A DNA stretch of 64,000 nt from a bacterium A37T11 (lineage in GTDB: Bacteria; Bacteroidota; Bacteroidia; Sphingobacteriales; Sphingobacteriaceae). Shown in pieces: positions 1-64,000 of this stretch; position 1 is the first letter of the stretch, and every line of letters begins with the position of its first letter. The notes under the pieces were generated by a model. It was given only the letters and a program-made list of their open reading frames with translations. It ran no database searches and was not told where the DNA came from. The DNA lies in assembly GCA_900109895.1 (NCBI GenBank), contig FOBR01000007.1, forward strand, positions 124,001 through 188,000, in the 5' to 3' direction. The position numbers and the translations under genes were made by a program.

Positions 1-711
1 TTCCTGGCGTTGGCGGTGTACGGATTTAGGGATCACCACCAAACCGCGCTGTATATTCCATCCCAATACAATCTGGGCGGGCGTTTTAGCATATTTTTTG
101 GCCAATTCCACAATGACTGGGTTAACCAGCACATCTGATTTGCCCGCACCTAATGGGCCCCAAGCCTCCGGAACAATTCCTTTAGACAAGCAATAGTCAA
201 CCAGCTCCTGTTGGGCCAGATACGGATAACATTCTATTTGGTTAACCACTGGTACTGTACCTGTTTCCTTTAACAGATCTTCCAGATGGTGGATGTTGTA
301 GTTGCTCACCCCGATCGCTTTTGCGAGGCCTTCCCTATAAACCTTTTCCATCGCTTTCCAGATGGTCACGTACGTTTCTTTTACAGGCCAGTGCACCAAA
401 TATAAGTCTACATAATCGGTGCCCAGCTTTTTTAGGCTTAACTTTATTGCTTCTTCAACTGTACCCTTCCGCTGGTCATCATTCCAAAGTTTGGTGGTTA
501 AGAAAATTTCTTCCCGCGGAACCCCCGAATCCAGGATGGCTTTACCTACAGACTCTTCATTGCCATAGATCATGGCCGTATCAATGTGGCGATACCCTAC
601 TGAAAGGGCTGATTTGACCGTGTCATAGGCAATAGCTGCATCCTCTACCCGAAATACCCCTATACCCACCGATGGAATGCTTAATCCACTATTTAACTTA
701 TAAGCTTTCAT
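1..711 (-). CDS. Aldo/keto reductase, 3' end cut by window edge
   Basis: NADPH-dependent aldo/keto reductase of the AKR3/AKR5 type, predicted cytosolic reduction of aldehydes or ketones. Translated from ATG at 711, the frame stays open for 237 codons to the window edge, so the C-terminus is missing. The catalytic tetrad is visible: D44 and Y49 in HIDTAMIYG, K74 in TTKLW, H107 in LVHWP. The GVSNYN motif and the IPKSV motif of the cofactor loop are also present. Full-length relatives are about 270-280 residues, so about 35-45 residues lie outside. It is transcribed away from the DUF4143 gene. The substrate cannot be told from sequence. Confidence 0.93.
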   Translation of the reverse strand, partial: MKAYKLNSGLSIPSVGIGVFRVEDAAIAYDTVKSALSVGYRHIDTAMIYGNEESVGKAILDSGVPREEIFLTTKLWNDDQRKGTVEEAIKLSLKKLGTDYVDLYLVHWPVKETYVTIWKAMEKVYREGLAKAIGVSNYNIHHLEDLLKETGTVPVVNQIECYPYLAQQELVDYCLSKGIVPEAWGPLGAGKSDVLVNPVIVELAKKYAKTPAQIVLGWNIQRGLVVIPKSVHRQRQE

Positions 712-895
712 ATTTTTTTTATTAAACTAAACCCACAAAACAGTAACATTTTCTCCAGCAGAATGTTTGCCATGCTGGCCATGAAGCATACGGTGATCCT
801 CAATCAGCTACTTTAGCTACTATTTCCTCGGATCGGCGCATCTTAGTTTTAAAAGTATACTATTTTTTTAAAAATTGGTTAAGCTCACATATAAG
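712..895. other. Divergent intergenic region, promoter side of the aldo/keto reductase
   Basis: AT-rich spacer between two divergent genes. I see no ORF, tRNA or terminator in it. The only clear regulatory structure is further right, in the two palindromes listed separately. Confidence 0.5.
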
Positions 896-929
896 TGCCA
901 ATTATGTGATATTTTACACATTTAGGGCA
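896..929. promoter_or_regulatory. Operator-like palindrome, copy 1
   Basis: A 34-bp imperfect inverted repeat with core ATGTG-N8-CACAT and outer arms TGCC/GGCA (extending to AAGTGCC/GGCACTT, 893-932). It has the same length, core and spacing as the palindrome at 971-1004 and lies just upstream of the -7 box at 952. This pattern suggests a dimeric repressor or activator site, and the TGTG/CACA core is CRP/FNR-like. The regulator is not identified. Confidence 0.6.
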
Positions 930-951
930 CTTAATATTGGAAAAATCTTCC

Positions 952-959
952 TATCTTTG
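952..959 (+). promoter_or_regulatory. Bacteroidota -7 box (TATCTTTG) for the DUF4143 gene
   Basis: TATCTTTG fits the Bacteroidota housekeeping -7 consensus TAnnTTTG. A well-spaced -33 TTG is not evident. Predicted transcription starts near 966, which gives a leader of about 54 nt that contains the second palindrome. Confidence 0.6.
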
Positions 960-970
960 TCCGAATTAAC

Positions 971-1004
971 TGCCAAAAATGTGAAATAAAACACATTTTT
1001 GGCA
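971..1004. promoter_or_regulatory. Operator-like perfect palindrome, copy 2
   Basis: A perfect 13-bp inverted repeat, TGCCAAAAATGTG facing CACATTTTTGGCA, with an 8-nt spacer. It starts exactly 75 bp after the start of copy 1. It lies just downstream of the predicted transcription start and ends 15 bp before the ATG at 1020, so it could block transcription or fold as an RNA hairpin near the start codon. Confidence 0.65.
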
Positions 1005-1019
1005 TCTATTATTGCCAAA

Positions 1020-2351
1020 ATGGATATCAGAAGAGGGATAGCAAAAAAACTTATTGAATGGAAAAATGCGGATGGGCGCAAACCACTCATCCTTCAAGGT
1101 GCGCGGCAAGTAGGAAAAACCTGGTTGTTAAAAGATTTAGGCAAAACAAACTTTGAAGATACTGCATACTTTAATTTTGAAGAACAACCCGACCTTAAGC
1201 AATTCTTCGAAAAGACAAAAGATGTACACCGCATTATCCAAAACCTGACCTTGGCCCACGGACGCCCCATCAATCCGCATCACACCCTCATCATATTTGA
1301 TGAGATACAAGAATGTAATGATGCACTTAATACCCTCAAATATTTTTGCGAAAATGCACCTGAATATGCTATAGCCAGCGCCGGTTCATTATTAGGAGTA
1401 GCTATGTCAAGAGGAAATTCATTCCCCGTGGGCAAGGTAGATTTTTTAGAGGTTCACCCCATTTGCTTTGCTGAATTTTTGTCTATAGCAGATCCTAAAT
1501 TATTCGCCTTTTTAGAAAGTTTAGATGAAATTGTCCCTTTGCCTGACCTGTTTTTTAATCCGCTAGTTGACCAGTTAAAAGCCTATTTCATAGCTGGCGG
1601 TCTGCCAGAAGCCGTTGTTGCCTTGCTGGAAGGCAGAGATGTGTCACGTGTACAACAGGTGCAACAAAATATTTTGAACGCTTATGCCCTTGATTTTTCC
1701 AAACACAGCGAAAATAAAGACATCCCAAAAATAAATCATATCTGGACGTCCATCCCTTCACAATTGGCACGCGAAAATAAAAAATTCTTGTACCAAACAG
1801 CCCGAGAAGGGGCACGAGCACGGGACTATGAAGATGCCTTGCTGTGGCTGTCTCATGCCGGACTGGTACACCGCGTTTTCCGCAGCAACAAGCCAGGCTT
1901 ACCTCTTTCGGCCTATGATGACCTGTCTGCCTTCAAGTTATACCTGCTTGATACCGGATTGTTGCGTCGCTTATCCCTGCTTGACCCCATTGCCATAACG
2001 GAAGGGAACCGTTTGTTTACAGAATTTAAGGGGGGCCTAACCGAAAATTTTGTATTACAGCACCTTGTTAGTCACTTTGAAGGATTTCCCCGTTATTGGA
2101 CCTCCGGCAACCAAGCTGAAGTAGATTTTATCCTGCAACTGAAAAACGATATTATCCCTATCGAAGTAAAATCAGACGAAAATATAAGGAGCAAAAGTCT
2201 TAGTATATATACTGCACAATTTCACCCTCCCGTCCGCGTTAGGTATTCGTTAAGAAACTTAAAAGTAGACAATGACCTCATCAATATCCCATTATTTATG
2301 ATAGACTATACCGAGAAGTTACTAAATATGGTTAGCCAATCCTTTATATAA
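1020..2351 (+). CDS. AAA ATPase with DUF4143 (PD-(D/E)XK-like) C-terminal domain
   Basis: 443-residue ATPase of the AAA_14 plus DUF4143 family, common in Bacteroidota and of unknown cellular role. Walker A GARQVGKT is at residues 27-34 and Walker B IIFDEIQE at 91-98. The C-terminal part has the nuclease-like signature EVDFIL followed by IPIEVKS (about 370-385). I chose ATG 1020. An upstream TTG at 999 would add seven residues but lies inside the palindrome. No clear Shine-Dalgarno is seen. The gene is followed at once by a fragment of an unrelated susD tail and a hairpin, so its right flank is rearranged. Confidence 0.9.
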   Translation: MDIRRGIAKKLIEWKNADGRKPLILQGARQVGKTWLLKDLGKTNFEDTAYFNFEEQPDLKQFFEKTKDVHRIIQNLTLAHGRPINPHHTLIIFDEIQECNDALNTLKYFCENAPEYAIASAGSLLGVAMSRGNSFPVGKVDFLEVHPICFAEFLSIADPKLFAFLESLDEIVPLPDLFFNPLVDQLKAYFIAGGLPEAVVALLEGRDVSRVQQVQQNILNAYALDFSKHSENKDIPKINHIWTSIPSQLARENKKFLYQTAREGARARDYEDALLWLSHAGLVHRVFRSNKPGLPLSAYDDLSAFKLYLLDTGLLRRLSLLDPIAITEGNRLFTEFKGGLTENFVLQHLVSHFEGFPRYWTSGNQAEVDFILQLKNDIIPIEVKSDENIRSKSLSIYTAQFHPPVRVRYSLRNLKVDNDLINIPLFMIDYTEKLLNMVSQSFI

Positions 2352-2356
2352 TGTCC

Positions 2357-2384
2357 ACCCGATGATCACGCAGCAAAATACATA
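2357..2384 (+). pseudogene. Relic of a SusD C-terminus
   Basis: These bases match the last nine codons of the intact susD ending at 26394 (its C-terminus reads NPMITQQNP) with about one mismatch, and the homology continues through the following hairpin. There is no upstream SusD sequence here: the DUF4143 gene ends six bases earlier. It is a scar of recombination, not a gene. Confidence 0.75.
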
Positions 2385-2394
2385 GTGTATATTA

Positions 2395-2427
2395 ACGGCC
2401 GCATAGGCGGTGCGGCCGTATTGTTTT
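2395..2427 (+). terminator. Hairpin terminator, copy A
   Basis: Stem ACGGCCGCA (2395-2403) with TGCGGCCGT (2411-2419), 7-nt loop, followed by ATTGTTTT. The same hairpin follows susD at 26403 and occurs at 16819. Confidence 0.7.
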
Positions 2428-2515
2428 AACAGTTTATATTATCCCCACCTTGAGGCGTGATAATTACAGACTGCCGTATCGTATCCAGGATATGCTCACT
2501 TTGTAGAATATGCAT
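2395..2515 (+). repeat. About 118-bp direct repeat, left copy
   Basis: Hairpin plus about 80 bp of flanking sequence repeated at 16815-16932 in the same orientation with few differences. On the minus strand both copies encode a short stop-free stretch beginning QSEHIL and ending TPQGG. The differences between copies are conservative (D/E, I/L) or synonymous, which suggests the stretch once coded for a protein end. The two copies bracket the 2.8-16.7 kb PUL. Confidence 0.7.
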
Positions 2516-2814
2516 CCGGAGAGCTCATGCGATACACCAGTGCTTAGCTGGTAGGTGTACAATGTGCGTAGAAATTCCTTCACCCGCATCACCTCATGAT
2601 AAAAATAGCTGGCTCCTGCATTTAGGTTTTCGATTAAGTTTATCCTTATCATCAATCCCTTAAACACCGAAGAGAACACCGTCTTGGCCGGCACCGGCAA
2701 CCCGATTTTCTACAGAAATTCGACGCGGTGTTTCGGATTTTAAAAGCTCTAGTTTAGATAAATACTCCCAGTTTAATCAGAAAATGTCCAATTCAATTAA
2801 AAATTATCACTTGT
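2516..2814. other. Gene-poor spacer downstream of the fucosidase gene
   Basis: No convincing gene. A 78-codon minus-strand frame (2464-2700) is open but has no recognisable domain and runs in a different frame from the repeat-encoded TPQGG stretch. Probably decayed sequence next to the repeat. Confidence 0.4.
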
Positions 2815-4176
2815 TTACTTTAATGTAAGCTCAATCACCGGAATTTCTACCGCTGGTTTTTCCTTTGGCAATATCAATTTTATCTTATTATCGTTAGGTT
2901 GATGCGGGCTAATCACCAGTTGTGAGTAGTCGTGCAAAAATTGGGCATACGTTACTTTGCCCCCAAAGTTCTGAAAGGCTAAAGTACCCGTCCAGGGATA
3001 TTCAAATAAGTGTATGTAGAGTTTATGCAACTCTTTATTATAAGTTAGTTTTGTTCCTGGTGGAGCTATAAAATCCGCCGGAGCACTGCCACAACCATAT
3101 ATAGACTGGCTGTTTTCGTTCATCCACGCTCCCATAGCATGGAGCGCATTTAGTGCCCTCGGATCAAAAGAACCACGCCCCGTAGGGCCCACATTCAAGA
3201 TAAGATTACCCCCATTAGCCACCGACGATATCAGAATATCCAGTAACTGGCGGGTATTTTTCCAGGTGTTTTCATCGCGGCTATACCCCCATAGCCCAGA
3301 AAATGTCTGGCAAGTTTCAAAGTATTTACCTTTATATTTAGTAAGTTCGTCCGGACCAACCTGTTCCGGGGTCTCAAAATCAGCGCCTCCCTCGTTTTGC
3401 CCCAATTCCATTCTATCATTTAAAATAATTTGAGGTTGTAGCCGGCGGATCATTTGCACTAAGTGTGGCGAGTCCCAATCTTTTCTTCCCTTACCAGTTG
3501 CTTCTCCATACGACATATCTAGCCATAAAATATCAATTTTTCCATAATTGGTCAGTAACTCTTGCACCTGATTATATAAATACAGCCGATAACGGTTCAT
3601 GTCCTTTCCTCTGTTCAGGGATGCATACAAACTATCATTACCAGGTCGCTGCGGATGTAGCCAATCAATTGTAAAATCGGGATGGTGCCAATCTATCAGG
3701 CTATAATAAAAACCAACTTTTAACCCAGCCTCCCTTGCTGCCGCTACATACTCCGCTATAATATCTTTTTTATATGGTGTGTTGGTCACCTTATAGTCCG
3801 TGTATTTTGAATCAAAAAGACAAAATCCTTCGTGGTGTTTAGTGGTCAGAACTACGTATTTCATGCCAGCCTCTTTGGCATGTTGCATCCATTCCCTTAT
3901 CGCTAATTTATCCGGATTAAATCGGTTAAAATAAGTTTGGTATTGCTCATTGGTCATACGTTCTATGTTTTTGACCCACTCCCCGCGTGCAGCCAGAGAA
4001 TAAAGTCCAAAATGGATAAACATGCCAAACCTATCGTTTGTCCACCACTGCATGCGTTGATTACGATGTTCAATTGTTTCGGCATCGTTTTTTTTCTGTC
4101 CATATCCCCATTGGTTTGAGAGCGTGCAAAGTAGTAACGCTATTAATACTTGGCTTCTTTTAACGGTTAATTTCAT
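2815..4176 (-). CDS. Alpha-L-fucosidase, GH29
   Basis: Secreted or periplasmic exo-alpha-L-fucosidase, 453 residues from the chosen ATG at 4176. A longer in-frame start at 4212 would put 12 residues before the signal peptide. The signal peptide ends near WGYGQ. GH29 features: WWTNDRFGMFIHFG near the N-terminus, TTKHHEGFCLF, GFYYSLIDWHHPD, and ILWLDMSYG with the aspartate expected to be the nucleophile. GGNLILNVGPTG is the typical late GH29 motif. Last gene of the PUL operon, 41 nt after the GH2 gene. It implies a fucosylated glycan; the exact linkage is unknown. Confidence 0.93.
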   Translation of the reverse strand: MKLTVKRSQVLIALLLCTLSNQWGYGQKKNDAETIEHRNQRMQWWTNDRFGMFIHFGLYSLAARGEWVKNIERMTNEQYQTYFNRFNPDKLAIREWMQHAKEAGMKYVVLTTKHHEGFCLFDSKYTDYKVTNTPYKKDIIAEYVAAAREAGLKVGFYYSLIDWHHPDFTIDWLHPQRPGNDSLYASLNRGKDMNRYRLYLYNQVQELLTNYGKIDILWLDMSYGEATGKGRKDWDSPHLVQMIRRLQPQIILNDRMELGQNEGGADFETPEQVGPDELTKYKGKYFETCQTFSGLWGYSRDENTWKNTRQLLDILISSVANGGNLILNVGPTGRGSFDPRALNALHAMGAWMNENSQSIYGCGSAPADFIAPPGTKLTYNKELHKLYIHLFEYPWTGTLAFQNFGGKVTYAQFLHDYSQLVISPHQPNDNKIKLILPKEKPAVEIPVIELTLK

Positions 4177-4217
4177 GTTTGTTCTAATGGAAAATACGGC
4201 TAATATAATCATATAAT

Positions 4218-7118
4218 TTAAGGGTTAGCTGAAGATACCGGACCGTCCAGCAATAAATCATGGTTTTTTTCGCGTCGGCCTGACTCTCCTTTTAATTGCT
4301 TTTCTACAGCTATACCAGCGCTGGAAAATAAGCGTTTCCAAAAAGCAATGGTTTCTGTATGGATCAGGCGGTAGTCTATCGTTGACAGAAATACCTTAGC
4401 CTTGCCGAATGGATAACAGACCAACGCATGCGCGTCAAGTTTATGCAGTTGTTCATAGAGTACGACCTGGGCACACTTTCTGTTTTCAGCGACTCCATTA
4501 AAAAGCGACCAATCAGTACGTGCAGCTGATAAGATTGGTATAGATGAGGGAAAATCGTGAATGTCCATTGCATATTTTATGATGGCACTATCACCAGGCA
4601 TTTCTGAAAAATAAAGATCACGTAAGTTAAAATACGTTCCCATTCCCTTGTTAGTACCTCTTAGGGCAGTACTTTTATAACGCAACAAGTGTACCGGTGC
4701 GGCAATGAATTCCCGCAGAATGGGGTCCATCACAGAATCCGGGTTAAATACCCATATTTGCCCCCCTTTCTGCTGTAAATTACGAATGAGCTTTCGGTAT
4801 TCTTCCCGATGTTGGGTTTCAGGATGCAATCCGTCCAAAAAGAGTACGGTACAGCTATCGCTGGCTGCTACCTGCTTTATCCCGATCGTATCCAATAATG
4901 GAAGCAATGGGCCATGCAGGTCACCTGCATAATGTATGGCCGTATGTCGTACAGCGGGCAAGGCAGATACAAGTGAACTGCTGTCTGCCACCAAGCTATT
5001 TATTTCTGGGCCGGTAACAGGAACCCCCATCGCCATTTGATAGGCACTAAACATGGGGAGCGGTTTATATAGCGGCAGTGCAGGGTCGAGCCCAGGATTA
5101 AAAGTGCTAACATAAGGCGGTATACGTTCATACTGGTATCCTGGCTGGCCATCCACATATTTCAGTCCCGCAAATACACCATCATTAAGTCCCGGTAGCC
5201 GATTAAAATCATGGTATCCCAAATTGAGCGGTGCTATTCCAAACCAGCAAAGTTCAGACGGCGAGAACCAGGATAGCAACGGTTTGGCCATTTGAGTCAT
5301 GTTCTGGTATAAATCGATTGCCAACGCCTGGCTTCGGTCAGCATAACTACCGTAGGCTTTGTCACCAATAAAGGAGTAAAGTTCACGCGGTTTGCCATAA
5401 TAAGTTGCTCCGGACTCACCCACTACCAATGGTTTATTAACCTTAGGCAATGCGTCGATAGGGACTCCGTGCCCAAAGTGCTTACTCCAAACCGGGAGCA
5501 CCCCCTTCAGATCTTCATCCCCATCACAGGTAATAAACGGCCGTGTCTCATCCAGCTGAAGGGGTATTTGAGCAAGGGCCTGTATACGATTCGTCCAGCG
5601 TTGAGCTGTGGCCGAATCCGGCTTATTGAGCAATGCAATAGCAAACAGTTCATTTCCTATGCTCCACCCAACCACCGAAGGATGGTTACGGTCACGCAAG
5701 ATTAGTTGTTTCAAATGATCTGCAGAGCGCTTCCAGGTAATGTCTTCTTCAAAATTAAGCCTGATGGAACTACCAAAAAGTGCCGTTTCATCCAGCACAA
5801 GCAGCCCCATTTCATCTGCCAGGTCATAGTACAGGCGGGGCCAGGGTTGGGCGTGAGGGCGTACCGCATTGCCACCTGCATCTTTAATCATGCGATACCA
5901 GGCCCATGCAAAGCGCCTGGAGCAGATATATGCCCCAAAAGGATGTTGTAGGTCGCCAAAAGCCTGTATCTTTTGTCCATTTAAATAAAACTCTTTTCCA
6001 CGGATGGTCAGATTGCGCCATCCAAAGCGATCGGTCTTTCTATCCACAAGCTTTCCGCCTGCATGCAGGTCGATCTGCGCTACGTACAAATTTGGGCTAC
6101 TCGGAGACCAATATTTTAATTTTTTTCCGACCTTAGTATGCAAAATAATCTTTTTGGTTTCCCCAGGTTGCAATTTTAGTCTTCCTAATGCCAATTGCAA
6201 CACAGCAGGCCCCAGCTGCCAGGATATTTCTGCCATCGCAGCCGGGTTGCCGGCATTATTGTTAATCCAATTGTGAACAGTACCGCCTACCTGGATATGC
6301 TGAACTTTTCGGGTAGTATTTCGTAATTTTATTTCAAGTGACAACAGCTGGGAGTCTACCAATGGCTTTATAAAAATGTCATTTATTTGGACCAGCGGAA
6401 GTGCCTGTAAAAATACATCCTGCCAGATGCCTATTAAACCATCGGTATTAGATCCAGCAGGATATGTGGCACTGAAAAAACGATATTGAGAGTTATTTTT
6501 ATCAAATAACCCATGTGCCCTTATACCTACTTGTATCTCATTTTCCTTATTGGGTACTGCCAGTTCTGTGATGTCCAGATCAAATGGAAGGTATGAATCA
6601 AAGTGACTACCAGCCGGTGCGCCGTTAATGAACACTACGGCATCCCCAGCCACCGCTTCAAAATGCAGCACCAGCCGTTTATTTCGCCAAGTATGCGGGA
6701 TGCTGAATTTTTTGCGGAGCCAGCCCATTTGTACGGTGTCCCATGTTTTAGGGTATGAAGGGAAATATACCGAACTCGGGGAATAGGGTGACGAAGTACC
6801 TGGACCCACATCCCGGCCACCTCCCCACGTATTCACATTCCATGGAGAAGGAATTTTGATGGGAACACTATCCCAGCCATTTACCCCTGGCACAGGCAGG
6901 GGAGGAGCAATACCAGCGCCTTTCTTCCAATTTTTGGGTATTCCAAAAGGTTGAAAATCCCACAATCCATTTAAACAAATTTCATCCCTATAGGGTTTCT
7001 CCTGCGGTTTAACCAAACCTTCAGCAGGAGAAAAACGACCCATATACCTGATTCCCTGACCACATATCCTGAGCGTAAAAAGGCATGCAGTTATGATTAT
7101 CAACGCGTGTTTTTGCAT
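4218..7118 (-). CDS. Glycoside hydrolase family 2 enzyme
   Basis: 966-residue GH2 exo-beta-glycosidase (beta-galactosidase, glucuronidase or mannosidase type). Signal peptide of about 20 residues ending ICGQ. An N-terminal jelly-roll sugar-binding domain (about 45-240) is followed by an Ig-like GH2 domain (about 245-375) and a TIM barrel (about 375-690). Acid/base Glu is in SIGNELFA (about residue 489) and the nucleophile Glu in VVGESG (about 567). The C-terminal about 250 residues resemble a glutamine-amidotransferase-like or accessory domain. Starts 6 nt after the GH71/99-like gene and is cotranscribed with it. Sugar specificity cannot be set from sequence. Confidence 0.9.
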   Translation of the reverse strand: MQKHALIIITACLFTLRICGQGIRYMGRFSPAEGLVKPQEKPYRDEICLNGLWDFQPFGIPKNWKKGAGIAPPLPVPGVNGWDSVPIKIPSPWNVNTWGGGRDVGPGTSSPYSPSSVYFPSYPKTWDTVQMGWLRKKFSIPHTWRNKRLVLHFEAVAGDAVVFINGAPAGSHFDSYLPFDLDITELAVPNKENEIQVGIRAHGLFDKNNSQYRFFSATYPAGSNTDGLIGIWQDVFLQALPLVQINDIFIKPLVDSQLLSLEIKLRNTTRKVQHIQVGGTVHNWINNNAGNPAAMAEISWQLGPAVLQLALGRLKLQPGETKKIILHTKVGKKLKYWSPSSPNLYVAQIDLHAGGKLVDRKTDRFGWRNLTIRGKEFYLNGQKIQAFGDLQHPFGAYICSRRFAWAWYRMIKDAGGNAVRPHAQPWPRLYYDLADEMGLLVLDETALFGSSIRLNFEEDITWKRSADHLKQLILRDRNHPSVVGWSIGNELFAIALLNKPDSATAQRWTNRIQALAQIPLQLDETRPFITCDGDEDLKGVLPVWSKHFGHGVPIDALPKVNKPLVVGESGATYYGKPRELYSFIGDKAYGSYADRSQALAIDLYQNMTQMAKPLLSWFSPSELCWFGIAPLNLGYHDFNRLPGLNDGVFAGLKYVDGQPGYQYERIPPYVSTFNPGLDPALPLYKPLPMFSAYQMAMGVPVTGPEINSLVADSSSLVSALPAVRHTAIHYAGDLHGPLLPLLDTIGIKQVAASDSCTVLFLDGLHPETQHREEYRKLIRNLQQKGGQIWVFNPDSVMDPILREFIAAPVHLLRYKSTALRGTNKGMGTYFNLRDLYFSEMPGDSAIIKYAMDIHDFPSSIPILSAARTDWSLFNGVAENRKCAQVVLYEQLHKLDAHALVCYPFGKAKVFLSTIDYRLIHTETIAFWKRLFSSAGIAVEKQLKGESGRREKNHDLLLDGPVSSANP

Positions 7119-7124
7119 ACCTGA

Positions 7125-8378
7125 TTATAAATGTGAAGTTGGGTGAGCCCATACCAGGGGTGTCACTCCTTTTATCATTTTTCCCCCATCATTGGTCAGT
7201 CTAAGATAAAAATCAGAAGAACAATGCACACCATCAGCGTCCAACGTAAGGAAGTAGTGATCTGTAGGTATCATAGAGGCATCTTCAGCCGCTTTTGCTA
7301 TAGCCGTACCCTCATTATATTCGTCAAACATAGCGATATACACGTTGGGTATATTATTTTCCCGGATCTTTGCAAATTGACGCCACATAAAATCACCATG
7401 CTTACGTGGAAAATCATTCTGAGGTGAATCCCTCCAGTTAGACCACGCAAAACCAGGGAATATGACGGGCTGGAAAGATACGCCGTGCGCATTACAAGAG
7501 TCCAGATCCTTGGAAACCCTATTGGTATAATAGTCATCTATTTCCACATCATATTTGTAAGAGCCTACCGTCCATGGTGAGATCATGTCGGCAGTTATGA
7601 AAGCCGAATAATTGCTGGCATCCGTACGCCAGGACCTATCCACTCCAATAATTACATAGCATCCGTGCTGTTTAAACCAACTAATGACATCGGCATATGC
7701 GCTGGCATTACCAGGGTTTCCCCCCACTCCAAAACCCCAAATACATACTACAGGTTTTCCGTCTTGCCTGGCATAAGCCGCAGAGGAGGTCACGTTCAAA
7801 TTACCCACCACCGTATTGGTCCAATCGTCTTTTAAGGCCGTTTGAAAGTCTGTCCAGCCAGACATGTCATACATCACATAAAACTTGACCCCAGCATGTT
7901 CAGCAGCAGTTTTTACTTTTGATAATATGCTATCCCTGTGATTTTTAAATACGTAATCGCCAAATTCGGCCCCAAACCGTTGTAGTGCGGCACAATCTAT
8001 CCCGTTTTCTTTCATCCAGTTAAAATGAGTTTGTACGGTACTATTGTCATAGTTTGAGAATAGATTGGCAGGCTGTCCATTCCCTAAGTTAGCAAATCCG
8101 GAATGGTAGGTTTGGGTATACTCACGCATGTCAGGCCAAATTTCTACCCCAGGGTTAGGGGCTTTGCCCCAGTGCCACCACCGATTGGCAGGAGATCCAT
8201 CTCCCGGACACGCAAACCATCCCTGGTAACCCACTACCACCTTTCCCACAACGTCATTTTCACTAGGAAGGTCTTTATCTTCTTCTAAAATTTTAACTGT
8301 GTTTTTGGAACAAGATGCCGTTAGTAAAAATCCGGCAAAAACTAACCAAACAAGTATTTTTTTAAAATGCTGTTTCAT
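7125..8378 (-). CDS. GH71/99-like lipoprotein (putative endo-glycosidase)
   Basis: 417-residue lipoprotein with lipobox LTASC (Cys about 24). It belongs to the Bacteroidota GH71/GH99-like group, recognised by VGYQGWFACPGDGS, WWHWG, IDCAALQRFG and FDEYNEGTA. GH99 relatives cleave within alpha-mannosyl chains, but many members of this wider group lack a proven substrate, so an endo-acting role is inferred. The conserved acidic residues near FDEYNEG fit the catalytic region of the family. In the PUL it is the best candidate for an outer-surface enzyme that trims polymers before SusCD uptake. 43-nt AT-rich gap to the DUF3823 gene. Confidence 0.85.
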   Translation of the reverse strand: MKQHFKKILVWLVFAGFLLTASCSKNTVKILEEDKDLPSENDVVGKVVVGYQGWFACPGDGSPANRWWHWGKAPNPGVEIWPDMREYTQTYHSGFANLGNGQPANLFSNYDNSTVQTHFNWMKENGIDCAALQRFGAEFGDYVFKNHRDSILSKVKTAAEHAGVKFYVMYDMSGWTDFQTALKDDWTNTVVGNLNVTSSAAYARQDGKPVVCIWGFGVGGNPGNASAYADVISWFKQHGCYVIIGVDRSWRTDASNYSAFITADMISPWTVGSYKYDVEIDDYYTNRVSKDLDSCNAHGVSFQPVIFPGFAWSNWRDSPQNDFPRKHGDFMWRQFAKIRENNIPNVYIAMFDEYNEGTAIAKAAEDASMIPTDHYFLTLDADGVHCSSDFYLRLTNDGGKMIKGVTPLVWAHPTSHL

Positions 8379-8421
8379 GGTGCTATTAGTTTATAATTTA
8401 TATAGTTTATAATTTATAGAT

Positions 8422-9135
8422 TTATTGAGGTACGGTCACTTCCCTGACATCCGTATAGTTATACCTCCGTGAAACGTTGTCATTAGACCGGGCTCCCACC
8501 CGCAGATAAAACGTGCGTCCGGCAGTCAGGGTGACCTCAGTCGTATAGGTAGTAGCCAATATCATGGCATCATCTATACTTTGCAGATCGTTCTTGACCG
8601 ATAATTTATTATCAAACGAGGCATTCGTAGCCTGATTAGTAGTTGAAACAAATACCCAGGCATCGGTTATTTTGAACGATCCCTGGGGGCGCTCAATTTT
8701 ATACTGCACCAATGCTTTATTGCCTGTAAGCGTAACGTTCAATAACTTTACCCGTAAAAAAGGCATGACTTTAAAGTCTACATTCACTACACCTTTAATG
8801 GTCACATTTTCAGGAGCAGCCACCGGAACAAACGGACCATCGACAGGACTAACTTCATAAGTCCCGTTAAATATTTTGGTATTTCTGAAGGTACCATCCG
8901 GCTTAACCCAAAAATACTGAGGTGTCGGATTGTCATTCCAATCTGTTTGCAAAAGCTTAATTCGGGTACCATCGGGTTGTTCTGTAAAAATGGGTTCACC
9001 GGTTTCAACATCTATCAACGAACCGGTCAGGGTTTCTTGTGGTTCTGTATAATTGTCTGTCTTTTGACAGGCTGTAGCCAGAAGTACGATAACTACATAT
9101 ATCCAGCCCATTGCTGTTTTTAACGTATTTTTCAT
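8422..9135 (-). CDS. DUF3823 lipoprotein (SusE/F-position protein)
   Basis: 237-residue lipoprotein (lipobox LATAC, Cys about 23) of the DUF3823 family, usually encoded directly after susD. An Ig-like N-terminal half begins GSLIDVETGEPI and is followed by a second beta-rich domain. By position it is a surface glycan-binding accessory of the SusCD complex; direct binding is inferred. Starts 5 nt after susD. Confidence 0.87.
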   Translation of the reverse strand: MKNTLKTAMGWIYVVIVLLATACQKTDNYTEPQETLTGSLIDVETGEPIFTEQPDGTRIKLLQTDWNDNPTPQYFWVKPDGTFRNTKIFNGTYEVSPVDGPFVPVAAPENVTIKGVVNVDFKVMPFLRVKLLNVTLTGNKALVQYKIERPQGSFKITDAWVFVSTTNQATNASFDNKLSVKNDLQSIDDAMILATTYTTEVTLTAGRTFYLRVGARSNDNVSRRYNYTDVREVTVPQ

Positions 9136-9140
9136 AACGA

Positions 9141-10931
9141 TTAATATAAAGGGTTTTGAATAAGTATTGGATTTTTATTTATCTCACCTCCCGGTATAGG
9201 CTCGTAGTAAAACCTTATCTGAAAGGTGAAACGAGATAAGCGCAATTCATCCTCCTTTTTGAAAATATATTGTTTCTCATCAAAGATGTAATAGGGGAAC
9301 AATGCCTTATAAATGCGGTTATTTAATTCTTTATCTGCTGTTCTCCAACGGCGGATATCCCACCAGGTCTGGTTTTCAAAAGCTAGTTCTTTTCGTCTTT
9401 CGTTGCGTACCACCTCCAGATTCAGTTGTTCATTAGTTAATAAAGGGGCACCTGCCCGGTCACGGATGTCATTGATCGCTGCCAAGGCATCGGCCCGCAA
9501 AGTGGGCGAGCTGAGCTCCAGAGCAGCCTCCGCTTTATTTAGCAATATTTCGGCATAGCGAATGTCGATCCATTGCTGGTCTGAGTTCCACAAGCCTATC
9601 ATGGAAATATCTTTGCCAGGATCCTGGTATTTCCGTACATAAAAGCCTGTATTGGTTGCCCCGTTTCCTACACCACTCAACCCAACGATCCTTTTTCCAT
9701 TATATAAAGCATCCTCATTGCCAGAAGTTTTCAATACGGACCTATTATAAGCCTCATCACCATTATGGTAGGACGGGTATATGCCTCTTTGCACATCAAT
9801 TACTTCGTTTCTGTACTGGTCTCCCGGCAAAATTACAGACGCCCGCAACCTGGGCTCGACATTTTGAAACAGTGCTGCCCGATTAGGAAATCGAATGGGG
9901 TTACCTTGCAGGTCATTCACTTGCAGACTTCCGTAAAGTTCCACATAATCAAGCGTCGGGTTTAACAACGAACCATAAGAATTGCCAGCAAACTGTTTGG
10001 GTATATTCAGCCCATCCCAGGAATGAGTGATATCCGGATATTTATAGTCTTTGGTAAATATATTTTCGTGGCTATCCTTATCCAAGAACAAGTTTACATA
10101 ATTCAGGTATTTATCCGCATTGTTTCGGTAAAGGCTGTATTTGCCAGCGAGTAGATTGGCAGCTTCAATAGATTGCTGAAAATATCCGTCGGCACTGGAG
10201 GATGGGATGCCCAAAAGTCCATCTAGCTGCATAGTGCCATATTTGGCAATGCTACCCGCATACAGCATGGCCCTGGATTTCAGGGCAGCCGCGACATATT
10301 TATTGGCCCTACCCCGCACAGTGGCATCCATGCTCACATCTGGCATCAGTAAAATAGCACTGTCCAAGTCGCTTTTGATGAAATCATAGACCTCCTGTTC
10401 TTTACTACGTGGTACCATCAGCTCTTTTGAGGTAGATGCATAAGGGTCTTGCGCTACTTTGATCACCGGTACGCCACCGTACCTTTTCACCAGATCAAAA
10501 TAGAAATACGCCCGAAGAAAATGGGCCTCTCCAAGAAAATTATTTACCTGTTCTGACGTAAAATTTAGGCTATTTTTTGGGAGGTTTTCCAAAAAATAAT
10601 TCACCTTACGAATATCTGCGTACGGCCAATAACCAAAGCTGCCGCTTTCAATGCTCCCTCTGTACACATAATCGACCTGTAGCAACTCTCCTGTAAATAG
10701 TCCAAGCGAAGGAAATGCAGGAAACGCATTGAAACCATCCGACCAATTGTAACGGAAGTCTTCTATGGGTAGTTTGGCATAAATAGGAATCATGTATGCA
10801 CTTACTCCCGCTTCCGTACTAAAAACATCCTTATCGGTCAGGATATTGACTGGTGGAATATCAAGATCCTTACAGGCGGCGAATGCACCTATGAGGGCAA
10901 ATAACAGATTTTTAAATATATTTTTCATCAT
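9141..10931 (-). CDS. SusD/RagB outer-membrane lipoprotein
   Basis: 596-residue SusD-family glycan-binding lipoprotein that caps the SusC channel. Lipobox region FAACKD near residue 20. SusD TPR features include FLGEAHFLRAYFYFDLVKRYGGVPV and, near the end, INDIRDRAGAP and ERRKELAFENQTWWDIRRW. Lies 8 nt after susC and 5 nt before the DUF3823 gene, so the three form a tight unit. Confidence 0.95.
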   Translation of the reverse strand: MMKNIFKNLLFALIGAFAACKDLDIPPVNILTDKDVFSTEAGVSAYMIPIYAKLPIEDFRYNWSDGFNAFPAFPSLGLFTGELLQVDYVYRGSIESGSFGYWPYADIRKVNYFLENLPKNSLNFTSEQVNNFLGEAHFLRAYFYFDLVKRYGGVPVIKVAQDPYASTSKELMVPRSKEQEVYDFIKSDLDSAILLMPDVSMDATVRGRANKYVAAALKSRAMLYAGSIAKYGTMQLDGLLGIPSSSADGYFQQSIEAANLLAGKYSLYRNNADKYLNYVNLFLDKDSHENIFTKDYKYPDITHSWDGLNIPKQFAGNSYGSLLNPTLDYVELYGSLQVNDLQGNPIRFPNRAALFQNVEPRLRASVILPGDQYRNEVIDVQRGIYPSYHNGDEAYNRSVLKTSGNEDALYNGKRIVGLSGVGNGATNTGFYVRKYQDPGKDISMIGLWNSDQQWIDIRYAEILLNKAEAALELSSPTLRADALAAINDIRDRAGAPLLTNEQLNLEVVRNERRKELAFENQTWWDIRRWRTADKELNNRIYKALFPYYIFDEKQYIFKKEDELRLSRFTFQIRFYYEPIPGGEINKNPILIQNPLY

Positions 10932-10939
10932 ATTTAGTA

Positions 10940-13900
10940 TTAGAAGGTAATGGTTAAACCCAGGTTATAAGTTTTGTTCATGGGGTAGGTGTATCCATAC
11001 AGATCCGACGTATGTTCAGGATCCAAGCCCCGAATGCCAGTAAATGTCAGTAGATTATACCCATTTAAATAGATACGTGCCTGCTGCATGCCTATTTTTG
11101 CTATCCAACTGGCAGCCAGGCTGTAGCCCAGCTCTACACTCTTCAACCGGAGATAAGAGGCATTTTGTACCGATCTTTCCGAATTGGAGGCTGGTACAGT
11201 TCCCGTATAAGCAAAATATCCCTTCACCCATTTTGTGGATGGATTAAACGGATCCGCATTGGGATCTTCGGGGTGCCATCGATCCATAAACATTTGTAAT
11301 GCGGAGGCATTTCCCCCAAAAGCGAGTGGTTCTTTTAACTGCTCCGGATAGTCCACGTAGGTCATAGCAGCTCCCTGAAAAAGTAAATTAAGATCAAAAC
11401 CTCTATAATTTGCGGCCAGGGTGAACCCATAATTTATTTTAGGAATATTTCGCTGTGTCACATCGTCCAGTCTTACTCCTCGCGTAGCAATGGGATGATC
11501 ATCCCAACCATCTATAATGCCATCCTCATTCCAGTCTGTATATTTATAGTCACCAGGTAGCAGGGCCCGGTTGCCACCACCATAATTTACCGGTGATTGA
11601 TAAATTTCATCCAAGGATTGAAATTGTCCGTCATACCCTAAACCCCACCAGATATCATTGTAACGATTTGTCGGATTATTTCTCCAATTATCATAAGCAT
11701 TGCCATAAGCTCCAACTTCCTGAAATCGCAATTTGGTTCGGGCATAAGCGATATTCCCGGTCACACTATATCCAAAACGGCCTAGGGTGTTTTTGTGCGA
11801 AAGGGTGAGCTCAATGCCTTGGGTGCGATCGCTGTTGAGGTTTTCCTGTGGCAAACTAGCGCCCACAGTACCCGGAAGGGTGCCGAGACGATTTCCCAGA
11901 AGGTCATTACCATCTCTCCTGAATATATCTAATGAAATACCCAGTTTTTGCTTCCACATATCCAGATCGACCCCTATATTGGCCGTTTGGTAAGTAAACC
12001 ATGTAATCTGAGTATTAGCTAAACCTTTATCGGAAAGACCATTTTGAATGACACCATTCCAAATGTAGCGACCTGATGGAAAATTGTAACCCGATAGGAA
12101 TTGATAGTTTACCGCGTCATCATTACCCAATACCCCATATGTTGCTTTGAGTTTAAGATTATCAATGAACGAAAGGGCTTCCGAATTTTTAAAGAATGGC
12201 TCTTCAGATATGCGCCATCCAATCAGCCCAGCAGAGAAAAATCCCCACTGCTGGTCATCCCTAAACTTGGATGACCCATCATACCTAAAACTGAATTCGG
12301 CCAGATACCGATCTCCAAAATCGTAGTTTACTCTTCCAATAACTGATTTTCTGGACCAGTCAGTCAAACCATTAGCGTCTTGCGTACCCGTTTGGTTATA
12401 AGTATTGCCAGCAAATAATTGGTCTATGGCAAATGCTAGTTCGCGTGAAGCCGAAAAATTATCACCTTTTCCAAACAATTCTTCATACGTGATCATCCCC
12501 GAAATGCCATGTTTGCCAAATTGATGGTTGTAGTTTAAGGCCAGCTGTATTAAATTCTCAGATCCACGGTTAAAAGACCTGAAGACACTCATCGGAGTTC
12601 CAAACACGTTAGATCTGTATACCTTGCTTTCTGTGTCGTAGGTATATAAATCGTACGGTTTTCGATATCCCTTGTACTCGGTTGAGTTGTAGTCGTAGCT
12701 GAATAAGGCCTTTGCTGATAGTCCATTTACTGATGGAATCTCATAGTTTAAGCTCACAGCACCCTGAAAGGATAGGTTGTCATAGTTTTTATAACCACTT
12801 TGCTCAGCACTGGTATTGACTATTGGATTATTGCCATTAGCTACCCCTCCAGGATAAGCAGGATCGTTATTTGCATAAACGGGTAGTGTGGGCAATTGGG
12901 AAAACAGGCTTTTAAAAAGATTCCAGGTATCAGTCCAGGGCTGCATTTTTGTATCTTTAATACCAGAAAGCCGCATTTCTGCCGTAAGGCCTTTAGCTAT
13001 TTTGGCACTGACATTCGATCTGAAATTGTATTTTTTATAGTTGAGATCCCTCGATTTCCAAAAACCATCTTGCTTCAGGTTACCCAGGCTCAGAAAATAA
13101 CTGATATCATCAGAACCTCCCGTTGCAGTTATGCTGTGAGACATTTCGGGTACGGTCCTGTCAAACACCGGAGCATACCAATCTGTCGTCTTTTTAGTAC
13201 CGTTGGCATATTGCTCAAAGTCCTCATCGGTGTATTTGACAGTGGGATTTTCCAGGTTGTGCTTCAGTTTTTCATTCATCAGGGTCATAAAATCTACAGC
13301 ATTGACCGTACTTTCAAATGATGCGGGGTTTTGTATCCCATAATACCCACTGTACGTCAGAGACGGTTTGCCCTTATGGCCACTTTTGGTAGTTACCAGG
13401 ATCACCCCATCAGCAGCACGAACGCCATATATAGCAGCAGAGGCATCCTTCAGTACAGAGATACTCTCTATATCATTCGCGTCAAGGGTTGATATGTTAT
13501 CGCGCTGCACGCCGTCTATCACCACCAGCGGATTACGGCCATAGCCACGAATGTCAAAAACGGTGTTAAAACTTCCGGGTTCGCTCGTCTTTTGGGCAAT
13601 GCGCAGACCAGGCACTTTTCCTGCCAGGGAATTTAATACATTCTCATTCTTTGTTGTGAGTACTTCTTTACCAGAAACAGCCACGACCGATCCAATGACT
13701 GACGCTTTTTTTTGTGTACCGTATCCTACTACTACGACCTCGTTAAGTTCAGACTGATTCTCAAAGAGGGTGGCGTCAATAAAAGTACGGCCATTGATTT
13801 TTATGGTCAAAGTTTGCATGCCAATGTAGGTAAACTGAAGGTTTGTCGCTTCAGAAGACAAGGATAAGGAATAGATTCCTTCGGCATTGGTACTGGCTGA

Positions 13901-14059
13901 CCCAATCATTTTGGTGGGACCATAGGCTGTCACACTCACGCCAGATAATGGGGCACCATTACTAGAACTAATGACTTTGCCATGAATGGTGTGCCCCTGT
14001 GCGGCCACTAATCGTGGAAAGACACACATAAAAATAAATACATAGATTTTATTGCTCAT
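10940..14059 (-). CDS. SusC/RagA TonB-dependent outer-membrane receptor
   Basis: TonB-dependent transporter, 1039 residues from ATG 14059. The upstream Met at 14101 is not followed by a signal peptide directly, whereas MSNKIYVF starts a good one ending VAAQ. Domains: CarboxypepD_reg-like (about 25-100), TonB box near LNEVVVVGYGTQKK, plug with RIAQKTSEPGS and LVVIDGVQRD, then the barrel ending NLGLTITF. No STN domain, consistent with control by the neighbouring one-component regulator and not by sigma/anti-sigma signalling. First gene of the operon. Confidence 0.95.
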   Translation of the reverse strand: MSNKIYVFIFMCVFPRLVAAQGHTIHGKVISSSNGAPLSGVSVTAYGPTKMIGSASTNAEGIYSLSLSSEATNLQFTYIGMQTLTIKINGRTFIDATLFENQSELNEVVVVGYGTQKKASVIGSVVAVSGKEVLTTKNENVLNSLAGKVPGLRIAQKTSEPGSFNTVFDIRGYGRNPLVVIDGVQRDNISTLDANDIESISVLKDASAAIYGVRAADGVILVTTKSGHKGKPSLTYSGYYGIQNPASFESTVNAVDFMTLMNEKLKHNLENPTVKYTDEDFEQYANGTKKTTDWYAPVFDRTVPEMSHSITATGGSDDISYFLSLGNLKQDGFWKSRDLNYKKYNFRSNVSAKIAKGLTAEMRLSGIKDTKMQPWTDTWNLFKSLFSQLPTLPVYANNDPAYPGGVANGNNPIVNTSAEQSGYKNYDNLSFQGAVSLNYEIPSVNGLSAKALFSYDYNSTEYKGYRKPYDLYTYDTESKVYRSNVFGTPMSVFRSFNRGSENLIQLALNYNHQFGKHGISGMITYEELFGKGDNFSASRELAFAIDQLFAGNTYNQTGTQDANGLTDWSRKSVIGRVNYDFGDRYLAEFSFRYDGSSKFRDDQQWGFFSAGLIGWRISEEPFFKNSEALSFIDNLKLKATYGVLGNDDAVNYQFLSGYNFPSGRYIWNGVIQNGLSDKGLANTQITWFTYQTANIGVDLDMWKQKLGISLDIFRRDGNDLLGNRLGTLPGTVGASLPQENLNSDRTQGIELTLSHKNTLGRFGYSVTGNIAYARTKLRFQEVGAYGNAYDNWRNNPTNRYNDIWWGLGYDGQFQSLDEIYQSPVNYGGGNRALLPGDYKYTDWNEDGIIDGWDDHPIATRGVRLDDVTQRNIPKINYGFTLAANYRGFDLNLLFQGAAMTYVDYPEQLKEPLAFGGNASALQMFMDRWHPEDPNADPFNPSTKWVKGYFAYTGTVPASNSERSVQNASYLRLKSVELGYSLAASWIAKIGMQQARIYLNGYNLLTFTGIRGLDPEHTSDLYGYTYPMNKTYNLGLTITF

Positions 14060-14169
14060 AATTTTAATTGGTGAATAGGCAGCAAGTATAAAAAATGGCA
14101 CTAACGGAACATTAATAAAAGATTAAACAGTAAAATATACTGCAATTATTTTTTATTCAGGATTTATGT

Positions 14170-14184
14170 CTGCTAATTTAGCAG
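14170..14184. promoter_or_regulatory. Palindrome upstream of susC, candidate regulator site
   Basis: CTGCTAA-T-TTAGCAG, a perfect 7-bp inverted repeat about 110 bp upstream of the susC start and 4 bp past the regulator stop codon. There is no T-run on the minus strand after it, so an operator is more likely than a terminator. Confidence 0.4.
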
Positions 14185-14187
14185 TTT

Positions 14188-16704
14188 TCAGTAAATAAGA
14201 ATTTGCTGAAATTCTTCCCGATAATCTGCTTGATAAATCTCACGGTAATTTTTGACAAAAGTTTCATAGGTTGATTTAGCCAATGAATGTTTACCAAGCA
14301 GGACCAGCGCTTTGCATTGCAGGATCATTCCTTCCTCACTGACCGGGTCAAATTTAAAGATATGATGGGTGATCTCCACGATGTGTGCCGGGTCTTTTTT
14401 TATGCCTGTTTGGTGGGCATAGTTTATATATATATTGGTTATCTGATCGGAAATCTCAGATTTAAACACGTCAAGTCCAATAAATGGCATATTAGACAGA
14501 AACGATCCGCGTTTGGTTATTGCTATGAGTTCCTCGATGCATTTGCGGTTTATGGTGGTTTTCTGGCCTACTATCTGCAAGTATAATCCATAGTCAGAAT
14601 AGATGTATGAACTATCAACCTCAATCTTCCAATATCCGGATTCTTTAGATAATTGGCAATGACCAATCTTTTCAAGTAGGCTTTTAAGTTTTGCCATGTT
14701 AACAGAACGGTTATTCCGTGCGCTTTTTTCCGATTTGTCAAACCAAAACAGCTCATTTAGCTTTTCAGAGCTTACACCGCTCTTGTAGCGGATAGAATGA
14801 AGCAGAATAAGTAAAAATATTTCTTTGAGCAACGGAGTAAAATACTTAATCATATCCTCCCCAGTCTCAGAAAATAACTGAAAATCCCCAAATAGATAGA
14901 TAGCGCCCTTTTGGGGCTCTACACTTACCATTTCTTCGGGCATTATGGGTTCAAACACTTTATCTGATACTTGCGGAGTGTGAGGACGTCTCAGCCACCA
15001 CACACCTAAAAGAGACAATAATAAAGCAGGAATGACCAGCGGCCACCATTTGCCAGCCACACGATCGGGCTCAGCACGCTCTGGGGTGTAAACTGCAGGA
15101 GGAAACGCTAATTGAAAAATATTGGCAGATGTTTTATTCGCCTTTTCTGACCATAACAAGGTTACTAGATATAGTTTTTGCTCCCGTTCACTGTAATAAA
15201 GGTTGACAATGGAATGGGTGTCATGAAAAATAAATGGAATAGTGTCTGCAAGCATACGTAAATCTGGAGATAACAATGAACCCTGAACAAGCTGTAGGGA
15301 CGATTCATATTTGCCCGGATTAAAGATAACCCCATAATAAAGTTTTTTTCGGGAATCTACGATCAGGTCATTTCCAAAAACAAAGTCATTTCCCTCCGTT
15401 TTTAACGTATATAACTGTTTTATAACACCATCTTGAGGCGTAAACCTGAGCATATCATACAGGAAACCTGGATTTTCTGCTTGCTTGCCAGACCTGCTAC
15501 CATACCCACCGACAAGATAAACGGTGTCCGCTCCGCTGGTTGTACCGAGTCCCGCCAAATAACGCGGAGTAAAAAAATCCCCCTTTGTTTGCACCACTTT
15601 CCAAGATGGGTTACCAGGAGTAAACTGAAAAATAGTGTTTTTATATTGATGCTGCCCATACCCTCCAAATACAAAAACCGAATTTTTAGCAGGCAAATAA
15701 AATTTATTAACATGCCAATAGATCGTTTGTTCGGGATCAAAAGGGTGCTGATCCCACTGCTGTGAAGAAAGGTCAAAATGGCTTTGTGCATGGGTATCTA
15801 CTATAAAATTAAGTATTTTCTGCTGGTCAGACAAAAACAGACACTGGCTGCCAGGATGAAGATTTTGGCTGCCAGACCGACTCTCAATTGCCAGCACATT
15901 CTGGTTGTCGGGTTGGTAAGCATATATAGAGTCTGTTGAGACTACATATACTTCCCCCGTTTTGGGGTTAAAGCATGAACTGGCATCCCCATCAACCGTC
16001 AGTTTGGCTATTTCCTGCCAATTAGTATGCTCACTCTTTACCCATAATGCATTATGCACATGCCCATCCAGCCTCCCGTTTCGTTCATGAGCTATACTAT
16101 CGGCAGATTCATTTAGTGGCCAGTGATAATCTATCTTTCCTGATCCAACGATGCGTATATCTTTCAGTCGTACGGGAGGAACATCAGTAGTAGCAAAATT
16201 ACGGTAACAATTGGCGCCAAAAAGCAATTTATAGCACGCCTTCTGTCGCAGGAAAGGTGCGCTATCTGTATACCTCTTGCCAAGTGTGGATAAGGTAATA
16301 GTACCCCTTTGGGTATCAAAATCTATGGTTATTTTTTTCCATGTAGCGAGTTGCGTGTGAGCCAGGCGGAACAAAACGGATGATTCGCGTCCCGCCAATA
16401 TCAATTTCAAAGTATCTACCTCATAGATCAGGTCGATGTTTTTTTGCTGATCATCCACCATTCTAAAAATATACCCAAAGTATGTATCCCGTTGCTGGAT
16501 CATGCTCAAATCAAAAGATAACTTAAAATGATTTTTTAAGCATAGATCTTTTTTATAAGTCATATCCATCGACGTTCGTTTTTCTGACGCCACGTTGTAA
16601 CTTTGAAAGGTCAGCCCGTAATCCTGGCAAAATGTATTGGTTACAGAGAACAGGATCATTGCCATAAGCAAGATACTTCCATGAAGCAAAGAGACTTTCG
16701 TCAT
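14188..16704 (-). CDS. Membrane-spanning kelch sensor/winged-helix regulator
   Basis: 838-residue one-component regulator. Order: signal peptide (1-26), LamG/concanavalin-like domain (about 30-215), kelch-type beta-propeller with FVFGGYGQHQ and VYLVGGYGSRSG (about 240-545), one TM helix (about 552-571), a cytoplasmic OmpR/SARP-like winged helix (about 600-695, starting IYLFGDFQLFSETGED) and a helical BTAD/TPR-like end (about 700-838). The periplasmic propeller presumably senses a glycan, and the tethered winged helix would activate the adjacent operon. Same strand as susC, 128 nt upstream. It takes the place of the usual hybrid two-component or sigma/FecR regulator. Domain assignments are from motif reading and not from a search. 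Confidence 0.75.
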   Translation of the reverse strand: MTKVSLLHGSILLMAMILFSVTNTFCQDYGLTFQSYNVASEKRTSMDMTYKKDLCLKNHFKLSFDLSMIQQRDTYFGYIFRMVDDQQKNIDLIYEVDTLKLILAGRESSVLFRLAHTQLATWKKITIDFDTQRGTITLSTLGKRYTDSAPFLRQKACYKLLFGANCYRNFATTDVPPVRLKDIRIVGSGKIDYHWPLNESADSIAHERNGRLDGHVHNALWVKSEHTNWQEIAKLTVDGDASSCFNPKTGEVYVVSTDSIYAYQPDNQNVLAIESRSGSQNLHPGSQCLFLSDQQKILNFIVDTHAQSHFDLSSQQWDQHPFDPEQTIYWHVNKFYLPAKNSVFVFGGYGQHQYKNTIFQFTPGNPSWKVVQTKGDFFTPRYLAGLGTTSGADTVYLVGGYGSRSGKQAENPGFLYDMLRFTPQDGVIKQLYTLKTEGNDFVFGNDLIVDSRKKLYYGVIFNPGKYESSLQLVQGSLLSPDLRMLADTIPFIFHDTHSIVNLYYSEREQKLYLVTLLWSEKANKTSANIFQLAFPPAVYTPERAEPDRVAGKWWPLVIPALLLSLLGVWWLRRPHTPQVSDKVFEPIMPEEMVSVEPQKGAIYLFGDFQLFSETGEDMIKYFTPLLKEIFLLILLHSIRYKSGVSSEKLNELFWFDKSEKSARNNRSVNMAKLKSLLEKIGHCQLSKESGYWKIEVDSSYIYSDYGLYLQIVGQKTTINRKCIEELIAITKRGSFLSNMPFIGLDVFKSEISDQITNIYINYAHQTGIKKDPAHIVEITHHIFKFDPVSEEGMILQCKALVLLGKHSLAKSTYETFVKNYREIYQADYREEFQQILIY

Positions 16705-17072
16705 AATTAGTGTCCTAACTGATCATAATAAGTTAATCAGCGCATAAAATTATCGATTTTGGCTAATGTAGCGTAAATTAAAGTGAAATTTATTAGTTAG
16801 GTCACCTATCGGCTTCAAGGCCGCATTGGTGGTGCGGCCGTTATGTTTTGTCAATTTATATTATCCCCCACCTTGAGGCGTAGTAAGTACAGACTGCCGT
16901 ATCGTCTCAAGGATATGCTCACTTTGTAGCATAATCCGTCAATGGCTTTTCAAACAGCTCGCCAGAAAATGGTAGACTGCTCATCATTCATGTTTTTGAA
17001 AATATTCAGGTCTGCTAACGTGTATCTGACTATGAAGCTAAGATTAAAAAATTTAAAAAAAAATCTAATAAA
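16705..17072. other. Divergent intergenic region with repeat copy
   Basis: Upstream of the regulator (minus) and the GxGYxYP gene (plus). It contains the right copy of the 118-bp repeat (16815-16932). A minus-strand stretch from about 16960 to 17040 is partly open but has stops. No gene called. Confidence 0.5.
16815..16932 (+). repeat. About 118-bp direct repeat, right copy (hairpin B included)
   Basis: Contains hairpin GGCCGCA (16819-16825) with TGCGGCC (16833-16839), followed by the same TTATATTATCCCC... block as at 2430. This copy lacks the susD tail that precedes the left copy. Confidence 0.7.
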
Positions 17073-17099
17073 TAGGTACTTTTTCTGCTGACCGTTGTA
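17073..17099 (+). promoter_or_regulatory. Predicted ECF-sigma promoter, GxGYxYP gene
   Basis: 27-bp element TAGGTACTTTTT-N3-CTG-N-CCGTTGTA. It matches the element before fecR (19877-19903) at 24 of 27 positions. GTAC and CGTT are 13 bp apart in both. The ATG at 17112 lies 12 bp past the -10-like part, so the mRNA would have almost no leader. Confidence 0.65.
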
Positions 17100-17111
17100 A
17101 TATTCATAAAA

Positions 17112-19208
17112 ATGAATTCTTTTTTTATGAAAAATACTATTACCGTTCTTGAAATTTTAATAATATCATTACTAATTGCCTCAAATTCGATTGCACAGCA
17201 AAATATACTGAATCGATATACCGGAAAATGGACGTTATTAAAAGATTCTGTAACATTCGTTCCCTATTTTTCCGGATGTGAGCTCGATTTAAACACAAAT
17301 AAAGACTCTATCCATATTTCTTGGAAATGGCTATCCAGTTTTCCGCACACAGATACCTATTCCATTCCCTTAAACGGGAAAACCATTAATTATCCCGTTG
17401 AAAACAGGGTGTGGCCCTATGAAAATTTTATGGGAGTAAACTATGTTCCCGGCACCAAGGGATATGCCACATATCAGCCCGGTAAAGAAACCAGCAATTT
17501 TGAAGTGCTGAACAAATACGAAATCAAAACCTCACAAGGAAAAAGCTGGATGGAAAATAAAGACCAGTATACCCTGTCAAAAGATGGGCAACTTCTCACC
17601 GTAAAGCACTACCGAAACAGCCGGTTTAACCCCGTGAAATATGTATTCAGGAAGGTAGGCGACAAAACAGCATACGTACACCAGATGACCAATAACTGGA
17701 AATTGGATGGAGGAGTACCTGAAAACGCATTTTTCGTCAGCCTGCAAGGACTGGTCAACCGGTCAGAAGCCCGGTTATATCTGGACTATCCAAAAGATTG
17801 GGAATACAAAGAATCAAAATCTTTGCAAGGATTTTATGAACGCCGGTTAGGCTATCAATTCCTGCCAATGGAAACAGCAGGAAAGGCGCTGGCGACATTT
17901 GCAAAAGACATCAAAGGATATATTATTTGGGATCCGCAATCCAGAGCATCCCTCTGCGTGGCCTTTACATTGTCCGGATTGGAAGATGCCGTCGTGGTCA
18001 CTCCAGAAATGGTACCCTTGATGGAAGCAAATCACCTAACCCTGGTCAAAGATTTCAGCGGGCAGTTCAATGGAAAGCCAGATATAGATATCTACAGGTG
18101 GGCCATGAATGAATATGGAAGGCGATGTAGCAAGGATTATGTCGTATGGATGGGCGGAGTAGATGGCGATCAGATCATGCCTGGCATTGCCGACTTTGGC
18201 ATTGCCCGAAAAGCGTTTTTTGCAGACCTGTCTACTGCTCCCAAGGATACCTTGGAGTACCACCTGGCCGACTCCATTATGGGTAACATGAACAAATTTG
18301 CGCTGGTGATGGGATGGCATAGCTATGGAAAAGACCTGGAAAGACATTATGTATCCTTGTCTTCCAGACATGGATTGCGAGTAGAAGGCTTAAATACCTT
18401 CCCCAACCTAAGCTTCACCAGCATGACCCCGCCCTCCCCCGGATTTAAGTTTAAAAATAACCACCAGGTAGTAGAAGGTAAAAAATATATACCTGAAAAG
18501 AAAGTATACATCACCTGTGTTCAAACCGATGGATTAGGCCTTGGATCCTGGAACAGTCCGCATCGCGGCACCATACCCTACGCCTGGGAAGTAACCATAA
18601 ACTGGTACTGGATGGCGCCCGTATTGCTACAGTATTATTATGAAAATGCAACACCCAACGACTATTTTTTTGGGTCACTGTCAGGTCCTGGCTACATGTA
18701 TCCAAAAGCCATACCCGATTCTTTATTTTCACCGTTAATGCATATAGCAGATACGCTTTGTCAGAACCTAGACTTGAATGTTTTTGAAACGATGGATTAT
18801 TCAGAAGGAAGTTCTGGTACGGGCAATAACGATCTTCCCAAAAGTTTGGTTGAAAAATATATGGATGCTATGCCCGATATGCTAGGCATACTGAATGGGT
18901 ATGCGCCTTCTTATACTTTTGGCCTGGTTAAAAACAAACCCTTTATTTCCTATGACTATTACTTGGATGAAACCATTCCGGAGGCAGACGCAGTGGATGA
19001 CCTTAACGAACTCATCGCCATCAATAGCAAAAAACCCTACTTTTTGGCTTTACACGTCAGGGAGTGGAATGATATAGAACGTGTAAAAAGGATATTGGAA
19101 AGAGTGCAGGGTGTAAAAGAAGTAGTATCATTAGATGTATTCCTGAAGCTGGCAGCAGCAGCCCCTACCTATGCACCATACTATTTGCAACAGGCAAAAA
19201 ATAATTAA
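17112..19208 (+). CDS. GxGYxYP-family putative glycoside hydrolase
   Basis: 698-residue secreted protein of the GxGYxYP family, named for the motif seen here as GPGYMYP in the last third. The family is regarded as putative carbohydrate-active, without a settled activity. Signal peptide ends SIAQ (about residue 29). N-terminal lipocalin-like stretch (about 30-190), then the GxGYxYP N-terminal domain from GGVPENAFFVSLQGLVNR and the C-terminal domain with VQTDGLGLGSW. ATG at 17112 or 17127 could both serve; the first is 12 bp from the promoter. It is the only enzyme-like gene in the sigma/FecR/SusCD cluster and shares the fecR promoter motif. Confidence 0.87.
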   Translation: MNSFFMKNTITVLEILIISLLIASNSIAQQNILNRYTGKWTLLKDSVTFVPYFSGCELDLNTNKDSIHISWKWLSSFPHTDTYSIPLNGKTINYPVENRVWPYENFMGVNYVPGTKGYATYQPGKETSNFEVLNKYEIKTSQGKSWMENKDQYTLSKDGQLLTVKHYRNSRFNPVKYVFRKVGDKTAYVHQMTNNWKLDGGVPENAFFVSLQGLVNRSEARLYLDYPKDWEYKESKSLQGFYERRLGYQFLPMETAGKALATFAKDIKGYIIWDPQSRASLCVAFTLSGLEDAVVVTPEMVPLMEANHLTLVKDFSGQFNGKPDIDIYRWAMNEYGRRCSKDYVVWMGGVDGDQIMPGIADFGIARKAFFADLSTAPKDTLEYHLADSIMGNMNKFALVMGWHSYGKDLERHYVSLSSRHGLRVEGLNTFPNLSFTSMTPPSPGFKFKNNHQVVEGKKYIPEKKVYITCVQTDGLGLGSWNSPHRGTIPYAWEVTINWYWMAPVLLQYYYENATPNDYFFGSLSGPGYMYPKAIPDSLFSPLMHIADTLCQNLDLNVFETMDYSEGSSGTGNNDLPKSLVEKYMDAMPDMLGILNGYAPSYTFGLVKNKPFISYDYYLDETIPEADAVDDLNELIAINSKKPYFLALHVREWNDIERVKRILERVQGVKEVVSLDVFLKLAAAAPTYAPYYLQQAKNN

Positions 19209-19217
19209 ATAATGACA

Positions 19218-19248
19218 TTGTTAATATCCTATTAAATAATTAAGTTTG
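19218..19248 (+). promoter_or_regulatory. Housekeeping promoter of the ECF sigma gene
   Basis: TTG (19218-19220), 20-nt spacer, TAAGTTTG (19241-19248): a full Bacteroidota sigma-70 promoter. Predicted start near 19255, 13 nt before the ATG. This separates sigma transcription (constitutive) from fecR transcription (ECF-type promoter). Confidence 0.7.
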
Positions 19249-19267
19249 CTTATCGATTGATGTTTGT

Positions 19268-19858
19268 ATGGCAATGAAAATGACCCCGATTGTGCCTGCT
19301 GCTAATCCGATTTCGATGAAGGATAGCGCAACGTTTGAACACATGTTTAGAAATCACCATGTGGCTTTATGCATGTATGCCAGTCGCATTACCCATTCCA
19401 GTGATGATGCGGAAGATATTGTAGAAGAAGTGTTTATGCAATGCTGGAATAATGGGCAGCTATTTGATAACGAAGAGCATGCTGGCTATTTTTTATATCG
19501 CGCCGTCAAAAATGCAGCGCTAAACCATCTGAAAATCCAAAAACGCGCAGCAAATAAATACGTGCAAGCCGCAAAACTATATGATGATACCGAGGAAAGT
19601 CATCTAAACAATCTGATCAGGGCTGAAGTAATTTGTGGTATTTATGAGCACATTGCCAGTTTGCCACCACAGGAAGAAAAGGTCATGCTTCTCAGTGTCA
19701 GGGAAAATAAAAAATTACAGGAAATTGCTGAAGAGCTCAGTCTTTCCCTTCAAACGGTGAAGAACTGTAAGTCAAGAGCCTTAAAGCATCTCAGGCTAAA
19801 GTTTTCCTGGGATGACAATGTGTTTCTAATTATATTGTTGATCAGCTGGCTTTTTTAA
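19268..19858 (+). CDS. ECF RNA polymerase sigma factor
   Basis: 196-residue sigma-70 family ECF factor of the Bacteroidota SusC-associated type. Region 2 is seen in FEHMFRNHHVALCMYASRIT and SDDAEDIVEEVFMQCWNN, region 4 in LPPQEEKVMLLSV and LSLQTVKNCKSRALKHLR. The hydrophobic C-terminal tail is typical of this group. It is expected to be held by the FecR protein encoded next and released when the STN domain of the SusC receives a signal. It probably drives the shared motifs before the GxGYxYP gene and fecR. Confidence 0.93.
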   Translation: MAMKMTPIVPAANPISMKDSATFEHMFRNHHVALCMYASRITHSSDDAEDIVEEVFMQCWNNGQLFDNEEHAGYFLYRAVKNAALNHLKIQKRAANKYVQAAKLYDDTEESHLNNLIRAEVICGIYEHIASLPPQEEKVMLLSVRENKKLQEIAEELSLSLQTVKNCKSRALKHLRLKFSWDDNVFLIILLISWLF

Positions 19859-19876
19859 TAAATTAATTTTAATCGG

Positions 19877-19903
19877 TAGGTACTTTTTTTACTGGCCGTT
19901 GTA
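19877..19903 (+). promoter_or_regulatory. Predicted ECF-sigma promoter, fecR
   Basis: Second copy of the TAGGTACTTTTT ... CCGTTGTA element. It ends 10 bp before the fecR ATG at 19914, again implying a leaderless or nearly leaderless mRNA. The overlapping TTG at 19899 cannot be the start if this promoter is used. Confidence 0.65.
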
Positions 19904-19913
19904 TGAAAATTAT

Positions 19914-21110
19914 ATGAGTGAAGAGGACGCATTTAAGCACGATGCCGGGGCTGCCAAAATTGGTCAATTGATCATTAAATACATGAGGGGGGAGCTGACT
20001 GCCGCAGAGGAAAAACAATTGGAAGATTGGAAGGGGGCCAGTGTTAGCAATAGTCAGTTATTTGATGAACTCAACAGCGATGAATTTAGGTTGGAACTTG
20101 TAAAGCACTATAAAAAACCAGACACGGAGTTTTTACTGGAGCGGTTGAAAAACCGGCTGAATGGACAAGTAGAGCTACCTAAATCGAAGCTGCCGAAACG
20201 GTTGTCGGTTTCCTTGCGATGGGTAGCTGCCATGGCAGTTATTGCTATATGGATTATAGTATATTATGGACATACCATATGGATACCAGCCAAGCCGGAT
20301 AGGCCCATAAAGCTGGGGTCAATTGGCCCGGGGGGTAATCACGCTACACTTAGCCTGGCCGACGGTACAATACTGGAGCTGGATAGTAAACAAAACGCGA
20401 TTGTAGTAAATCAGCATGCTATAGCCTATCCGGATGGGCATAGGCTGCAAACCATAAGTGGCCATTCTGAACAGCTCATATTGGCCACTCCCCGTGGGGG
20501 ACAATATCAGGTCGTTTTGCCAGACGGCACAAAAGTATGGCTCAATGCGTCGACGGTTTTAACCTATCCAAGTTTTTTTGAAGGTGACGATAGGCGCGTG
20601 GAGGTTGAAGGAGAAGCCTTCTTTTCAGTTGTCCAGCAACAGGATAAGCCTTTCAGGGTATTTTCACGCGGGCAGGAGATTGATGTATTATCTACTGAAT
20701 TTAATGTGAATTCTTATGCGGATGAGTCTGAATTACTAACGACTTTATTGCAGGGAAAAGTGAGGGTAAAAAACCTCACATCCCAGGCCTCCATTTTGCT
20801 GGCGCCAAATGAACAAGCCATCGTCAAAAACAATACAATAATTAAGCAAGCGGTAAATGCTTCTTATGAAACAGCCTGGATCAATGGGATATTTGTTTTT
20901 ACCAATGTACCATTTGAAAAAATCATGCGGCAGGTAGGCCGATGGTATGATATCGATGTGCGCTATGAAGGGCGTATACCAAAAATTGATTTCAAAGGAG
21001 AGATGCATCGGGGTGTAAATCTAACTACGTTACTTACTTTTTTTCAGGAATCAGGAGTACATTTCAGATGGGAAGATGGCCGCAAACTGGTCGTAAAAAA
21101 TGAGTTATAA
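19914..21110 (+). CDS. FecR-type anti-sigma factor
   Basis: 398-residue inner-membrane anti-sigma regulator. The N-terminal cytoplasmic part (about 1-95) contains a sigma-binding region with YMRGELTAAEEKQLEDW. One TM follows (about 105-125, VAAMAVIAIWIIVYY), then the periplasmic FecR domain (PRGGQYQVVLPDGTKVWLNA, GEAFFSV) and a DUF4974 C-terminal domain (FEKIMRQVGRWYDIDV). I use ATG 19914. It relays the signal from the receptor STN domain to the sigma factor. Confidence 0.93.
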   Translation: MSEEDAFKHDAGAAKIGQLIIKYMRGELTAAEEKQLEDWKGASVSNSQLFDELNSDEFRLELVKHYKKPDTEFLLERLKNRLNGQVELPKSKLPKRLSVSLRWVAAMAVIAIWIIVYYGHTIWIPAKPDRPIKLGSIGPGGNHATLSLADGTILELDSKQNAIVVNQHAIAYPDGHRLQTISGHSEQLILATPRGGQYQVVLPDGTKVWLNASTVLTYPSFFEGDDRRVEVEGEAFFSVVQQQDKPFRVFSRGQEIDVLSTEFNVNSYADESELLTTLLQGKVRVKNLTSQASILLAPNEQAIVKNNTIIKQAVNASYETAWINGIFVFTNVPFEKIMRQVGRWYDIDVRYEGRIPKIDFKGEMHRGVNLTTLLTFFQESGVHFRWEDGRKLVVKNEL

Positions 21111-21199
21111 ATTTTATACGTAAGGATATAACGATAGAAAGGAGCCTGGTAATGGAAAGAAATTAGCACGCTGGCACACTATGGTGGGCACTAACGAAA

Positions 21200-21225
21200 C
21201 AGGGAAGACTCTCACCTCTTCCCTG
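21200..21225. other. Hairpin in the susC leader
   Basis: CAGGGAAG (21200-21207) pairs with CTTCCCTG (21218-21225), 10-nt loop, in the 189-nt gap between fecR and susC. No T-run follows. It may be a leader or processing structure. The rest of the gap shows nothing. Confidence 0.35.
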
Positions 21226-21299
21226 CGTAGTCCGGATATGCTTCATTAATCACGATAATTAATAATTGAATTTTTTATATCCAAAACTTCACAAAGGTA

Positions 21300-24200
21300 A
21301 TGAAAAATAAATACGTCTGGTTAGTTATGCGGATAACTACATTATTCATTTTAATCAGCTTTATGCACCTCAGTGCATCTACGCGCTCCCAAACAATCAC
21401 TCTGGATGCCAAGGAACAACCCCTTGAAAAGATTCTGGATGCAGTAAGGCAACAGGTGGGGTTTGCGGTACTCTATAATGCCCCTGTGCTCCGGAATGCC
21501 AGGTTGGTATCTGTTCATGTAAAAAATCTTCCCCTGGAAGCATTTATGCAACAGGTATTTGCAGGACAACCTTTAAAATATACCATTGACCATAGTACCA
21601 TCCTAATAGTCGGGAAGGCCGAATCGCCGGTAATATATCAACCCACTATTTTTAAAGGCATAGTGAAAGATGAAAAGGGTGAACCTTTGCAAAATGTGAC
21701 GGTGAAGAATACTGCCACAGGCAAGGCGGTAGTAACGGATGCAAATGGCAGCTTTTCCATCGAAGGCCATGAAGGCGATATGCTGAAGATATCCCTGCTC
21801 GGTTTTTTCCCCCAAGAACGCAGTTTGGGAGCTTCATTGACGCTTGCGGTAATCATGAAAGAAGATAAAAGTACGCTGGACGAGGTCATCGTGGTAGCTT
21901 ATGGAACCACCAAAAAGAAGGATTTTACCGGTTCATTCGTCAATATTTCAGCGGATGATATTAAAAAACAACAGCTTTCTACGGTTTCCAGGGCATTGGA
22001 AGGTGCGGTTGCCGGGGTACAAGTGTCCAGTGGCACTGGCCAGCCGGGAGCTGATGCTACTATCCGTGTGCGAGGTATGGGCTCGATAAATGCCTCCAAT
22101 AATCCACTGATTGTGGTGGATGGATCAGTTTCAAACCTTCCGCTATCTGCCCTAAACCCAGATGATATTGAGTCATTAGTAGTCTCCAAAGATGCGGCAG
22201 CCAATGCCATCTATGGTTCACGGGCTTCTAATGGGCTCATATTGGTTACCACCAAACAGGGTAAGCAAGGCAACACGCGTATTGGTTTTGATATGCGGCT
22301 GGGGGCAACCAGCCAGGGGGTTCCAGATTATGACATGGTGAAAGATCCGGCTACCTATTATGAATATACCTGGCAAGGGATTTATAATTACATGCGGTAT
22401 AACCAAAAATACAGCGATGAGGATGCCCGGCAATACGCCAGTACAAATCTTTTTACGGCCAATGGATCCAATAATACCGGAAACGGACTGGGCAATTATC
22501 TAAATTACAATATTCCGGATGGAACCACCTTAATTGATCCGGCCACAGGAAAGATCCGTTCAGAAGCTAAGCTCTTGTACCACGATGATTGGCAGGATTA
22601 TTTTTTGAAAACCACGCTCCGGCAGGAATACAATGTAAATATTGGTGGTGCGACCGAAAAAACCGACTATTATGTCTCTATGAATATGCTAAAGAACCCT
22701 TCGTATGTGATGGGTTCAGATTTTGACCGGTATTCATCCCGGGTCAATTTAAACACCAAAATTTCCTCCTGGCTTAAAGGCGGAGTGAATATGTCGTACT
22801 CCCGCACGTATTCAAATGCACCAACATCATATACGGGTGGCCCGGTTAACACCAATATTTTTACATTTCTAAATCTTTTTTCTCCAACCTATCCTATTTA
22901 TGCATATGATAAGGATGGAAATATTATTAAGGATGCCGATGGAAATGCCACGTTTGATTTAGGATCCGGACAGACCTATTCGCCTTATGGGGTCACCAAA
23001 CGCGTATCATTTAATGGATATTCGCCAGCTATATATTTTGATAAAGACCTGACCGAAACCACAACCGATTTTTTTACAGGGAGAAGTTATTTAGAAGCTT
23101 CTTTTTGGAAGGATTTTAAATTTAAGGTTGACTTAGCTGTAGACAATCAATATGTTTCTTATAAAAATTATGGCAATAATGAAAGTGGATCTGATGCACG
23201 TGACTATAACGGTATCATTACAGAAACATGGTCAAAAGCCCTCACTATTAATTTGGATCAGTTACTGACCTGGAATAAAGATTTTGGCACCCACCATGTA
23301 GATGCCTTAATTGGTCATGAATACAACCACTTCCAAACGAATAACATGAGTGGCACCAAATATAAACTTTATAGTTTGGACAATCCCTATTTAAGCAATG
23401 CCGTGAGGGTGCTGTCTTTAAATGGCGGACAATCTGAAACGGCATTGGAAGGCTATTTTAGTCGGTTTAACTATAATTATGCGGGCAAATATTATGCTTC
23501 AGCCAGTATACGGCGCGACGGGTCTTCTTATTTCCGGGATAACAGATGGGGCACCTTCTGGTCATTGGGAGGGGCTTATCGTATTTCTGAAGAGCCATTT
23601 CTAAAAGATAATAGTCATTGGATTAATGAGTTAAAAATAAGAGCCAGTTATGGCGTACAGGGCAATAATGGCATTCCTGCCAATCTGCAGTATGCCTGGA
23701 CAAATACCTACTCGTTGTCATCTTCAGGAAGCATCACTGATGCCGATTTTGCACTAGCTGCCAGTACCTGGGGTGATCCGTCTATCACTTGGGAGTCCAA
23801 TCAAATATGGGATGTGGGTGTAGATTATCGTTTTTGGAACAGGTTTTATGGCACGGTCGATTATTTTCACCGCAAGACGGTAGATATGTTATTAAGTGTT
23901 TCTTATCCGGCATCTTCAGGCCGGTCCGGAGCACTCCAAAATGTGGGTAAGTTGCTGAATACAGGGCTTGAGGTAGAAATGGGGGTAGACCTTATTAAAA
24001 AGAAAGATTGGCATTGGTCGTTTGATGTCAACGCATCCCACTACAAGACCACCTTGCTTGAAATCCCTGACAATATGGGGTCTGCAGAGTTGGGAGGTGG
24101 CTACCTATCAGGAAATTACCTTCGTCGTGAGGGAGATGATTATTTTAACCTGTACATGTATAAGTACGCCGGTGTAGACCAATCTACCGGCTTGGGGTTG

Positions 24201-24827
24201 TTGTATAAAAAATTGAAAGAGGCAGATATGGCTAACTTTCCGGATAATAAGGTGGGTGATGTAGTGACAACTACCGATGGATCACAGGCAACCCGGTTTG
24301 AATTGGGTACGGCCTCTCCCAAAGTTATGGGAGGTGTGTCAACCAGCTTGCGCTATAAAGATTTCGATTTGGGAATAGCCGGTAGCTGGCAGTTGGGAGG
24401 TAAGGTGGTCTCCAGAACGTATCAATACATTACCACACAAACCATCGGTCGCGGTATCTCTACCGATATGCTGAATGCATGGACACCAGAAAATACCAGC
24501 TCTAATATACCCATGCGTATGCTGGGTGGAACTAATTATGGAAGCCAACCAGTAGGTGGAAGCGAAGGTCAATATTCAGATTTTAGTTTATTCAGTGCAC
24601 ACTATTTTAATTTAAAAACGGTGACATTAGGGTATACATTGCCTTCTAAGATAGCTAAAAAATGGCAGTTCGAAAATTTCCGGGTATACATCTCGGCCCA
24701 AAACCTGTTTTTTGCCTCTGCCAAAAAAGGTCTGGATCCGCGAGAACCTATTGATGGGGCCACCGTGAATCCATTCGGATACCCGCAGGTCAGGGAAATA
24801 TCGCTGGGACTAAACATTCAATTATAA
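21300..24827 (+). CDS. SusC-type TonB-dependent receptor with STN signalling domain
   Basis: 1175-residue receptor and transducer. Signal peptide ends STRSQ, followed by an STN domain (about 35-105: ITLDAKEQPLEKILDAVRQQ), CarboxypepD_reg-like domain (about 120-190), TonB box LDEVIVVAYGTTKK, plug and barrel ending REISLGLNIQL. The STN domain is the part that contacts FecR, so transport and signalling are joined. Followed by susD 31 nt later. Confidence 0.96.
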   Translation: MKNKYVWLVMRITTLFILISFMHLSASTRSQTITLDAKEQPLEKILDAVRQQVGFAVLYNAPVLRNARLVSVHVKNLPLEAFMQQVFAGQPLKYTIDHSTILIVGKAESPVIYQPTIFKGIVKDEKGEPLQNVTVKNTATGKAVVTDANGSFSIEGHEGDMLKISLLGFFPQERSLGASLTLAVIMKEDKSTLDEVIVVAYGTTKKKDFTGSFVNISADDIKKQQLSTVSRALEGAVAGVQVSSGTGQPGADATIRVRGMGSINASNNPLIVVDGSVSNLPLSALNPDDIESLVVSKDAAANAIYGSRASNGLILVTTKQGKQGNTRIGFDMRLGATSQGVPDYDMVKDPATYYEYTWQGIYNYMRYNQKYSDEDARQYASTNLFTANGSNNTGNGLGNYLNYNIPDGTTLIDPATGKIRSEAKLLYHDDWQDYFLKTTLRQEYNVNIGGATEKTDYYVSMNMLKNPSYVMGSDFDRYSSRVNLNTKISSWLKGGVNMSYSRTYSNAPTSYTGGPVNTNIFTFLNLFSPTYPIYAYDKDGNIIKDADGNATFDLGSGQTYSPYGVTKRVSFNGYSPAIYFDKDLTETTTDFFTGRSYLEASFWKDFKFKVDLAVDNQYVSYKNYGNNESGSDARDYNGIITETWSKALTINLDQLLTWNKDFGTHHVDALIGHEYNHFQTNNMSGTKYKLYSLDNPYLSNAVRVLSLNGGQSETALEGYFSRFNYNYAGKYYASASIRRDGSSYFRDNRWGTFWSLGGAYRISEEPFLKDNSHWINELKIRASYGVQGNNGIPANLQYAWTNTYSLSSSGSITDADFALAASTWGDPSITWESNQIWDVGVDYRFWNRFYGTVDYFHRKTVDMLLSVSYPASSGRSGALQNVGKLLNTGLEVEMGVDLIKKKDWHWSFDVNASHYKTTLLEIPDNMGSAELGGGYLSGNYLRREGDDYFNLYMYKYAGVDQSTGLGLLYKKLKEADMANFPDNKVGDVVTTTDGSQATRFELGTASPKVMGGVSTSLRYKDFDLGIAGSWQLGGKVVSRTYQYITTQTIGRGISTDMLNAWTPENTSSNIPMRMLGGTNYGSQPVGGSEGQYSDFSLFSAHYFNLKTVTLGYTLPSKIAKKWQFENFRVYISAQNLFFASAKKGLDPREPIDGATVNPFGYPQVREISLGLNIQL

Positions 24828-24858
24828 GGTATCGTATTAATTTAAACGAAATATCACG

Positions 24859-26394
24859 ATGAAAAAGATATGTTTTATGCTATTGTGCCTGCTTGTCGTA
24901 TTGTTGCAATCATGTAATAAAAAACTGGACATTGACCCGACAGGGAGTACGTTGACTGAAGATGATATTTTGGCTTTGGTCAAGAAAGATCCGGATTTAG
25001 TCCTGGAACCTATGCTAACAGCCATGATTTCAGCTGTAAATGGATATACCTATGCTAATTCGGTAGATACTAAAAATCTGGCAGTGATCAATATGCTGTT
25101 AAGTCTAAAGGGAAATGACCTGATCCTATCCAACCGAAATGGTGCTTGGCTGGTCAATGATTATGAAATGAGGGCCTATCGCGAGGAAAGTACAGCCAGG
25201 GTAGCAATATACTGGGGCACTTTTTATAAATATATATATTATGCCAATGAGATATTAGCTCTAATACCTGCTGATATTGACTTGACCGAAGCCAATGGAA
25301 CAAATGAAAAATTTATGACATACAAAGCTTCAGCTTTGACGATCAGGGCTTTTTCTTATACCTACTTGATGTGGTTATTTCAGGATGATTATCAGCATGG
25401 CGGAAAGGATAAGCCGGGTGTACCCTTACACTTAGATAACACGCAGGCATTTATGGATCGAGCGCCATCACAAGAGGTGTGGAACCAAGTCATCAGCGAT
25501 GCGAAAGAAGCTATACGTTTATTTAAAGTATCTGGCAATTTTAAAACGGATAGCCGCACAGATCTGGATGGTACGGTTGCCTCTGTCGTTTTGGCACGTG
25601 CGGCCATTACCACAGGTGACTGGCCAACCGCTATTTCTGCAGCGGCTGATGTGATCACCCAGTATCCTACCTTGATGGACAAATCACAATATACCACTTC
25701 TGGCATGACTTTGCTTGACAATGAAGCTATTTTTGGATATCAAGTCGATGTTAATACGAGTAAAGGAACTTCGTCGTTTCCTGGTTGGATGAATCCGTAT
25801 GGAGAAGGAGGATATGGAGGTTCTCAGGGCTCATGGGTTGCCATAGATCAGCGTTTATATGACAAGATACCCACTACCGACTATCGGAAAGACAATTTTG
25901 TCAAGGATGCCAATATCGTGATTACCTATCCTACTTCTGGAGCAAAGGTAAACTACCCAAAGTATAACAGCACCAAATTTGGTGCACAGACGATGACCGG
26001 TTTTACGGCAGCCTATTACCAAAATGAAATCTATATGCGGGCTTCTGAAATGGTACTAACAAAAGCCGAAGCCGAGGCCAGGTCCGGGGCAGATGCGGAT
26101 GCGCAAAACACCTTATTTCAATTGGTGTCAAAACGGGATGCAGGCTACACTAAATCCAATAAAAGTGGGGATGCCCTTTTGGCGGAAATACAACTTCAGC
26201 GCAGAATTGAGCTGTGGGGTGAAGGAGGTTTTGAATTTTATGATAATAAGCGCTGGAATCTGGGCGTCGATCGGTCAAATTCAGCTAATCATTTATATAA
26301 TGTTCAGTTGTCACCAGGCAAAGATTTCACGTTGCAGTTGCCGCTGGAAAGTGAATTGTTGGTAAACCCGATGATCACGCAGCAAAATCCATAG
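24859..26394 (+). CDS. SusD/RagB outer-membrane lipoprotein
   Basis: 511-residue SusD-like lipoprotein, lipobox region VLLQSC (Cys about 17). SusD features: KASALTIRAFSYTYLMWLFQDDYQ, and near the end IQLQRRIELWGEGGFEFYDNKRW. The C-terminus NPMITQQNP is duplicated as a relic at 2357. Partner of the upstream SusC and followed by a strong hairpin. Confidence 0.95.
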   Translation: MKKICFMLLCLLVVLLQSCNKKLDIDPTGSTLTEDDILALVKKDPDLVLEPMLTAMISAVNGYTYANSVDTKNLAVINMLLSLKGNDLILSNRNGAWLVNDYEMRAYREESTARVAIYWGTFYKYIYYANEILALIPADIDLTEANGTNEKFMTYKASALTIRAFSYTYLMWLFQDDYQHGGKDKPGVPLHLDNTQAFMDRAPSQEVWNQVISDAKEAIRLFKVSGNFKTDSRTDLDGTVASVVLARAAITTGDWPTAISAAADVITQYPTLMDKSQYTTSGMTLLDNEAIFGYQVDVNTSKGTSSFPGWMNPYGEGGYGGSQGSWVAIDQRLYDKIPTTDYRKDNFVKDANIVITYPTSGAKVNYPKYNSTKFGAQTMTGFTAAYYQNEIYMRASEMVLTKAEAEARSGADADAQNTLFQLVSKRDAGYTKSNKSGDALLAEIQLQRRIELWGEGGFEFYDNKRWNLGVDRSNSANHLYNVQLSPGKDFTLQLPLESELLVNPMITQQNP

Positions 26395-26402
26395 TGCATA
26401 TT

Positions 26403-26436
26403 AACGGCCGCATCGATGGTGCGGCCGTTATGTTTT
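26403..26436 (+). terminator. Terminator after susD (hairpin copy C)
   Basis: AACGGCCGCA (26403-26412) with TGCGGCCGTT (26420-26429), 7-nt loop, then ATGTTTT. Same hairpin as at 2395 and 16819. Confidence 0.75.
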
Positions 26437-26487
26437 GCCTGTTGTCATTGTTAAAAACCTCAACCTTTAAGTATTTATTATAGCATC

Positions 26488-26520
26488 AAAAGCCATCCGT
26501 CAATAAGGATGGCTTTTTGT
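26488..26520 (+). terminator. Rho-independent terminator
   Basis: AAAGCCATCC (26489-26498) pairs with GGATGGCTTT (26507-26516), 8-nt loop, then a T-rich tail. Confidence 0.75.
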
Positions 26521-26668
26521 TTTTTCCCATAAGCTCACTAATTTTTGCAAAAGTAGTTCAAGCGAGCTGGGTTAAAATAGCATCGTTGGCTACCGTTACC
26601 GTAACTTTCGTACGTAAAATCCGGGCATCTTTAGCCAAAGAGAAGAACTAATTTATCATAAAAAATTT

Positions 26669-26707
26669 GGCCACTTACTTTTCAGTAGGTGGCCTTTATT
26701 TTTTAAC
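26669..26707 (+). terminator. Rho-independent terminator
   Basis: GGCCACTTACT (26669-26679) pairs with AGTAGGTGGCC (26684-26694) with one G-T pair and a 4-nt loop, then TTTATTTTTT. Confidence 0.75.
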
Positions 26708-26842
26708 CTTCCCGCTCTTCTTCATCTTCACAAACCGCACTGCCCGGCCCTGATCCCCGAACGGGATATTTTTAAAGTAGATCATGGGTTAACCTATTAT
26801 TGAATTACCTAAACAAAAACTCTTTTCCCATCTTGTCCAATA

Positions 26843-27385
26843 TTATTTTTTCAACCGGAACACGCTGTTCTTCCTTCCGGGTCTGTTGGAGTCCTCAGGT
26901 TGCTCGGCGGCGTATTCAACTAAGTATCTTAGTGAGCCTTTGGTAAGTAAAACCGTAATGCGGTTGGCTGTTATCTGTCTTTTAATGGTCCTCTCTAATA
27001 GGCTGTAAACTTGATTGGAAGTGAATATTTCGGGTAGTTTTCCAGAGTCTAGGATTGTTTTTACGTGTACAGGAAGTTGTAATTCATCATTTTTCTCAAT
27101 AACACCCTTTTCCATTCTTTCAGAAATTAACTGCTTGGTTTTTAATGGTAAATTTTCAAGATCTGGTATAGCTTGATCAGGATTAACCATTTGACAATAG
27201 GTTAACCCATAGACAGCCGCAATTTTATATGCCAAATCCAGATCTACAGTCCTTTTTCCTGATTCAACACCTGTGTAATCTCCTCGTTTGCCATTATAGA
27301 GGCCAGTAATATTATCTTGTGATAGAGTAAAATGTTTCCTGTATTTTCTCGCTATTATTCTAAATTTATCACTTTCACCACTCAC
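26843..27385 (-). CDS. Helix-turn-helix DNA-binding protein
   Basis: 180-residue protein with an N-terminal Xre/HTH_3-like domain (about 8-70: KHFTLSQDNITGLYNG, YTGVESGKRTVDLDLAYKIAAVYGL). The second half (about 75-160) is helical and ends in a basic tail. Such proteins often regulate neighbouring genes in Bacteroidota. It is divergent from the hairpin element and the SusCD-TlpA operon and may control them; this is inference. Confidence 0.75.
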   Translation of the reverse strand: MSGESDKFRIIARKYRKHFTLSQDNITGLYNGKRGDYTGVESGKRTVDLDLAYKIAAVYGLTYCQMVNPDQAIPDLENLPLKTKQLISERMEKGVIEKNDELQLPVHVKTILDSGKLPEIFTSNQVYSLLERTIKRQITANRITVLLTKGSLRYLVEYAAEQPEDSNRPGRKNSVFRLKK

Positions 27386-27469
27386 TTTTAAATATTTAAA
27401 TAATTAATTATTTTTATTTGCATTATTAAATTATTGTTTTACCTTTGTTTCATCGATCAGAGTAGGGGA

Positions 27470-27775
27470 GCCGCCAGTGCGCCTGACCTTGCCTTTATCG
27501 ACAACTTATTTTTACGGGTCTCTCGGCCTGAAGCCGCCAGTTTCAACAACGAGAGAGACCGTGATTCGCCCATGGGCTGGATATTTTGTATCTTTGCCGA
27601 TGCAATCCACCTGGGCGGATTCCGCGTCTTGCTTTTGTTGTTAGTCCAATAACCTCCGGGTTTGCGGATCGGTTCCTGGCGGCACCAAGGACAAAAGCAG
27701 CGGGGTTCGCCCGATGGATTTGCATTCATCCATCTGCAGCACCTCATTTCTTTTGTCGGGAGACCCGTTTTTACC
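27470..27775. repeat. GC-rich long imperfect hairpin element
   Basis: A stretch richer in GC than its surroundings, with nested inverted arms: ACGGGTCTC (27514-27522) with GAGACCCGT (27760-27768); ATGCAATCC (27600-27608) with GGATTTGCAT (27716-27725); GGGCG (27613-27617) with CGCCC (27708-27712); GCTTTTGT (27631-27638) with ACAAAAGC (27691-27698). There is also a local GGTCTCTCG/CGAGAGAGACC pair (27517-27560) and a TATCTTTG -7 box (27589-27596). Frames on both strands look like shadows. It could be a MITE-like repeat or a structured RNA. Confidence 0.5.
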
Positions 27776-27794
27776 ATACACTAACTAATTTTAT

Positions 27795-27911
27795 ATGGCA
27801 AAAACGTGTACTAACCAACCATCCAGTTACCCTTGCAGCACCTCGCGCGCTGTTTACGTATCCTGTGTTCATCAGGATCCGACTATCCGTATTATTTGTG
27901 CACCTGAGTAA
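27795..27911 (+). CDS. Possible 38-residue Cys-containing small protein
   Basis: ATG at 27795 opens a 38-codon frame ending ICAPE. It has four Cys (positions 5, 14, 24 and 35), no signal peptide, and the segment YVSCVHQDPTIRIIC. No Shine-Dalgarno is visible. It lies between the hairpin element and the SusC gene. Not recognised; it may be a peptide linked to the downstream redox cluster or a chance frame. Confidence 0.3.
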   Translation: MAKTCTNQPSSYPCSTSRAVYVSCVHQDPTIRIICAPE

Positions 27912-27952
27912 AGCTGTAGGCTTTAGGCCGTAAGCTGTAAGCTCCCTTCCAT

Positions 27953-27968
27953 TTTGGCTATAGCCAAA
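27953..27968. promoter_or_regulatory. 16-bp perfect palindrome upstream of susC
   Basis: TTTGGCTATAGCCAAA is self-complementary and sits 43 bp upstream of the SusC start. Just before it are two near-copies of AGCTGTARGCT (27912-27922, 27933-27943). A candidate operator for the HTH protein encoded upstream. Confidence 0.4.
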
Positions 27969-28011
27969 TATGTATAGCTATTTATTAATTCATTCATAAC
28001 CAACTTAATAA

Positions 28012-31000
28012 ATGAATAAACTTTATTCAATGGCACACTATTGCCCTAATTTCCGGCTAAAAATAACCAAAATAAAGCAAATAAAAAGCAATTCGCTTTT
28101 CGCATTATGCTTTTCGCTATTTAATTCTTTCGGGCTGGCGGCATATAGTCAGGAAAAGAAACCAGATACGACCCGTAAAACTTTAACCGACTCCGTATTT
28201 CAATTAAACGAAGTACAAGTTAGCACCGGTATCCAGTACATTCCCAAAGAACGGGCTACTGGTAGTTTTGTGCTGGTAGACAGTACCCTCTTCAACCGCA
28301 GTTTTTCCATAGATGTCACCAGCCGGTTGGAGGGGGTGGTTAGTGGCCTTCGGTTTAACCGTCAGGACATGAACCCCAAAAACGTAGATCTGACCATCCG
28401 CAGCACCAGCACCATCCGGTCCGATGACCAGCCGCTCATCATCCTGGATAATTTTGAGTACAACGGCGACCTGAAAAACATCAATCCAAATGATGTACTT
28501 CAGGTCTCGGTGCTCAAAGACGCCGCTGCGGCCAGCATTTGGGGAGCTCGTGCCGGTAACGGTGTGATCGTTATTACGACCAAGCAGGGTAAATATAATC
28601 AACCTACACGAGTTTCTCTTAGTAGTAACCTAGCCACCAAAGGCAAGCAAAATCCGTTCAATACCCCCTGGCTCTCTACCTCTGACTACATTGATATGGA
28701 AACTTATCTGTTTAAGCAGGGCTATTATACCAGTGCGTTGGGGAATATCAGTAAACCGCCTGTTTCCCCAATAGTATGGTTATTAAATGAACGAAAAAAA
28801 GGGCTTATTTCTGCGGCAGATTCCGCTGCCGCCATTGATCAATATCGTGGCATAGACGCCAGGAACGACTTTCGCCAATATTACTTTCAGCGAAGCATTT
28901 CGCAGCAGCATGCGCTTTCACTGACTGGAGGAGGAGCCTTTAACCAGTACTACGCATCGGTCGGTTGGGATAAAAATCAAGGTGGAACGGTAGGATCTGC
29001 CTATGACCGCCTATCCCTTTCTTTTAACCACAGCATTGGCTTTTTTGATAATAAACTGGAAGTAAAAACAGGCATTATTTATACCAAGACACAGGATCAG
29101 CTAAATGACCCGTATCCTGCAATCACCTATCCTTACGCACAGCTGGCGGATGCGGAAGGGAACAGCCTTTCCATCGCCCGGTACAATCCCGGCTTTTTAG
29201 ATACCATAGGGCAGGGACGCCTTCTGGATTGGGGCTACCGTCCATTGGAGGAATTGGCGCTGGCAGACAATACTGTCAAAACATCCGATCTGAAGGTTAA
29301 CCTGAATATCGGGTACCGCTTGTTTGAGTGGCTAAAGGTCAAAGCCCTTTATCAGTATGGCGATGGCCAAACCACAACCCGCAATTATCAAAGCCAGGAA
29401 ACCTTCTATACCCGCGACTTAATCAATCAATTTTCGTCCATTGCCTCGAATGGACAGGTTAGCCGGCCTATACCATTGGGCGGTATTGTTGACCTAAAAA
29501 ATACTCACTATATAGCACAACATCTGCGTGGGCAGCTGGACCTGCAACATCGCTGGCAGGCGCACGAACTACAAGGACTTATCGGTGCTGAATTAAGTAA
29601 TCTCAACACCCAGGCAAATGGCTCTAGGTTTTACGGGTATAACGAGGGGCAAACCAGTAGCAGCAACGTGGACGCTGTAAACGCTTATACAAGCATGGTC
29701 ACCGGACGGAAGAATATACGAATCGCAAACGGGCAGAGCCTTCGATATCTCACCGATCGCTTTTTGTCCTTTTATGCGAATGCCAGTTATAGTTACATGA
29801 AGCGATATACCTTATCCGGTAGCATGCGAAAGGACGGATCTAATCTTTTTGGGGTCGCTACTAACCAAAAATGGTCGCCACTGTGGTCTACCGGTTTCAA
29901 ATGGGATATTTCCAAAGAGCCTATTTATCAGATTTCCTGGTTGCCGTCATTAAGCATACGGCTTAGCTATGGTACCAGCGGCAATATTAATAAAACAGTT
30001 TCTGCCTATTTAGTAGCCCGCTCCCTCGGTTCCAACAACTATGGGCTACCCATCCTGAACATAAGCAATCCGCCTAATCCGGACCTTACCTGGGAAACGG
30101 TTGCTACGCTCAATGCGGCCCTAGATTTTAGCGTGCTGCAATCTGGTCGAATTAGTGGGAGCTTAGAATTTTATCAGCGGAAAGGACGTAATCTCATGGC
30201 CGATGCAGAGCTTCCGGCAGCAAGCGGGCTGCTAACGTATCGCGGCAATACAGCTTCGATGAGTGGTAAGGGCGTAGACCTAAGTTTTAACAGCCAAAAC
30301 CTGGTTGGCGCATTACATTGGCAGACTGCAGTATTATATAGCTATACTACCAATCGGGTGACTGAATACCGTGTTACGCCAACGAATAACAGCAGTTACC
30401 TCAGTGGGGCCTACCAAGTTGGGAAATCTTTGGATGGCTTTTATGTCTATCGCTGGGCTGGTCTGGATCCGCAAAATGGCAATCCACGTGGTTATTTGAA
30501 CGGGCAGGTCAGTGAAGATTATGCCGCTATGGTCAACTCTACTGATTTGAGTGACCTGCACTATGTAGACAGCCACCGGCCTGTTCATTATGGAAGCATT
30601 AGAAATACAGTTGGCTGGCAACATATTTCTTTGTCATTCAATGTGACCTTTAAGATAGGGTATTACTTCGGCAACAGTTTACTAAACTACAGTAATCTGT
30701 ATGGCGGATCTTTTACAGGAGGTGCGGCAGACTTTCCAATGAGATGGCAAAAACCTGGCGATGAAGCCCATACGCAGGTACCATCCCTGGTATACCCCGC
30801 GGTGTCTTCGCGGGATAACTTTTATAACAATTCAGAAGCAATAGTCGAAAAAGGCGATCATATTCGCTTTCAGGACATCCGTTTGGCGTATGAAATTATT
30901 AAAAAGACGGCCACCTGGCTCCCCTTTCGCAACCTGCAATTTTTTGCGATGGCGGCTAACGTGGGGCTCATCTGGAAAGCGACAAAAAGCCGCATGGATC

Positions 31001-31062
31001 CCGACTATGGTTATCAGTATACGCAAACCCGCTTTTCCGGCGGGATAAAAATTGAATTATAA
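28012..31062 (+). CDS. SusC-like TonB-dependent receptor, short N-terminus
   Basis: 1016-residue outer-membrane receptor without STN or CarboxypepD_reg domains. After a long signal region ending AAYSQ, the TonB-box-like FQLNEVQVSTG is followed directly by the plug (ERATGSFVLVDSTLF, LIILDNFEYNGD, ASIWGARAGNGVIVITTKQG) and barrel ending GGIKIEL. It is a close paralogue, by motif, of the truncated receptor at 39512-42787. The operon partners are SusD and a TlpA thioredoxin, not glycosidases, so the ligand may be a peptide or a modified protein. Confidence 0.93.
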   Translation: MNKLYSMAHYCPNFRLKITKIKQIKSNSLFALCFSLFNSFGLAAYSQEKKPDTTRKTLTDSVFQLNEVQVSTGIQYIPKERATGSFVLVDSTLFNRSFSIDVTSRLEGVVSGLRFNRQDMNPKNVDLTIRSTSTIRSDDQPLIILDNFEYNGDLKNINPNDVLQVSVLKDAAAASIWGARAGNGVIVITTKQGKYNQPTRVSLSSNLATKGKQNPFNTPWLSTSDYIDMETYLFKQGYYTSALGNISKPPVSPIVWLLNERKKGLISAADSAAAIDQYRGIDARNDFRQYYFQRSISQQHALSLTGGGAFNQYYASVGWDKNQGGTVGSAYDRLSLSFNHSIGFFDNKLEVKTGIIYTKTQDQLNDPYPAITYPYAQLADAEGNSLSIARYNPGFLDTIGQGRLLDWGYRPLEELALADNTVKTSDLKVNLNIGYRLFEWLKVKALYQYGDGQTTTRNYQSQETFYTRDLINQFSSIASNGQVSRPIPLGGIVDLKNTHYIAQHLRGQLDLQHRWQAHELQGLIGAELSNLNTQANGSRFYGYNEGQTSSSNVDAVNAYTSMVTGRKNIRIANGQSLRYLTDRFLSFYANASYSYMKRYTLSGSMRKDGSNLFGVATNQKWSPLWSTGFKWDISKEPIYQISWLPSLSIRLSYGTSGNINKTVSAYLVARSLGSNNYGLPILNISNPPNPDLTWETVATLNAALDFSVLQSGRISGSLEFYQRKGRNLMADAELPAASGLLTYRGNTASMSGKGVDLSFNSQNLVGALHWQTAVLYSYTTNRVTEYRVTPTNNSSYLSGAYQVGKSLDGFYVYRWAGLDPQNGNPRGYLNGQVSEDYAAMVNSTDLSDLHYVDSHRPVHYGSIRNTVGWQHISLSFNVTFKIGYYFGNSLLNYSNLYGGSFTGGAADFPMRWQKPGDEAHTQVPSLVYPAVSSRDNFYNNSEAIVEKGDHIRFQDIRLAYEIIKKTATWLPFRNLQFFAMAANVGLIWKATKSRMDPDYGYQYTQTRFSGGIKIEL

Positions 31063-31079
31063 TCCTAATAACGATAAAC

Positions 31080-32441
31080 ATGAATATAAGAATAAACGTA
31101 TTGATCCTTTGTGGCTGCCTGGTGTCGTGTAACAGTTACCTGGATGCCGTACCCGATAGATCACTGGCCATATTGACAACCTTAGAACAGTATGAACAGC
31201 TTATTAATGGCGACTTGTATGCTCAGGCTCCGGCCCTTCAGGAGTTAGGCATTGATGATTATTATGTGCCTTTTTCAGTTTGGCAATCCAAAGACATCCG
31301 GTTGCAAAACGCTTATATTTGGAAAGCAGATATTTACGACGGGAACAGTGGTTCAGGTGTTACCCAAGACTGGAATGCACCCTATGGTAAGATCTATTAT
31401 TGCAATGTCGTGCTTGAAGGACTGGAAAGCCTTAGTGGTAGCCATGAATCGGCCGCATTCAGGGAAGTGAAGGGACATGCCCTGTTTTTTCGGGCATACC
31501 AGCACTATTTGCTGCAAGAGGTCTACGGGCAACCCTACCGTCCAGCCACTGCCAATATGGACTTGGGCATCCCGCTTAAATATACGTCCTTACCTACAGA
31601 ACGTATTTTCAGGTCAACTGTCGCAAAAACATTTGCCAGTATTATCCTTGACTCAGAAAAAGCGCTTGAAATGCTGCCGGAAGACTATCAAGCTGTAAAC
31701 AAAGTGCGCGCATCAAAGGCAGCCGTCTGTGCCTTTTTAAGCAGAGTGTATTTAACCATGCAGAACTACCAGCAGTCGTTGGCCTATGCGGACCAGTGTT
31801 TAAGTTATTATGTGCAATTACTGGACTATAACCAACTTTATCCCGATTATCGTTTTGGCTATCCGGACAACCAAGAAGTAGTGTTTTCGGTCAATGCCAG
31901 CGGTACGAGTGGCGTCTTTTTGAATACCGGAATATTTGTAGACTCTCTCCTATATCCGTTATATGCAGATCATGACTTGCGTAAACAAGTATTCTTCCTG
32001 CAAGACGCAACCACGGGTCTTCCTCATTTTAAAAGCATGTATTCCGGAGATTCCAATCCCTTTGCCGGCTTGGCGCTTGATGAAGTATACCTGAACCGGG
32101 CTGAATGCCGGGCACGTTTGGGGGACGAGGACGGTGCCTTGGCGGACTTAAATGAACTATTGATTCATCGCTACGAAACCGGATACTATTTTCCATTGAC
32201 CCGCGAAAGCGCTGGTAATACGCTGCAAGCCGTGTTAAAAGAAAGGCGAAAGGAAATGGTGGTCCGGTGTACCCGCTGGACGGATCTCAGAAGGCTAAAC
32301 CAAGATCCGGCTCTGGCAACGACATTAAGACGCTCGTTAAATGGAACAGATTATGAACTGCTACCAAACAGTCCTCGTTACACCTATCCCATTCCACCCA
32401 AGGAAGCCGCCATCAGTCAGCTACCTCAAAATCAACGTTAA
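31080..32441 (+). CDS. SusD/RagB lipoprotein
   Basis: 453-residue SusD-family lipoprotein (lipobox region CLVSC, Cys about 16). Features: KGHALFFRAYQHYLLQEVYGQPY, DEVYLNRAECRARLGDEDGALADLN, and KERRKEMVVRCTRWTDLRRLN. Shorter than the polysaccharide SusDs in this window. 17 nt after SusC and 6 nt before the thioredoxin gene. Confidence 0.93.
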   Translation: MNIRINVLILCGCLVSCNSYLDAVPDRSLAILTTLEQYEQLINGDLYAQAPALQELGIDDYYVPFSVWQSKDIRLQNAYIWKADIYDGNSGSGVTQDWNAPYGKIYYCNVVLEGLESLSGSHESAAFREVKGHALFFRAYQHYLLQEVYGQPYRPATANMDLGIPLKYTSLPTERIFRSTVAKTFASIILDSEKALEMLPEDYQAVNKVRASKAAVCAFLSRVYLTMQNYQQSLAYADQCLSYYVQLLDYNQLYPDYRFGYPDNQEVVFSVNASGTSGVFLNTGIFVDSLLYPLYADHDLRKQVFFLQDATTGLPHFKSMYSGDSNPFAGLALDEVYLNRAECRARLGDEDGALADLNELLIHRYETGYYFPLTRESAGNTLQAVLKERRKEMVVRCTRWTDLRRLNQDPALATTLRRSLNGTDYELLPNSPRYTYPIPPKEAAISQLPQNQR

Positions 32442-32447
32442 CAAAAT

Positions 32448-32957
32448 ATGAAACAGGTTATAATAGTCTTCGTTACATGGGTGATCGGTCTTCTGCAGGT
32501 GCAGGGACAGCAAGTTGGTAAACCTGTTCCCGCATTTCGGTTGGAAGATAGCGAAGGGCACTTCATAAATCTGGCTGATTTCGAAGGGAAAGTGGTTGTT
32601 ATTGATATTTGGTATACCGGTTGCAGCAGTTGTGCCTATTTTTATCAACACGTTTTATCGGGCATAGAAAACGAGTTTCTTTCAAAAAATGAGGTGGTAT
32701 TCATATCGGTATCTACGGATAAAGATCGGAAATGTTGGTTGAAAAGCGTTGCAGGGGGTAACTATACTTCGTCCAAGCTTATCAATGTATATACTGGGGG
32801 TAAGGGATTCCAACATGCCTTACTTACTTTTTATGATGTAGAGCGTTTCCCTTATCTCCTTATAATAGATAAAAAGGGTAACCTGCACGCAGCGATTGAT
32901 ACAGTCAATCATTATTCTACGGAACAGATTACCCAACTAATTAAGGATGTGCATTAA
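32448..32957 (+). CDS. TlpA-like thioredoxin-fold protein
   Basis: 169-residue secreted thioredoxin-like protein. Signal peptide (1-21, ending VQGQ), then the AhpC-TSA/redoxin fold: VPAFRLEDSEGHFINLADF, VVVIDIWYTGCSSCAYF with redox pair C-S-S-C, and RFPYLLIIDKKGN with the cis-proline. It probably forms or reduces disulfides in the periplasm. Last gene of the SusCD-TlpA operon, facing the DUF6520-like peptide and MauE genes across a shared terminator. Confidence 0.9.
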   Translation: MKQVIIVFVTWVIGLLQVQGQQVGKPVPAFRLEDSEGHFINLADFEGKVVVIDIWYTGCSSCAYFYQHVLSGIENEFLSKNEVVFISVSTDKDRKCWLKSVAGGNYTSSKLINVYTGGKGFQHALLTFYDVERFPYLLIIDKKGNLHAAIDTVNHYSTEQITQLIKDVH

Positions 32958-32961
32958 CCTG

Positions 32962-32996
32962 AAACGGCTGGACCACGCATCCAGCCGTTTTTGTTG
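32962..32996. terminator. Bidirectional terminator between convergent genes
   Basis: AAACGGCTGGA (32962-32972) pairs with TCCAGCCGTTT (32980-32990), 7-nt loop. T-runs on one side and A-runs on the other serve both strands. Confidence 0.75.
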
Positions 32997-33011
32997 CCAG
33001 ATTATTTAACC

Positions 33012-33341
33012 TCAGTTAGCATACGGACCGTTGCCCGATGTAGTGAAGTCGGCATCATCGTCTACATACCAACCATTTGCAGCGTCGCCCTGAATGGTCA
33101 CATCGCCTTCTTCAAAGCTGATTCTACATGGATAGCTAGCAAGACCACATGATCCACTAGTAGTGCTGATCGGACTGGCTGTGATGTATAAACGGTGATT
33201 TCCTGAATCCTGACTCAGCACACCGTAAACAACCGTTGCCACCTTTTTAGTCTTGTCTTCCTTAAAAGACATCATCACTACGCCCATCAATAGGGCACCC
33301 ACTACGGTGAACGTATTCACCTGTAAAAGCAATTTTCTCAT
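33012..33341 (-). CDS. DUF6520-like small secreted protein
   Basis: 109-residue protein with an N-terminal hydrophobic segment (about 5-26) after MRKLL, as in DUF6520 peptides of Bacteroidota. The mature part has exactly two Cys, in SGSCGLASYPCRISF (about 69 and 76), which could form a disulfide, and an acidic C-terminal half with a Gly/Asn-rich end. Family assignment is by size, context and Cys pattern. Downstream of the MauE-like gene on the same strand and convergent to TlpA. Confidence 0.6.
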   Translation of the reverse strand: MRKLLLQVNTFTVVGALLMGVVMMSFKEDKTKKVATVVYGVLSQDSGNHRLYITASPISTTSGSCGLASYPCRISFEEGDVTIQGDAANGWYVDDDADFTTSGNGPYAN

Positions 33342-33452
33342 TGCAGTAAAAAGTTTAATTTGTTTGTTGCCACCATGGCCCTTGAAGCCTTCGCCTGGTG
33401 ATCGTTACTTCTCAGTTCTGCGCAGGGCCGGCTTTTGCCCTGCTGTCGCTGG

Positions 33453-33941
33453 TCATCCACTATTCCTGGCCACCTCCTTTCGCACTTTTAAACGGTGTAA
33501 CCATCTGTTGATATATGAGAGCCAGCCCTTCTGTAGGGCAAGGACGGTCATAGCGAGTAAGATAAAGATTGTGTTGAAGCGCAGGTTGGCCATAAAAGAA
33601 CCTTTCTCCAAAAAGCCCATACAGGCACAGGGTTGTGTTTTGAAGCTCCCGGCCATCCCCAGGATGAGGTAGCCGGTTAACACGGCCAGCATCCGTAAGG
33701 TCGCCCGCAAGCCATACAACCGTGTGGGATGGTAGCTTAACAGCGCTGCCAAGATCAGCTGCAATACAGGCAGCGCCCAGGCGATGATATGCGCCAACTT
33801 TTCAGTAAAGATCTGTTCATCCATCTGCTCCCGCGCCTTGTCCAGGTCGGTCAGCTGATCCCATGCGGCAAAGAGCAACGTCAGGGATATCACTGCCGTC
33901 AGGACATTTACGATCAACTCTTTTTTTGCTGCTGTTTTCAT
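33453..33941 (-). CDS. MauE/DoxX-like redox-associated membrane protein
   Basis: 162-residue inner-membrane protein with four predicted TM helices (about 10-28, 48-66, 76-94, 112-130) and the loop motif KTQPCACMGF typical of MauE-like proteins. MauE proteins support disulfide formation of periplasmic partners. Encoded 111 nt upstream of the DUF6520-like peptide on the same strand. Together with the TlpA protein it suggests a disulfide-processing pathway. Confidence 0.8.
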   Translation of the reverse strand: MKTAAKKELIVNVLTAVISLTLLFAAWDQLTDLDKAREQMDEQIFTEKLAHIIAWALPVLQLILAALLSYHPTRLYGLRATLRMLAVLTGYLILGMAGSFKTQPCACMGFLEKGSFMANLRFNTIFILLAMTVLALQKGWLSYINRWLHRLKVRKEVARNSG

Positions 33942-34094
33942 ACCACAAAATAAGGTAGTTTATCAACCGCAAAACAGTGGTTCGTGGCGCACCACCCCGG
34001 AATAATCCCTAAAAGATGGTGTTTGGAGTATACTAAACGCAAAAAAAAATTAAAAATTTTTTTAATAGGAGAGGGGGTGGTGTCAGGAAAACCG
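33942..34094. other. Spacer upstream of MauE-like gene
   Basis: Holds an A/T hairpin-like run (34041-34066) and a G-rich end. No gene, and no clear -7 box with a correct spacer. Confidence 0.4.
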
Positions 34095-35279
34095 TTAAAT
34101 TCCGCTCATCAACGTTTTCCACGCCTGCTTTTCGGAGGTTTTTAGATTATCCAACAAGTCCGGATATTCCTTAAACAAACGGAGTATCATGGCCAGCAAT
34201 AAATAATATACCCCTTCCAGCGTATGCTGCGAAGGATCTTTACTGTGGTTGAGCAGGCTTTTTACACTCAGTTCTTCTTTCTGTCCGCGGGTATTGATCA
34301 CTGATGCCAGTGCCTCCATCACCTGTTTTTTCGTATACTCCTTGGGGAAGATGCCCAGGTCTATCCACAGTTGCACCAGGATGGACAGTTGAGGTGCAGA
34401 CACGGTGGCTTTGACTTTTTGGGTGAGGGGAGGGCTATTCAAATCAAGGTGGCTTAGCTCAAAGTTGATCCGGGCGATGAGGCATTCCCGCAAAGAATTG
34501 CGGTCGGCGGCATAATAATATTTGCGGCTTTCTTCCTGGTGCTCCAGCTGCAGGCGGTAGTAGCGCAGTTTCTTTTCAGCATCATCTCCAATAGCCATAT
34601 CGGTTATCTGCTGTTTGAGGAAGCGTTGAATGGGGTAGTGGTTAAAATTTAAGTAAACCAGCTCTTGTATCAGGGTGGTTTCCGTCTCCGGCCCGTCCGC
34701 ATGCAGCATGTTTTCCAGTGCACGGCCCAGCTTTTGGCCATAAGCCACTTGATGAAAACTCAATAGATGGCCTGTACCTTTACACAGAGGCAAAAAGTAG
34801 TCGCCCATCAAATATTCCCATTGCGGGCTCACCGGAGCCATACGCAAAGAGTTTATGAGCCGTTTGCGCAGGTTTTTAAAAGCTGGGGCCACCTGCGCAG
34901 CCGCAAAATCCGGAATCCGAAGGTACCGGTGCTGGCCAGCTGGGTAGAGGATGTGCAGGGAGGCGATCGTCTCTTCCAGGCTGCGCATACCTTGCTGCCA
35001 TAACCCGTAAAACGGATGTGCTGAAGTACCATGGTGGGCATATTGCCAAAGTTGGTTGCTGTAGTCAACCAACAGATCCTGCCGGATGCACAGGTTGAGG
35101 ATGGCTATTTCGGGGTTGCCAGACAGGGCCACCGACCGAAAAACATGCTCCCCGACCAGGATTATGCCATTTTTTAGTTGCGTGCGCAAGGATGTTAATG
35201 CAGGGTCTGCCATCCCTTCCCCAACCCCAGGATTGAGTTCTTGGGTAATCCAGTGACCAAAACGGTATATCTCTTCCAT
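34095..35279 (-). CDS. Hypothetical protein, possibly RteC-like
   Basis: 394-residue soluble, mostly helical protein. I do not recognise it firmly. The C-terminal third (SAPQLSILVQLWIDLGIFP, KKQVMEALASVINTR, LSVKSLLNHSKDPSQHTLEGVYYLLLAMI) has the pattern seen at the end of RteC-type proteins of conjugative transposons: a helical module with a conserved Leu-rich start and a short Ser-x-x-Ser-Leu segment. A primase relic 3.5 kb away supports a mobile-element origin, but this is inference. A 41-bp repeat lies 49 bp upstream. Confidence 0.5.
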   Translation of the reverse strand: MEEIYRFGHWITQELNPGVGEGMADPALTSLRTQLKNGIILVGEHVFRSVALSGNPEIAILNLCIRQDLLVDYSNQLWQYAHHGTSAHPFYGLWQQGMRSLEETIASLHILYPAGQHRYLRIPDFAAAQVAPAFKNLRKRLINSLRMAPVSPQWEYLMGDYFLPLCKGTGHLLSFHQVAYGQKLGRALENMLHADGPETETTLIQELVYLNFNHYPIQRFLKQQITDMAIGDDAEKKLRYYRLQLEHQEESRKYYYAADRNSLRECLIARINFELSHLDLNSPPLTQKVKATVSAPQLSILVQLWIDLGIFPKEYTKKQVMEALASVINTRGQKEELSVKSLLNHSKDPSQHTLEGVYYLLLAMILRLFKEYPDLLDNLKTSEKQAWKTLMSGI

Positions 35280-35300
35280 AGGCGCTTGCTATTAAAGCAG

Positions 35301-35368
35301 CCAATATCGGAAAAGGGTAGGGGATCAGGCCATACTAAGTTTTGAAAAAAAGACCAGAGTGAGTGCAA
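35301..35368. repeat. Direct repeat, left copy (flanks the ATPase-HigBA block)
   Basis: CCAATATCGG (35301-35310), then the 41-bp block 35328-35368 starting GGCCATACTAAGTTTTG, which matches 37879-37919 at 39 of 41 positions. It faces upstream of the 34095-35279 gene but points in the plus direction. Confidence 0.75.
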
Positions 35369-35393
35369 TTCTTTTTCTAAAGGAACCAATAAA

Positions 35394-36968
35394 CTAGTTC
35401 GAAACCTCTTCTTGAAAGGCAATGTCGCCTTTGGTGAAAGCGATGGCGAGCTTATGAATCCTTTTCTTTTGATTTAAGAAGGGTTTAGCATAGCCAGTAG
35501 CTTCAATTTGGCTCATGGCTTCTTTGACCGAAGCTGAAAGTGCTTCTTTGGTTTTGGCGTATTTAATCTCCACCACATACACCCGGTCTTTGAATTTGAG
35601 TACCGAATCGGTCCGGCCCGTACCGGTATGGCTTTCTGATTGATGATTAATATTGGCCAGGATCATTGCCAGCTGGAAAAGCGCATGGTAAAACCCTTCG
35701 TTCTTATTGGTAGTTTGCGTGTCGTAGGTAATATTAGAAAGTAATTTATCCAGGTTATCCATCGCAGCGGCAGTGTCGCCTTTGGCAAACGCTTCCCGCA
35801 TGTTGATGCCCAGATCGTGCAGAGCAGGCAGGTCTTCATTGGTCAAATCCGTTAATACCAACTCCGATATGGCCGTACGCACTTCCTCGTTCGGTATCTG
35901 CAGGTAATAATACCCCTCTTTCCGGTCAAACGCATGAATCGTCAGGTAACCTGCCTGAAACAACAAGGCCAGGCTGTTTAAGCTTTCGATCCGCTGACCC
36001 TCAGTAAAGGTCTCCGTCACACGGATGGATTCCTTCAGTACTTTTTCCAGCGTATCTTTGGTTTTTAGAAGTTTCAGCAGGAATGTTGGCGTGCCGCTGC
36101 TGTACCAGAACGGCTTGTAGCGGCTTTTATCAAAGAGCAAGAGCACCGAGTACGGATTATACACAAAAGTCTCTGCATCCCAGCTATACCCGTTGTACCA
36201 AAGCTTTACTTCAGCAAGGGTTTCTGCCTTGGTTGTGTCGTTGGCCTGAGCCGTTGCCTGTATATAATCAGGAAAATACGCTTCAAGTTCCTGCTGAGTA
36301 TACCCGCAGATGCCCGCATATTGCGCATCAAAGCTAATGTCGTTCAGATTATTGAACCCTGAGAAGATCGTTGTCTGGCTGATCTTTGTAATACCCGTGA
36401 CTACCAAAAGCTTCAGGTAATCGGAAGAGGCTTTTAATGCCCCATAAAATGTATAAAGTACCTTCCGCATTTCATTGGCTAGATCCAGGTCATCAATCTT
36501 GTCTAAAATAGCTTTATCGTACTCATCTACCAATACCACCACCTGCTTTCCGGTCTTTATATAAAGTCGACGGACTAGCTGACCCAGCATGTCTGAGGGC
36601 GAATTAGGATCATCATCAATTTCCACACCGTTCAATTCGGCGATGGTTTGCAACAAACGGGATAGGCCCGTTTTCAGGGTATGGGGACTTTCTGAGTTCA
36701 AAGTCATATCCAACACGATCACCGGATATATTTCCCAATCCATCTTGCCTTCGACATAAAGCCCCTTAAACAACTCCTTTTTACCCTCAAAAAGAGCCTT
36801 GATTGTGCTTAGTAACAAACTTTTGCCAAAACGCCGGGGGCGACTCAGGAAGATATATCCGGCGCTGGTTGTCAGCAAACGATGGATATAGGGGGTCTTG
36901 TCTACATAGACAAAATCACCTTTTCTGAGTTTTTCAAACGATTGTTCGCCAACGGGTAAATTCTTCAT
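35394..36968 (-). CDS. AAA-ATPase-like/PDDEXK nuclease-family protein (DUF1703 type)
   Basis: 524-residue protein of the AAA-ATPase_like plus PDDEXK_9 family, abundant in Bacteroidota with unknown function. Start motif: PVGEQSFEKLRKGDFVYVDKT. Walker-like SRPRRFGKSLLLS is at about 42-54, VVVLVDEYDKAIL at about 140-152, and the C-terminal nuclease-like DRVYVVEIKYAKTKEAL at about 470. Probably an accessory or selfish-type gene. It sits between direct repeats together with HigBA. Confidence 0.9.
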   Translation of the reverse strand: MKNLPVGEQSFEKLRKGDFVYVDKTPYIHRLLTTSAGYIFLSRPRRFGKSLLLSTIKALFEGKKELFKGLYVEGKMDWEIYPVIVLDMTLNSESPHTLKTGLSRLLQTIAELNGVEIDDDPNSPSDMLGQLVRRLYIKTGKQVVVLVDEYDKAILDKIDDLDLANEMRKVLYTFYGALKASSDYLKLLVVTGITKISQTTIFSGFNNLNDISFDAQYAGICGYTQQELEAYFPDYIQATAQANDTTKAETLAEVKLWYNGYSWDAETFVYNPYSVLLLFDKSRYKPFWYSSGTPTFLLKLLKTKDTLEKVLKESIRVTETFTEGQRIESLNSLALLFQAGYLTIHAFDRKEGYYYLQIPNEEVRTAISELVLTDLTNEDLPALHDLGINMREAFAKGDTAAAMDNLDKLLSNITYDTQTTNKNEGFYHALFQLAMILANINHQSESHTGTGRTDSVLKFKDRVYVVEIKYAKTKEALSASVKEAMSQIEATGYAKPFLNQKKRIHKLAIAFTKGDIAFQEEVSN

Positions 36969-37076
36969 GGCGCTAATATAAGTATAAATTTTGAACGCTC
37001 CTTGCCTCTGGGAACCTCATAGCTACAAACTTTAGATAAAATTGCTTAGAAGCATCCTCTTTATTAAGCAAGTAAC

Positions 37077-37442
37077 TTACAACTCTACACCCAGTACAGT
37101 TGCTGCATTGATCTTTAGCTTACGGCTGATGGTTCTCGCTATTTTTAACGTAGGCTCGCTTTTGCCGGTGAGGTATTCGCTGACACGCGACGGACTAACG
37201 TCGAGGATGGCGGATAATTCGGCTTGGTTAAGGTCCATTTCGTACATGCGCAACTTAATGACCTCGGATAATGATGGAGGCTCAACCGGATAATGCAGAT
37301 CTTCATAATCAGCTATTAGATCTGACAATAAGTCCAGCTCTATAAAATCCTTGTTATCTGATGGTGTTTCGTTTCCAACAATCTGTAAAAGTTCTTCAAT
37401 CCTTTCACAAGCAGCTTTGTATTGTTGTTCTGACTTAATCAT
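37077..37442 (-). CDS. higA: HigA-type antitoxin
   Basis: 121-residue HTH antitoxin. The N-terminal helical part is followed by a SEVIKLRMYEMDLNQAELSA segment and an Xre HTH ending SRVSEYLTGKSEP (about 70-115). HigA-like antitoxins of this class bind the toxin through the N-terminal half and repress the operon. The toxin gene lies upstream with a 3-nt gap (toxin first, the usual HigBA order). Confidence 0.85.
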   Translation of the reverse strand: MIKSEQQYKAACERIEELLQIVGNETPSDNKDFIELDLLSDLIADYEDLHYPVEPPSLSEVIKLRMYEMDLNQAELSAILDVSPSRVSEYLTGKSEPTLKIARTISRKLKINAATVLGVEL

Positions 37443-37445
37443 AAC

Positions 37446-37739
37446 CTAAATATTTGCACAATCTATTTTGTCATATTCTTTATGAGTACCAATAAACCGG
37501 ATATACAATTTTTGGGAAGCAAAGATAACAATGGCTACCAGCCTGTACGTATTGCCTCTAATATTAAAGACATATCGGTTATTGCCTACGTTGTCCACAC
37601 TATTAAACGTATTTTTTATATCAGCAAAATTTGCCCACGTACTTGCTTCGACTTTCTTGTACCAGTCTCTTAAGGCAACATCTGCATCCGGATACACCGT
37701 TGAAAATTCCCTAATCCTTGCAAATGTGACAATCCTCAT
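37446..37739 (-). CDS. higB: HigB-type mRNA interferase toxin
   Basis: 97-residue toxin of the HigB (RelE-superfamily) type: MRIVTFARIREFSTVYPDAD, ALRDWYKKVEASTWANFADI, NRYVFNIRGNTYRLVAIV and LYIRFIGTHKEYDKID are characteristic. Predicted ribosome-dependent mRNA cleavage when free of HigA. Confidence 0.88.
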   Translation of the reverse strand: MRIVTFARIREFSTVYPDADVALRDWYKKVEASTWANFADIKNTFNSVDNVGNNRYVFNIRGNTYRLVAIVIFASQKLYIRFIGTHKEYDKIDCANI

Positions 37740-37839
37740 TTCTTACTATTCAAATACAAAAATAGGTTGTTTATTCCGAAATAAGAAATAAAATTACAAA
37801 AAACAAATTTTTAATATTTGAGTACTAATATTGAAGTAT

Positions 37840-37919
37840 CCAATATCGGCCAAAAGTTTTTGTGGGTATAACCATAAAGGCCATACTAAGTTTTGAAAAA
37901 AAGACCGGAGTAAGTGCAA
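37840..37919 (+). repeat. Direct repeat, right copy, overlapping a promoter
   Basis: CCAATATCGG (37840-37849), then the 41-bp block 37879-37919. It ends 18 bp upstream of the TATCTTTG box at 37938-37945 and so covers the -33 zone of the lipoprotein promoter. A third, more divergent copy is at 45479-45514. Confidence 0.75.
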
Positions 37920-37937
37920 ATATTTACTCGGTTTAAT

Positions 37938-37945
37938 TATCTTTG
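37938..37945 (+). promoter_or_regulatory. -7 box (TATCTTTG) of the lipoprotein gene
   Basis: TATCTTTG ends 9 nt before the ATG at 37955. The predicted start is only a few nt before the start codon. The TTG at 37943 is inside the box and not a start. Confidence 0.6.
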
Positions 37946-37954
37946 GCCACTACT

Positions 37955-38572
37955 ATGCAAAGATTACTATTTATACCAGCCCTAGCTACCCTCTTGATGG
38001 CAGGATGCGGTGGAGGCAGCAAAAACAGGGCAGTTAATAGCCAAGATACGGATGTAAACAACAGCCAACCCACTGTTGCAAGCACCGAGCAAAAAAGCGG
38101 AAGATTATTTGATGTGGCATCGGTAAAGGTATCCGAAAAGATATCCGGAGCGTTTCCCTACATTCAACTTCCTGCAGGAATCATTCCGCTTAATAAGCCT
38201 TTGTTAAGGGACTATGACGAGTTGTATTTTCCGGTAGGAGACAGCTTAGTATTAATTAAAGGAAAAGCCTATAAAACATTTGTTACCGATTCTGGTGACC
38301 GCGAGTGGTCTGCTCCTTATTTTTTACGGCAGCTGGAAGAAAGTATTACTGCCAAGGGAGGTGTGAAGATGTTTGATGGGAAATTGCGCAAAGACCAGGT
38401 AGCCTACTTTCAGGAACATGCACAATATGCTGGTGAAGAAGGCAGCATAGACTATGCAAACGAGCCGGTAAGGAGTTATGTAATCCGTAAGCCTGATAGT
38501 ACGCTGGTATATATTCAGTTTTATGGGTATAGTGCTGGTGGTTCGGTGCAGGTGGTTGAAGAGGGGAAGTGA
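37955..38572 (+). CDS. Hypothetical lipoprotein
   Basis: 205-residue lipoprotein from ATG 37955. Lipobox LMAGC (Cys about 18), then a Gly/Ser/Asn-rich linker (about 19-50) and a folded beta-rich domain (about 55-205) containing RSYVIRKPDSTLVYIQFYGY. No known family recognised. Single gene with its own promoter, which overlaps the repeat block. Confidence 0.75.
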   Translation: MQRLLFIPALATLLMAGCGGGSKNRAVNSQDTDVNNSQPTVASTEQKSGRLFDVASVKVSEKISGAFPYIQLPAGIIPLNKPLLRDYDELYFPVGDSLVLIKGKAYKTFVTDSGDREWSAPYFLRQLEESITAKGGVKMFDGKLRKDQVAYFQEHAQYAGEEGSIDYANEPVRSYVIRKPDSTLVYIQFYGYSAGGSVQVVEEGK

Positions 38573-39032
38573 GGGGAATTGGCTCCGCTATTCAGTTCCA
38601 ATGGATGAAAAGTTAGTCAAATAAACTTGCTAGAATAAGGGATTGAGCTTATTAAGGCTCTTCTGCCCTTATAAATACAATGTAAATAAATCTGTTTATT
38701 TTTTGCGACTTAGTTCAAGATCTAAGTTTGAAAAAATTCGGTCTGCGTTTAATTTTTTGTGATACATCGTTTTTATCGTTCTCATAGAGAATTTGTGTGG
38801 TACCAATGGTTATTATTATTACATACCTTAGCCGTTTCGATGCCCATCCCTGACAGGAAGTTTATCATGTCAATTTGTTTGGCCCCACTAATCGAAAGCC
38901 GCTTTTCCCTGAATTCCATAACCGCACATTTTCTCTTTCACATTCAGTTTACTGAAAACAAATGTAAAACGACAGGATGGATTTTACCTATCCTGACCAT
39001 ATTTTGATCAGGATGCATATTTGTATACCGGC
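38573..39032. other. Intergenic region with primase relic
   Basis: Contains the primase fragment (38782-38919) and little else. A loose match to the CTAAGTTTGAAAAAA part of the 41-bp repeat occurs near 38723. The 82-codon plus-strand frame at 38759 is antisense to the relic and not supported. Confidence 0.45.
38782..38919 (-). pseudogene. Relic of a CHC2/Toprim mobile-element primase
   Basis: A 45-codon minus-strand frame containing ISGAKQIDMINFLSGMGIE and then NNNNHWYHTNSL. This pattern (AKQID-x-x-x-x-L-S, then N-x-WY) is the N-terminal start of the CHC2 zinc-finger primases on Bacteroidota conjugative and mobilisable elements. The next family motif (LREERTPSFKVN) is present only as stop-interrupted remnants, and the rest is absent. 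Recognised from memory of the family, without a search. Confidence 0.5.
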
Positions 39033-39040
39033 TATTTTTG
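39033..39040 (+). promoter_or_regulatory. -7 box (TATTTTTG)
   Basis: TATTTTTG lies 36 nt before the ATG at 39077. A -33 TTG with the usual 20-nt spacing is not clear. Confidence 0.4.
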
Positions 39041-39076
39041 TATGGTAATTTATTGTTTAATTAAACACGTGGTATT

Positions 39077-39358
39077 ATGACGACAAATGTAGTGGCACAG
39101 GTATTCGATACGGTATTGAGTACGCCAGGGATGAGTGAAGTGGTGAAGATCGACCTTAAGATTTCACGTAAGAATGTATTGCTTTTAAATGAGATTATTA
39201 AGCGGGGCCTCTCCGGCGGTGACGACACGACCCGGCAATTAGCAAATGTCCCCAAGGAGGATTTACAGGACTTAACAAACCTCTCTAATGAAATTCTCCA
39301 AAAGGCAATGTCGGTAGAGCTAAGTGAGAAGCTCAATTCATTAACCATTGTTAAGTGA
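39077..39358 (+). CDS. Hypothetical small helical protein
   Basis: 93-residue soluble protein, largely helical (STPGMSEVVKIDLKISRKNV, SRKNVLLLNEIIKRGLS, LTNLSNEILQKAMSVELSEK). No signal peptide or known domain. Own -7 box upstream. Convergent with the truncated SusC gene. A basic residue pattern after the Gly-Gly-Asp-Asp turn is notable but not diagnostic. Confidence 0.6.
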   Translation: MTTNVVAQVFDTVLSTPGMSEVVKIDLKISRKNVLLLNEIIKRGLSGGDDTTRQLANVPKEDLQDLTNLSNEILQKAMSVELSEKLNSLTIVK

Positions 39359-39511
39359 ATCATTGGCTGACCAATTGCCCGGCCATTTTTATTTTGGAGG
39401 TTAGGAATTTCCAACAAAAAAAATGTTGCCAGTGGGGACAGTAAACAGTAGAATTTTGACAACAGATTAACTTGCAATTATGGAAATGCTACAAATAACA
39501 CAAAAACGCAG

Positions 39512-42500
39512 TCATCTAGGACTAGCAGCACGGGACACTTTCATTTTTTTTTCTATGCCTTGCCTGTATTTTCCTTTTCCTGTCGTCTGAAGCCACCTGG
39601 CATTGATATCCCTGTTAACATATAAGAAAGCATCACCGGATGATATCGCCATTTTACTATAATTGATGGTAGGCTTTCGGAAATAATATCCAATTTTGTA
39701 ACTGATCTGCACGGCCAGGCTTAAGCCCCTGTATGAAAAGCGATTGTTGATGGCGCCAAAGTAGGTGGGGCGTGCAGGGCCTGCGTAAATCAGGTCAGTT
39801 AAAGGGGTGTTGTTAAGGATCGAATTATAGTCCTGGCTTTGTTCACCATTAATATATCCATATGGATTTCCAGTGCCGTGGTCAAGCCCGGCCCATTTAA
39901 AACCATAAAGACCGAAAACGGGCTTTCCGACTACTGGGGATGCGCCCGTCATATTTCCGTCAGCACTTACCAAAGCGGTTGTATAGGGCTCAATATCATA
40001 CTTCGTAACTTTATCGGTAGCATGACTGAATAAAACTGTGGTGTTCCATTTAAATGCACCACGAAGGTTATTTGAAGTAAGTGTAATATCAAATCCCCTG
40101 CCTTTCATGTCCGAATAGTTGCCACGCAAGGACGTAATACCACTGTTTGAAGGAAATAACCGGTCGCCCAAAATATCGGTTTCCTTTTTAATAAAATATT
40201 CCAGGCTGCCGGACAAAATGTTGTCTTGGGTACTAAAATCAATGGCGAAGTTTGTTATGCCTGTTTTCTCCCAGCGGAGGTCAGGATTGCCGATATTGGA
40301 AATCATCACATAATTCAGTCCTGTATAACGCGCATTACTGTAATATTGGAACGTGGTCATGCCTGTAACCGAATAATCCATATTTCCGTTGTAGCCGTAA
40401 CTTCCCCTAAAAGAGAGTGTCGGCACCCATGACAAATGATAAAATTTTTCCTTGGAAATATCCCACTTACCACCAATTGACCAAAGTGGGACATTTTTTT
40501 GGTTGGTCGATACGCCAAAATAATTTGTGCCGTCAATACGGCTGCTGCCCGAAATGTAATAACGGTTTTTATAGCTGTATAAGGCGTTTGCGAAAGTTGA
40601 ACGGATGCGGACCAATGTTCCATTGACGCTAAGCCCGCTATTAATTTGCGAATATCCACCTGTGGGATTGATTGGAAAATAATTTACGGCATCTATATTG
40701 GTAAAGGTTGCGAGATCATTATTATAGCCGTAAAGCACAGAACTATTTCCCTCACTTGTGGTTTGCGACAACTCGTACCCCGCCAGTATAGTAAGGGAAT
40801 GATCGCCAAAAGACCTGTCAAAATTTAACTGGCCCCTGAAATTTTGTGCTATCGAATTTGAATTTCCCTGGTTAAGAATACCGCCTAAGGGGATGTTATA
40901 ACCATTCACCTTACCATCAATAACATTTGAAAACATGTTAATCAGGTTGCGGGTGTAGTACGTGTCCTGGCTGTTATAAATACTGCTTTGCACATTTCCC
41001 CGTTGGTATTGGTAACGAATCTCGCCACTAAACCCTTGGATAAATTTATATTTTAAGGCAGTATTCAGCCTGATGTTTAGATTTTTTACCGTATTATCGG
41101 TCGCACCGAGTTCATTAAGCGGATAATATTTCCAATCTAAAAAACCATTCTCTGAAGCACTTTGCACGTAACTTTGCCTGTATCCATATACTATAGGTAA
41201 AGCACTTCCATTGGCATCGGCCACCTGCGAGTAAGGGAAGAGCGTATTGCTAAGTGCTAAAAGATTACTCCCGCCTTTATTTATCCCCTGGATGAAATAA
41301 ATGCCTGTATTTATCTCCAGGCCCTTTGCTGGATAAAAGGAATTCTGTGAATTAAGGGTTATTCTTTGAAAAGTATTAGTTTTTTGTGTTGGCAGGTCCT
41401 TATCGTAACCGGCAGAGAAATAATATATCGCCTTATCCGAACCACCGGAGAGGTTCAACGCATATTGCTGGTTGACGGCTTTTTGATAAAAATATTTGCT
41501 AAGCTGGTCGTTTATATTGTAGTTCTTCAGTTTATCCAACTGTTTATCAAGGTCTGTGGGGTTAGCTGCAAAAAGCTCCACTGCCGGGGAAATCACAGGG
41601 TAAGAGCTGGTATTACTAAGACTGCCATCATAAAACCCGTTCTTAAATAAAAATCCCTCCATGTCGATATAAGAAGAGGCATCAAGCTGGTTCGGGTTGT
41701 ATTTTAAGTCGGGCCTTCCCGATACCGTCAGGTTTGCATTAAAAGATACTTTTAGTTGCTGGTTAGCCCTGCCTTTTTTGCTGGTAAAGACAATAACACC
41801 ATTCCCTGCACGTACACCCCAAATACTCGCAGCTGCCGCATCGCGCAAGATCGTAGGCTCATCATAATCATTGGGATTTATATCAGATATATCACCGGAG
41901 TATGGAAAATTATCAACTATAATAAGAGGCTGGTCATTTGCGAAAATTGTATTACGGCCACGGATATTAATGTCGTATCCATTGGCTGCTGCAGATGTAT
42001 TGGAATTAAAAACCAACCCGCTTGTAATACCCGATAATTTCGATATAAGGTCTGTTGAAACCCGCTGCCTATACATTTCTTTAATGGGCTGTACAAAACT
42101 GCCTGTCACCCTTTCCTTGGAAATGTTTTGGTAGCCTGTGGCGACAATAGCCACTTCGTTCAATTTATTATTAAGCTGGTGTAGGACTATATCCTGAAAT
42201 GGCATATTTTCAGAAACTGTGAAAAGATATGGGGTAAATCCGACAAAGGATACCGTAACCAGGTCGCCAGTCTCGGCCTCAAAACTAAATTCGCCATTTG
42301 GACCAGTGGTAAAGCGTTCTGCCTTTCCCTGTATCGAAATACTGGCCCCCATCAGATAGGTGCCCGTAGTATCGGTAACTTTACCAATAATTTTCTGCGA
42401 TGGGTTGCTCATGCGTTTACCTTTAGGGAGCAATGATTTTTCCTTTGCTTTTACAATAATTGTATTATCCACAATCTCATAAATAAGCGGTTGTCCGGCA

Positions 42501-42787
42501 AAGCATTTATCCAGTGCCTCAGAAAGACTGACATGATCAATGTGAATAGTTACAAGGGCAGTATTTTTAAGCAGGTCATTTTTATAAAAGAAACTATATC
42601 CGCTCTGCTTCTCTATCTGTTTGAAGATTTTGGCAAGCGGTGCGTTTTTCTCATTTAAGGTAATGGTTTGTGCATGAACGGAGGCAGACACCTTAAAACA
42701 AGCCAGGAAGATAAGAAGTAAAGAAAGCTTCATAACCAAGAGTGTTTTAATAAGCCGCCCCCAGTAGGAGAGCGTAAAAATTTGCAT
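39512..42787 (-). pseudogene. SusC-like receptor with STN domain, C-terminus lost
   Basis: 1091 residues: signal peptide ending SVHAQ, STN domain (about 40-110: ITLNEKNAPLAKIFKQIEKQ), CarboxypepD_reg-like domain (about 130-205), TonB box LNEVAIVATGYQN, plug (LIIVDNFPYSGD, ASIWGVRAGNGVIVFTSKKG) and most of the barrel. Compared with the paralogue at 28012-31062, it stops about 85-90 residues early, soon after TINYSK, with a basic tail ending AASPR, and lacks the final barrel strands. A run of nine A bases (minus strand) precedes the aberrant end. No susD follows. Probably non-functional as a transporter; the signalling part is intact. Confidence 0.8.
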
Positions 42788-42983
42788 ACTTTTGTTTAGT
42801 TAGGGTTAATAGTTAAATCGTTAGAAGGATTTTCCGGTTTGACCGGTTATTGGCCCAATAGGCCGGCGGGTGTTGGAAGCACCCAGCCGGCTTTTTTTGT
42901 GATAATTAATTACCACTGTTATTATCATTTAATACGTTTTGAAGTACTAAAACATACAGTGCTTATCACTTTATATGGTCAAT
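42788..42983. other. Structured leader region of the truncated receptor
   Basis: GC-rich hairpins (CCGGT/ACCGG near 42837; 42862-42891) in an otherwise AT-rich spacer. No gene. Confidence 0.45.
42862..42898 (+). terminator. Terminator-like hairpin in plus orientation
   Basis: GCCGGC-GGGTG (42862-42872) pairs with CACCC-A-GCCGGC (42880-42891), one bulge, followed by seven T on the plus strand. Both neighbouring genes run on the minus strand, so it would stop antisense transcription. Confidence 0.55.
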
Positions 42984-43361
42984 TTATGCAGCACGATATT
43001 CAATCGTAAATGTTAGCGAACCCGTAGTTTGAAGTACGCCATCTGCATTCGTAGAAACAATCAGGCTACTTACGGAATCTATCCATTTATGAGAGTGTTC
43101 GGGCGATGGCGTTGAAAGTGAAACCGACAGACGTGATCTGAACGCAACCGACGATTGCGCCCCATAATACTTAGCTGCATGATCATTAATCCTGCTCAAA
43201 AAATCACTTTGTGCAGTTGTTAATGTAAAATTTACAGCCATCCAAGCACGAAAGTCGGATTCAACAGAATCAGCCTGTGCGAAAAGCAATGTATCAGATA
43301 AAGCATATAATTCAGCAACTTTGTTGGCAACACCGGTAGGGGTTAATGGTTGTAGTGACAT
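42984..43361 (-). CDS. Hypothetical protein in the sigma/FecR/SusC cluster
   Basis: 125-residue protein without signal peptide or TM. Helical N-terminal two thirds (VANKVAELYALSDTLLFAQA, TTAQSDFLSRINDHAAKYYG) and a beta-rich end finishing GSLTFTIEYRAA. Not recognised. Lies between fecR and the receptor gene on the same strand. It might be a secreted or surface product co-expressed with the receptor, but no export signal is visible. Confidence 0.6.
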   Translation of the reverse strand: MSLQPLTPTGVANKVAELYALSDTLLFAQADSVESDFRAWMAVNFTLTTAQSDFLSRINDHAAKYYGAQSSVAFRSRLSVSLSTPSPEHSHKWIDSVSSLIVSTNADGVLQTTGSLTFTIEYRAA

Positions 43362-43487
43362 AGTTTTGATTTTATATTATATTTATGAATTAAATTACTG
43401 AATATTAAATAAATATTACCTAAAATTCGTAATACACTTTTAATTATTTTAATTTATTTTTTTAAATGAAATGTTAAATTTTTTTAA

Positions 43488-44693
43488 TTATGGTGTTATT
43501 ATTAACTTGTTATCTTCTATTTTTGAATGAATTCCACCAGATTGCAGTATTTTTAACAAACTAGATAGGTTTGAACTGCGGGAAATACCTCCTGTGAAAA
43601 GTTCTTTTTTGATTTTACCTTTATATACGACATCCACATTGTACCACCTGCTTATTGTACGCATAATGGTAGGGATGTCTGCATCTTTAAAGTAAGTCTT
43701 GCCATTTTTCCAGGCTACTGCTGCATCAATATCAGCAGTATTGATAGTAATCTTGTCCGTTGCCATTGACTGTTGTCCTGGTTTTATAAATTCTGTATGT
43801 CCACCTTTTGATACCTTAACTGATCCTTCAAGAAGGGTAGTAATAATAGATTCTTCATTCTCATAGGATGAAATATTAAAGGAGGTACCTATGACATCAA
43901 CCTGCTGCCCCCTACTTTTTACAATAAATGGTTGATCCTTAACCTTAGCTACCTCGAAAAATGCTTCGCCATTGATTTCGACTTCTCTTTTACTTATTGA
44001 AAATCGACTTGGATATTTCAAGGTACTGGCTGCGTTGAGCCAAACCTTAGTTCCGTCGCTGAGTATTATTTGGTATTGACCACCCTTAGGAGTACTAAGT
44101 TGCAACAGCGCGTCATGCTGAACTTGATTCAGCATCTCACCCGACTTTGGGGATGTTTTGGCTGATATAGGTCCGGGATGACGGCCTGAAACAGATTCAC
44201 CATTTTGATATTTAATATCTTCGTCCTGAACAATGATTCCGCTTTGCGCTGAATCTAAACTTATTATTTTACCATTAGCTAAAGTCAGCGTGGCTTGGTT
44301 ATAGCCAGGTAAAATGTCTTGATTTACGAGTTTAGATTTACGATTTACGATGAAATCACTTCTAAAAAAGTATAGGGCTATGGCTAAGGCTATAATAAAC
44401 AGGGCGGCGATGGCGGCATATTTTAATAGGGGTATTTTGCGGATCGTTTTCCTGGACTCATATTCGTCTATGGCAGCTGGTAGGGTTTCGTCGAGGTGTT
44501 GGACGAATTCCTGGACGGATGCCGGTATTTCGTTTTGTGCGTCAAGTTGTTGTAGTTCCTGATGAATTAAGGTACGGAGGGTGCTTTGGTCGTCTTCCAG
44601 ATCAAAATACCGGAGCAGTTCCCGGATTTCTTCGGGGGTGGCCTGCTGGTTCAGGTACTTTTTAAAAAGGGTTATGATCTGTTCGGTATTCAA
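43488..44693 (-). CDS. FecR-type anti-sigma factor with REP-like insertion
   Basis: 401-residue anti-sigma factor from a TTG start at 44693, chosen because AGGAG (minus strand, 44701-44705) sits 7 nt upstream. Longer frames start inside the promoter. N-terminal sigma-binding part, TM (about 92-112, AAIALFIIALAIALYFF), FecR domain (LSTPKGGQYQIILSDGTKVWL, GEAFFEV) and DUF4974 (IPTIMRTISRWYNVDV). Between TM and FecR domain about 25 residues come from a REP-like palindrome (GEMLNQVQHD). The frame is kept, so it may still work. Confidence 0.9.
   Translation of the reverse strand: MNTEQIITLFKKYLNQQATPEEIRELLRYFDLEDDQSTLRTLIHQELQQLDAQNEIPASVQEFVQHLDETLPAAIDEYESRKTIRKIPLLKYAAIAALFIIALAIALYFFRSDFIVNRKSKLVNQDILPGYNQATLTLANGKIISLDSAQSGIIVQDEDIKYQNGESVSGRHPGPISAKTSPKSGEMLNQVQHDALLQLSTPKGGQYQIILSDGTKVWLNAASTLKYPSRFSISKREVEINGEAFFEVAKVKDQPFIVKSRGQQVDVIGTSFNISSYENEESIITTLLEGSVKVSKGGHTEFIKPGQQSMATDKITINTADIDAAVAWKNGKTYFKDADIPTIMRTISRWYNVDVVYKGKIKKELFTGGISRSSNLSSLLKILQSGGIHSKIEDNKLIITP
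44111..44183. repeat. REP-like interspersed palindrome inside fecR
   Basis: Outer arms CGTCAT (44111-44116) and ATGACG (44178-44183). Inner TGCTGAA (44117-44123) with TTCAGCA (44128-44134). Translation on the minus strand includes GEMLNQVQHD, a sequence I have often seen encoded by such repeats. Confidence 0.7.
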
Positions 44694-44717
44694 AGCTATT
44701 CTCCTAAATTTTGAACC

Positions 44718-44743
44718 TAATACGCTTGGCAGCAAAAGTTCGG
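44718..44743 (-). promoter_or_regulatory. Predicted ECF-sigma promoter of the second fecR
   Basis: Minus strand CCGAAC, 13 nt (TTTTGCTGCCAAG), CGTATTA. It has the same 13-bp spacing as the promoters at 17073 and 19877 and the canonical ECF -35 core GAAC. The SD AGGAG lies about 12 bp downstream. Confidence 0.5.
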
Positions 44744-44811
44744 TGGCTCTGTTTTTGAACTATTTTATAAGGTTTTGATTGTGAGTGATAAAAAATTCTG
44801 TGGGCTGGTGT

Positions 44812-45414
44812 TTAGCAGAGGCCGTGGACAATGTTCGCCGCCAGAATAAGCATCAAAAGGTCTTGGTTCAGGTGTTCTTTCAGAAAGGAATTAGCCTTTT
44901 TGACATGGTCGTGTATCGTATTGACCGAAATGCCCACCATCTGGCTGACCTCTTCGTAGCTTTTTTCCTCGAGTTTAATGAGGGAAAAGACGTTTTTGCG
45001 TTGAGGAGGGAGCCCTTCTAAGGCTTTGAAGACCAGTTCGCGGTTTTCTTTGCGGGTGATCCAGGCATCAATGTTGTTATTTTCTTCCTCCCGGTATTCC
45101 TGAATAAACTGTTGAAATACTTTTTGGTCACGGGCGGCCTTGCGGAAATGGTCGGCAACGAGGTTTTCGGCTATTTTATAGAGGTAGGCTTTTACCGGTT
45201 GGTCAGGGTCTACTTGGGTGTGGTTGATCCAAACCTTCATAAACAGCTCTTGTAAAGCTTCCTCGGCCAGGTCATCCCGGCGCAGCAATCGTTTCAGGTT
45301 AACGCCCAGCCGGTGTTTATAGGTATGATAGAGCCGGGTAAATGCAGCGCGATCACCTTCCCGCAACCTTTCCAGGATTTCTTTTTCTGTTGCAGGGGTA
45401 AGGTCCGGTGTCAT
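44812..45414 (-). CDS. ECF RNA polymerase sigma factor
   Basis: 200-residue ECF sigma factor: region 2 (DRAAFTRLYHTYKHRL, DDLAEEALQELFMKVW) and region 4 (LPPQRKNVFSLIK, EEKSYEEVSQMVGISVNTIH). The tail LLMLILAANIVHGL is hydrophobic. 118 nt before fecR on the same strand. A housekeeping-type promoter lies upstream. Confidence 0.93.
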   Translation of the reverse strand: MTPDLTPATEKEILERLREGDRAAFTRLYHTYKHRLGVNLKRLLRRDDLAEEALQELFMKVWINHTQVDPDQPVKAYLYKIAENLVADHFRKAARDQKVFQQFIQEYREEENNNIDAWITRKENRELVFKALEGLPPQRKNVFSLIKLEEKSYEEVSQMVGISVNTIHDHVKKANSFLKEHLNQDLLMLILAANIVHGLC

Positions 45415-45437
45415 TTCTTTTTAATGTTATCAGGATG

Positions 45438-45468
45438 CTAAGGTACAGGGATTTTCTAATTTATCCAA
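45438..45468 (-). promoter_or_regulatory. Promoter of the second ECF sigma gene
   Basis: Minus strand TTG (45466-45468), 20-nt spacer, TACCTTAG (45438-45445), one mismatch from TAnnTTTG. Confidence 0.55.
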
Positions 45469-45478
45469 ATAAAAAAAC

Positions 45479-45514
45479 CGTACTAAGTTTTTTAAAAAAG
45501 ACCGGACTATGTGA
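45479..45514 (+). repeat. Third copy of the TACTAAGTTTT repeat motif
   Basis: Begins CGTACTAAGTTTTTT and continues with AAAAAAGACCGGA. About 30 of 36 bases agree with 37882-37917. It ends 17 bp upstream of the TTG of the MocR-like promoter. Confidence 0.65.
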
Positions 45515-45531
45515 AGTTTCTTTTTTTTGTG

Positions 45532-45562
45532 TTGCGTTTAAAAAAGGTCTTTGGTATGTTTG
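45532..45562 (+). promoter_or_regulatory. Promoter of the MocR-like gene
   Basis: TTG (45532-45534), 20-nt spacer, TATGTTTG (45555-45562). Predicted start near 45569, leader about 18 nt. Confidence 0.7.
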
Positions 45563-45586
45563 CCGCCTTGATACTGGCGCTTCTAT

Positions 45587-47032
45587 ATGACAGAAAACCA
45601 ACGACAACTACTTATACGCATCAAAACCCGACACAGCAATGGCGAATACAAATATCAAGCCATTGTAAATGAGGTTATCTTTTCTATTCAAAATAAATGG
45701 CTGAGTGCTGGCGATAAATTACCCACATGGGATGAGATGCATGTGGAAGTTGGCTGGAGCAAATCGACCATCATGCAGGCGGCAGACCAGTTGAAAGCCG
45801 GTGGCTATATTAAAGGCAATGCCGGTGCTGGTAGCATCGTGCTGGGAAAAACGGAGGCATTGGAATTCCGAGAATTAGGTGAACGGGGGAATGAGCAGGT
45901 CTGGTCTTTTGATGGATCGGTATATCCGGCCAAAAACAGGCAGTTGGTGCAATTGCATAACGCATATAATGCAGCCATAAAAAAGGCCCAGCAGGAAGGC
46001 CCGTCAGATCCGGCCAATATAAACCGGCAGCTATGCGAAGTGGGCCGGAAATTGCTGTACGACTTCCTGGCTGTCCAGGTGAAGCCGAATGAATTGCTAT
46101 GCTTGCAACACCGTAATTGGATAAACCGTGCCCTGGCAGCATCCTTGGCTAAGAAAAAGGAGCGGGTAAATGCCAACGTTATGGTGATGCTCACGCCGGG
46201 CTGTAGTAAATTGGCCGCTGTTTGGAAAGCAAAGGGCTACCGCATTATTGGGCTGCCGTTAATACATAATGAATTTAATATAGCCGCTTTTGAAGCGCTT
46301 TGCCAAGCGGAAGATGGGGTGGATGTGCTGTACCTTATGCCCCGGTATCATTTCCCGACGATGGTATCCCTGCCTAAAAACCTGCTGGAAAAAATGGTGG
46401 CCATGCAGCAAACGTATCCTTTTTATATTATAGAGGATGATATCATGGCAGAAAACTGGGATGCCATTGGGGTAGCGGGTGGCCTGTTTAGTCATTTTCC
46501 GGACGCCCGCTTGCTATATATGCGCGGATTGGGCAGGGCACTGCCCGATGGAGCCGATGTTTATTTTCTGGCAGGGAGGGACCTGGAATTGCTGGCTAGC
46601 ATTGCGGCCTATTTAGAGCCCTTAAATACGACCAGCGAACAGCATACGGCCTTAGCGGTGTCAGCCCTGTTAAAAGAAGGGGTCCTGCATACCTATCATA
46701 AAGGCATGGAACGCCGTATCCGCAAAACGCGTGGCTGGATCACCGAGGTACTTAAAGAGGCCAACTTGTTTATGGAATGGGGCATCCAGCCGGAAGTTGG
46801 GCTGAGCTTTTACCTGAAACCCATAGACCGGCAGTTTCCCGCTGGAATCAAACAGCGGTTAAAGGATACGTACCAGATTACGGTGCTGGGGGAGGATGAT
46901 TTTTTTGGCGACAAGCCAGGTGCCTGGGGCATTCGCTTGGAGGCCGGCAGGCTGTTGGGCCTGGATGAAAAGGCTGTGAAGGAGCAGGTGAGTAGGGTGA
47001 TAGCGGCCTTGATGGATATGGTTGAAACTTAA
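45587..47032 (+). CDS. MocR-like GntR-family regulator lacking the PLP lysine
   Basis: 481 residues: GntR winged helix (about 18-88: WLSAGDKLPTWDEMHVEVGW, SKSTIMQAADQLKAGGYI) joined to an aminotransferase-fold domain (about 110-475). MocR signatures remain: VLYLMPRYHFPTMVSLP in place of the usual TPxHQYPTG, and YIIEDDIMAENW. At the Schiff-base position the expected Ser-Lys is Gly-Arg (R317 in RGLGRALPDG), so covalent PLP binding is unlikely. It could bind another ligand or none. A downstream HTH gene follows closely. Confidence 0.85.
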   Translation: MTENQRQLLIRIKTRHSNGEYKYQAIVNEVIFSIQNKWLSAGDKLPTWDEMHVEVGWSKSTIMQAADQLKAGGYIKGNAGAGSIVLGKTEALEFRELGERGNEQVWSFDGSVYPAKNRQLVQLHNAYNAAIKKAQQEGPSDPANINRQLCEVGRKLLYDFLAVQVKPNELLCLQHRNWINRALAASLAKKKERVNANVMVMLTPGCSKLAAVWKAKGYRIIGLPLIHNEFNIAAFEALCQAEDGVDVLYLMPRYHFPTMVSLPKNLLEKMVAMQQTYPFYIIEDDIMAENWDAIGVAGGLFSHFPDARLLYMRGLGRALPDGADVYFLAGRDLELLASIAAYLEPLNTTSEQHTALAVSALLKEGVLHTYHKGMERRIRKTRGWITEVLKEANLFMEWGIQPEVGLSFYLKPIDRQFPAGIKQRLKDTYQITVLGEDDFFGDKPGAWGIRLEAGRLLGLDEKAVKEQVSRVIAALMDMVET

Positions 47033-47036
47033 CGTT

Positions 47037-47465
47037 ATGCATACACTTCAACTACAACTCAATGTAACCAATGAATTGCTCAGGCACATTGTCCTGCTGC
47101 TGAGCACAGGTGCTACCAACCAGGCTGCCCAATGGTTGCAGCTAAACGGGTCCATTTCACGCCTGGAGTCCTGGGTTTGGCAAATGAGCCAACAACACTG
47201 GCCTCAACCCACTCCTGACGTACACCTGGTCCCCACCATAGCTCCCGATCCGGATCCAGCTACTGAAAAAATCCCGCAACACGTTTCCATTACCTGGATC
47301 TGCGACTATTTGGGCATCCACCGTGCGACATTCTACCGCCATCTGTATAAAAAACTTCTGACGCCCTTATTTAATGTGGGCCGTCGCGGCTATTACAACA
47401 TGGAAGACGTGCAGCACATGAAGCAACCCCACCAAAAAGGGGCGCACACCTATAGCAAGGTATAA
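47037..47465 (+). CDS. HTH (excisionase-like) DNA-binding protein
   Basis: 142 residues from ATG 47037. An earlier TTG at 47022 would overlap the MocR gene and is not needed. N-terminal part is helical, then a Pro-rich linker (about 60-80) and a winged-helix domain VSITWICDYLGIHRATFYRH, RGYYNMEDVQHM (about 86-135), like MerR/excisionase HTH_17. 4 nt after the MocR-like gene, hence likely one operon. Confidence 0.7.
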   Translation: MHTLQLQLNVTNELLRHIVLLLSTGATNQAAQWLQLNGSISRLESWVWQMSQQHWPQPTPDVHLVPTIAPDPDPATEKIPQHVSITWICDYLGIHRATFYRHLYKKLLTPLFNVGRRGYYNMEDVQHMKQPHQKGAHTYSKV

Positions 47466-47984
47466 CGCCTGCTTAATTTCGCAAAACGACATCCCTCCAG
47501 CGACAACCATCGGCTAGCCGATGAGGATTGGTTATGACTGGTTAGCCGACAACAACGGACTATCTCTAAACACCTGTTTTCAGGGTAATTTCTTTTTGGA
47601 TGATTTGATGTATTAATTATTTAAAACACTGTTTATCAATGTATAAATGTTGTTTATGGACGCATGGTTTTATGTTGTATCGATGGAGTTGTCTGTTGTT
47701 TACATTGGTTTGTTTAGCTGTAAATTACGCTAAGCATATCCTCATTGGCTGGTTTGCAGGCTATTCCGTCGCATTCGTTCTGCAACAAAGCATTGACGTG
47801 CGACAAAAGAACCGTTTCTTTTTGCCGAAATGCCCTTGTTAAAATGCAAACTGCGACAATAGACCGCATTTTATTGTCGCAATTGCGCGGATCTGTCGCA
47901 AGTTGTCTTGGTTTGTCGCAGTTTTTTTTCTGTGAGTGAGATGTGCACATTTTTGTGGCATGAAAAATTAAAAAGGAGTAAAAA
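47466..47984. other. Intergenic region with many hairpins
   Basis: A 16-bp palindrome CATCGGCTAGCCGATG lies at 47508-47523. A cluster of GTCGCA/TGCGAC hexamers follows (listed separately). A 67-codon Cys/Leu-rich frame at 47639 is not supported. Confidence 0.5.
47768..47928 (+). promoter_or_regulatory. GTCGCA cluster with alternative hairpins
   Basis: Six GTCGCA/TGCGAC hexamers in 153 bp (47768, 47799, 47852, 47876, 47895, 47915). Two pairings exclude each other: TGCGACAATA (47852-47861) with TATTGTCGCA (47872-47881), or CTGCGACAA (47851-47859) with TTGTCGCAG (47913-47921). The second is followed by eight T. This looks like an attenuator ahead of the membrane-protein gene. Confidence 0.5.
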
Positions 47985-48416
47985 ATGAAAAATGAAGTAA
48001 AACAATCGGTTTTCCCGTTGATCGGGATGGATGGCTTTCCGGTAGTGGAAAGTGAACTTAGAAAAACATGGCCAGGGTGGAGGATGCTGGCGGTAGTGGG
48101 TCAGGTAGGGCTGTGGTTATGCCTGTTTATCTATAGCGGGCCACTGATCCGTTGGTTTGACCCCAGTGCCGGATCCCTGGATCCCGGAATCCTCAGCGAA
48201 CTCTCGCTAACAGTACTCATCGTAGATGTTTTTGTAGTGATGGCCTGGCTATTCGTGCGCATGGTGCGCGACACCCTGATCGGTGCAAATGATTGGGATG
48301 AAGATGAAACAGTTATAAAGAAAGGAGTATCAGCATGTTTAATAACCAAAATCGTTACTGGATTATTTTTAATACTAGTGTCGTTATTTTTTGGGGTGTT
48401 TGTGGTTTTGTTGTAG
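47985..48416 (+). CDS. Small membrane protein (holin-like position)
   Basis: 143 residues, three predicted TM helices (about 33-53, 72-92, 118-140) with a short acidic loop (NDWDEDETVI). Good SD (AAGGAG, 47971-47976). Overlaps the CHAP-like gene by 82 nt, which has its own SD. No family recognised. Its position before an amidase gene is like a phage holin, but the TM pattern alone is not proof. Confidence 0.65.
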   Translation: MKNEVKQSVFPLIGMDGFPVVESELRKTWPGWRMLAVVGQVGLWLCLFIYSGPLIRWFDPSAGSLDPGILSELSLTVLIVDVFVVMAWLFVRMVRDTLIGANDWDEDETVIKKGVSACLITKIVTGLFLILVSLFFGVFVVLL

Positions 48417-48919
48417 AAAAGGTGGGAAGGTGTCCCGAAACGTCAACGCGTCAAACCCTCCGCCATATCTACACCGCCGAAATCGGCGTGCGGGAATTTA
48501 CCGGCCATAACGATGGCGCCCGGGTGCAGGAATATCTACAGTACGTAAATCTTCGGGGTAATTTTTCTTATTGCGGTGCCTTCGTATGCTGGAACTTGGG
48601 GAAGGCGGGTATCAACAATCCTAAAAATGGCTGGGCTCCAGCTTTATTTCCAGCAAATCGGGTCATTTGGACCCGCAATACAGCAACGGACAGGGGAGTC
48701 ATAAAAATAGGCGATGTGTTCGGTATTTATTTTTCCGAGCTAAAACGCATTGGCCACTGCGGGTTTGTAGACCAATGGGACGGCACCTGGTGCATCACTG
48801 TGGAAGGCAACACATCCAACCCGATCCGCGCCGGCCCCTCCGCACAAGGGGTCTATAAAAAGAAAAGACTGATAAAGACGATATATCAAGTAGCTGATTG
48901 GATAACAACAAAAAAATAA
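48335..48919 (+). CDS. CHAP/NlpC-like peptidoglycan amidase domain protein
   Basis: 194 residues. An N-terminal hydrophobic helix (about 8-27, signal anchor) is followed by a CHAP-like papain-fold domain: IGVREFTGHNDGARVQEYL, then SYCGAFVCWNLGKAGI with the likely catalytic Cys, GHCGFVDQWDG with the His, and VEGNTS with the third polar residue. Strong SD (AAAGGAG, 48321-48327). Predicted peptidoglycan hydrolase. Followed by the FN3 gene 5 nt later. Confidence 0.8.
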   Translation: MFNNQNRYWIIFNTSVVIFWGVCGFVVEKVGRCPETSTRQTLRHIYTAEIGVREFTGHNDGARVQEYLQYVNLRGNFSYCGAFVCWNLGKAGINNPKNGWAPALFPANRVIWTRNTATDRGVIKIGDVFGIYFSELKRIGHCGFVDQWDGTWCITVEGNTSNPIRAGPSAQGVYKKKRLIKTIYQVADWITTKK

Positions 48920-48924
48920 ATAAC

Positions 48925-49554
48925 ATGAGACAAAATAAAGTATTAACCAACTACGATCGATTGAACGATCACGAACTGTCAACTTTGGCAGGCGGGGTGG
49001 TACTGGCACTGACCGGTAACCCCAATTTTCCAACGCCAACTCCAACCCTGGCTGATTTTACAGCATTGGTGGATGATTATCGGGTAAAGCTGGACGTAGC
49101 CAACCGCAAGGGAAGCACGCTGGATTTCAGCTTGAAGAAAGAGGCAAAGGAAGCGCTGCAGATCGCGATGAGAAAACTGTCGATCAATATAAACTTAACA
49201 GCCGACGGCAATGCCCCCATGCTGTATAGTTCAGGGTTTCCGCTCGGGGCACAGCCCCAAGCTACCCAATCACCTGATCGGGTGCTGCGGGTGCTCGTAT
49301 CAGACGGCAGGCAAAGCGGCCAGATGCGTCTGGATTTTGAACCCGTTAAAAAAGCCCGGGAATACGAATACCAGGCGGGGACGAAGCCCGAGGGAAGCGA
49401 AGAAATAGTCTGGGGCAACATCCTGAACACCACCACCACCCGGGCCAACGTCATCCCGGTCACCCCAGACGAAATTTACTACGTACGGGTCAGGGCCCGC
49501 AATGGTAAAGGCATTGGGGATTGGAGTGAGGTGGTATCACTTAGGGCTAGATAG
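48925..49554 (+). CDS. Fibronectin type III domain protein
   Basis: 209 residues from ATG 48925 (a TTG at 48898 lies inside the previous gene). Helical N-terminal half (NFPTPTPTLADFTALVDDYR and a region up to about 100) and a C-terminal FN3 domain (about 115-209, ending YVRVRARNGKGIGDWSEVVS). No signal peptide. Similar proteins are common in Bacteroidota, often near repeats of the same family. Role unknown; it may bind partners of the cluster. Confidence 0.75.
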   Translation: MRQNKVLTNYDRLNDHELSTLAGGVVLALTGNPNFPTPTPTLADFTALVDDYRVKLDVANRKGSTLDFSLKKEAKEALQIAMRKLSININLTADGNAPMLYSSGFPLGAQPQATQSPDRVLRVLVSDGRQSGQMRLDFEPVKKAREYEYQAGTKPEGSEEIVWGNILNTTTTRANVIPVTPDEIYYVRVRARNGKGIGDWSEVVSLRAR

Positions 49555-49562
49555 CATCCATT

Positions 49563-49624
49563 AACGTCATCTTGAGCGGAGTGAACCACCACACTTCACT
49601 CAGGGTGACGTTTTATTTTAAATC
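49563..49624 (+). terminator. REP-like palindrome serving as terminator
   Basis: AACGTCA-Y-C-Y-TGAG arm (49563-49577) pairs with CTCAGGGTGACGTT (49599-49612), with bulges, followed by TTTATTTTAAA. Related in outer sequence (CGTCA) to the palindrome inside fecR at 44111. Confidence 0.65.
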
Positions 49625-49645
49625 AAAAAAAACTCAAAAAATAGG

Positions 49646-50134
49646 ATGAATAAACTTATTCTAATGATAGCATTACTTATGGCCGGCTGTTCTGCCTATA
49701 AACATACGTCAAAGAGCAGCCAGGAAACTTTTCAGGAAAATACCCACGTATTTCAGCAGGTGAGCGGGCAGGAACAGAACAACAGCCTCAGGCAACTTAC
49801 GCAGCAATGGGAGCAAGACTCCCTCAGTTTTCAGGCAACCATCCTGGCAAGCGGGCCTTATAGGCTTAGTCCGGATAGCGGGTTAAGTGGCAGCGATGCC
49901 CTGATCCGCATAGTTGGTCGGCGAAAAAGAACCATTAACCGTCAGGATAGTTTGAATACTGCCCAGCAGGAAAAGCACGAGAACAAGACGGTACTCCTCG
50001 ACCAGCAAAAGTCAAAAACCAGCCAACACCAGCAAGAAACCCGAAAAATAAATGTAGTTCCCTGGTGGCTTTCTGTCCTGGTAGTGGCCATCCTCGTAGG
50101 GGGAGTGTGGTATTTTTGGATCCCAAAGTCGTAA
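49646..50134 (+). CDS. Lipoprotein with Gln-rich body and C-terminal TM helix
   Basis: 162 residues. Lipobox LMAGC (Cys about 15), then a Gln/Ser-rich coiled-coil-prone region (about 20-130) and a TM helix near the end (WWLSVLVVAILVGGVWYFW, about 139-157). A protein anchored by a lipid at one end and a TM at the other can span the periplasm, as unimolecular spanins do. The short size and position after amidase and FN3 genes fit that idea. Not a proven family member. Confidence 0.65.
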   Translation: MNKLILMIALLMAGCSAYKHTSKSSQETFQENTHVFQQVSGQEQNNSLRQLTQQWEQDSLSFQATILASGPYRLSPDSGLSGSDALIRIVGRRKRTINRQDSLNTAQQEKHENKTVLLDQQKSKTSQHQQETRKINVVPWWLSVLVVAILVGGVWYFWIPKS

Positions 50135-50163
50135 ATTGCCACCTAGTTTGTCGTTTTTACCTA

Positions 50164-50194
50164 TTGTAATATATGTGTCATAGCCATACTTTTG
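50164..50194 (+). promoter_or_regulatory. Housekeeping promoter of the VOC gene
   Basis: TTG (50164-50166), 20-nt spacer, TACTTTTG (50187-50194). Start predicted near 50201. Confidence 0.7.
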
Positions 50195-50221
50195 TTGAAT
50201 AAATTAAATTAAATAAATCTA

Positions 50222-50641
50222 ATGGCAACTCAAATTTTTGTAAACCTTCCGGTTAAAGACCTTAACAGATCTGTAGCCTTTTTTACCCAGCTTGGTTATA
50301 CGTTTAACCCTCAATTTACGGATGAGAAAGCGGCGTGTATGATGGTTAGCGACACCATATATGTGATGTTGCTAACGGAAACCTTCTTCCAGACCTTTAC
50401 GAGAAAGGAAATTATTGATGCCCACAAATCAATAGAAAGCATTATTTGCTTATCTGCGGATAGTAAAGAGGCCGTCAATGAAATGGTGGACAAAGCCCAA
50501 GCAGCAGGCGCTTATATTCCTAAACCGGCTACCGATTACGGCTTTATGTACCAGCACAGCTTTGAAGACCTGGACGGCCACTATTGGGAATATACATGGA
50601 TGGATCCAAAAGGCTTTATGGAACATCAGCCCGGTAAGTAA
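50222..50641 (+). CDS. VOC family protein (glyoxalase/bleomycin-resistance fold)
   Basis: 139 residues, two beta-alpha-beta-beta-beta modules: IFVNLPVKDLNRSVAFFTQLGY, and YGFMYQHSFEDLDGHYWEYTW with possible metal ligands His/Glu. Function may be a metal-dependent enzyme or a binding protein; substrate unknown. Single gene with its own promoter. Confidence 0.9.
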   Translation: MATQIFVNLPVKDLNRSVAFFTQLGYTFNPQFTDEKAACMMVSDTIYVMLLTETFFQTFTRKEIIDAHKSIESIICLSADSKEAVNEMVDKAQAAGAYIPKPATDYGFMYQHSFEDLDGHYWEYTWMDPKGFMEHQPGK

Positions 50642-50753
50642 AATTTGTGTGGATAGTATTCCCGGTACTAACCCCATTTTTTTCACATACATTTTGCAGG
50701 ATGCAATATTTTTTGTATAATCGTGTTTATAAATGAATATTAACACGTATTGA

Positions 50754-51380
50754 ATGATGAGATTTGATTGGATAAATAAGAAATGGATGGTATTCTTCTC
50801 GATAATGTTATGTTTTTTTACTGGTAGTGCCCAAAAGCCTGGTGCTGAAAAGGTGCAACCGGCAGGGTCATTATCTGAGGGGACCATTGAAAGCCAATTT
50901 AATTATTTATTGGGGGTTTCTAACAATTTTCAGGACTTTAAAGTCATCAAGAAAACCAGTCTGGATAAATTTAAATCAAATGTTTTTGATTCGCTGAACG
51001 TTTCCAAAAAACAATTAATTGCTGCTAATAGCCAGTTAAGTGCCCAAAAAGTTCAAATAGATTCATTAAAGTCGGGTAGGCAGCATGTGGAAGATGAATT
51101 GAAAGCAGCGAAAGACAGTAAAGAAAGTTTTTCGGTATTGGGGCTTTCGGTTAATAAGGGTGTTTACAGCGGCATAATGTGGGGAATAGTGCTGGTTTTA
51201 GCGGCATTTTTATTATTTTTCATATACCGCTACCGTCAGAGTCATATTGTAACAATTGACACCCGGAAGGCACTGGATGAGGTGCAGCGAGATTTTGACG
51301 TGCATCGTAAGAAAGCCATGGAACGTGAGCAAAAACTGAATCGGCAGTTGGTGGATGAAATGAACAAACGGCAGGGTTAA
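50754..51380 (+). CDS. Hypothetical membrane protein with coiled coils
   Basis: 208 residues. Signal peptide (about 10-26, ending GSAQ), periplasmic coiled coil (about 75-125, LIAANSQLSAQKVQIDSLKS), TM helix (about 143-162), and a cytoplasmic charged coiled coil (about 170-208). Homologues in Bacteroidota are sometimes called tRNA methyltransferase, but no such fold is visible. 11 nt before the next gene; possibly cotranscribed with rdgB. Confidence 0.65.
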   Translation: MMRFDWINKKWMVFFSIMLCFFTGSAQKPGAEKVQPAGSLSEGTIESQFNYLLGVSNNFQDFKVIKKTSLDKFKSNVFDSLNVSKKQLIAANSQLSAQKVQIDSLKSGRQHVEDELKAAKDSKESFSVLGLSVNKGVYSGIMWGIVLVLAAFLLFFIYRYRQSHIVTIDTRKALDEVQRDFDVHRKKAMEREQKLNRQLVDEMNKRQG

Positions 51381-51391
51381 TCGGGTGCAAT

Positions 51392-51871
51392 ATGGCAGAT
51401 AATTTAGTAACCAACGATCCTGTTGCACTGCGTGCGCTGATGAATGAAACGCTATTTGCAGTGGAAGAAGCTGTTAACGAAGAAAAGGCTGATTTGCCCG
51501 ATTTTTTGGGTAACAATAAGAAAAACTTATTGTTTTTAATTGATGAACCGGCCTATGACTTTTTTGAAGATGCCGACCTGGAAGCTTTTGCAAAAATTTT
51601 GGCGGCTAAACAACTGTCGATGGACGATGTTGCCGTAATAAATTGCGCCCATCATCCACCCATGGATCCAGGCAGCCTTCATTCCCTATTTAAGCCAAAG
51701 AACTTGATATTTTTGGGGGCAGACCCATTATGGGCCGGATGCAAAGGTTTAACCTTAAATAAACCTGAAGTCGCTGATGGCCGGTATACTTTACTAACGT
51801 ATAGCTTTGCGGAAATGAATCAGCAGCAGGATAAAAAGAAGATTTTTTGGTCGCTTATTAAACAGATTTGA
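51392..51871 (+). CDS. Conserved hypothetical protein upstream of rdgB
   Basis: 159-residue soluble protein with alternating alpha/beta pattern (KKNLLFLIDEPAYDFF, DVAVINCAHHPP, PKNLIFLGADPLW). Not recognised. It sits 1 nt before rdgB and is likely translationally coupled to it. The topology is somewhat like the DNA polymerase III psi subunit; this is a guess. Confidence 0.7.
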   Translation: MADNLVTNDPVALRALMNETLFAVEEAVNEEKADLPDFLGNNKKNLLFLIDEPAYDFFEDADLEAFAKILAAKQLSMDDVAVINCAHHPPMDPGSLHSLFKPKNLIFLGADPLWAGCKGLTLNKPEVADGRYTLLTYSFAEMNQQQDKKKIFWSLIKQI

Positions 51872-51872
51872 T

Positions 51873-52469
51873 ATGCCAACGTTTGGATCTGATCTATTGA
51901 TTTTTGCCACTAATAATTTGCATAAGCTGGAAGAAGCAAGGCAAATGATTGGTGATCGCTTTTTAATAAAAGGTTTGGCAGATATAGGATGTGATGAGGA
52001 TATCCCTGAAACGGGTGTTACTTTCAAGGAAAATGCATCGCTAAAAAGCAGCTATTTGGCTAGTAAGTTTGGGCTGGATGGTTTTGCGGATGATTCCGGA
52101 CTGGAAGTGGAAGCGCTGAATAATGAGCCCGGGGTGTATTCTGCCCGGTATTCGGGTAGCAGGGATATGGAGACCAATATAGACTTGGTATTAAACCGCC
52201 TTGGCGATAGTAAAAATCGACGTGCATGCTTCCGCACGGTCATTTCCCTGCAATTAAGCGGGAGGGAATATTTCTTTGATGGGGTGGTGTGGGGGACCAT
52301 CGGTTATGAACGGCGCGGTGCAGCCGGATTCGGGTATGATCCCATCTTTACACCCGAAGGTCATGATCAGACCTTTGCTGAAATGACCTTCGTCCAGAAA
52401 AACAGCCTGAGCCACCGGGGGATGGCCATCCAACAGCTGGCTGACTTTTTGCAAAGTTCGGGTCTTTAA
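51873..52469 (+). CDS. rdgB: Non-canonical purine NTP pyrophosphatase (RdgB/HAM1)
   Basis: 198-residue house-cleaning enzyme hydrolysing dITP and XTP to the monophosphates. Motifs: LLIFATNNLHKLEEARQMI, GVTFKENASLKSSYLASKFG, FADDSGLEVEALNNEPGVYS, and FGYDPIFTPEGHDQTFAEM near the end, then LSHRGMAIQQL. Complete and of usual length. The last 216 bp overlap antisense with the OstA-like frame. Confidence 0.95.
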   Translation: MPTFGSDLLIFATNNLHKLEEARQMIGDRFLIKGLADIGCDEDIPETGVTFKENASLKSSYLASKFGLDGFADDSGLEVEALNNEPGVYSARYSGSRDMETNIDLVLNRLGDSKNRRACFRTVISLQLSGREYFFDGVVWGTIGYERRGAAGFGYDPIFTPEGHDQTFAEMTFVQKNSLSHRGMAIQQLADFLQSSGL

Positions 52470-54626
52470 ATTTTTGACCGTATCGTTTTTTAATGTATCA
52501 TTTTTTAATGTATCATTTTTTAACGTATCCCGTGCCCATGCCGGGATTGATTCTTTTTTAAGGCTGTCTGCTTTCGTGCTGTCTGTTTTAGAAGAAGGCA
52601 GGTCTTTTTGCCGACGGGCCTGTTTCTTTAAAATAATGTCGTCCTTTGATTTTGGCCGGTCTTTTGGCCTCCAGGAAAATCCTTCTAATATTTCAAGGTC
52701 TGCCGGCAATTTATACAACGGGTAGTAGTTACTTTCCACTTTTTTGGTGGGAATTATACTGACGACGGCATTATTCTCAAGCAACATTTTTATGCGACTG
52801 GCCAGTGTACGGCCCATGCCTACAAACTTGTTCTTTTCCACCCGATAATAAATGGCTTCCGAATTTCCATCTACATACATGATCTCTAAGGAGTTATTTT
52901 TAAAAAATCCGGTAATCTTACGCCCTTTGGTTTGGTTGTATTTGCTGGAATCCAAATCGGTACTCGCTATAAAAGCATTATTTTTTAGCAGCATATTGTC
53001 AAGTTGCTGGTTTTTTAATTGCATATAAAGCGTATCGGATGAAAGCTGTGATCCCTGCGACCAGATCATCGGACGGCCATAGAGCCGAAGCACGGAGTCC
53101 GGGTAGCCATAATAAGCTGAATCGGCCACGGCTTGCAGGTCTGATTTAAAAATTTTAACTTCATAATAGGCTTTCACAATACGGGTCCTGGCCGTGTCTG
53201 AGATGGAAGTGTCAATAGCGGTCGTTGTTTTCATTGCCGCTTTTTCTGCTTTTAACAATAAACTGTCGGCCGTACCTTTGCCAGGTGCAATGGCGCTGTC
53301 GCGAAGAAGGCTGTCTTGCAGCAAATCCGCGCCGATGCTGTCTTTACTAAGTTGGCTTAGAGAGTCAGGTGGTTTGATAATGCGGGGGCTTTTTAATAGG
53401 GTACTGTCAACTTTAGACGAGTCTGTTTTCGGCACTTTTAAAAGATTTTTAAGTTTTGAACTATCAGATTGGGTACTGTCCAGCTTGGTGCTGTCCAGGG
53501 AGTCATCGGTAAAGTTTTCTTCCTTATCTTCATCCAGATCACCCCCGTCACGACGTAGGTTAAGATTGGCCAGTTTATAATTTTTTAAAAAAATGACCTG
53601 CGATATCAGCGTGTCGGCAGTCATATAAACTGAGTCGGTTTTTACTGAGTCGGTTTTAGCCGGATCGATTTTCAAACTATCCGTTTTTACAGAGCTGCTA
53701 TCATGGTTGGATGAATCAGATTTGGTGACCAGCACTATGTAGGCATTATCGGTCATGGTAGTGGTTTCGGTGGCCCTGTCATACAGCCCAAGATTGCCAC
53801 GCATTACAATTTGCTGGGCCGTGTCAATAAAAAACACGTTTTTTACGGCTTTGCCGCTTCCTAAAATTCCATCGTAGTATAAGCTGTCTCCCCGCAGGTT
53901 TTTGCTGTCTTCTGTATATAAATTGTTTTTTCCGAACCGGGCAAATTTAGTTTCTGTATTGTAATCGCCATTTTCGGTGTACAGGTTGCCTGTGCCTGTT
54001 TTGTTCTTGATGTTTGTAGGTCCGTAAAAAAAATTCATTTTGGTCAGGGAATTATACCGCATGGTATCGGTATAAATGAGCGTTGAAGCGGTCCTGACGA
54101 CGACATTATTGCGGAAATAGGTGTCTTTGGTTTTATCAAAATAATGCCCGTTTTGGCTGGTGATGGTGTCGGATTGATTAACAATACGCCCGCCGCCGGT
54201 GTAAGTACCGTTTCCCAACAGCATGTTATAGGTGAGGTAGTTGGTGGTGAGCACGGAGGCCTGGTCTACCATCCTGACATGATCGGTTAAAATGGCGATG
54301 CGTGTGCTTTGTACATAATGTAACTTATCTGCATAAATTACCGAACCATTGGGCTGGGTAATGATCACATTATTAAAAGCATCAAAATAGGTGTCATCTT
54401 CGCCTTGTTTATACAAATAGGCACTATCGGCAGATAGCGTAGAGCCTTCATGACCAAATACAGGGCGGTAATAGACCGCTTTGCCTGTTTTTGAATTGGA
54501 AACGGAATTTTTGGATGAAAGCAGTTTAATTACCTTTTGCGCTGACAACATCAGCGGAAAAAGCATCACCAGAAGCATAAAACAACTTTTCTTCACGAGC
54601 GCAAAAATAGGGTAAATAAACAGCAT
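52254..54626 (-). CDS. OstA-like protein (LptA/LptD-type organic solvent tolerance domain)
   Basis: 790-residue periplasmic OstA-like protein, presumably for LPS transport or envelope assembly. Signal peptide (about 12-30, ending LSAQ). LptA-like beta-jellyroll repeats (about 35-300: GSVIYADKLHYVQSTRIAIL, TNYLTYNMLLGNGTYTGGGR), a low-complexity Asp/Ser/Lys-rich linker (about 300-470), a second OstA-like part (about 475-660) and another DS-rich tail. The last 72 codons run antisense into rdgB, after a 15-bp tandem repeat. The start may instead be GTG at 54596, next to a -7 box. The frame to 52254 is open, but the C-terminal extension is suspicious. Confidence 0.85.
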   Translation of the reverse strand: MLFIYPIFALVKKSCFMLLVMLFPLMLSAQKVIKLLSSKNSVSNSKTGKAVYYRPVFGHEGSTLSADSAYLYKQGEDDTYFDAFNNVIITQPNGSVIYADKLHYVQSTRIAILTDHVRMVDQASVLTTNYLTYNMLLGNGTYTGGGRIVNQSDTITSQNGHYFDKTKDTYFRNNVVVRTASTLIYTDTMRYNSLTKMNFFYGPTNIKNKTGTGNLYTENGDYNTETKFARFGKNNLYTEDSKNLRGDSLYYDGILGSGKAVKNVFFIDTAQQIVMRGNLGLYDRATETTTMTDNAYIVLVTKSDSSNHDSSSVKTDSLKIDPAKTDSVKTDSVYMTADTLISQVIFLKNYKLANLNLRRDGGDLDEDKEENFTDDSLDSTKLDSTQSDSSKLKNLLKVPKTDSSKVDSTLLKSPRIIKPPDSLSQLSKDSIGADLLQDSLLRDSAIAPGKGTADSLLLKAEKAAMKTTTAIDTSISDTARTRIVKAYYEVKIFKSDLQAVADSAYYGYPDSVLRLYGRPMIWSQGSQLSSDTLYMQLKNQQLDNMLLKNNAFIASTDLDSSKYNQTKGRKITGFFKNNSLEIMYVDGNSEAIYYRVEKNKFVGMGRTLASRIKMLLENNAVVSIIPTKKVESNYYPLYKLPADLEILEGFSWRPKDRPKSKDDIILKKQARRQKDLPSSKTDSTKADSLKKESIPAWARDTLKNDTLKNDTLKNDTVKNLKTRTLQKVSQLLDGHPPVAQAVFLDEGHFSKGLIMTFGCKDGIIPESGCTAPFITDGPPHHPIKEIFPPA
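52480..52529. repeat. 15-bp tandem repeat in the OstA-like gene
   Basis: Three full units and part of a fourth (unit reads GTATCRTTTTTTAAY) encoding the repeated residues N-D-T-L-K on the minus strand. The unit length is a multiple of three, so copy-number change keeps the frame. Confidence 0.8.
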
Positions 54627-54643
54627 TCAGAACGCTATTTTTG
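54602..54643. promoter_or_regulatory. Divergent -7 boxes (OstA-like and tilS)
   Basis: TATTTTTG on the minus strand at 54602-54609 and on the plus strand at 54636-54643. The minus box lies within the first codons of the longest OstA-like frame, which supports the GTG at 54596 as an alternative start. Confidence 0.5.
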
Positions 54644-54674
54644 CCTCCGGTTTATGGTTTTATTATCTTTGAAC

Positions 54675-56018
54675 ATGCAACTGACAGAACGATTCAAATC
54701 CTTCGTAGCTGAAAATGGCTTATTTTGCCCCACCGATCGGATATTATTGGCCGTGAGCGGAGGAAAAGATTCGGTACTGATGACTCATTTATTTGCGCAG
54801 GCTGGCTTTAATTTTGCCATTGCCCATTGTAATTTTAAGTTGCGCGGGCTGGAATCAGAAAAAGATGAAGCCTTGGTGGCTGAATTGGCAGATACGTATC
54901 AGGTTCCTTTTTATTCCAAGGCTTTCCAGACGGAACAGGTGGCCAGTGAACGGGCCATTTCAACACAAATGGCGGCAAGGGAGTTGCGTTATGCCTGGTT
55001 TGAAGAGATAAGGGAGGCAGGCGGCTTTGCGTATATAGCCCTTGCACACCATCAGAACGACGTAGTGGAAACGGTGTTATTAAATTTACTGCGGGGTACA
55101 GGGCTTGCTGGTTTGCATGGTATCCTTGCAAAGCGTGATCGGCTGATCAGGCCGTTATTGTTTCTTAAGGGGAACGATATAGCGGATGCCGTCCGTTTTT
55201 TCCAATTGTCGTACAGAGACGATATGACAAATTTCTCGAACAAATATGCCCGCAATAAATTACGGTTAGATGTAATCCCGGTACTAAAAACAATGAACCC
55301 GTCATTGGAAGAAACGTTCATGGCAAATAGCCGGCGATTTGAAGGCTTGGAAAAGATCGTGGTAAAATACATGGATGAGTTGCGGCAAACGATGCTGCAG
55401 AAGGTTGGCATAGGTGTGTATGAAATAGAGCTTGGTGCCCTGCGAGCGCTTAAACCAGATCTTTTCTTATTATTTGAACTTTTAAAGCCTTTTGGTTTTA
55501 CAGAAAGTGTATTGGCTGATGTGCTTACAGCGTTGGATGCGATCCCCGGCAAGCAATTTTACTCTAAAACGCATCAGCTTTTCCTGGACCGCGGAAAATG
55601 GATTATCCAGCCGAAAGATTCGGTACAATGGGATGAGGTATTGATCTTAGGAATCAATGAGCACACGTTTTGGGGAGATTATTCTTTTGTTTTTGAGGAA
55701 ACATGGTCGGGACAGTTTCCGGATACGGCAGATAAAATAGTACTGGATGCGGATAAAGTGCAGTTTCCGGTACACGTGCGGTCATGGAAACAAGGGGACA
55801 CCTTTAGACCGATTGGTATGAATGGCACAAAAAAGCTGAGTGATCTTTTTATTTCACTGAAGATACCGGTGGCAGAAAAGCAACGGATACCCGTATTGGT
55901 GAATGCGAATGGTGAGATTATCTGGGTAGCGCCTTACCGGATGGACGATCGTTTCAAAATAACGGGCGTAACAAAAAAAATGTTTACCTTAGAGCGCTCT
56001 TTAATACATGGAAAGTAA
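54675..56018 (+). CDS. tilS: tRNA(Ile)-lysidine synthase
   Basis: 447 residues from ATG 54675 (an upstream ATG at 54654 adds seven). TilS modifies C34 of tRNA(Ile) CAU to lysidine using ATP and lysine, essential for AUA decoding. The P-loop SGGKDS (about residue 28-33) of the N-type ATP pyrophosphatase is seen in ILLAVSGGKDSVLM, followed by IAHCNFKLRG, ALAHHQNDVVETVLLNLLRG and a C-terminal TilS domain (about 370-447: WKQGDTFRPIGMNGTKKLSD). Overlaps the next gene by 11 nt. Confidence 0.96.
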   Translation: MQLTERFKSFVAENGLFCPTDRILLAVSGGKDSVLMTHLFAQAGFNFAIAHCNFKLRGLESEKDEALVAELADTYQVPFYSKAFQTEQVASERAISTQMAARELRYAWFEEIREAGGFAYIALAHHQNDVVETVLLNLLRGTGLAGLHGILAKRDRLIRPLLFLKGNDIADAVRFFQLSYRDDMTNFSNKYARNKLRLDVIPVLKTMNPSLEETFMANSRRFEGLEKIVVKYMDELRQTMLQKVGIGVYEIELGALRALKPDLFLLFELLKPFGFTESVLADVLTALDAIPGKQFYSKTHQLFLDRGKWIIQPKDSVQWDEVLILGINEHTFWGDYSFVFEETWSGQFPDTADKIVLDADKVQFPVHVRSWKQGDTFRPIGMNGTKKLSDLFISLKIPVAEKQRIPVLVNANGEIIWVAPYRMDDRFKITGVTKKMFTLERSLIHGK

Positions 56019-56490
56019 GATAATTTACGTTGAAAATCAGTACCTGGGTAGGGACAAAGGCTGGCTAAGTGTTCGGTTGCTGATGGCTTTGTTCTGCTTC
56101 ACGGCCTATTACATTAATATGGAAAGGGAAAGTGACAGCCAATTATTCCTGGTGGTGGGGTGCTCAATTCTGGTAGTTTCCTTACTGATGATGTATATGC
56201 TGCATTACCGCATCACGGTTGAGAAAAGAAGTATTTTACTCAGCGGTCTTTGGACAGCCCGGCTTATTAAGATTGACCTGAATAGCATTGTAAAGGTGCA
56301 GAAAGCCCCTTACAGTAAATTTTTTGTGAATAATCCTGTTTATAACCTGCATCAACGCGGCAAAGTTCGGTTTTATGCCGGTGGTAAGGATGCTATTTGG
56401 TTAACAGACAGGGATGGTTTGGTCTATATTATAGGTACGCAACGCCAAGTAGAACTTGAGCAAGCTATCCTGAAGGCAAAAGAGGCTTAG
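56008..56490 (+). CDS. Small membrane protein with PH-like domain
   Basis: 160 residues, two TM helices (about 22-38 and 47-66) followed by a PH-like beta domain (about 70-155: YRITVEKRSILLSGLWTARL, RGKVRFYAGGKDAIWLTDRD). Starts inside the 3' end of tilS, so translation may be coupled. Function unknown. Confidence 0.75.
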   Translation: MESKIIYVENQYLGRDKGWLSVRLLMALFCFTAYYINMERESDSQLFLVVGCSILVVSLLMMYMLHYRITVEKRSILLSGLWTARLIKIDLNSIVKVQKAPYSKFFVNNPVYNLHQRGKVRFYAGGKDAIWLTDRDGLVYIIGTQRQVELEQAILKAKEA

Positions 56491-56695
56491 CGCGGATTTT
56501 ATAGCGGTTTTTTTACCTTCAAGACGATGTATGGAGATAATGCCCTGGATTCGAAAGGTCTATAAGGCGCTCTTGCCGGCAAATATTTCAATAAGGCGGC
56601 AAGGTAAGGAAAAATACCCTCTTAAAAAAGATTGGCTAAAAGTGAATTTGTTATTTTTTTTGTAAGTTTGCTTACCAATAATTAAGTTAATTAAG
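56491..56695. other. Spacer upstream of the DUF4834 gene
   Basis: -7 box TAAGTTTG at 56663-56670, 26 nt before the ATG. No gene or strong hairpin. Confidence 0.5.
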
Positions 56696-56959
56696 ATGGG
56701 TTTGTTAAAAGTTCTGGTTATTAGCATATTGTTGTTATGGGTTATACGGGCTGTAGCTACCTGGTTTTTCCCATGGGCTTTTCGTAAATTGAGCGATAAA
56801 GTGCAACAGGAAGCCAATCGGCAAAGTCAAAATAAGCAATCAAGCCCGGGCTATAGGGAAGGCGAGCTCCGCGTAGATTATATTCCTCCTAAGAAAGAAA
56901 AAAAGATGGTGAGCCGCAAAGCCGGCGAGTTTGTTGAATTTGAAGATATCAAGAAGTAG
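56696..56959 (+). CDS. DUF4834 family small membrane protein
   Basis: 87 residues. One N-terminal TM (about 5-23), then a basic linker (QSQNKQSSPGYREGE) and the C-terminal GEFVEFEDIK motif typical of DUF4834. Role unknown; usual in this group of Bacteroidota. Its 3' end overlaps the convergent glycosyltransferase by 11 nt. Confidence 0.85.
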   Translation: MGLLKVLVISILLLWVIRAVATWFFPWAFRKLSDKVQQEANRQSQNKQSSPGYREGELRVDYIPPKKEKKMVSRKAGEFVEFEDIKK

Positions 56960-58121
56960 TTTTTGAGAGTATGTCTTGGTAGATAGCCAATAACTGGTCC
57001 AGGTTTTGGCTTGCTGTATAGCATTCTTCATAGGTTTTTTTGGATTGTTCCCTTAAATTGTTTTTTTCCTGTTCATTCATGGTTACCCAATAGCTGATTT
57101 GTTCATTCAGGTTTTCGATGGAATGAGGTTCGAACAGCAATCCGTTTTTTCCGGATTGGATCATGGAAGCCATGGCCCCCAGATTGCTTGCAATGATGGC
57201 TGTACCCGCAGAAAAGGCTTCCAGCATAGTTAAGGGCATCCCTTCAAACCAAATGGACGGAAAAATTAGGGCAGTACATTGCGCCATGGCTTTGTAAATA
57301 GCGCCAGCATCAAGTGTACCAAGGTAGGTAATGTTTTTAGCGCGCGTACAGGCCGATTCCACCAGCGATCTTAATGGCCCATCACCCGCTATGTGTAGCG
57401 GATAGCCATTAGCCATAAAGGCATTGACCAGGTTTTTGATCCCTTTTTCTTCAGTGAGGCGACCGATAAACAAAAAGTAAGGTTCTTTGGCTATTTGGGA
57501 GGTATGGTTCTTTTTAGGCGCTTGGACAGCATTAGGTTTTACCGTAAATTTATTGGCTGGTATCCCGATGGATGAATGCACGAATAGATCCTTGGCGAAG
57601 GGGGTTAGCACAATATACCGCGCAGGAATTTTCCAGGTTCCTATTTTTTTATGTAGCCAGTTGGTAAATGCCAGCCAGGCGGTTTTTATGGACGAATGGC
57701 TGTGGACACCCAAGCGGATGGCTTTCCAGGGGAATGAATGGTGCAGGCTATCGGTAAATAGTTGTCCGTTGTAAAACAAGGTGGCCGATGGGCAGATTAA
57801 CCGGTAATTGTGCAGGGTAATGACCACGGGGATACCTGCCTTGCGTGCAGTCCGGATGCCGATAGGTCCTAAGGCATAATGGAAATTATGAAAATGAATA
57901 AGATCCGGACGGAACTTACGGATGGTTTTTCGCAGTTTGAAAGCGCCGAAAATATTCCAAATAGAGAAGCAGGTTTGCCATAGGCCGCGAAAACCAGGAT
58001 AATTTTGATAGGTTAACGGATAGACTAGTTCTGTTTCTTTTAGCAGATCAGCTTCCTGGTTAAAAACGGTATCTTCCCCGCCAGGATGCTGATAAAAATT
58101 GTGTACAACCAGTATTCTCAT
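56949..58121 (-). CDS. Glycosyltransferase family 4
   Basis: 390 residues from ATG 58121 (MRILVVHNFYQHPGGEDTVF). An earlier Met at 58145 precedes an eight-residue extension without support. GT-B fold: N-terminal acceptor half with HFHNFHYALGPIG, C-terminal donor half with PYFLFIGRLTEEKGIKNLV, IAGDGPLRSLVESA and the E-x7-E motif in FEGMPLTMLEAFSAGTAII. Transfers a sugar to a cell-envelope glycan; donor unknown. Confidence 0.92.
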   Translation of the reverse strand: MRILVVHNFYQHPGGEDTVFNQEADLLKETELVYPLTYQNYPGFRGLWQTCFSIWNIFGAFKLRKTIRKFRPDLIHFHNFHYALGPIGIRTARKAGIPVVITLHNYRLICPSATLFYNGQLFTDSLHHSFPWKAIRLGVHSHSSIKTAWLAFTNWLHKKIGTWKIPARYIVLTPFAKDLFVHSSIGIPANKFTVKPNAVQAPKKNHTSQIAKEPYFLFIGRLTEEKGIKNLVNAFMANGYPLHIAGDGPLRSLVESACTRAKNITYLGTLDAGAIYKAMAQCTALIFPSIWFEGMPLTMLEAFSAGTAIIASNLGAMASMIQSGKNGLLFEPHSIENLNEQISYWVTMNEQEKNNLREQSKKTYEECYTASQNLDQLLAIYQDILSKTTS

Positions 58122-58180
58122 ATTTACAGAATGGGCATCGGACAAATTTACAATAAATTCCTTTTATCATTTCTATTCTC

Positions 58181-58188
58181 TATTTTTG
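58181..58188 (+). promoter_or_regulatory. -7 box (TATTTTTG) of the YfhO gene
   Basis: TATTTTTG, 28 nt before the ATG at 58217. No clear -33 TTG. Confidence 0.5.
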
Positions 58189-58216
58189 GCGTTTCAGTTA
58201 TCCCATTTAAACATTT

Positions 58217-60685
58217 ATGAAGTATTGGTTTAATAAGAATGCTACTCACTTTGCCATTATAGGAATATTTATTGCGATATGCTTTATCTATTTTACGCCA
58301 GCGTGGCAAGGGAAGGTGTTGATTCAGGGCGACGTTTTCAGGGCTGAGGCCGGGCAACAGGAAATTATGCATTTTATGGAAAAAGACGGTAAAGCACCGA
58401 TATGGACCAACAGCATGTTTGGAGGGATGCCGGCTTACCTCATCTGGATAGAATTTCCGTCCAATGTGGCCACATATATTAGCCGTTATATGCGGGCTAT
58501 ATTTCCAAATACCATCGACGTAATGATGTTGTATTTGTTGGGAGCGTATCTTTTGTTTAATTCCTTAGGATTGCGCCCATGGTTGGCTGCATTGGGTTCA
58601 GTGGCCTTAGCCTTTACTTCCTACAATTTTATTTATGTGGAGGCTGGGCATATAAACCAGGCATTTGCCATTTCGGTATTGCCCGCCATCATCGCCGGGA
58701 TTATTTGGGCATTCAGACAAAAATATTTGCTTGGAGCGGTCGTGCTGGCATTCGCTATGGCTCTGGAAATCCGTTTTAACCACATCCAGGTAACCTATTA
58801 TCTATTTATTGCGGTCCTTGTTTTATTGGTGATTCAAGGCGTTTATGCCTATAAACAAAAAGCTTGGAGCCATTTCTTTAAAGCAGTTGGCTACTTGGCG
58901 GGGGCCACCGTGATCGCCGTGGCTGTGAATGCAGGACTGCTGTGGACGACTTATGAGTATAGCCAGGAGTCTATAAGAGGCCATGCCAATCTAAAAACAG
59001 AGACCAAGTCTGCAGATGATAAAGGACTGGATAAGGAATACGCCTACCAGTGGAGCCAGGGTATTGGTGAAAACTTGACCTTTTTGATCCCAAACGCCTA
59101 TGGGGGTGGAAATACGGGAAATTTGGACGGAGACTCTAATTTTGCAAAGATTTTATTAAATAATGGGGTGCCTGCCGGACAAGCTGCGGACATTGCCAAA
59201 AATGCCCCTACGTATTGGGGAGCGAAACCATTTACCAGCGGGCCTTGGTATTTTGGGGCCATCGTTATTTTTTTATTCGTATTGGGGCTTTTTATTGTAA
59301 AGGGTCCCATTAAATGGTGGGTGGTTATCGCTGGTGTATTGTGCTTGTTCCTGTCATTTGGGAAAAACTTTCCGTTTATTTCGGACCTGTTTTTTGATTA
59401 TTTTCCCATGTATAACAAATTTCGGGCAGTAGAGTCTATACTGGTGATCGTGGCGATATTGGTGCCTATATTGGCCGTATTGGCGGTCGATGAGGTTCTC
59501 AAGGCTGACAAGAAAGACAAAAAGTTGGCCAAAAAACTGTTATATGCCTTGTACATCACGGGCGGCATCACTTTGCTGATCGCCCTACTGCCGGAGGTAT
59601 TTCTGAGTTTCAGAAAAGGGGATGACGTGCAGCAATTTGTGCAGATGTTTGGGGTAAATCAGCAAGTAGCCAATGAGTTGGTGAATGCATTGGTAAAAGA
59701 TCGGGTTGATTTGGCACGATCTGATGCGTTCCGCTCTTTTTTATTTGTGTTAATCGGATTTGCGAGCGTTTGGTTTTTGTATAAAGGAAAGTTAAAACCG
59801 GCCAGTGCTATCTGGATTTTAATAATTTTTGTTTTAATAGATATGTGGAGTGTAGACCGGCGCTTTTTAAACAAAAATAACTTTGTTGAAAAAAGCCGGC
59901 TAAAGGATGTATCCGGATCTACGCCGCGTGAGGTAGACAATTTAATCCGGATGGATAAGGATCCGGACTACCGGGTATTGGATTTAACCTCAAACCCGTT
60001 TACCAATGCATCCACTTCCTATTTTCATCTTTCCATTGGGGGCTATCATGCGGCAAAGTTGATGCGTTATCAGGAACTCGTTGAAAGGCAATTTACCAAT
60101 TCAGTGAACGAAGATGTGTTGGATATGCTTAATACGCGCTATGTGATCACCTCGGATAATAAAAACTCGCAGCGCATTCAAAAGCGCAGTTCAGCTGCAG
60201 GGAACGCCTGGTTTGTGGACAAGGTTACTTTTGTAAAAGACAATGAGGAGGAGATGAAGGCGATCAACAGCTTTGATCCCAATAAGGAGGCATTTATTAA
60301 CCAGGAATTTAAATCAGTGCTGAATGATAAACGCTTGGGACATCCGGGTAATTCCTCGATCCATTTAGTTAGTTACCGTCCAGACAACCTCAAATATGAG
60401 TATTCTGCACCGAATGATGTTATGGCTGTATTTTCAGAAATATGGTATGATAAAGGCTGGAAGGCATTTGTGGACGGCAAGCAAATTCCTTATGTGAGGG
60501 CTAATTATGTGTTGAGAGCGGCCCAGTTGCCTGGTGGTAACCATCAGGTGGAGTTTAAATTTGAGCCTTCATCCTATTATACCGGAGAAAAGATATCGCT
60601 GATTGCTTCCATTTTATTAATACTCGCGCTTATTTTTGTGATTTGGCGGGAGAACAAGGAAAACAAGGTCAGCGTAAAAGCTTAA
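58217..60685 (+). CDS. YfhO family membrane protein
   Basis: 822-residue polytopic membrane protein of the YfhO family, linked in Gram-positives to glycosylation of lipoteichoic acid and in Bacteroidota of unclear role. About 13 TM helices; an N-terminal large loop with SMFGGMPAYLIW, typical of the family; a periplasmic beta domain near the end (about 670-790) and a final TM. Its 3' end overlaps the GT2 gene by 4 nt, convergent. Confidence 0.92.
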   Translation: MKYWFNKNATHFAIIGIFIAICFIYFTPAWQGKVLIQGDVFRAEAGQQEIMHFMEKDGKAPIWTNSMFGGMPAYLIWIEFPSNVATYISRYMRAIFPNTIDVMMLYLLGAYLLFNSLGLRPWLAALGSVALAFTSYNFIYVEAGHINQAFAISVLPAIIAGIIWAFRQKYLLGAVVLAFAMALEIRFNHIQVTYYLFIAVLVLLVIQGVYAYKQKAWSHFFKAVGYLAGATVIAVAVNAGLLWTTYEYSQESIRGHANLKTETKSADDKGLDKEYAYQWSQGIGENLTFLIPNAYGGGNTGNLDGDSNFAKILLNNGVPAGQAADIAKNAPTYWGAKPFTSGPWYFGAIVIFLFVLGLFIVKGPIKWWVVIAGVLCLFLSFGKNFPFISDLFFDYFPMYNKFRAVESILVIVAILVPILAVLAVDEVLKADKKDKKLAKKLLYALYITGGITLLIALLPEVFLSFRKGDDVQQFVQMFGVNQQVANELVNALVKDRVDLARSDAFRSFLFVLIGFASVWFLYKGKLKPASAIWILIIFVLIDMWSVDRRFLNKNNFVEKSRLKDVSGSTPREVDNLIRMDKDPDYRVLDLTSNPFTNASTSYFHLSIGGYHAAKLMRYQELVERQFTNSVNEDVLDMLNTRYVITSDNKNSQRIQKRSSAAGNAWFVDKVTFVKDNEEEMKAINSFDPNKEAFINQEFKSVLNDKRLGHPGNSSIHLVSYRPDNLKYEYSAPNDVMAVFSEIWYDKGWKAFVDGKQIPYVRANYVLRAAQLPGGNHQVEFKFEPSSYYTGEKISLIASILLILALIFVIWRENKENKVSVKA

Positions 60686-61434
60686 TCATTGGTTCGGCCA
60701 TGCCGTAAATAATAAGCGGCAAGTTTGATGGCAATAATGGCGTGGTTAATTAGGTTAGGCAAGAGGCCATAGTGCTTTGTAAAGATCTTGAATCGCTCCT
60801 GAAGGCTTTGCCAATGGCGTTTTTTTGATTCACCTCCTATGAGATACTTGGCTACATACTGCCTTGTATTGACAATAGAGGTCGCTTTTTTTGCGGCATT
60901 TATAATCCAGTCTATGTCAGCACTTAACTGATACCGTTCGTCATATTTGCCTGCGATCGCTCTTTTGACATAAATGGCCTGGTGGCTGATACTCATACCA
61001 TATTTAAAACTTTGCCAGGTAAAAGTGTCGGGAGCCTGGTGCCTGCGACGGCCTTGACTTTGATGGTGGCTATCGATCATTTCAGTTTCACCATAATAGA
61101 TGTCAGCTCCAGGTTGGCTGGAAAACACTTTTTCTACCGTATCCGGTGCGTATATCTCATCTCCGGAATTCATAAATAATAGGTAGTCACCAGTAGCCAG
61201 TGCCAACCCTTTATTCATCGCGTCATAAATGCCATGGTCTTTTTCACTGATGAAATGATGGATGTGCTGGCGATATTTTTCAATAATGGGCAGCGTGCCG
61301 TCGGTTGAGGCCCCATCCACGATGATATATTCCAAATTTGGATAGGTTTGGTTGATAACAGATAACATGGTCCGTTCAATATCGGCTACGTTGTTGTAAA
61401 CAATGGTTACGATGCTAAGTTTAGGTTGCCACAT
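60682..61434 (-). CDS. Glycosyltransferase family 2
   Basis: 250-residue GT-A enzyme: LSIVTIVYNNVADIERTMLS, YIIVDGASTDGT with the first acidic residues, and LFMNSGDEIY as the DXD-like site. C-terminal helix (about 225-245). 2 nt downstream of the RES toxin gene; likely part of the same unit or just adjacent. Sugar unknown. Confidence 0.92.
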   Translation of the reverse strand: MWQPKLSIVTIVYNNVADIERTMLSVINQTYPNLEYIIVDGASTDGTLPIIEKYRQHIHHFISEKDHGIYDAMNKGLALATGDYLLFMNSGDEIYAPDTVEKVFSSQPGADIYYGETEMIDSHHQSQGRRRHQAPDTFTWQSFKYGMSISHQAIYVKRAIAGKYDERYQLSADIDWIINAAKKATSIVNTRQYVAKYLIGGESKKRHWQSLQERFKIFTKHYGLLPNLINHAIIAIKLAAYYLRHGRTND

Positions 61435-61436
61435 GT

Positions 61437-61895
61437 TTAAAGGATACGCTTATCAAAGGTAAAGGGCAGAACCCGGTCCATTTTAATTTTACTACTGTCA
61501 GGGTGTCTTGGATTAATCAGATAATTATATTCGGTTTGTATAATGGCACTGGGCACTTTTAGGATGGCCGTATTGTTTTGTTGCAGCCATTGGTCTCCTA
61601 ACTGCTGGGTAACGGCATACTGTTTTTGGTCAAACCATGTATCCGATAGCTCGTGCAGTTCTTTTTCTGTGTAAACAGCCATTTTTAGTTTATCAGGGAT
61701 GCTGAATACCGTGATGGAAAAGGAGTCGTTGATCATCACCACTCCTGAACGATGGGCCAGATTCTCCAAACAAGCTAAGGCAATAGAACCGGCTGTGTAA
61801 ACCATAAAGGTACCTTTTCCATTCCATCGTGCAGGGCGCCCGGATGCTTTTAAGGATCCGGCATAAGGCGTTAAGGTAATGCGGAATATTTCCAT
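61437..61895 (-). CDS. RES-domain toxin
   Basis: 152-residue toxin of the RES family (MbcT/ParT type), predicted to degrade or use NAD+. Conserved positions visible: Arg in EIFRI, GRPARWNGKGTFMVYTAGS with R-W and Y, LACLE with Glu, and a late S in KVPSAIIQTEYNYLINPRHPD. 6 nt after the antitoxin gene. Confidence 0.9.
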   Translation of the reverse strand: MEIFRITLTPYAGSLKASGRPARWNGKGTFMVYTAGSIALACLENLAHRSGVVMINDSFSITVFSIPDKLKMAVYTEKELHELSDTWFDQKQYAVTQQLGDQWLQQNNTAILKVPSAIIQTEYNYLINPRHPDSSKIKMDRVLPFTFDKRIL

Positions 61896-61901
61896 GCAGC
61901 G

Positions 61902-62369
61902 TTAAGCAAGGGCACCAAAAGCTATGCGGGAAAGTTCATCCATGACGCACTCGATGCCAATAATGGAATCCAGTAAATTGACAGGCTTTTCATGGAGGCC
62001 TACATTGGGTAAATTTAACCACATACGAAAATTATTGAGGTCAGAAAAGACTTCAATACCCTTGTCAAAAAGTTCAAAAAGCTGTAACAGGTGCTCACTA
62101 ATGCCGATATCTAAGGATTTGCTGTCGCGAATATAGGAACGAAGGGTTTTGTCTGAGATGTTAAGCAAACGGGCAACATCTTCACGGGTGCCATTAAACA
62201 TGCTGATAAAATCAGTGAGGGCTTTGGTTTCAAGGCCGGCACGAATGAAGCGCAATTTGACGTCAGGATGGCCATAACTGTCCTGGTAACGGCTAATGGC
62301 ACCATAGGCAACAGCTGCATCGGCAACGTGCTGGCTGTCTTTGATTGCTGGATATTTTTTTGCTTTCAT
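61902..62369 (-). CDS. Xre/MbcA/ParS-type antitoxin
   Basis: 155 residues. N-terminal Xre-like HTH (about 48-90: GLETKALTDFISMFNGTRED, VARLLNISDKTLRSYIRDSK) and a C-terminal toxin-binding domain (about 100-155: DLNNFRMWLNLPNVGLHEKPVN...). First gene of the pair; represses itself through the palindrome upstream. Confidence 0.9.
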   Translation of the reverse strand: MKAKKYPAIKDSQHVADAAVAYGAISRYQDSYGHPDVKLRFIRAGLETKALTDFISMFNGTREDVARLLNISDKTLRSYIRDSKSLDIGISEHLLQLFELFDKGIEVFSDLNNFRMWLNLPNVGLHEKPVNLLDSIIGIECVMDELSRIAFGALA

Positions 62370-62385
62370 GTTTTTTCCTTTCCTA

Positions 62386-62422
62386 CAAAGGTAAATATTT
62401 CCGAAATAAATCGGAAATTTTT
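62386..62422 (-). promoter_or_regulatory. Promoter and operator of the RES-Xre pair
   Basis: Minus-strand -7 box TACCTTTG (62386-62393). Inverted repeat AAATATTTCCGA (62393-62404) with TCGGAAATTTTT (62411-62422), 6-nt spacer, one mismatch, covering the region between -7 and -33. A typical auto-repression operator. Confidence 0.65.
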
Positions 62423-62446
62423 CTTAAAAAAGTAATGGAAAGGATA

Positions 62447-63376
62447 TTATTTTTTAGGAAAGTTCTGATTAATTCGGTGAAATAGATTGATCAAAAACTT
62501 TTTGCCGCGTTTATACAGGTTTCCTTTTCGGTGTTTAAAGAAATGGGTCAGGGCGAGTAAAGCCTGCTGATTTTCAAGTACGATATCTGGAAAATAGGTA
62601 ACCGGTTCTTTTGAAGGGGTAATTTGGTAGGTGTTTTCTATAATGGAATGTACGCCGGTGCCGTCATGCCCAATGTTTTCGATCAATGATTTTGCCGGCC
62701 AGAGCACAAGGCCATCTTTTAAAAATACGGAGGCATACCAGCGGATGGCCCAGGATTTGTTTTTTCCTGCTTTATAGTCATTTAATTGTTTCCAATAATT
62801 CATGCTACTGTTGATGGAAAAATCAACGATTTTTTGCTTGTTGAACTGCGGATACAAACGGGTAACATCCGGTTCAAAATGTATCCAGGCTCTTTTCCAG
62901 GTAGCCCAGCCCCAGCTATTAATGGCCCGGAAAAAAAAGGATTCCGGAAGCGTTTCGGCATGCTTTACCGGAAACATATAGCCGCTGATCTGCATGACCT
63001 TTTCTTCTTGTTGGTAGCGTTCAAGGGCATTATTAAAATAAGTAAGGGTATGCGGGGAAGATAATAGATCGTCTTCGAACACAATAACCTTTCCATAGGC
63101 ATTCACCACTTCGGTTACCCCCTGAATGATGGAATTGGCCAGGCCAAGGTTGGTTTTTTGCTGGATGACTTTAACCGATTTGAATCCGGAAATATGCTGG
63201 ATAACTTCACGGGTTTCTGCTACAGCTTTTTCTTCCAGTGGTCCGGCGGCAGCGTCTGCATAAACAAAAAGTCTGCTCTCATCTGCCAACAGGTTTTGTT
63301 GTAGAAATTTGAGGGTACGACGTGTATGTTCAGGCCGGTTATACACAAATAAGACAATGGGGGCCGGATTTTGCAT
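62447..63376 (-). CDS. Glycosyltransferase, GT2-like (GNT-I-type fold)
   Basis: 309 residues: IVLFVYNRPEHTRRTLKFLQ (start of the GT-A fold), NLGLANSIIQGVTEVVNAYG, VIVFEDDLLSSPHTLTYF with E-D-D as metal site, and a C-terminal W-x-x-R motif (INSWGWATWKRAW). A basic tail at the end. Such proteins act in envelope glycan synthesis. 12 nt after the ROK gene; probably cotranscribed. Confidence 0.88.
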   Translation of the reverse strand: MQNPAPIVLFVYNRPEHTRRTLKFLQQNLLADESRLFVYADAAAGPLEEKAVAETREVIQHISGFKSVKVIQQKTNLGLANSIIQGVTEVVNAYGKVIVFEDDLLSSPHTLTYFNNALERYQQEEKVMQISGYMFPVKHAETLPESFFFRAINSWGWATWKRAWIHFEPDVTRLYPQFNKQKIVDFSINSSMNYWKQLNDYKAGKNKSWAIRWYASVFLKDGLVLWPAKSLIENIGHDGTGVHSIIENTYQITPSKEPVTYFPDIVLENQQALLALTHFFKHRKGNLYKRGKKFLINLFHRINQNFPKK

Positions 63377-63388
63377 AGCTTAGCAGGT

Positions 63389-64000
63389 TCAGGAAGCTGA
63401 CTTATTCAAGTGGCAGGAGGCTCCGCCAATGAGCATGGCATCTTCCCCAAGGGCGGACGGTACTATCTGGATATTTTGTAACAAGGCTTGCAGGTTTTGC
63501 AGGGTTTGAGGGATGAACTGATTCCATGCATTGGCAATATTGCCTCCTATCACAATCACTTCCGGTTGATGCTTATGGACAAACTGTTCAAGGAACCAAC
63601 TAAAGTCATCGGCAAATACCTGCATGGCTTGCCGGGCAAGCGGATTGCTATCATATTGGTCAGTAACAGCTCTGGCATCGTCCACCCGTTCACCACTTAG
63701 TTCATAATAGGCACGCACAATGCCCCTTGTAGAAACAAACTCTTCTATTTTTTCGCCTTTATAAGGGAGGACGCTCAGTTCGGCATCTGCTGTGATACCA
63801 TCATAGCTATAAGATGAACCTAGCCCAGTTCCGAGCGTAATGCCAATAGCCCGATTAAAACCTTTTGCGGCTCCTCCTATCAGCTCGCCCGCCAGATAAG
63901 CTTCTGCATCATTCCGGAAGCAGATAGCGGAGGGCGCCATGCTTAATCTTTTTGCCAGTTCTTCCCGAATATTTACCAGATAAAGGGCTTCATATTTATC
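63389..64000 (-). CDS. ROK family sugar kinase, 5' end cut by window edge
   Basis: Last 203 residues of a ROK protein (glucokinase-like). The frame is open through the window edge; a Met at 63940 is internal. Seen: CFRNDAEAYLAGELIGGA, GITLGTGLGSSYSYDG (phosphate-binding) and a C-terminal VIVIGGNIANAWNQF. The usual ROK Cys zinc motif is not seen in this part. Likely phosphorylates a hexose; the regulator-type ROK is less likely but cannot be excluded without the N-terminus. Confidence 0.88.
   Translation of the reverse strand, partial: DKYEALYLVNIREELAKRLSMAPSAICFRNDAEAYLAGELIGGAAKGFNRAIGITLGTGLGSSYSYDGITADAELSVLPYKGEKIEEFVSTRGIVRAYYELSGERVDDARAVTDQYDSNPLARQAMQVFADDFSWFLEQFVHKHQPEVIVIGGNIANAWNQFIPQTLQNLQALLQNIQIVPSALGEDAMLIGGASCHLNKSAS

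Follow-up and report, generated by a model that had tools for sequence, protein, structure and literature searches.

A widespread SusCD gene cassette of Bacteroidota facing a small two-cysteine secreted peptide, apparently undescribed

In Bacteroidota the chief gates for import are the SusCD receptors, which are commonly interpreted as systems for taking up nutrients. The RagAB/SusCD importers of solved structure (RagA, 6sli; SusCD, 8ypt/8ypu) share a SusC barrel with a SusD lid and are TonB-dependent, and the text that we found gives them no partner of the kind considered here, whether a self-encoded peptide, MauE or TlpA. In the mau cluster, MauE and the thioredoxin-like MauD serve a small disulfide-containing exported protein, the disulfide-rich small subunit of methylamine dehydrogenase. 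The Pfam family DUF6520 (PF20130) has its place beside MauE and convergent genes in other Bacteroidota families, where canonical members carry four conserved cysteines and lie between a longer MauE protein, which they adjoin, and an S9 peptidase, which they face. RagAB has been implicated in protein uptake (PMC11817032). Bacteroidetocins, small Bacteroidetes peptides with disulfide bonds, are served by a thiol oxidoreductase of their own; they have a GG leader, a GG-peptidase ABC transporter and mature toxins of 42-48 aa with four cysteines, and no SusCD is mentioned for them (PMC6671954). Here we compare with these systems a five-gene locus found in a window of 64,000 nucleotides, the whole stretch of DNA analysed.

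In this locus, three genes on the forward strand are convergent with two on the reverse strand. The first (28012..31062, +) encodes a SusC/RagA-type TonB-dependent outer-membrane receptor with a Plug domain, which passes both receptor profiles (TIGR04056, 404.1 bits against a cut-off of 368.25; TIGR04057, 50.2 against 46.2 bits) and in which a domain search found neither an STN nor a carboxypeptidase-like domain. It is followed by a SusD/RagB-type surface lipoprotein lid (31080..32441, +) with SusD-like Pfam domains (PF14322, 113 bits; PF07980, 42 bits) and the lipobox LVSC, and by a TlpA-like secreted thioredoxin (32448..32957, +) that combines an N-terminal export signal, a thioredoxin/redoxin fold (Thioredoxin_8/Redoxin; PF13905, PF08534) and a CSSC active site (WYTGCSSC). 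Facing them are a small secreted peptide of 109 aa with a single Cys pair, recognised from its sequence (33012..33341, −), and, just upstream of the peptide gene, a MauE-family inner-membrane redox protein (33453..33941, −) that scores 75.5 bits with PF07291 against a cut-off of 27 and contains the CxC motif as PCAC. No glycosidase is encoded between these genes, and the layout that an earlier note had read from the DNA, SusC-SusD-TlpA opposite a two-Cys secreted protein and MauE, stands for all five. As in the mau cluster, MauE and a thioredoxin-like protein accompany a small disulfide-type exported protein; unlike that cluster, the cassette has no methylamine dehydrogenase gene, and its constant partner is a SusCD receptor.

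The convergent TlpA and peptide genes are 54 bases apart, and RNA folding places in this gap a strong hairpin (32961..32991; −19.5 kcal/mol, z −4.9, and −22.5 kcal/mol, z −4.8, on the two strands), which a consensus terminator scan did not call and which is probably a terminator common to both directions. An HTH regulator gene divergent from SusC (26843..27385, −; HTH_3, E 0.0097) is an optional part of the locus, similar proteins being divergently placed at two other loci of the same genome (the L004 and L031 homologues). The Bacteroidetes promoter pattern was no commoner than chance, and PADLOC anti-phage defence models gave no match for the peptide, MauE or TlpA. The solved structures nearest to the window SusC are 8ypu/8ypt, then RagA, and the nearest to the window SusD is 8ypt_A; we found no paper on 8ypt/8ypu in the open-access literature. 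The sequence similarity to these importers is distant (about 223 bits over 880 residues), and the likeness of the window receptor to a RagAB-type peptide importer would lie in its similarity to RagA only.

The window peptide consists of an N-terminal signal/TM segment, a variable spacer, a disulfide loop C65-x6-C72 (Cys codons at 33147-33149 and 33126-33128, respectively) and a tail ending in GNGPYAN. An AxA site is not evident in its signal segment, which may be left uncleaved; many relatives have plausible signal-peptidase sites. Among 84 cassette peptides the two cysteines, mostly 6-7 residues apart, are the only invariant columns. These 84 were chosen for a Cys pair of this spacing, a choice that accounts neither for the absence of other conserved columns nor for the presence of exactly two cysteines in 54 of the 59 peptides that lie between MauE and TlpA/SusD, which were picked by position and signal segment only. 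The mature peptides are hydrophilic and acidic to neutral (median net charge about −4). The cassette peptides show no known signal for export across the outer membrane: none has a lipobox, and they seem too short for the usual T9SS domain. A GxF-like motif at the C-terminus was seen in 36/84 peptides, against a background of 0.23. AlphaFold, given the 84 sequences, returned no confident fold for the peptide (pLDDT 61, pTM 0.33). In three peptide pairs with estimable synonymous divergence dN/dS is about 0.2-0.3, and the gene is therefore translated and under constraint.

The earlier note had called the peptide DUF6520-like, a name that suits its relatives better than the window peptide itself. 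The window peptide stays below the gathering score of PF20130 and has no Pfam match even at E<=10 and no NCBIfam match at E<=0.1, and it has two cysteines where canonical DUF6520 has four. Of the cassette peptides, however, 35/84 match PF20130 at E<=0.01, and profile-profile comparison (hhalign) of the cassette peptides with canonical DUF6520 gave 95.8%, as against only 17% for the window peptide's closest four. On these profiles, DUF6520 is the correct assignment for the peptide family, with the window member too diverged to be recognised. Used alone as a query, the peptide recovers almost no relatives across genomes, and relatives were therefore gathered by anchoring on MauE or SusC.

Within the source genome, the layout SusC-SusD-(TlpA) opposite peptide-(MauE) occurs at about 15 loci, and the peptide differs from locus to locus. 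The nearest relative of the window locus among them (L004) shares 64% in SusC, 61% in SusD and 30% in the peptide, and has no MauE beside the peptide. The genome contains 22 MauE-family matches, 20 of them at E<=1e-6, compared with 1-8 in other genomes of the same family that have any. The arrangement is far above chance: against about 15 cassettes, 0/20 other SusCD loci of this genome are followed by genes for a convergent two-Cys peptide, for MauE or for TlpA. Of the 56 SusC genes with the best scores, a single one has a MauE match within 7 kb; this match, at L048, is weak, and no peptide accompanies it.

The cassette recurs well beyond this genome. Both locus samples drawn from other genomes are best matches with genes called from small reference sets, and their proportions are to be read as such and not as unbiased frequencies: in the same-family sample (60 MauE loci from best matches in 200 genomes, MauE called in 55) a peptide lies close by at 50/55 loci, SusC/SusD at 53/55 and TlpA at 49/55, and in a phylum-wide search from the SusC clade (80 named loci, about ten of them cut off by a contig end) a convergent two-Cys secreted protein lies near 49/80 and MauE near 36/80. 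Relatives come from Pedobacter, Mucilaginibacter, Sphingobacterium, Olivibacter, Dyadobacter, Emticicia, Algoriphagus, Siphonobacter, Chryseobacterium and Kaistella. Two gene orders occur, with the peptide facing either TlpA-SusD-SusC or SusD-SusC-TlpA. Across taxonomic orders the tail-to-tail geometry is kept, with a median gap of about 60 bp. The earlier proposal thus finds the recurrent linkage on which it hinged, and finds it strongly, in about 15 cassettes of the source genome as well as elsewhere. Mere co-location without a functional link, which has nothing more in its favour than the tendency of genes to cluster in mobile regions, is extremely unlikely given a constant geometry that is absent from other SusCD loci; the recurrence in the source genome, the same family and the phylum, together with the 0/20 control, refutes it. 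We found no paper in the open-access literature that describes DUF6520 or this gene layout, and this widespread candidate peptide-receptor system is apparently undescribed.

The redox motifs of the cassette are well kept, with CxC in 88/89 MauEs and CxxC in 64/69 TlpAs. For the mau system it has been speculated that MauE makes disulfides (PMC7794033). Since no match to DsbB or VKOR was found in the source genome, MauE is the best candidate for making the peptide disulfide there. Some loci contain further genes for handling proteins: DsbD stands beside TlpA in Nafulsella, and S9 and M16 peptidases occur in others. Such operons, together with the conserved Cys pair and redox motifs and the implication of the related RagAB in protein uptake (PMC11817032), would suit a scheme in which foreign proteins with disulfides enter through SusCD as food, while the peptide does no more than carry thiols between MauE and TlpA. 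However, the peptide persists without MauE and without TlpA, a carrier should be conserved and yet only two cysteines are invariant, and peptide variation follows the receptor, not MauE. In 21 of the phylum-wide loci, several of them read gene by gene, a peptide is present with no MauE called nearby. We consider the food-import scheme quite unlikely, and rank its redox relay low because peptide and SusCD persist without MauE. Given this persistence without MauE or TlpA, SusCD and the peptide are the core of the cassette, to which MauE and TlpA are common additions.

The relation between peptide and receptor can also be read from how they diverge. Across 67 cassettes with distinct SusC, distances between mature peptides track those of SusC (rho 0.18, p 0.001; letter-shuffled peptides, mean 0.05, max 0.08) and of SusD (0.15, p 0.001), not those of MauE (0.00). 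This pattern is seen in both gene orders separately and in the 58 loci from other genomes; among the cassettes of the source genome by themselves (n=9), MauE is tracked no less well. Split by segment, the signal part follows MauE alone (0.23, p 0.001), with no tracking of SusC, and the spacer follows none of the partners. The Cys loop and the tail follow SusC/SusD only, not MauE; against SusC the loop gives 0.11 (p 0.002; shuffled max 0.05) and the tail gives 0.19 (p 0.001; shuffled mean 0.12, max 0.15). For the tail, composition or length accounts for some of the correlation, shuffled sequences already reaching 0.12 of the 0.19. These correlations are modest, and joint inheritance of neighbouring gene pieces can contribute to them; a window-by-window scan of coupling within SusC and SusD gave no sharp hot spot. 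The double dissociation by segment is our chief ground for supposing that the C-terminal half of the peptide meets the receptor and the N-terminal helix meets MauE.

Together, these observations are consistent with a pathway that we hold to be about an even call, in which MauE oxidises the peptide, the cognate SusCD recognises its loop and tail, and TlpA works on the reductive import side. The N-terminal segment would send the small protein to the inner membrane/periplasm, where MauE would form the loop disulfide. The peptide would then pass through the outer membrane, and its loop and C-terminal tail would be recognised specifically by the SusC-SusD pair encoded tail to tail with it, as their co-diversification suggests; the peptide would most likely be ligand or cargo of SusCD. 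The lack of a known outer-membrane export signal in the peptides speaks against this part of the pathway. TlpA could reduce the material taken up and help to process it, joined in some relatives by DsbD or an S9/M16 peptidase. The earlier interpretation is partly supported overall, and its claim that the peptide is oxidised and bound by the receptor draws real support from the invariant Cys pair, the CxC and CxxC motifs, the lack of DsbB/VKOR matches and the co-diversification of loop and tail with SusC/SusD but not MauE. As its role we prefer sensing or recapture of the cell's own peptide.

The same dissociation could also arise if the peptide never left the cell: its N-terminal helix would sit beside MauE in the inner membrane, and its disulfide loop and tail would act on SusC from the periplasmic side, whether as subunit, plug or redox-dependent regulator of the receptor. 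The missing lipobox, the window signal segment without a clear cleavage site, the variable spacer and the model without a confident fold fit such a retained peptide as well. Yet SusD, a surface lipoprotein, is tracked about as well as SusC, peptide genes persist without MauE nearby, and many relatives have plausible signal-peptidase sites. We therefore judge retention, the main rival, unlikely, if worth weighing, and keep recognition of an exported peptide by its cognate SusCD as our preferred reading.

The earlier note had also offered antagonism as a role. In this case the peptide would be a bacteriocin-like toxin, and SusCD-TlpA would provide self-uptake, detoxification or immunity. A precedent comes from the bacteroidetocins, disulfide-bonded toxins of Bacteroidetes whose genes have those of a thiol oxidoreductase and a C39-type transporter as neighbours (PMC6671954), and in one cassette (L042) a C39 transporter and a RamC-like kinase precede MauE. 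The window peptide, however, has two cysteines and a Sec-type signal instead of a GG leader, and no C39 gene lies in its cassette; across cassettes we saw no recurring immunity gene and no general C39 linkage, the acidic to neutral, hydrophilic mature peptides speak against a toxin, and so do the presence of about 15 copies in a single genome and purifying selection in the pairs tested. A toxin is accordingly very unlikely, and antagonism is the least likely of the roles considered, because of the character of the peptides and the lack of a recurring immunity gene.

Signalling stands differently in different parts of the family. FecR occurs in 27/80 and 16/60 of the related loci, best-match samples both, which resembles STN-FecR-sigma cell-surface signalling; with a FecR/sigma pair nearby in about a third of related loci, ligand binding could control transcription there. 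The window cassette itself has no STN, FecR or sigma factor, and since its SusC lacks STN, sigma signalling does not directly apply to it. Signalling is thus possible for part of the family and not for the window SusC itself. Within the window, the STN-FecR-sigma combination occurs only at a paralogous receptor at 39.5-45.4 kb. This receptor, a SusC of the same clade and of STN type (39512..42787, −; 41% to the window SusC over residues 64-912), is truncated, with its last ~100 residues missing, and upstream of it lie genes for its FecR anti-sigma protein (43488..44735, −; PF04773, PF16344) and ECF sigma factor (44812..45414, −; TIGR02985, 118 bits, a little short of its cut-off; TIGR02937, 87.6 bits, exceeding its cut-off). 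The earlier note had suggested that it could be a second, decayed member of the system; no convincing remnant of SusD, TlpA, peptide or MauE was found at its locus, and the receptor may be either an orphan or a decayed cassette member.

A wider form of the preferred reading would be a phylum-wide, polymorphic recognition of self-peptides, in which loop and tail specify the cell's own SusCD, with many independent peptide-receptor channels per genome and a FecR/sigma output in some. We offer this only tentatively and think it somewhat unlikely; it can be likened to the pherotypes of Gram-positive bacteria. If this large receptor clade does carry its own secreted peptide, the SusCD receptors would gain a class in which one cell encodes both the receptor and its ligand or partner. 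A place would then be found for DUF6520 and for the many copies of MauE, and peptide-based communication or recapture in Bacteroidota would become directly testable.

At a threshold of E<=1e-6, the A37T11 genome carries 20 MauE genes, compared with one to eight in each of the other genomes of the same family that had a match. Peptides with more than two cysteines accompany either a long MauE or a neighbouring soluble protein of ~350 aa (L031, L034, L085 and similar loci), and this combination resembles the canonical DUF6520 type. Tandem pairs of peptide genes opposite one SusCD occur at L150 (6327-6671 and its neighbour) and L175 (15911-16844).

Upstream of MauE in the window lies a gene for a 394-aa protein (34095-35279) with no Pfam matches. 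An AAA-ATPase_like/PDDEXK_9 protein is encoded at 35394-36968; its homologues occur close to the L031 and L034 cassettes and also close to two control SusCD loci. A HigB-like small protein and an adjoining HTH protein (37077-37739, minus strand) form a possible toxin-antitoxin pair.

At locus L042 (1651-6370), a C39-peptidase ABC transporter, an AraC regulator and a RamC-like kinase are encoded immediately upstream of MauE and the peptide, suggesting a possible RiPP connection. Close to four own-genome cassettes, we observed a CHAP-domain hydrolase grouped with a fnIII-like protein (L039:4544-6352, L041:1535-3518, L045:4085-5924 and L004:261-1711), joined in three of them by a small lipoprotein with a C-terminal TM. 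This grouping is reminiscent of a lysis module.
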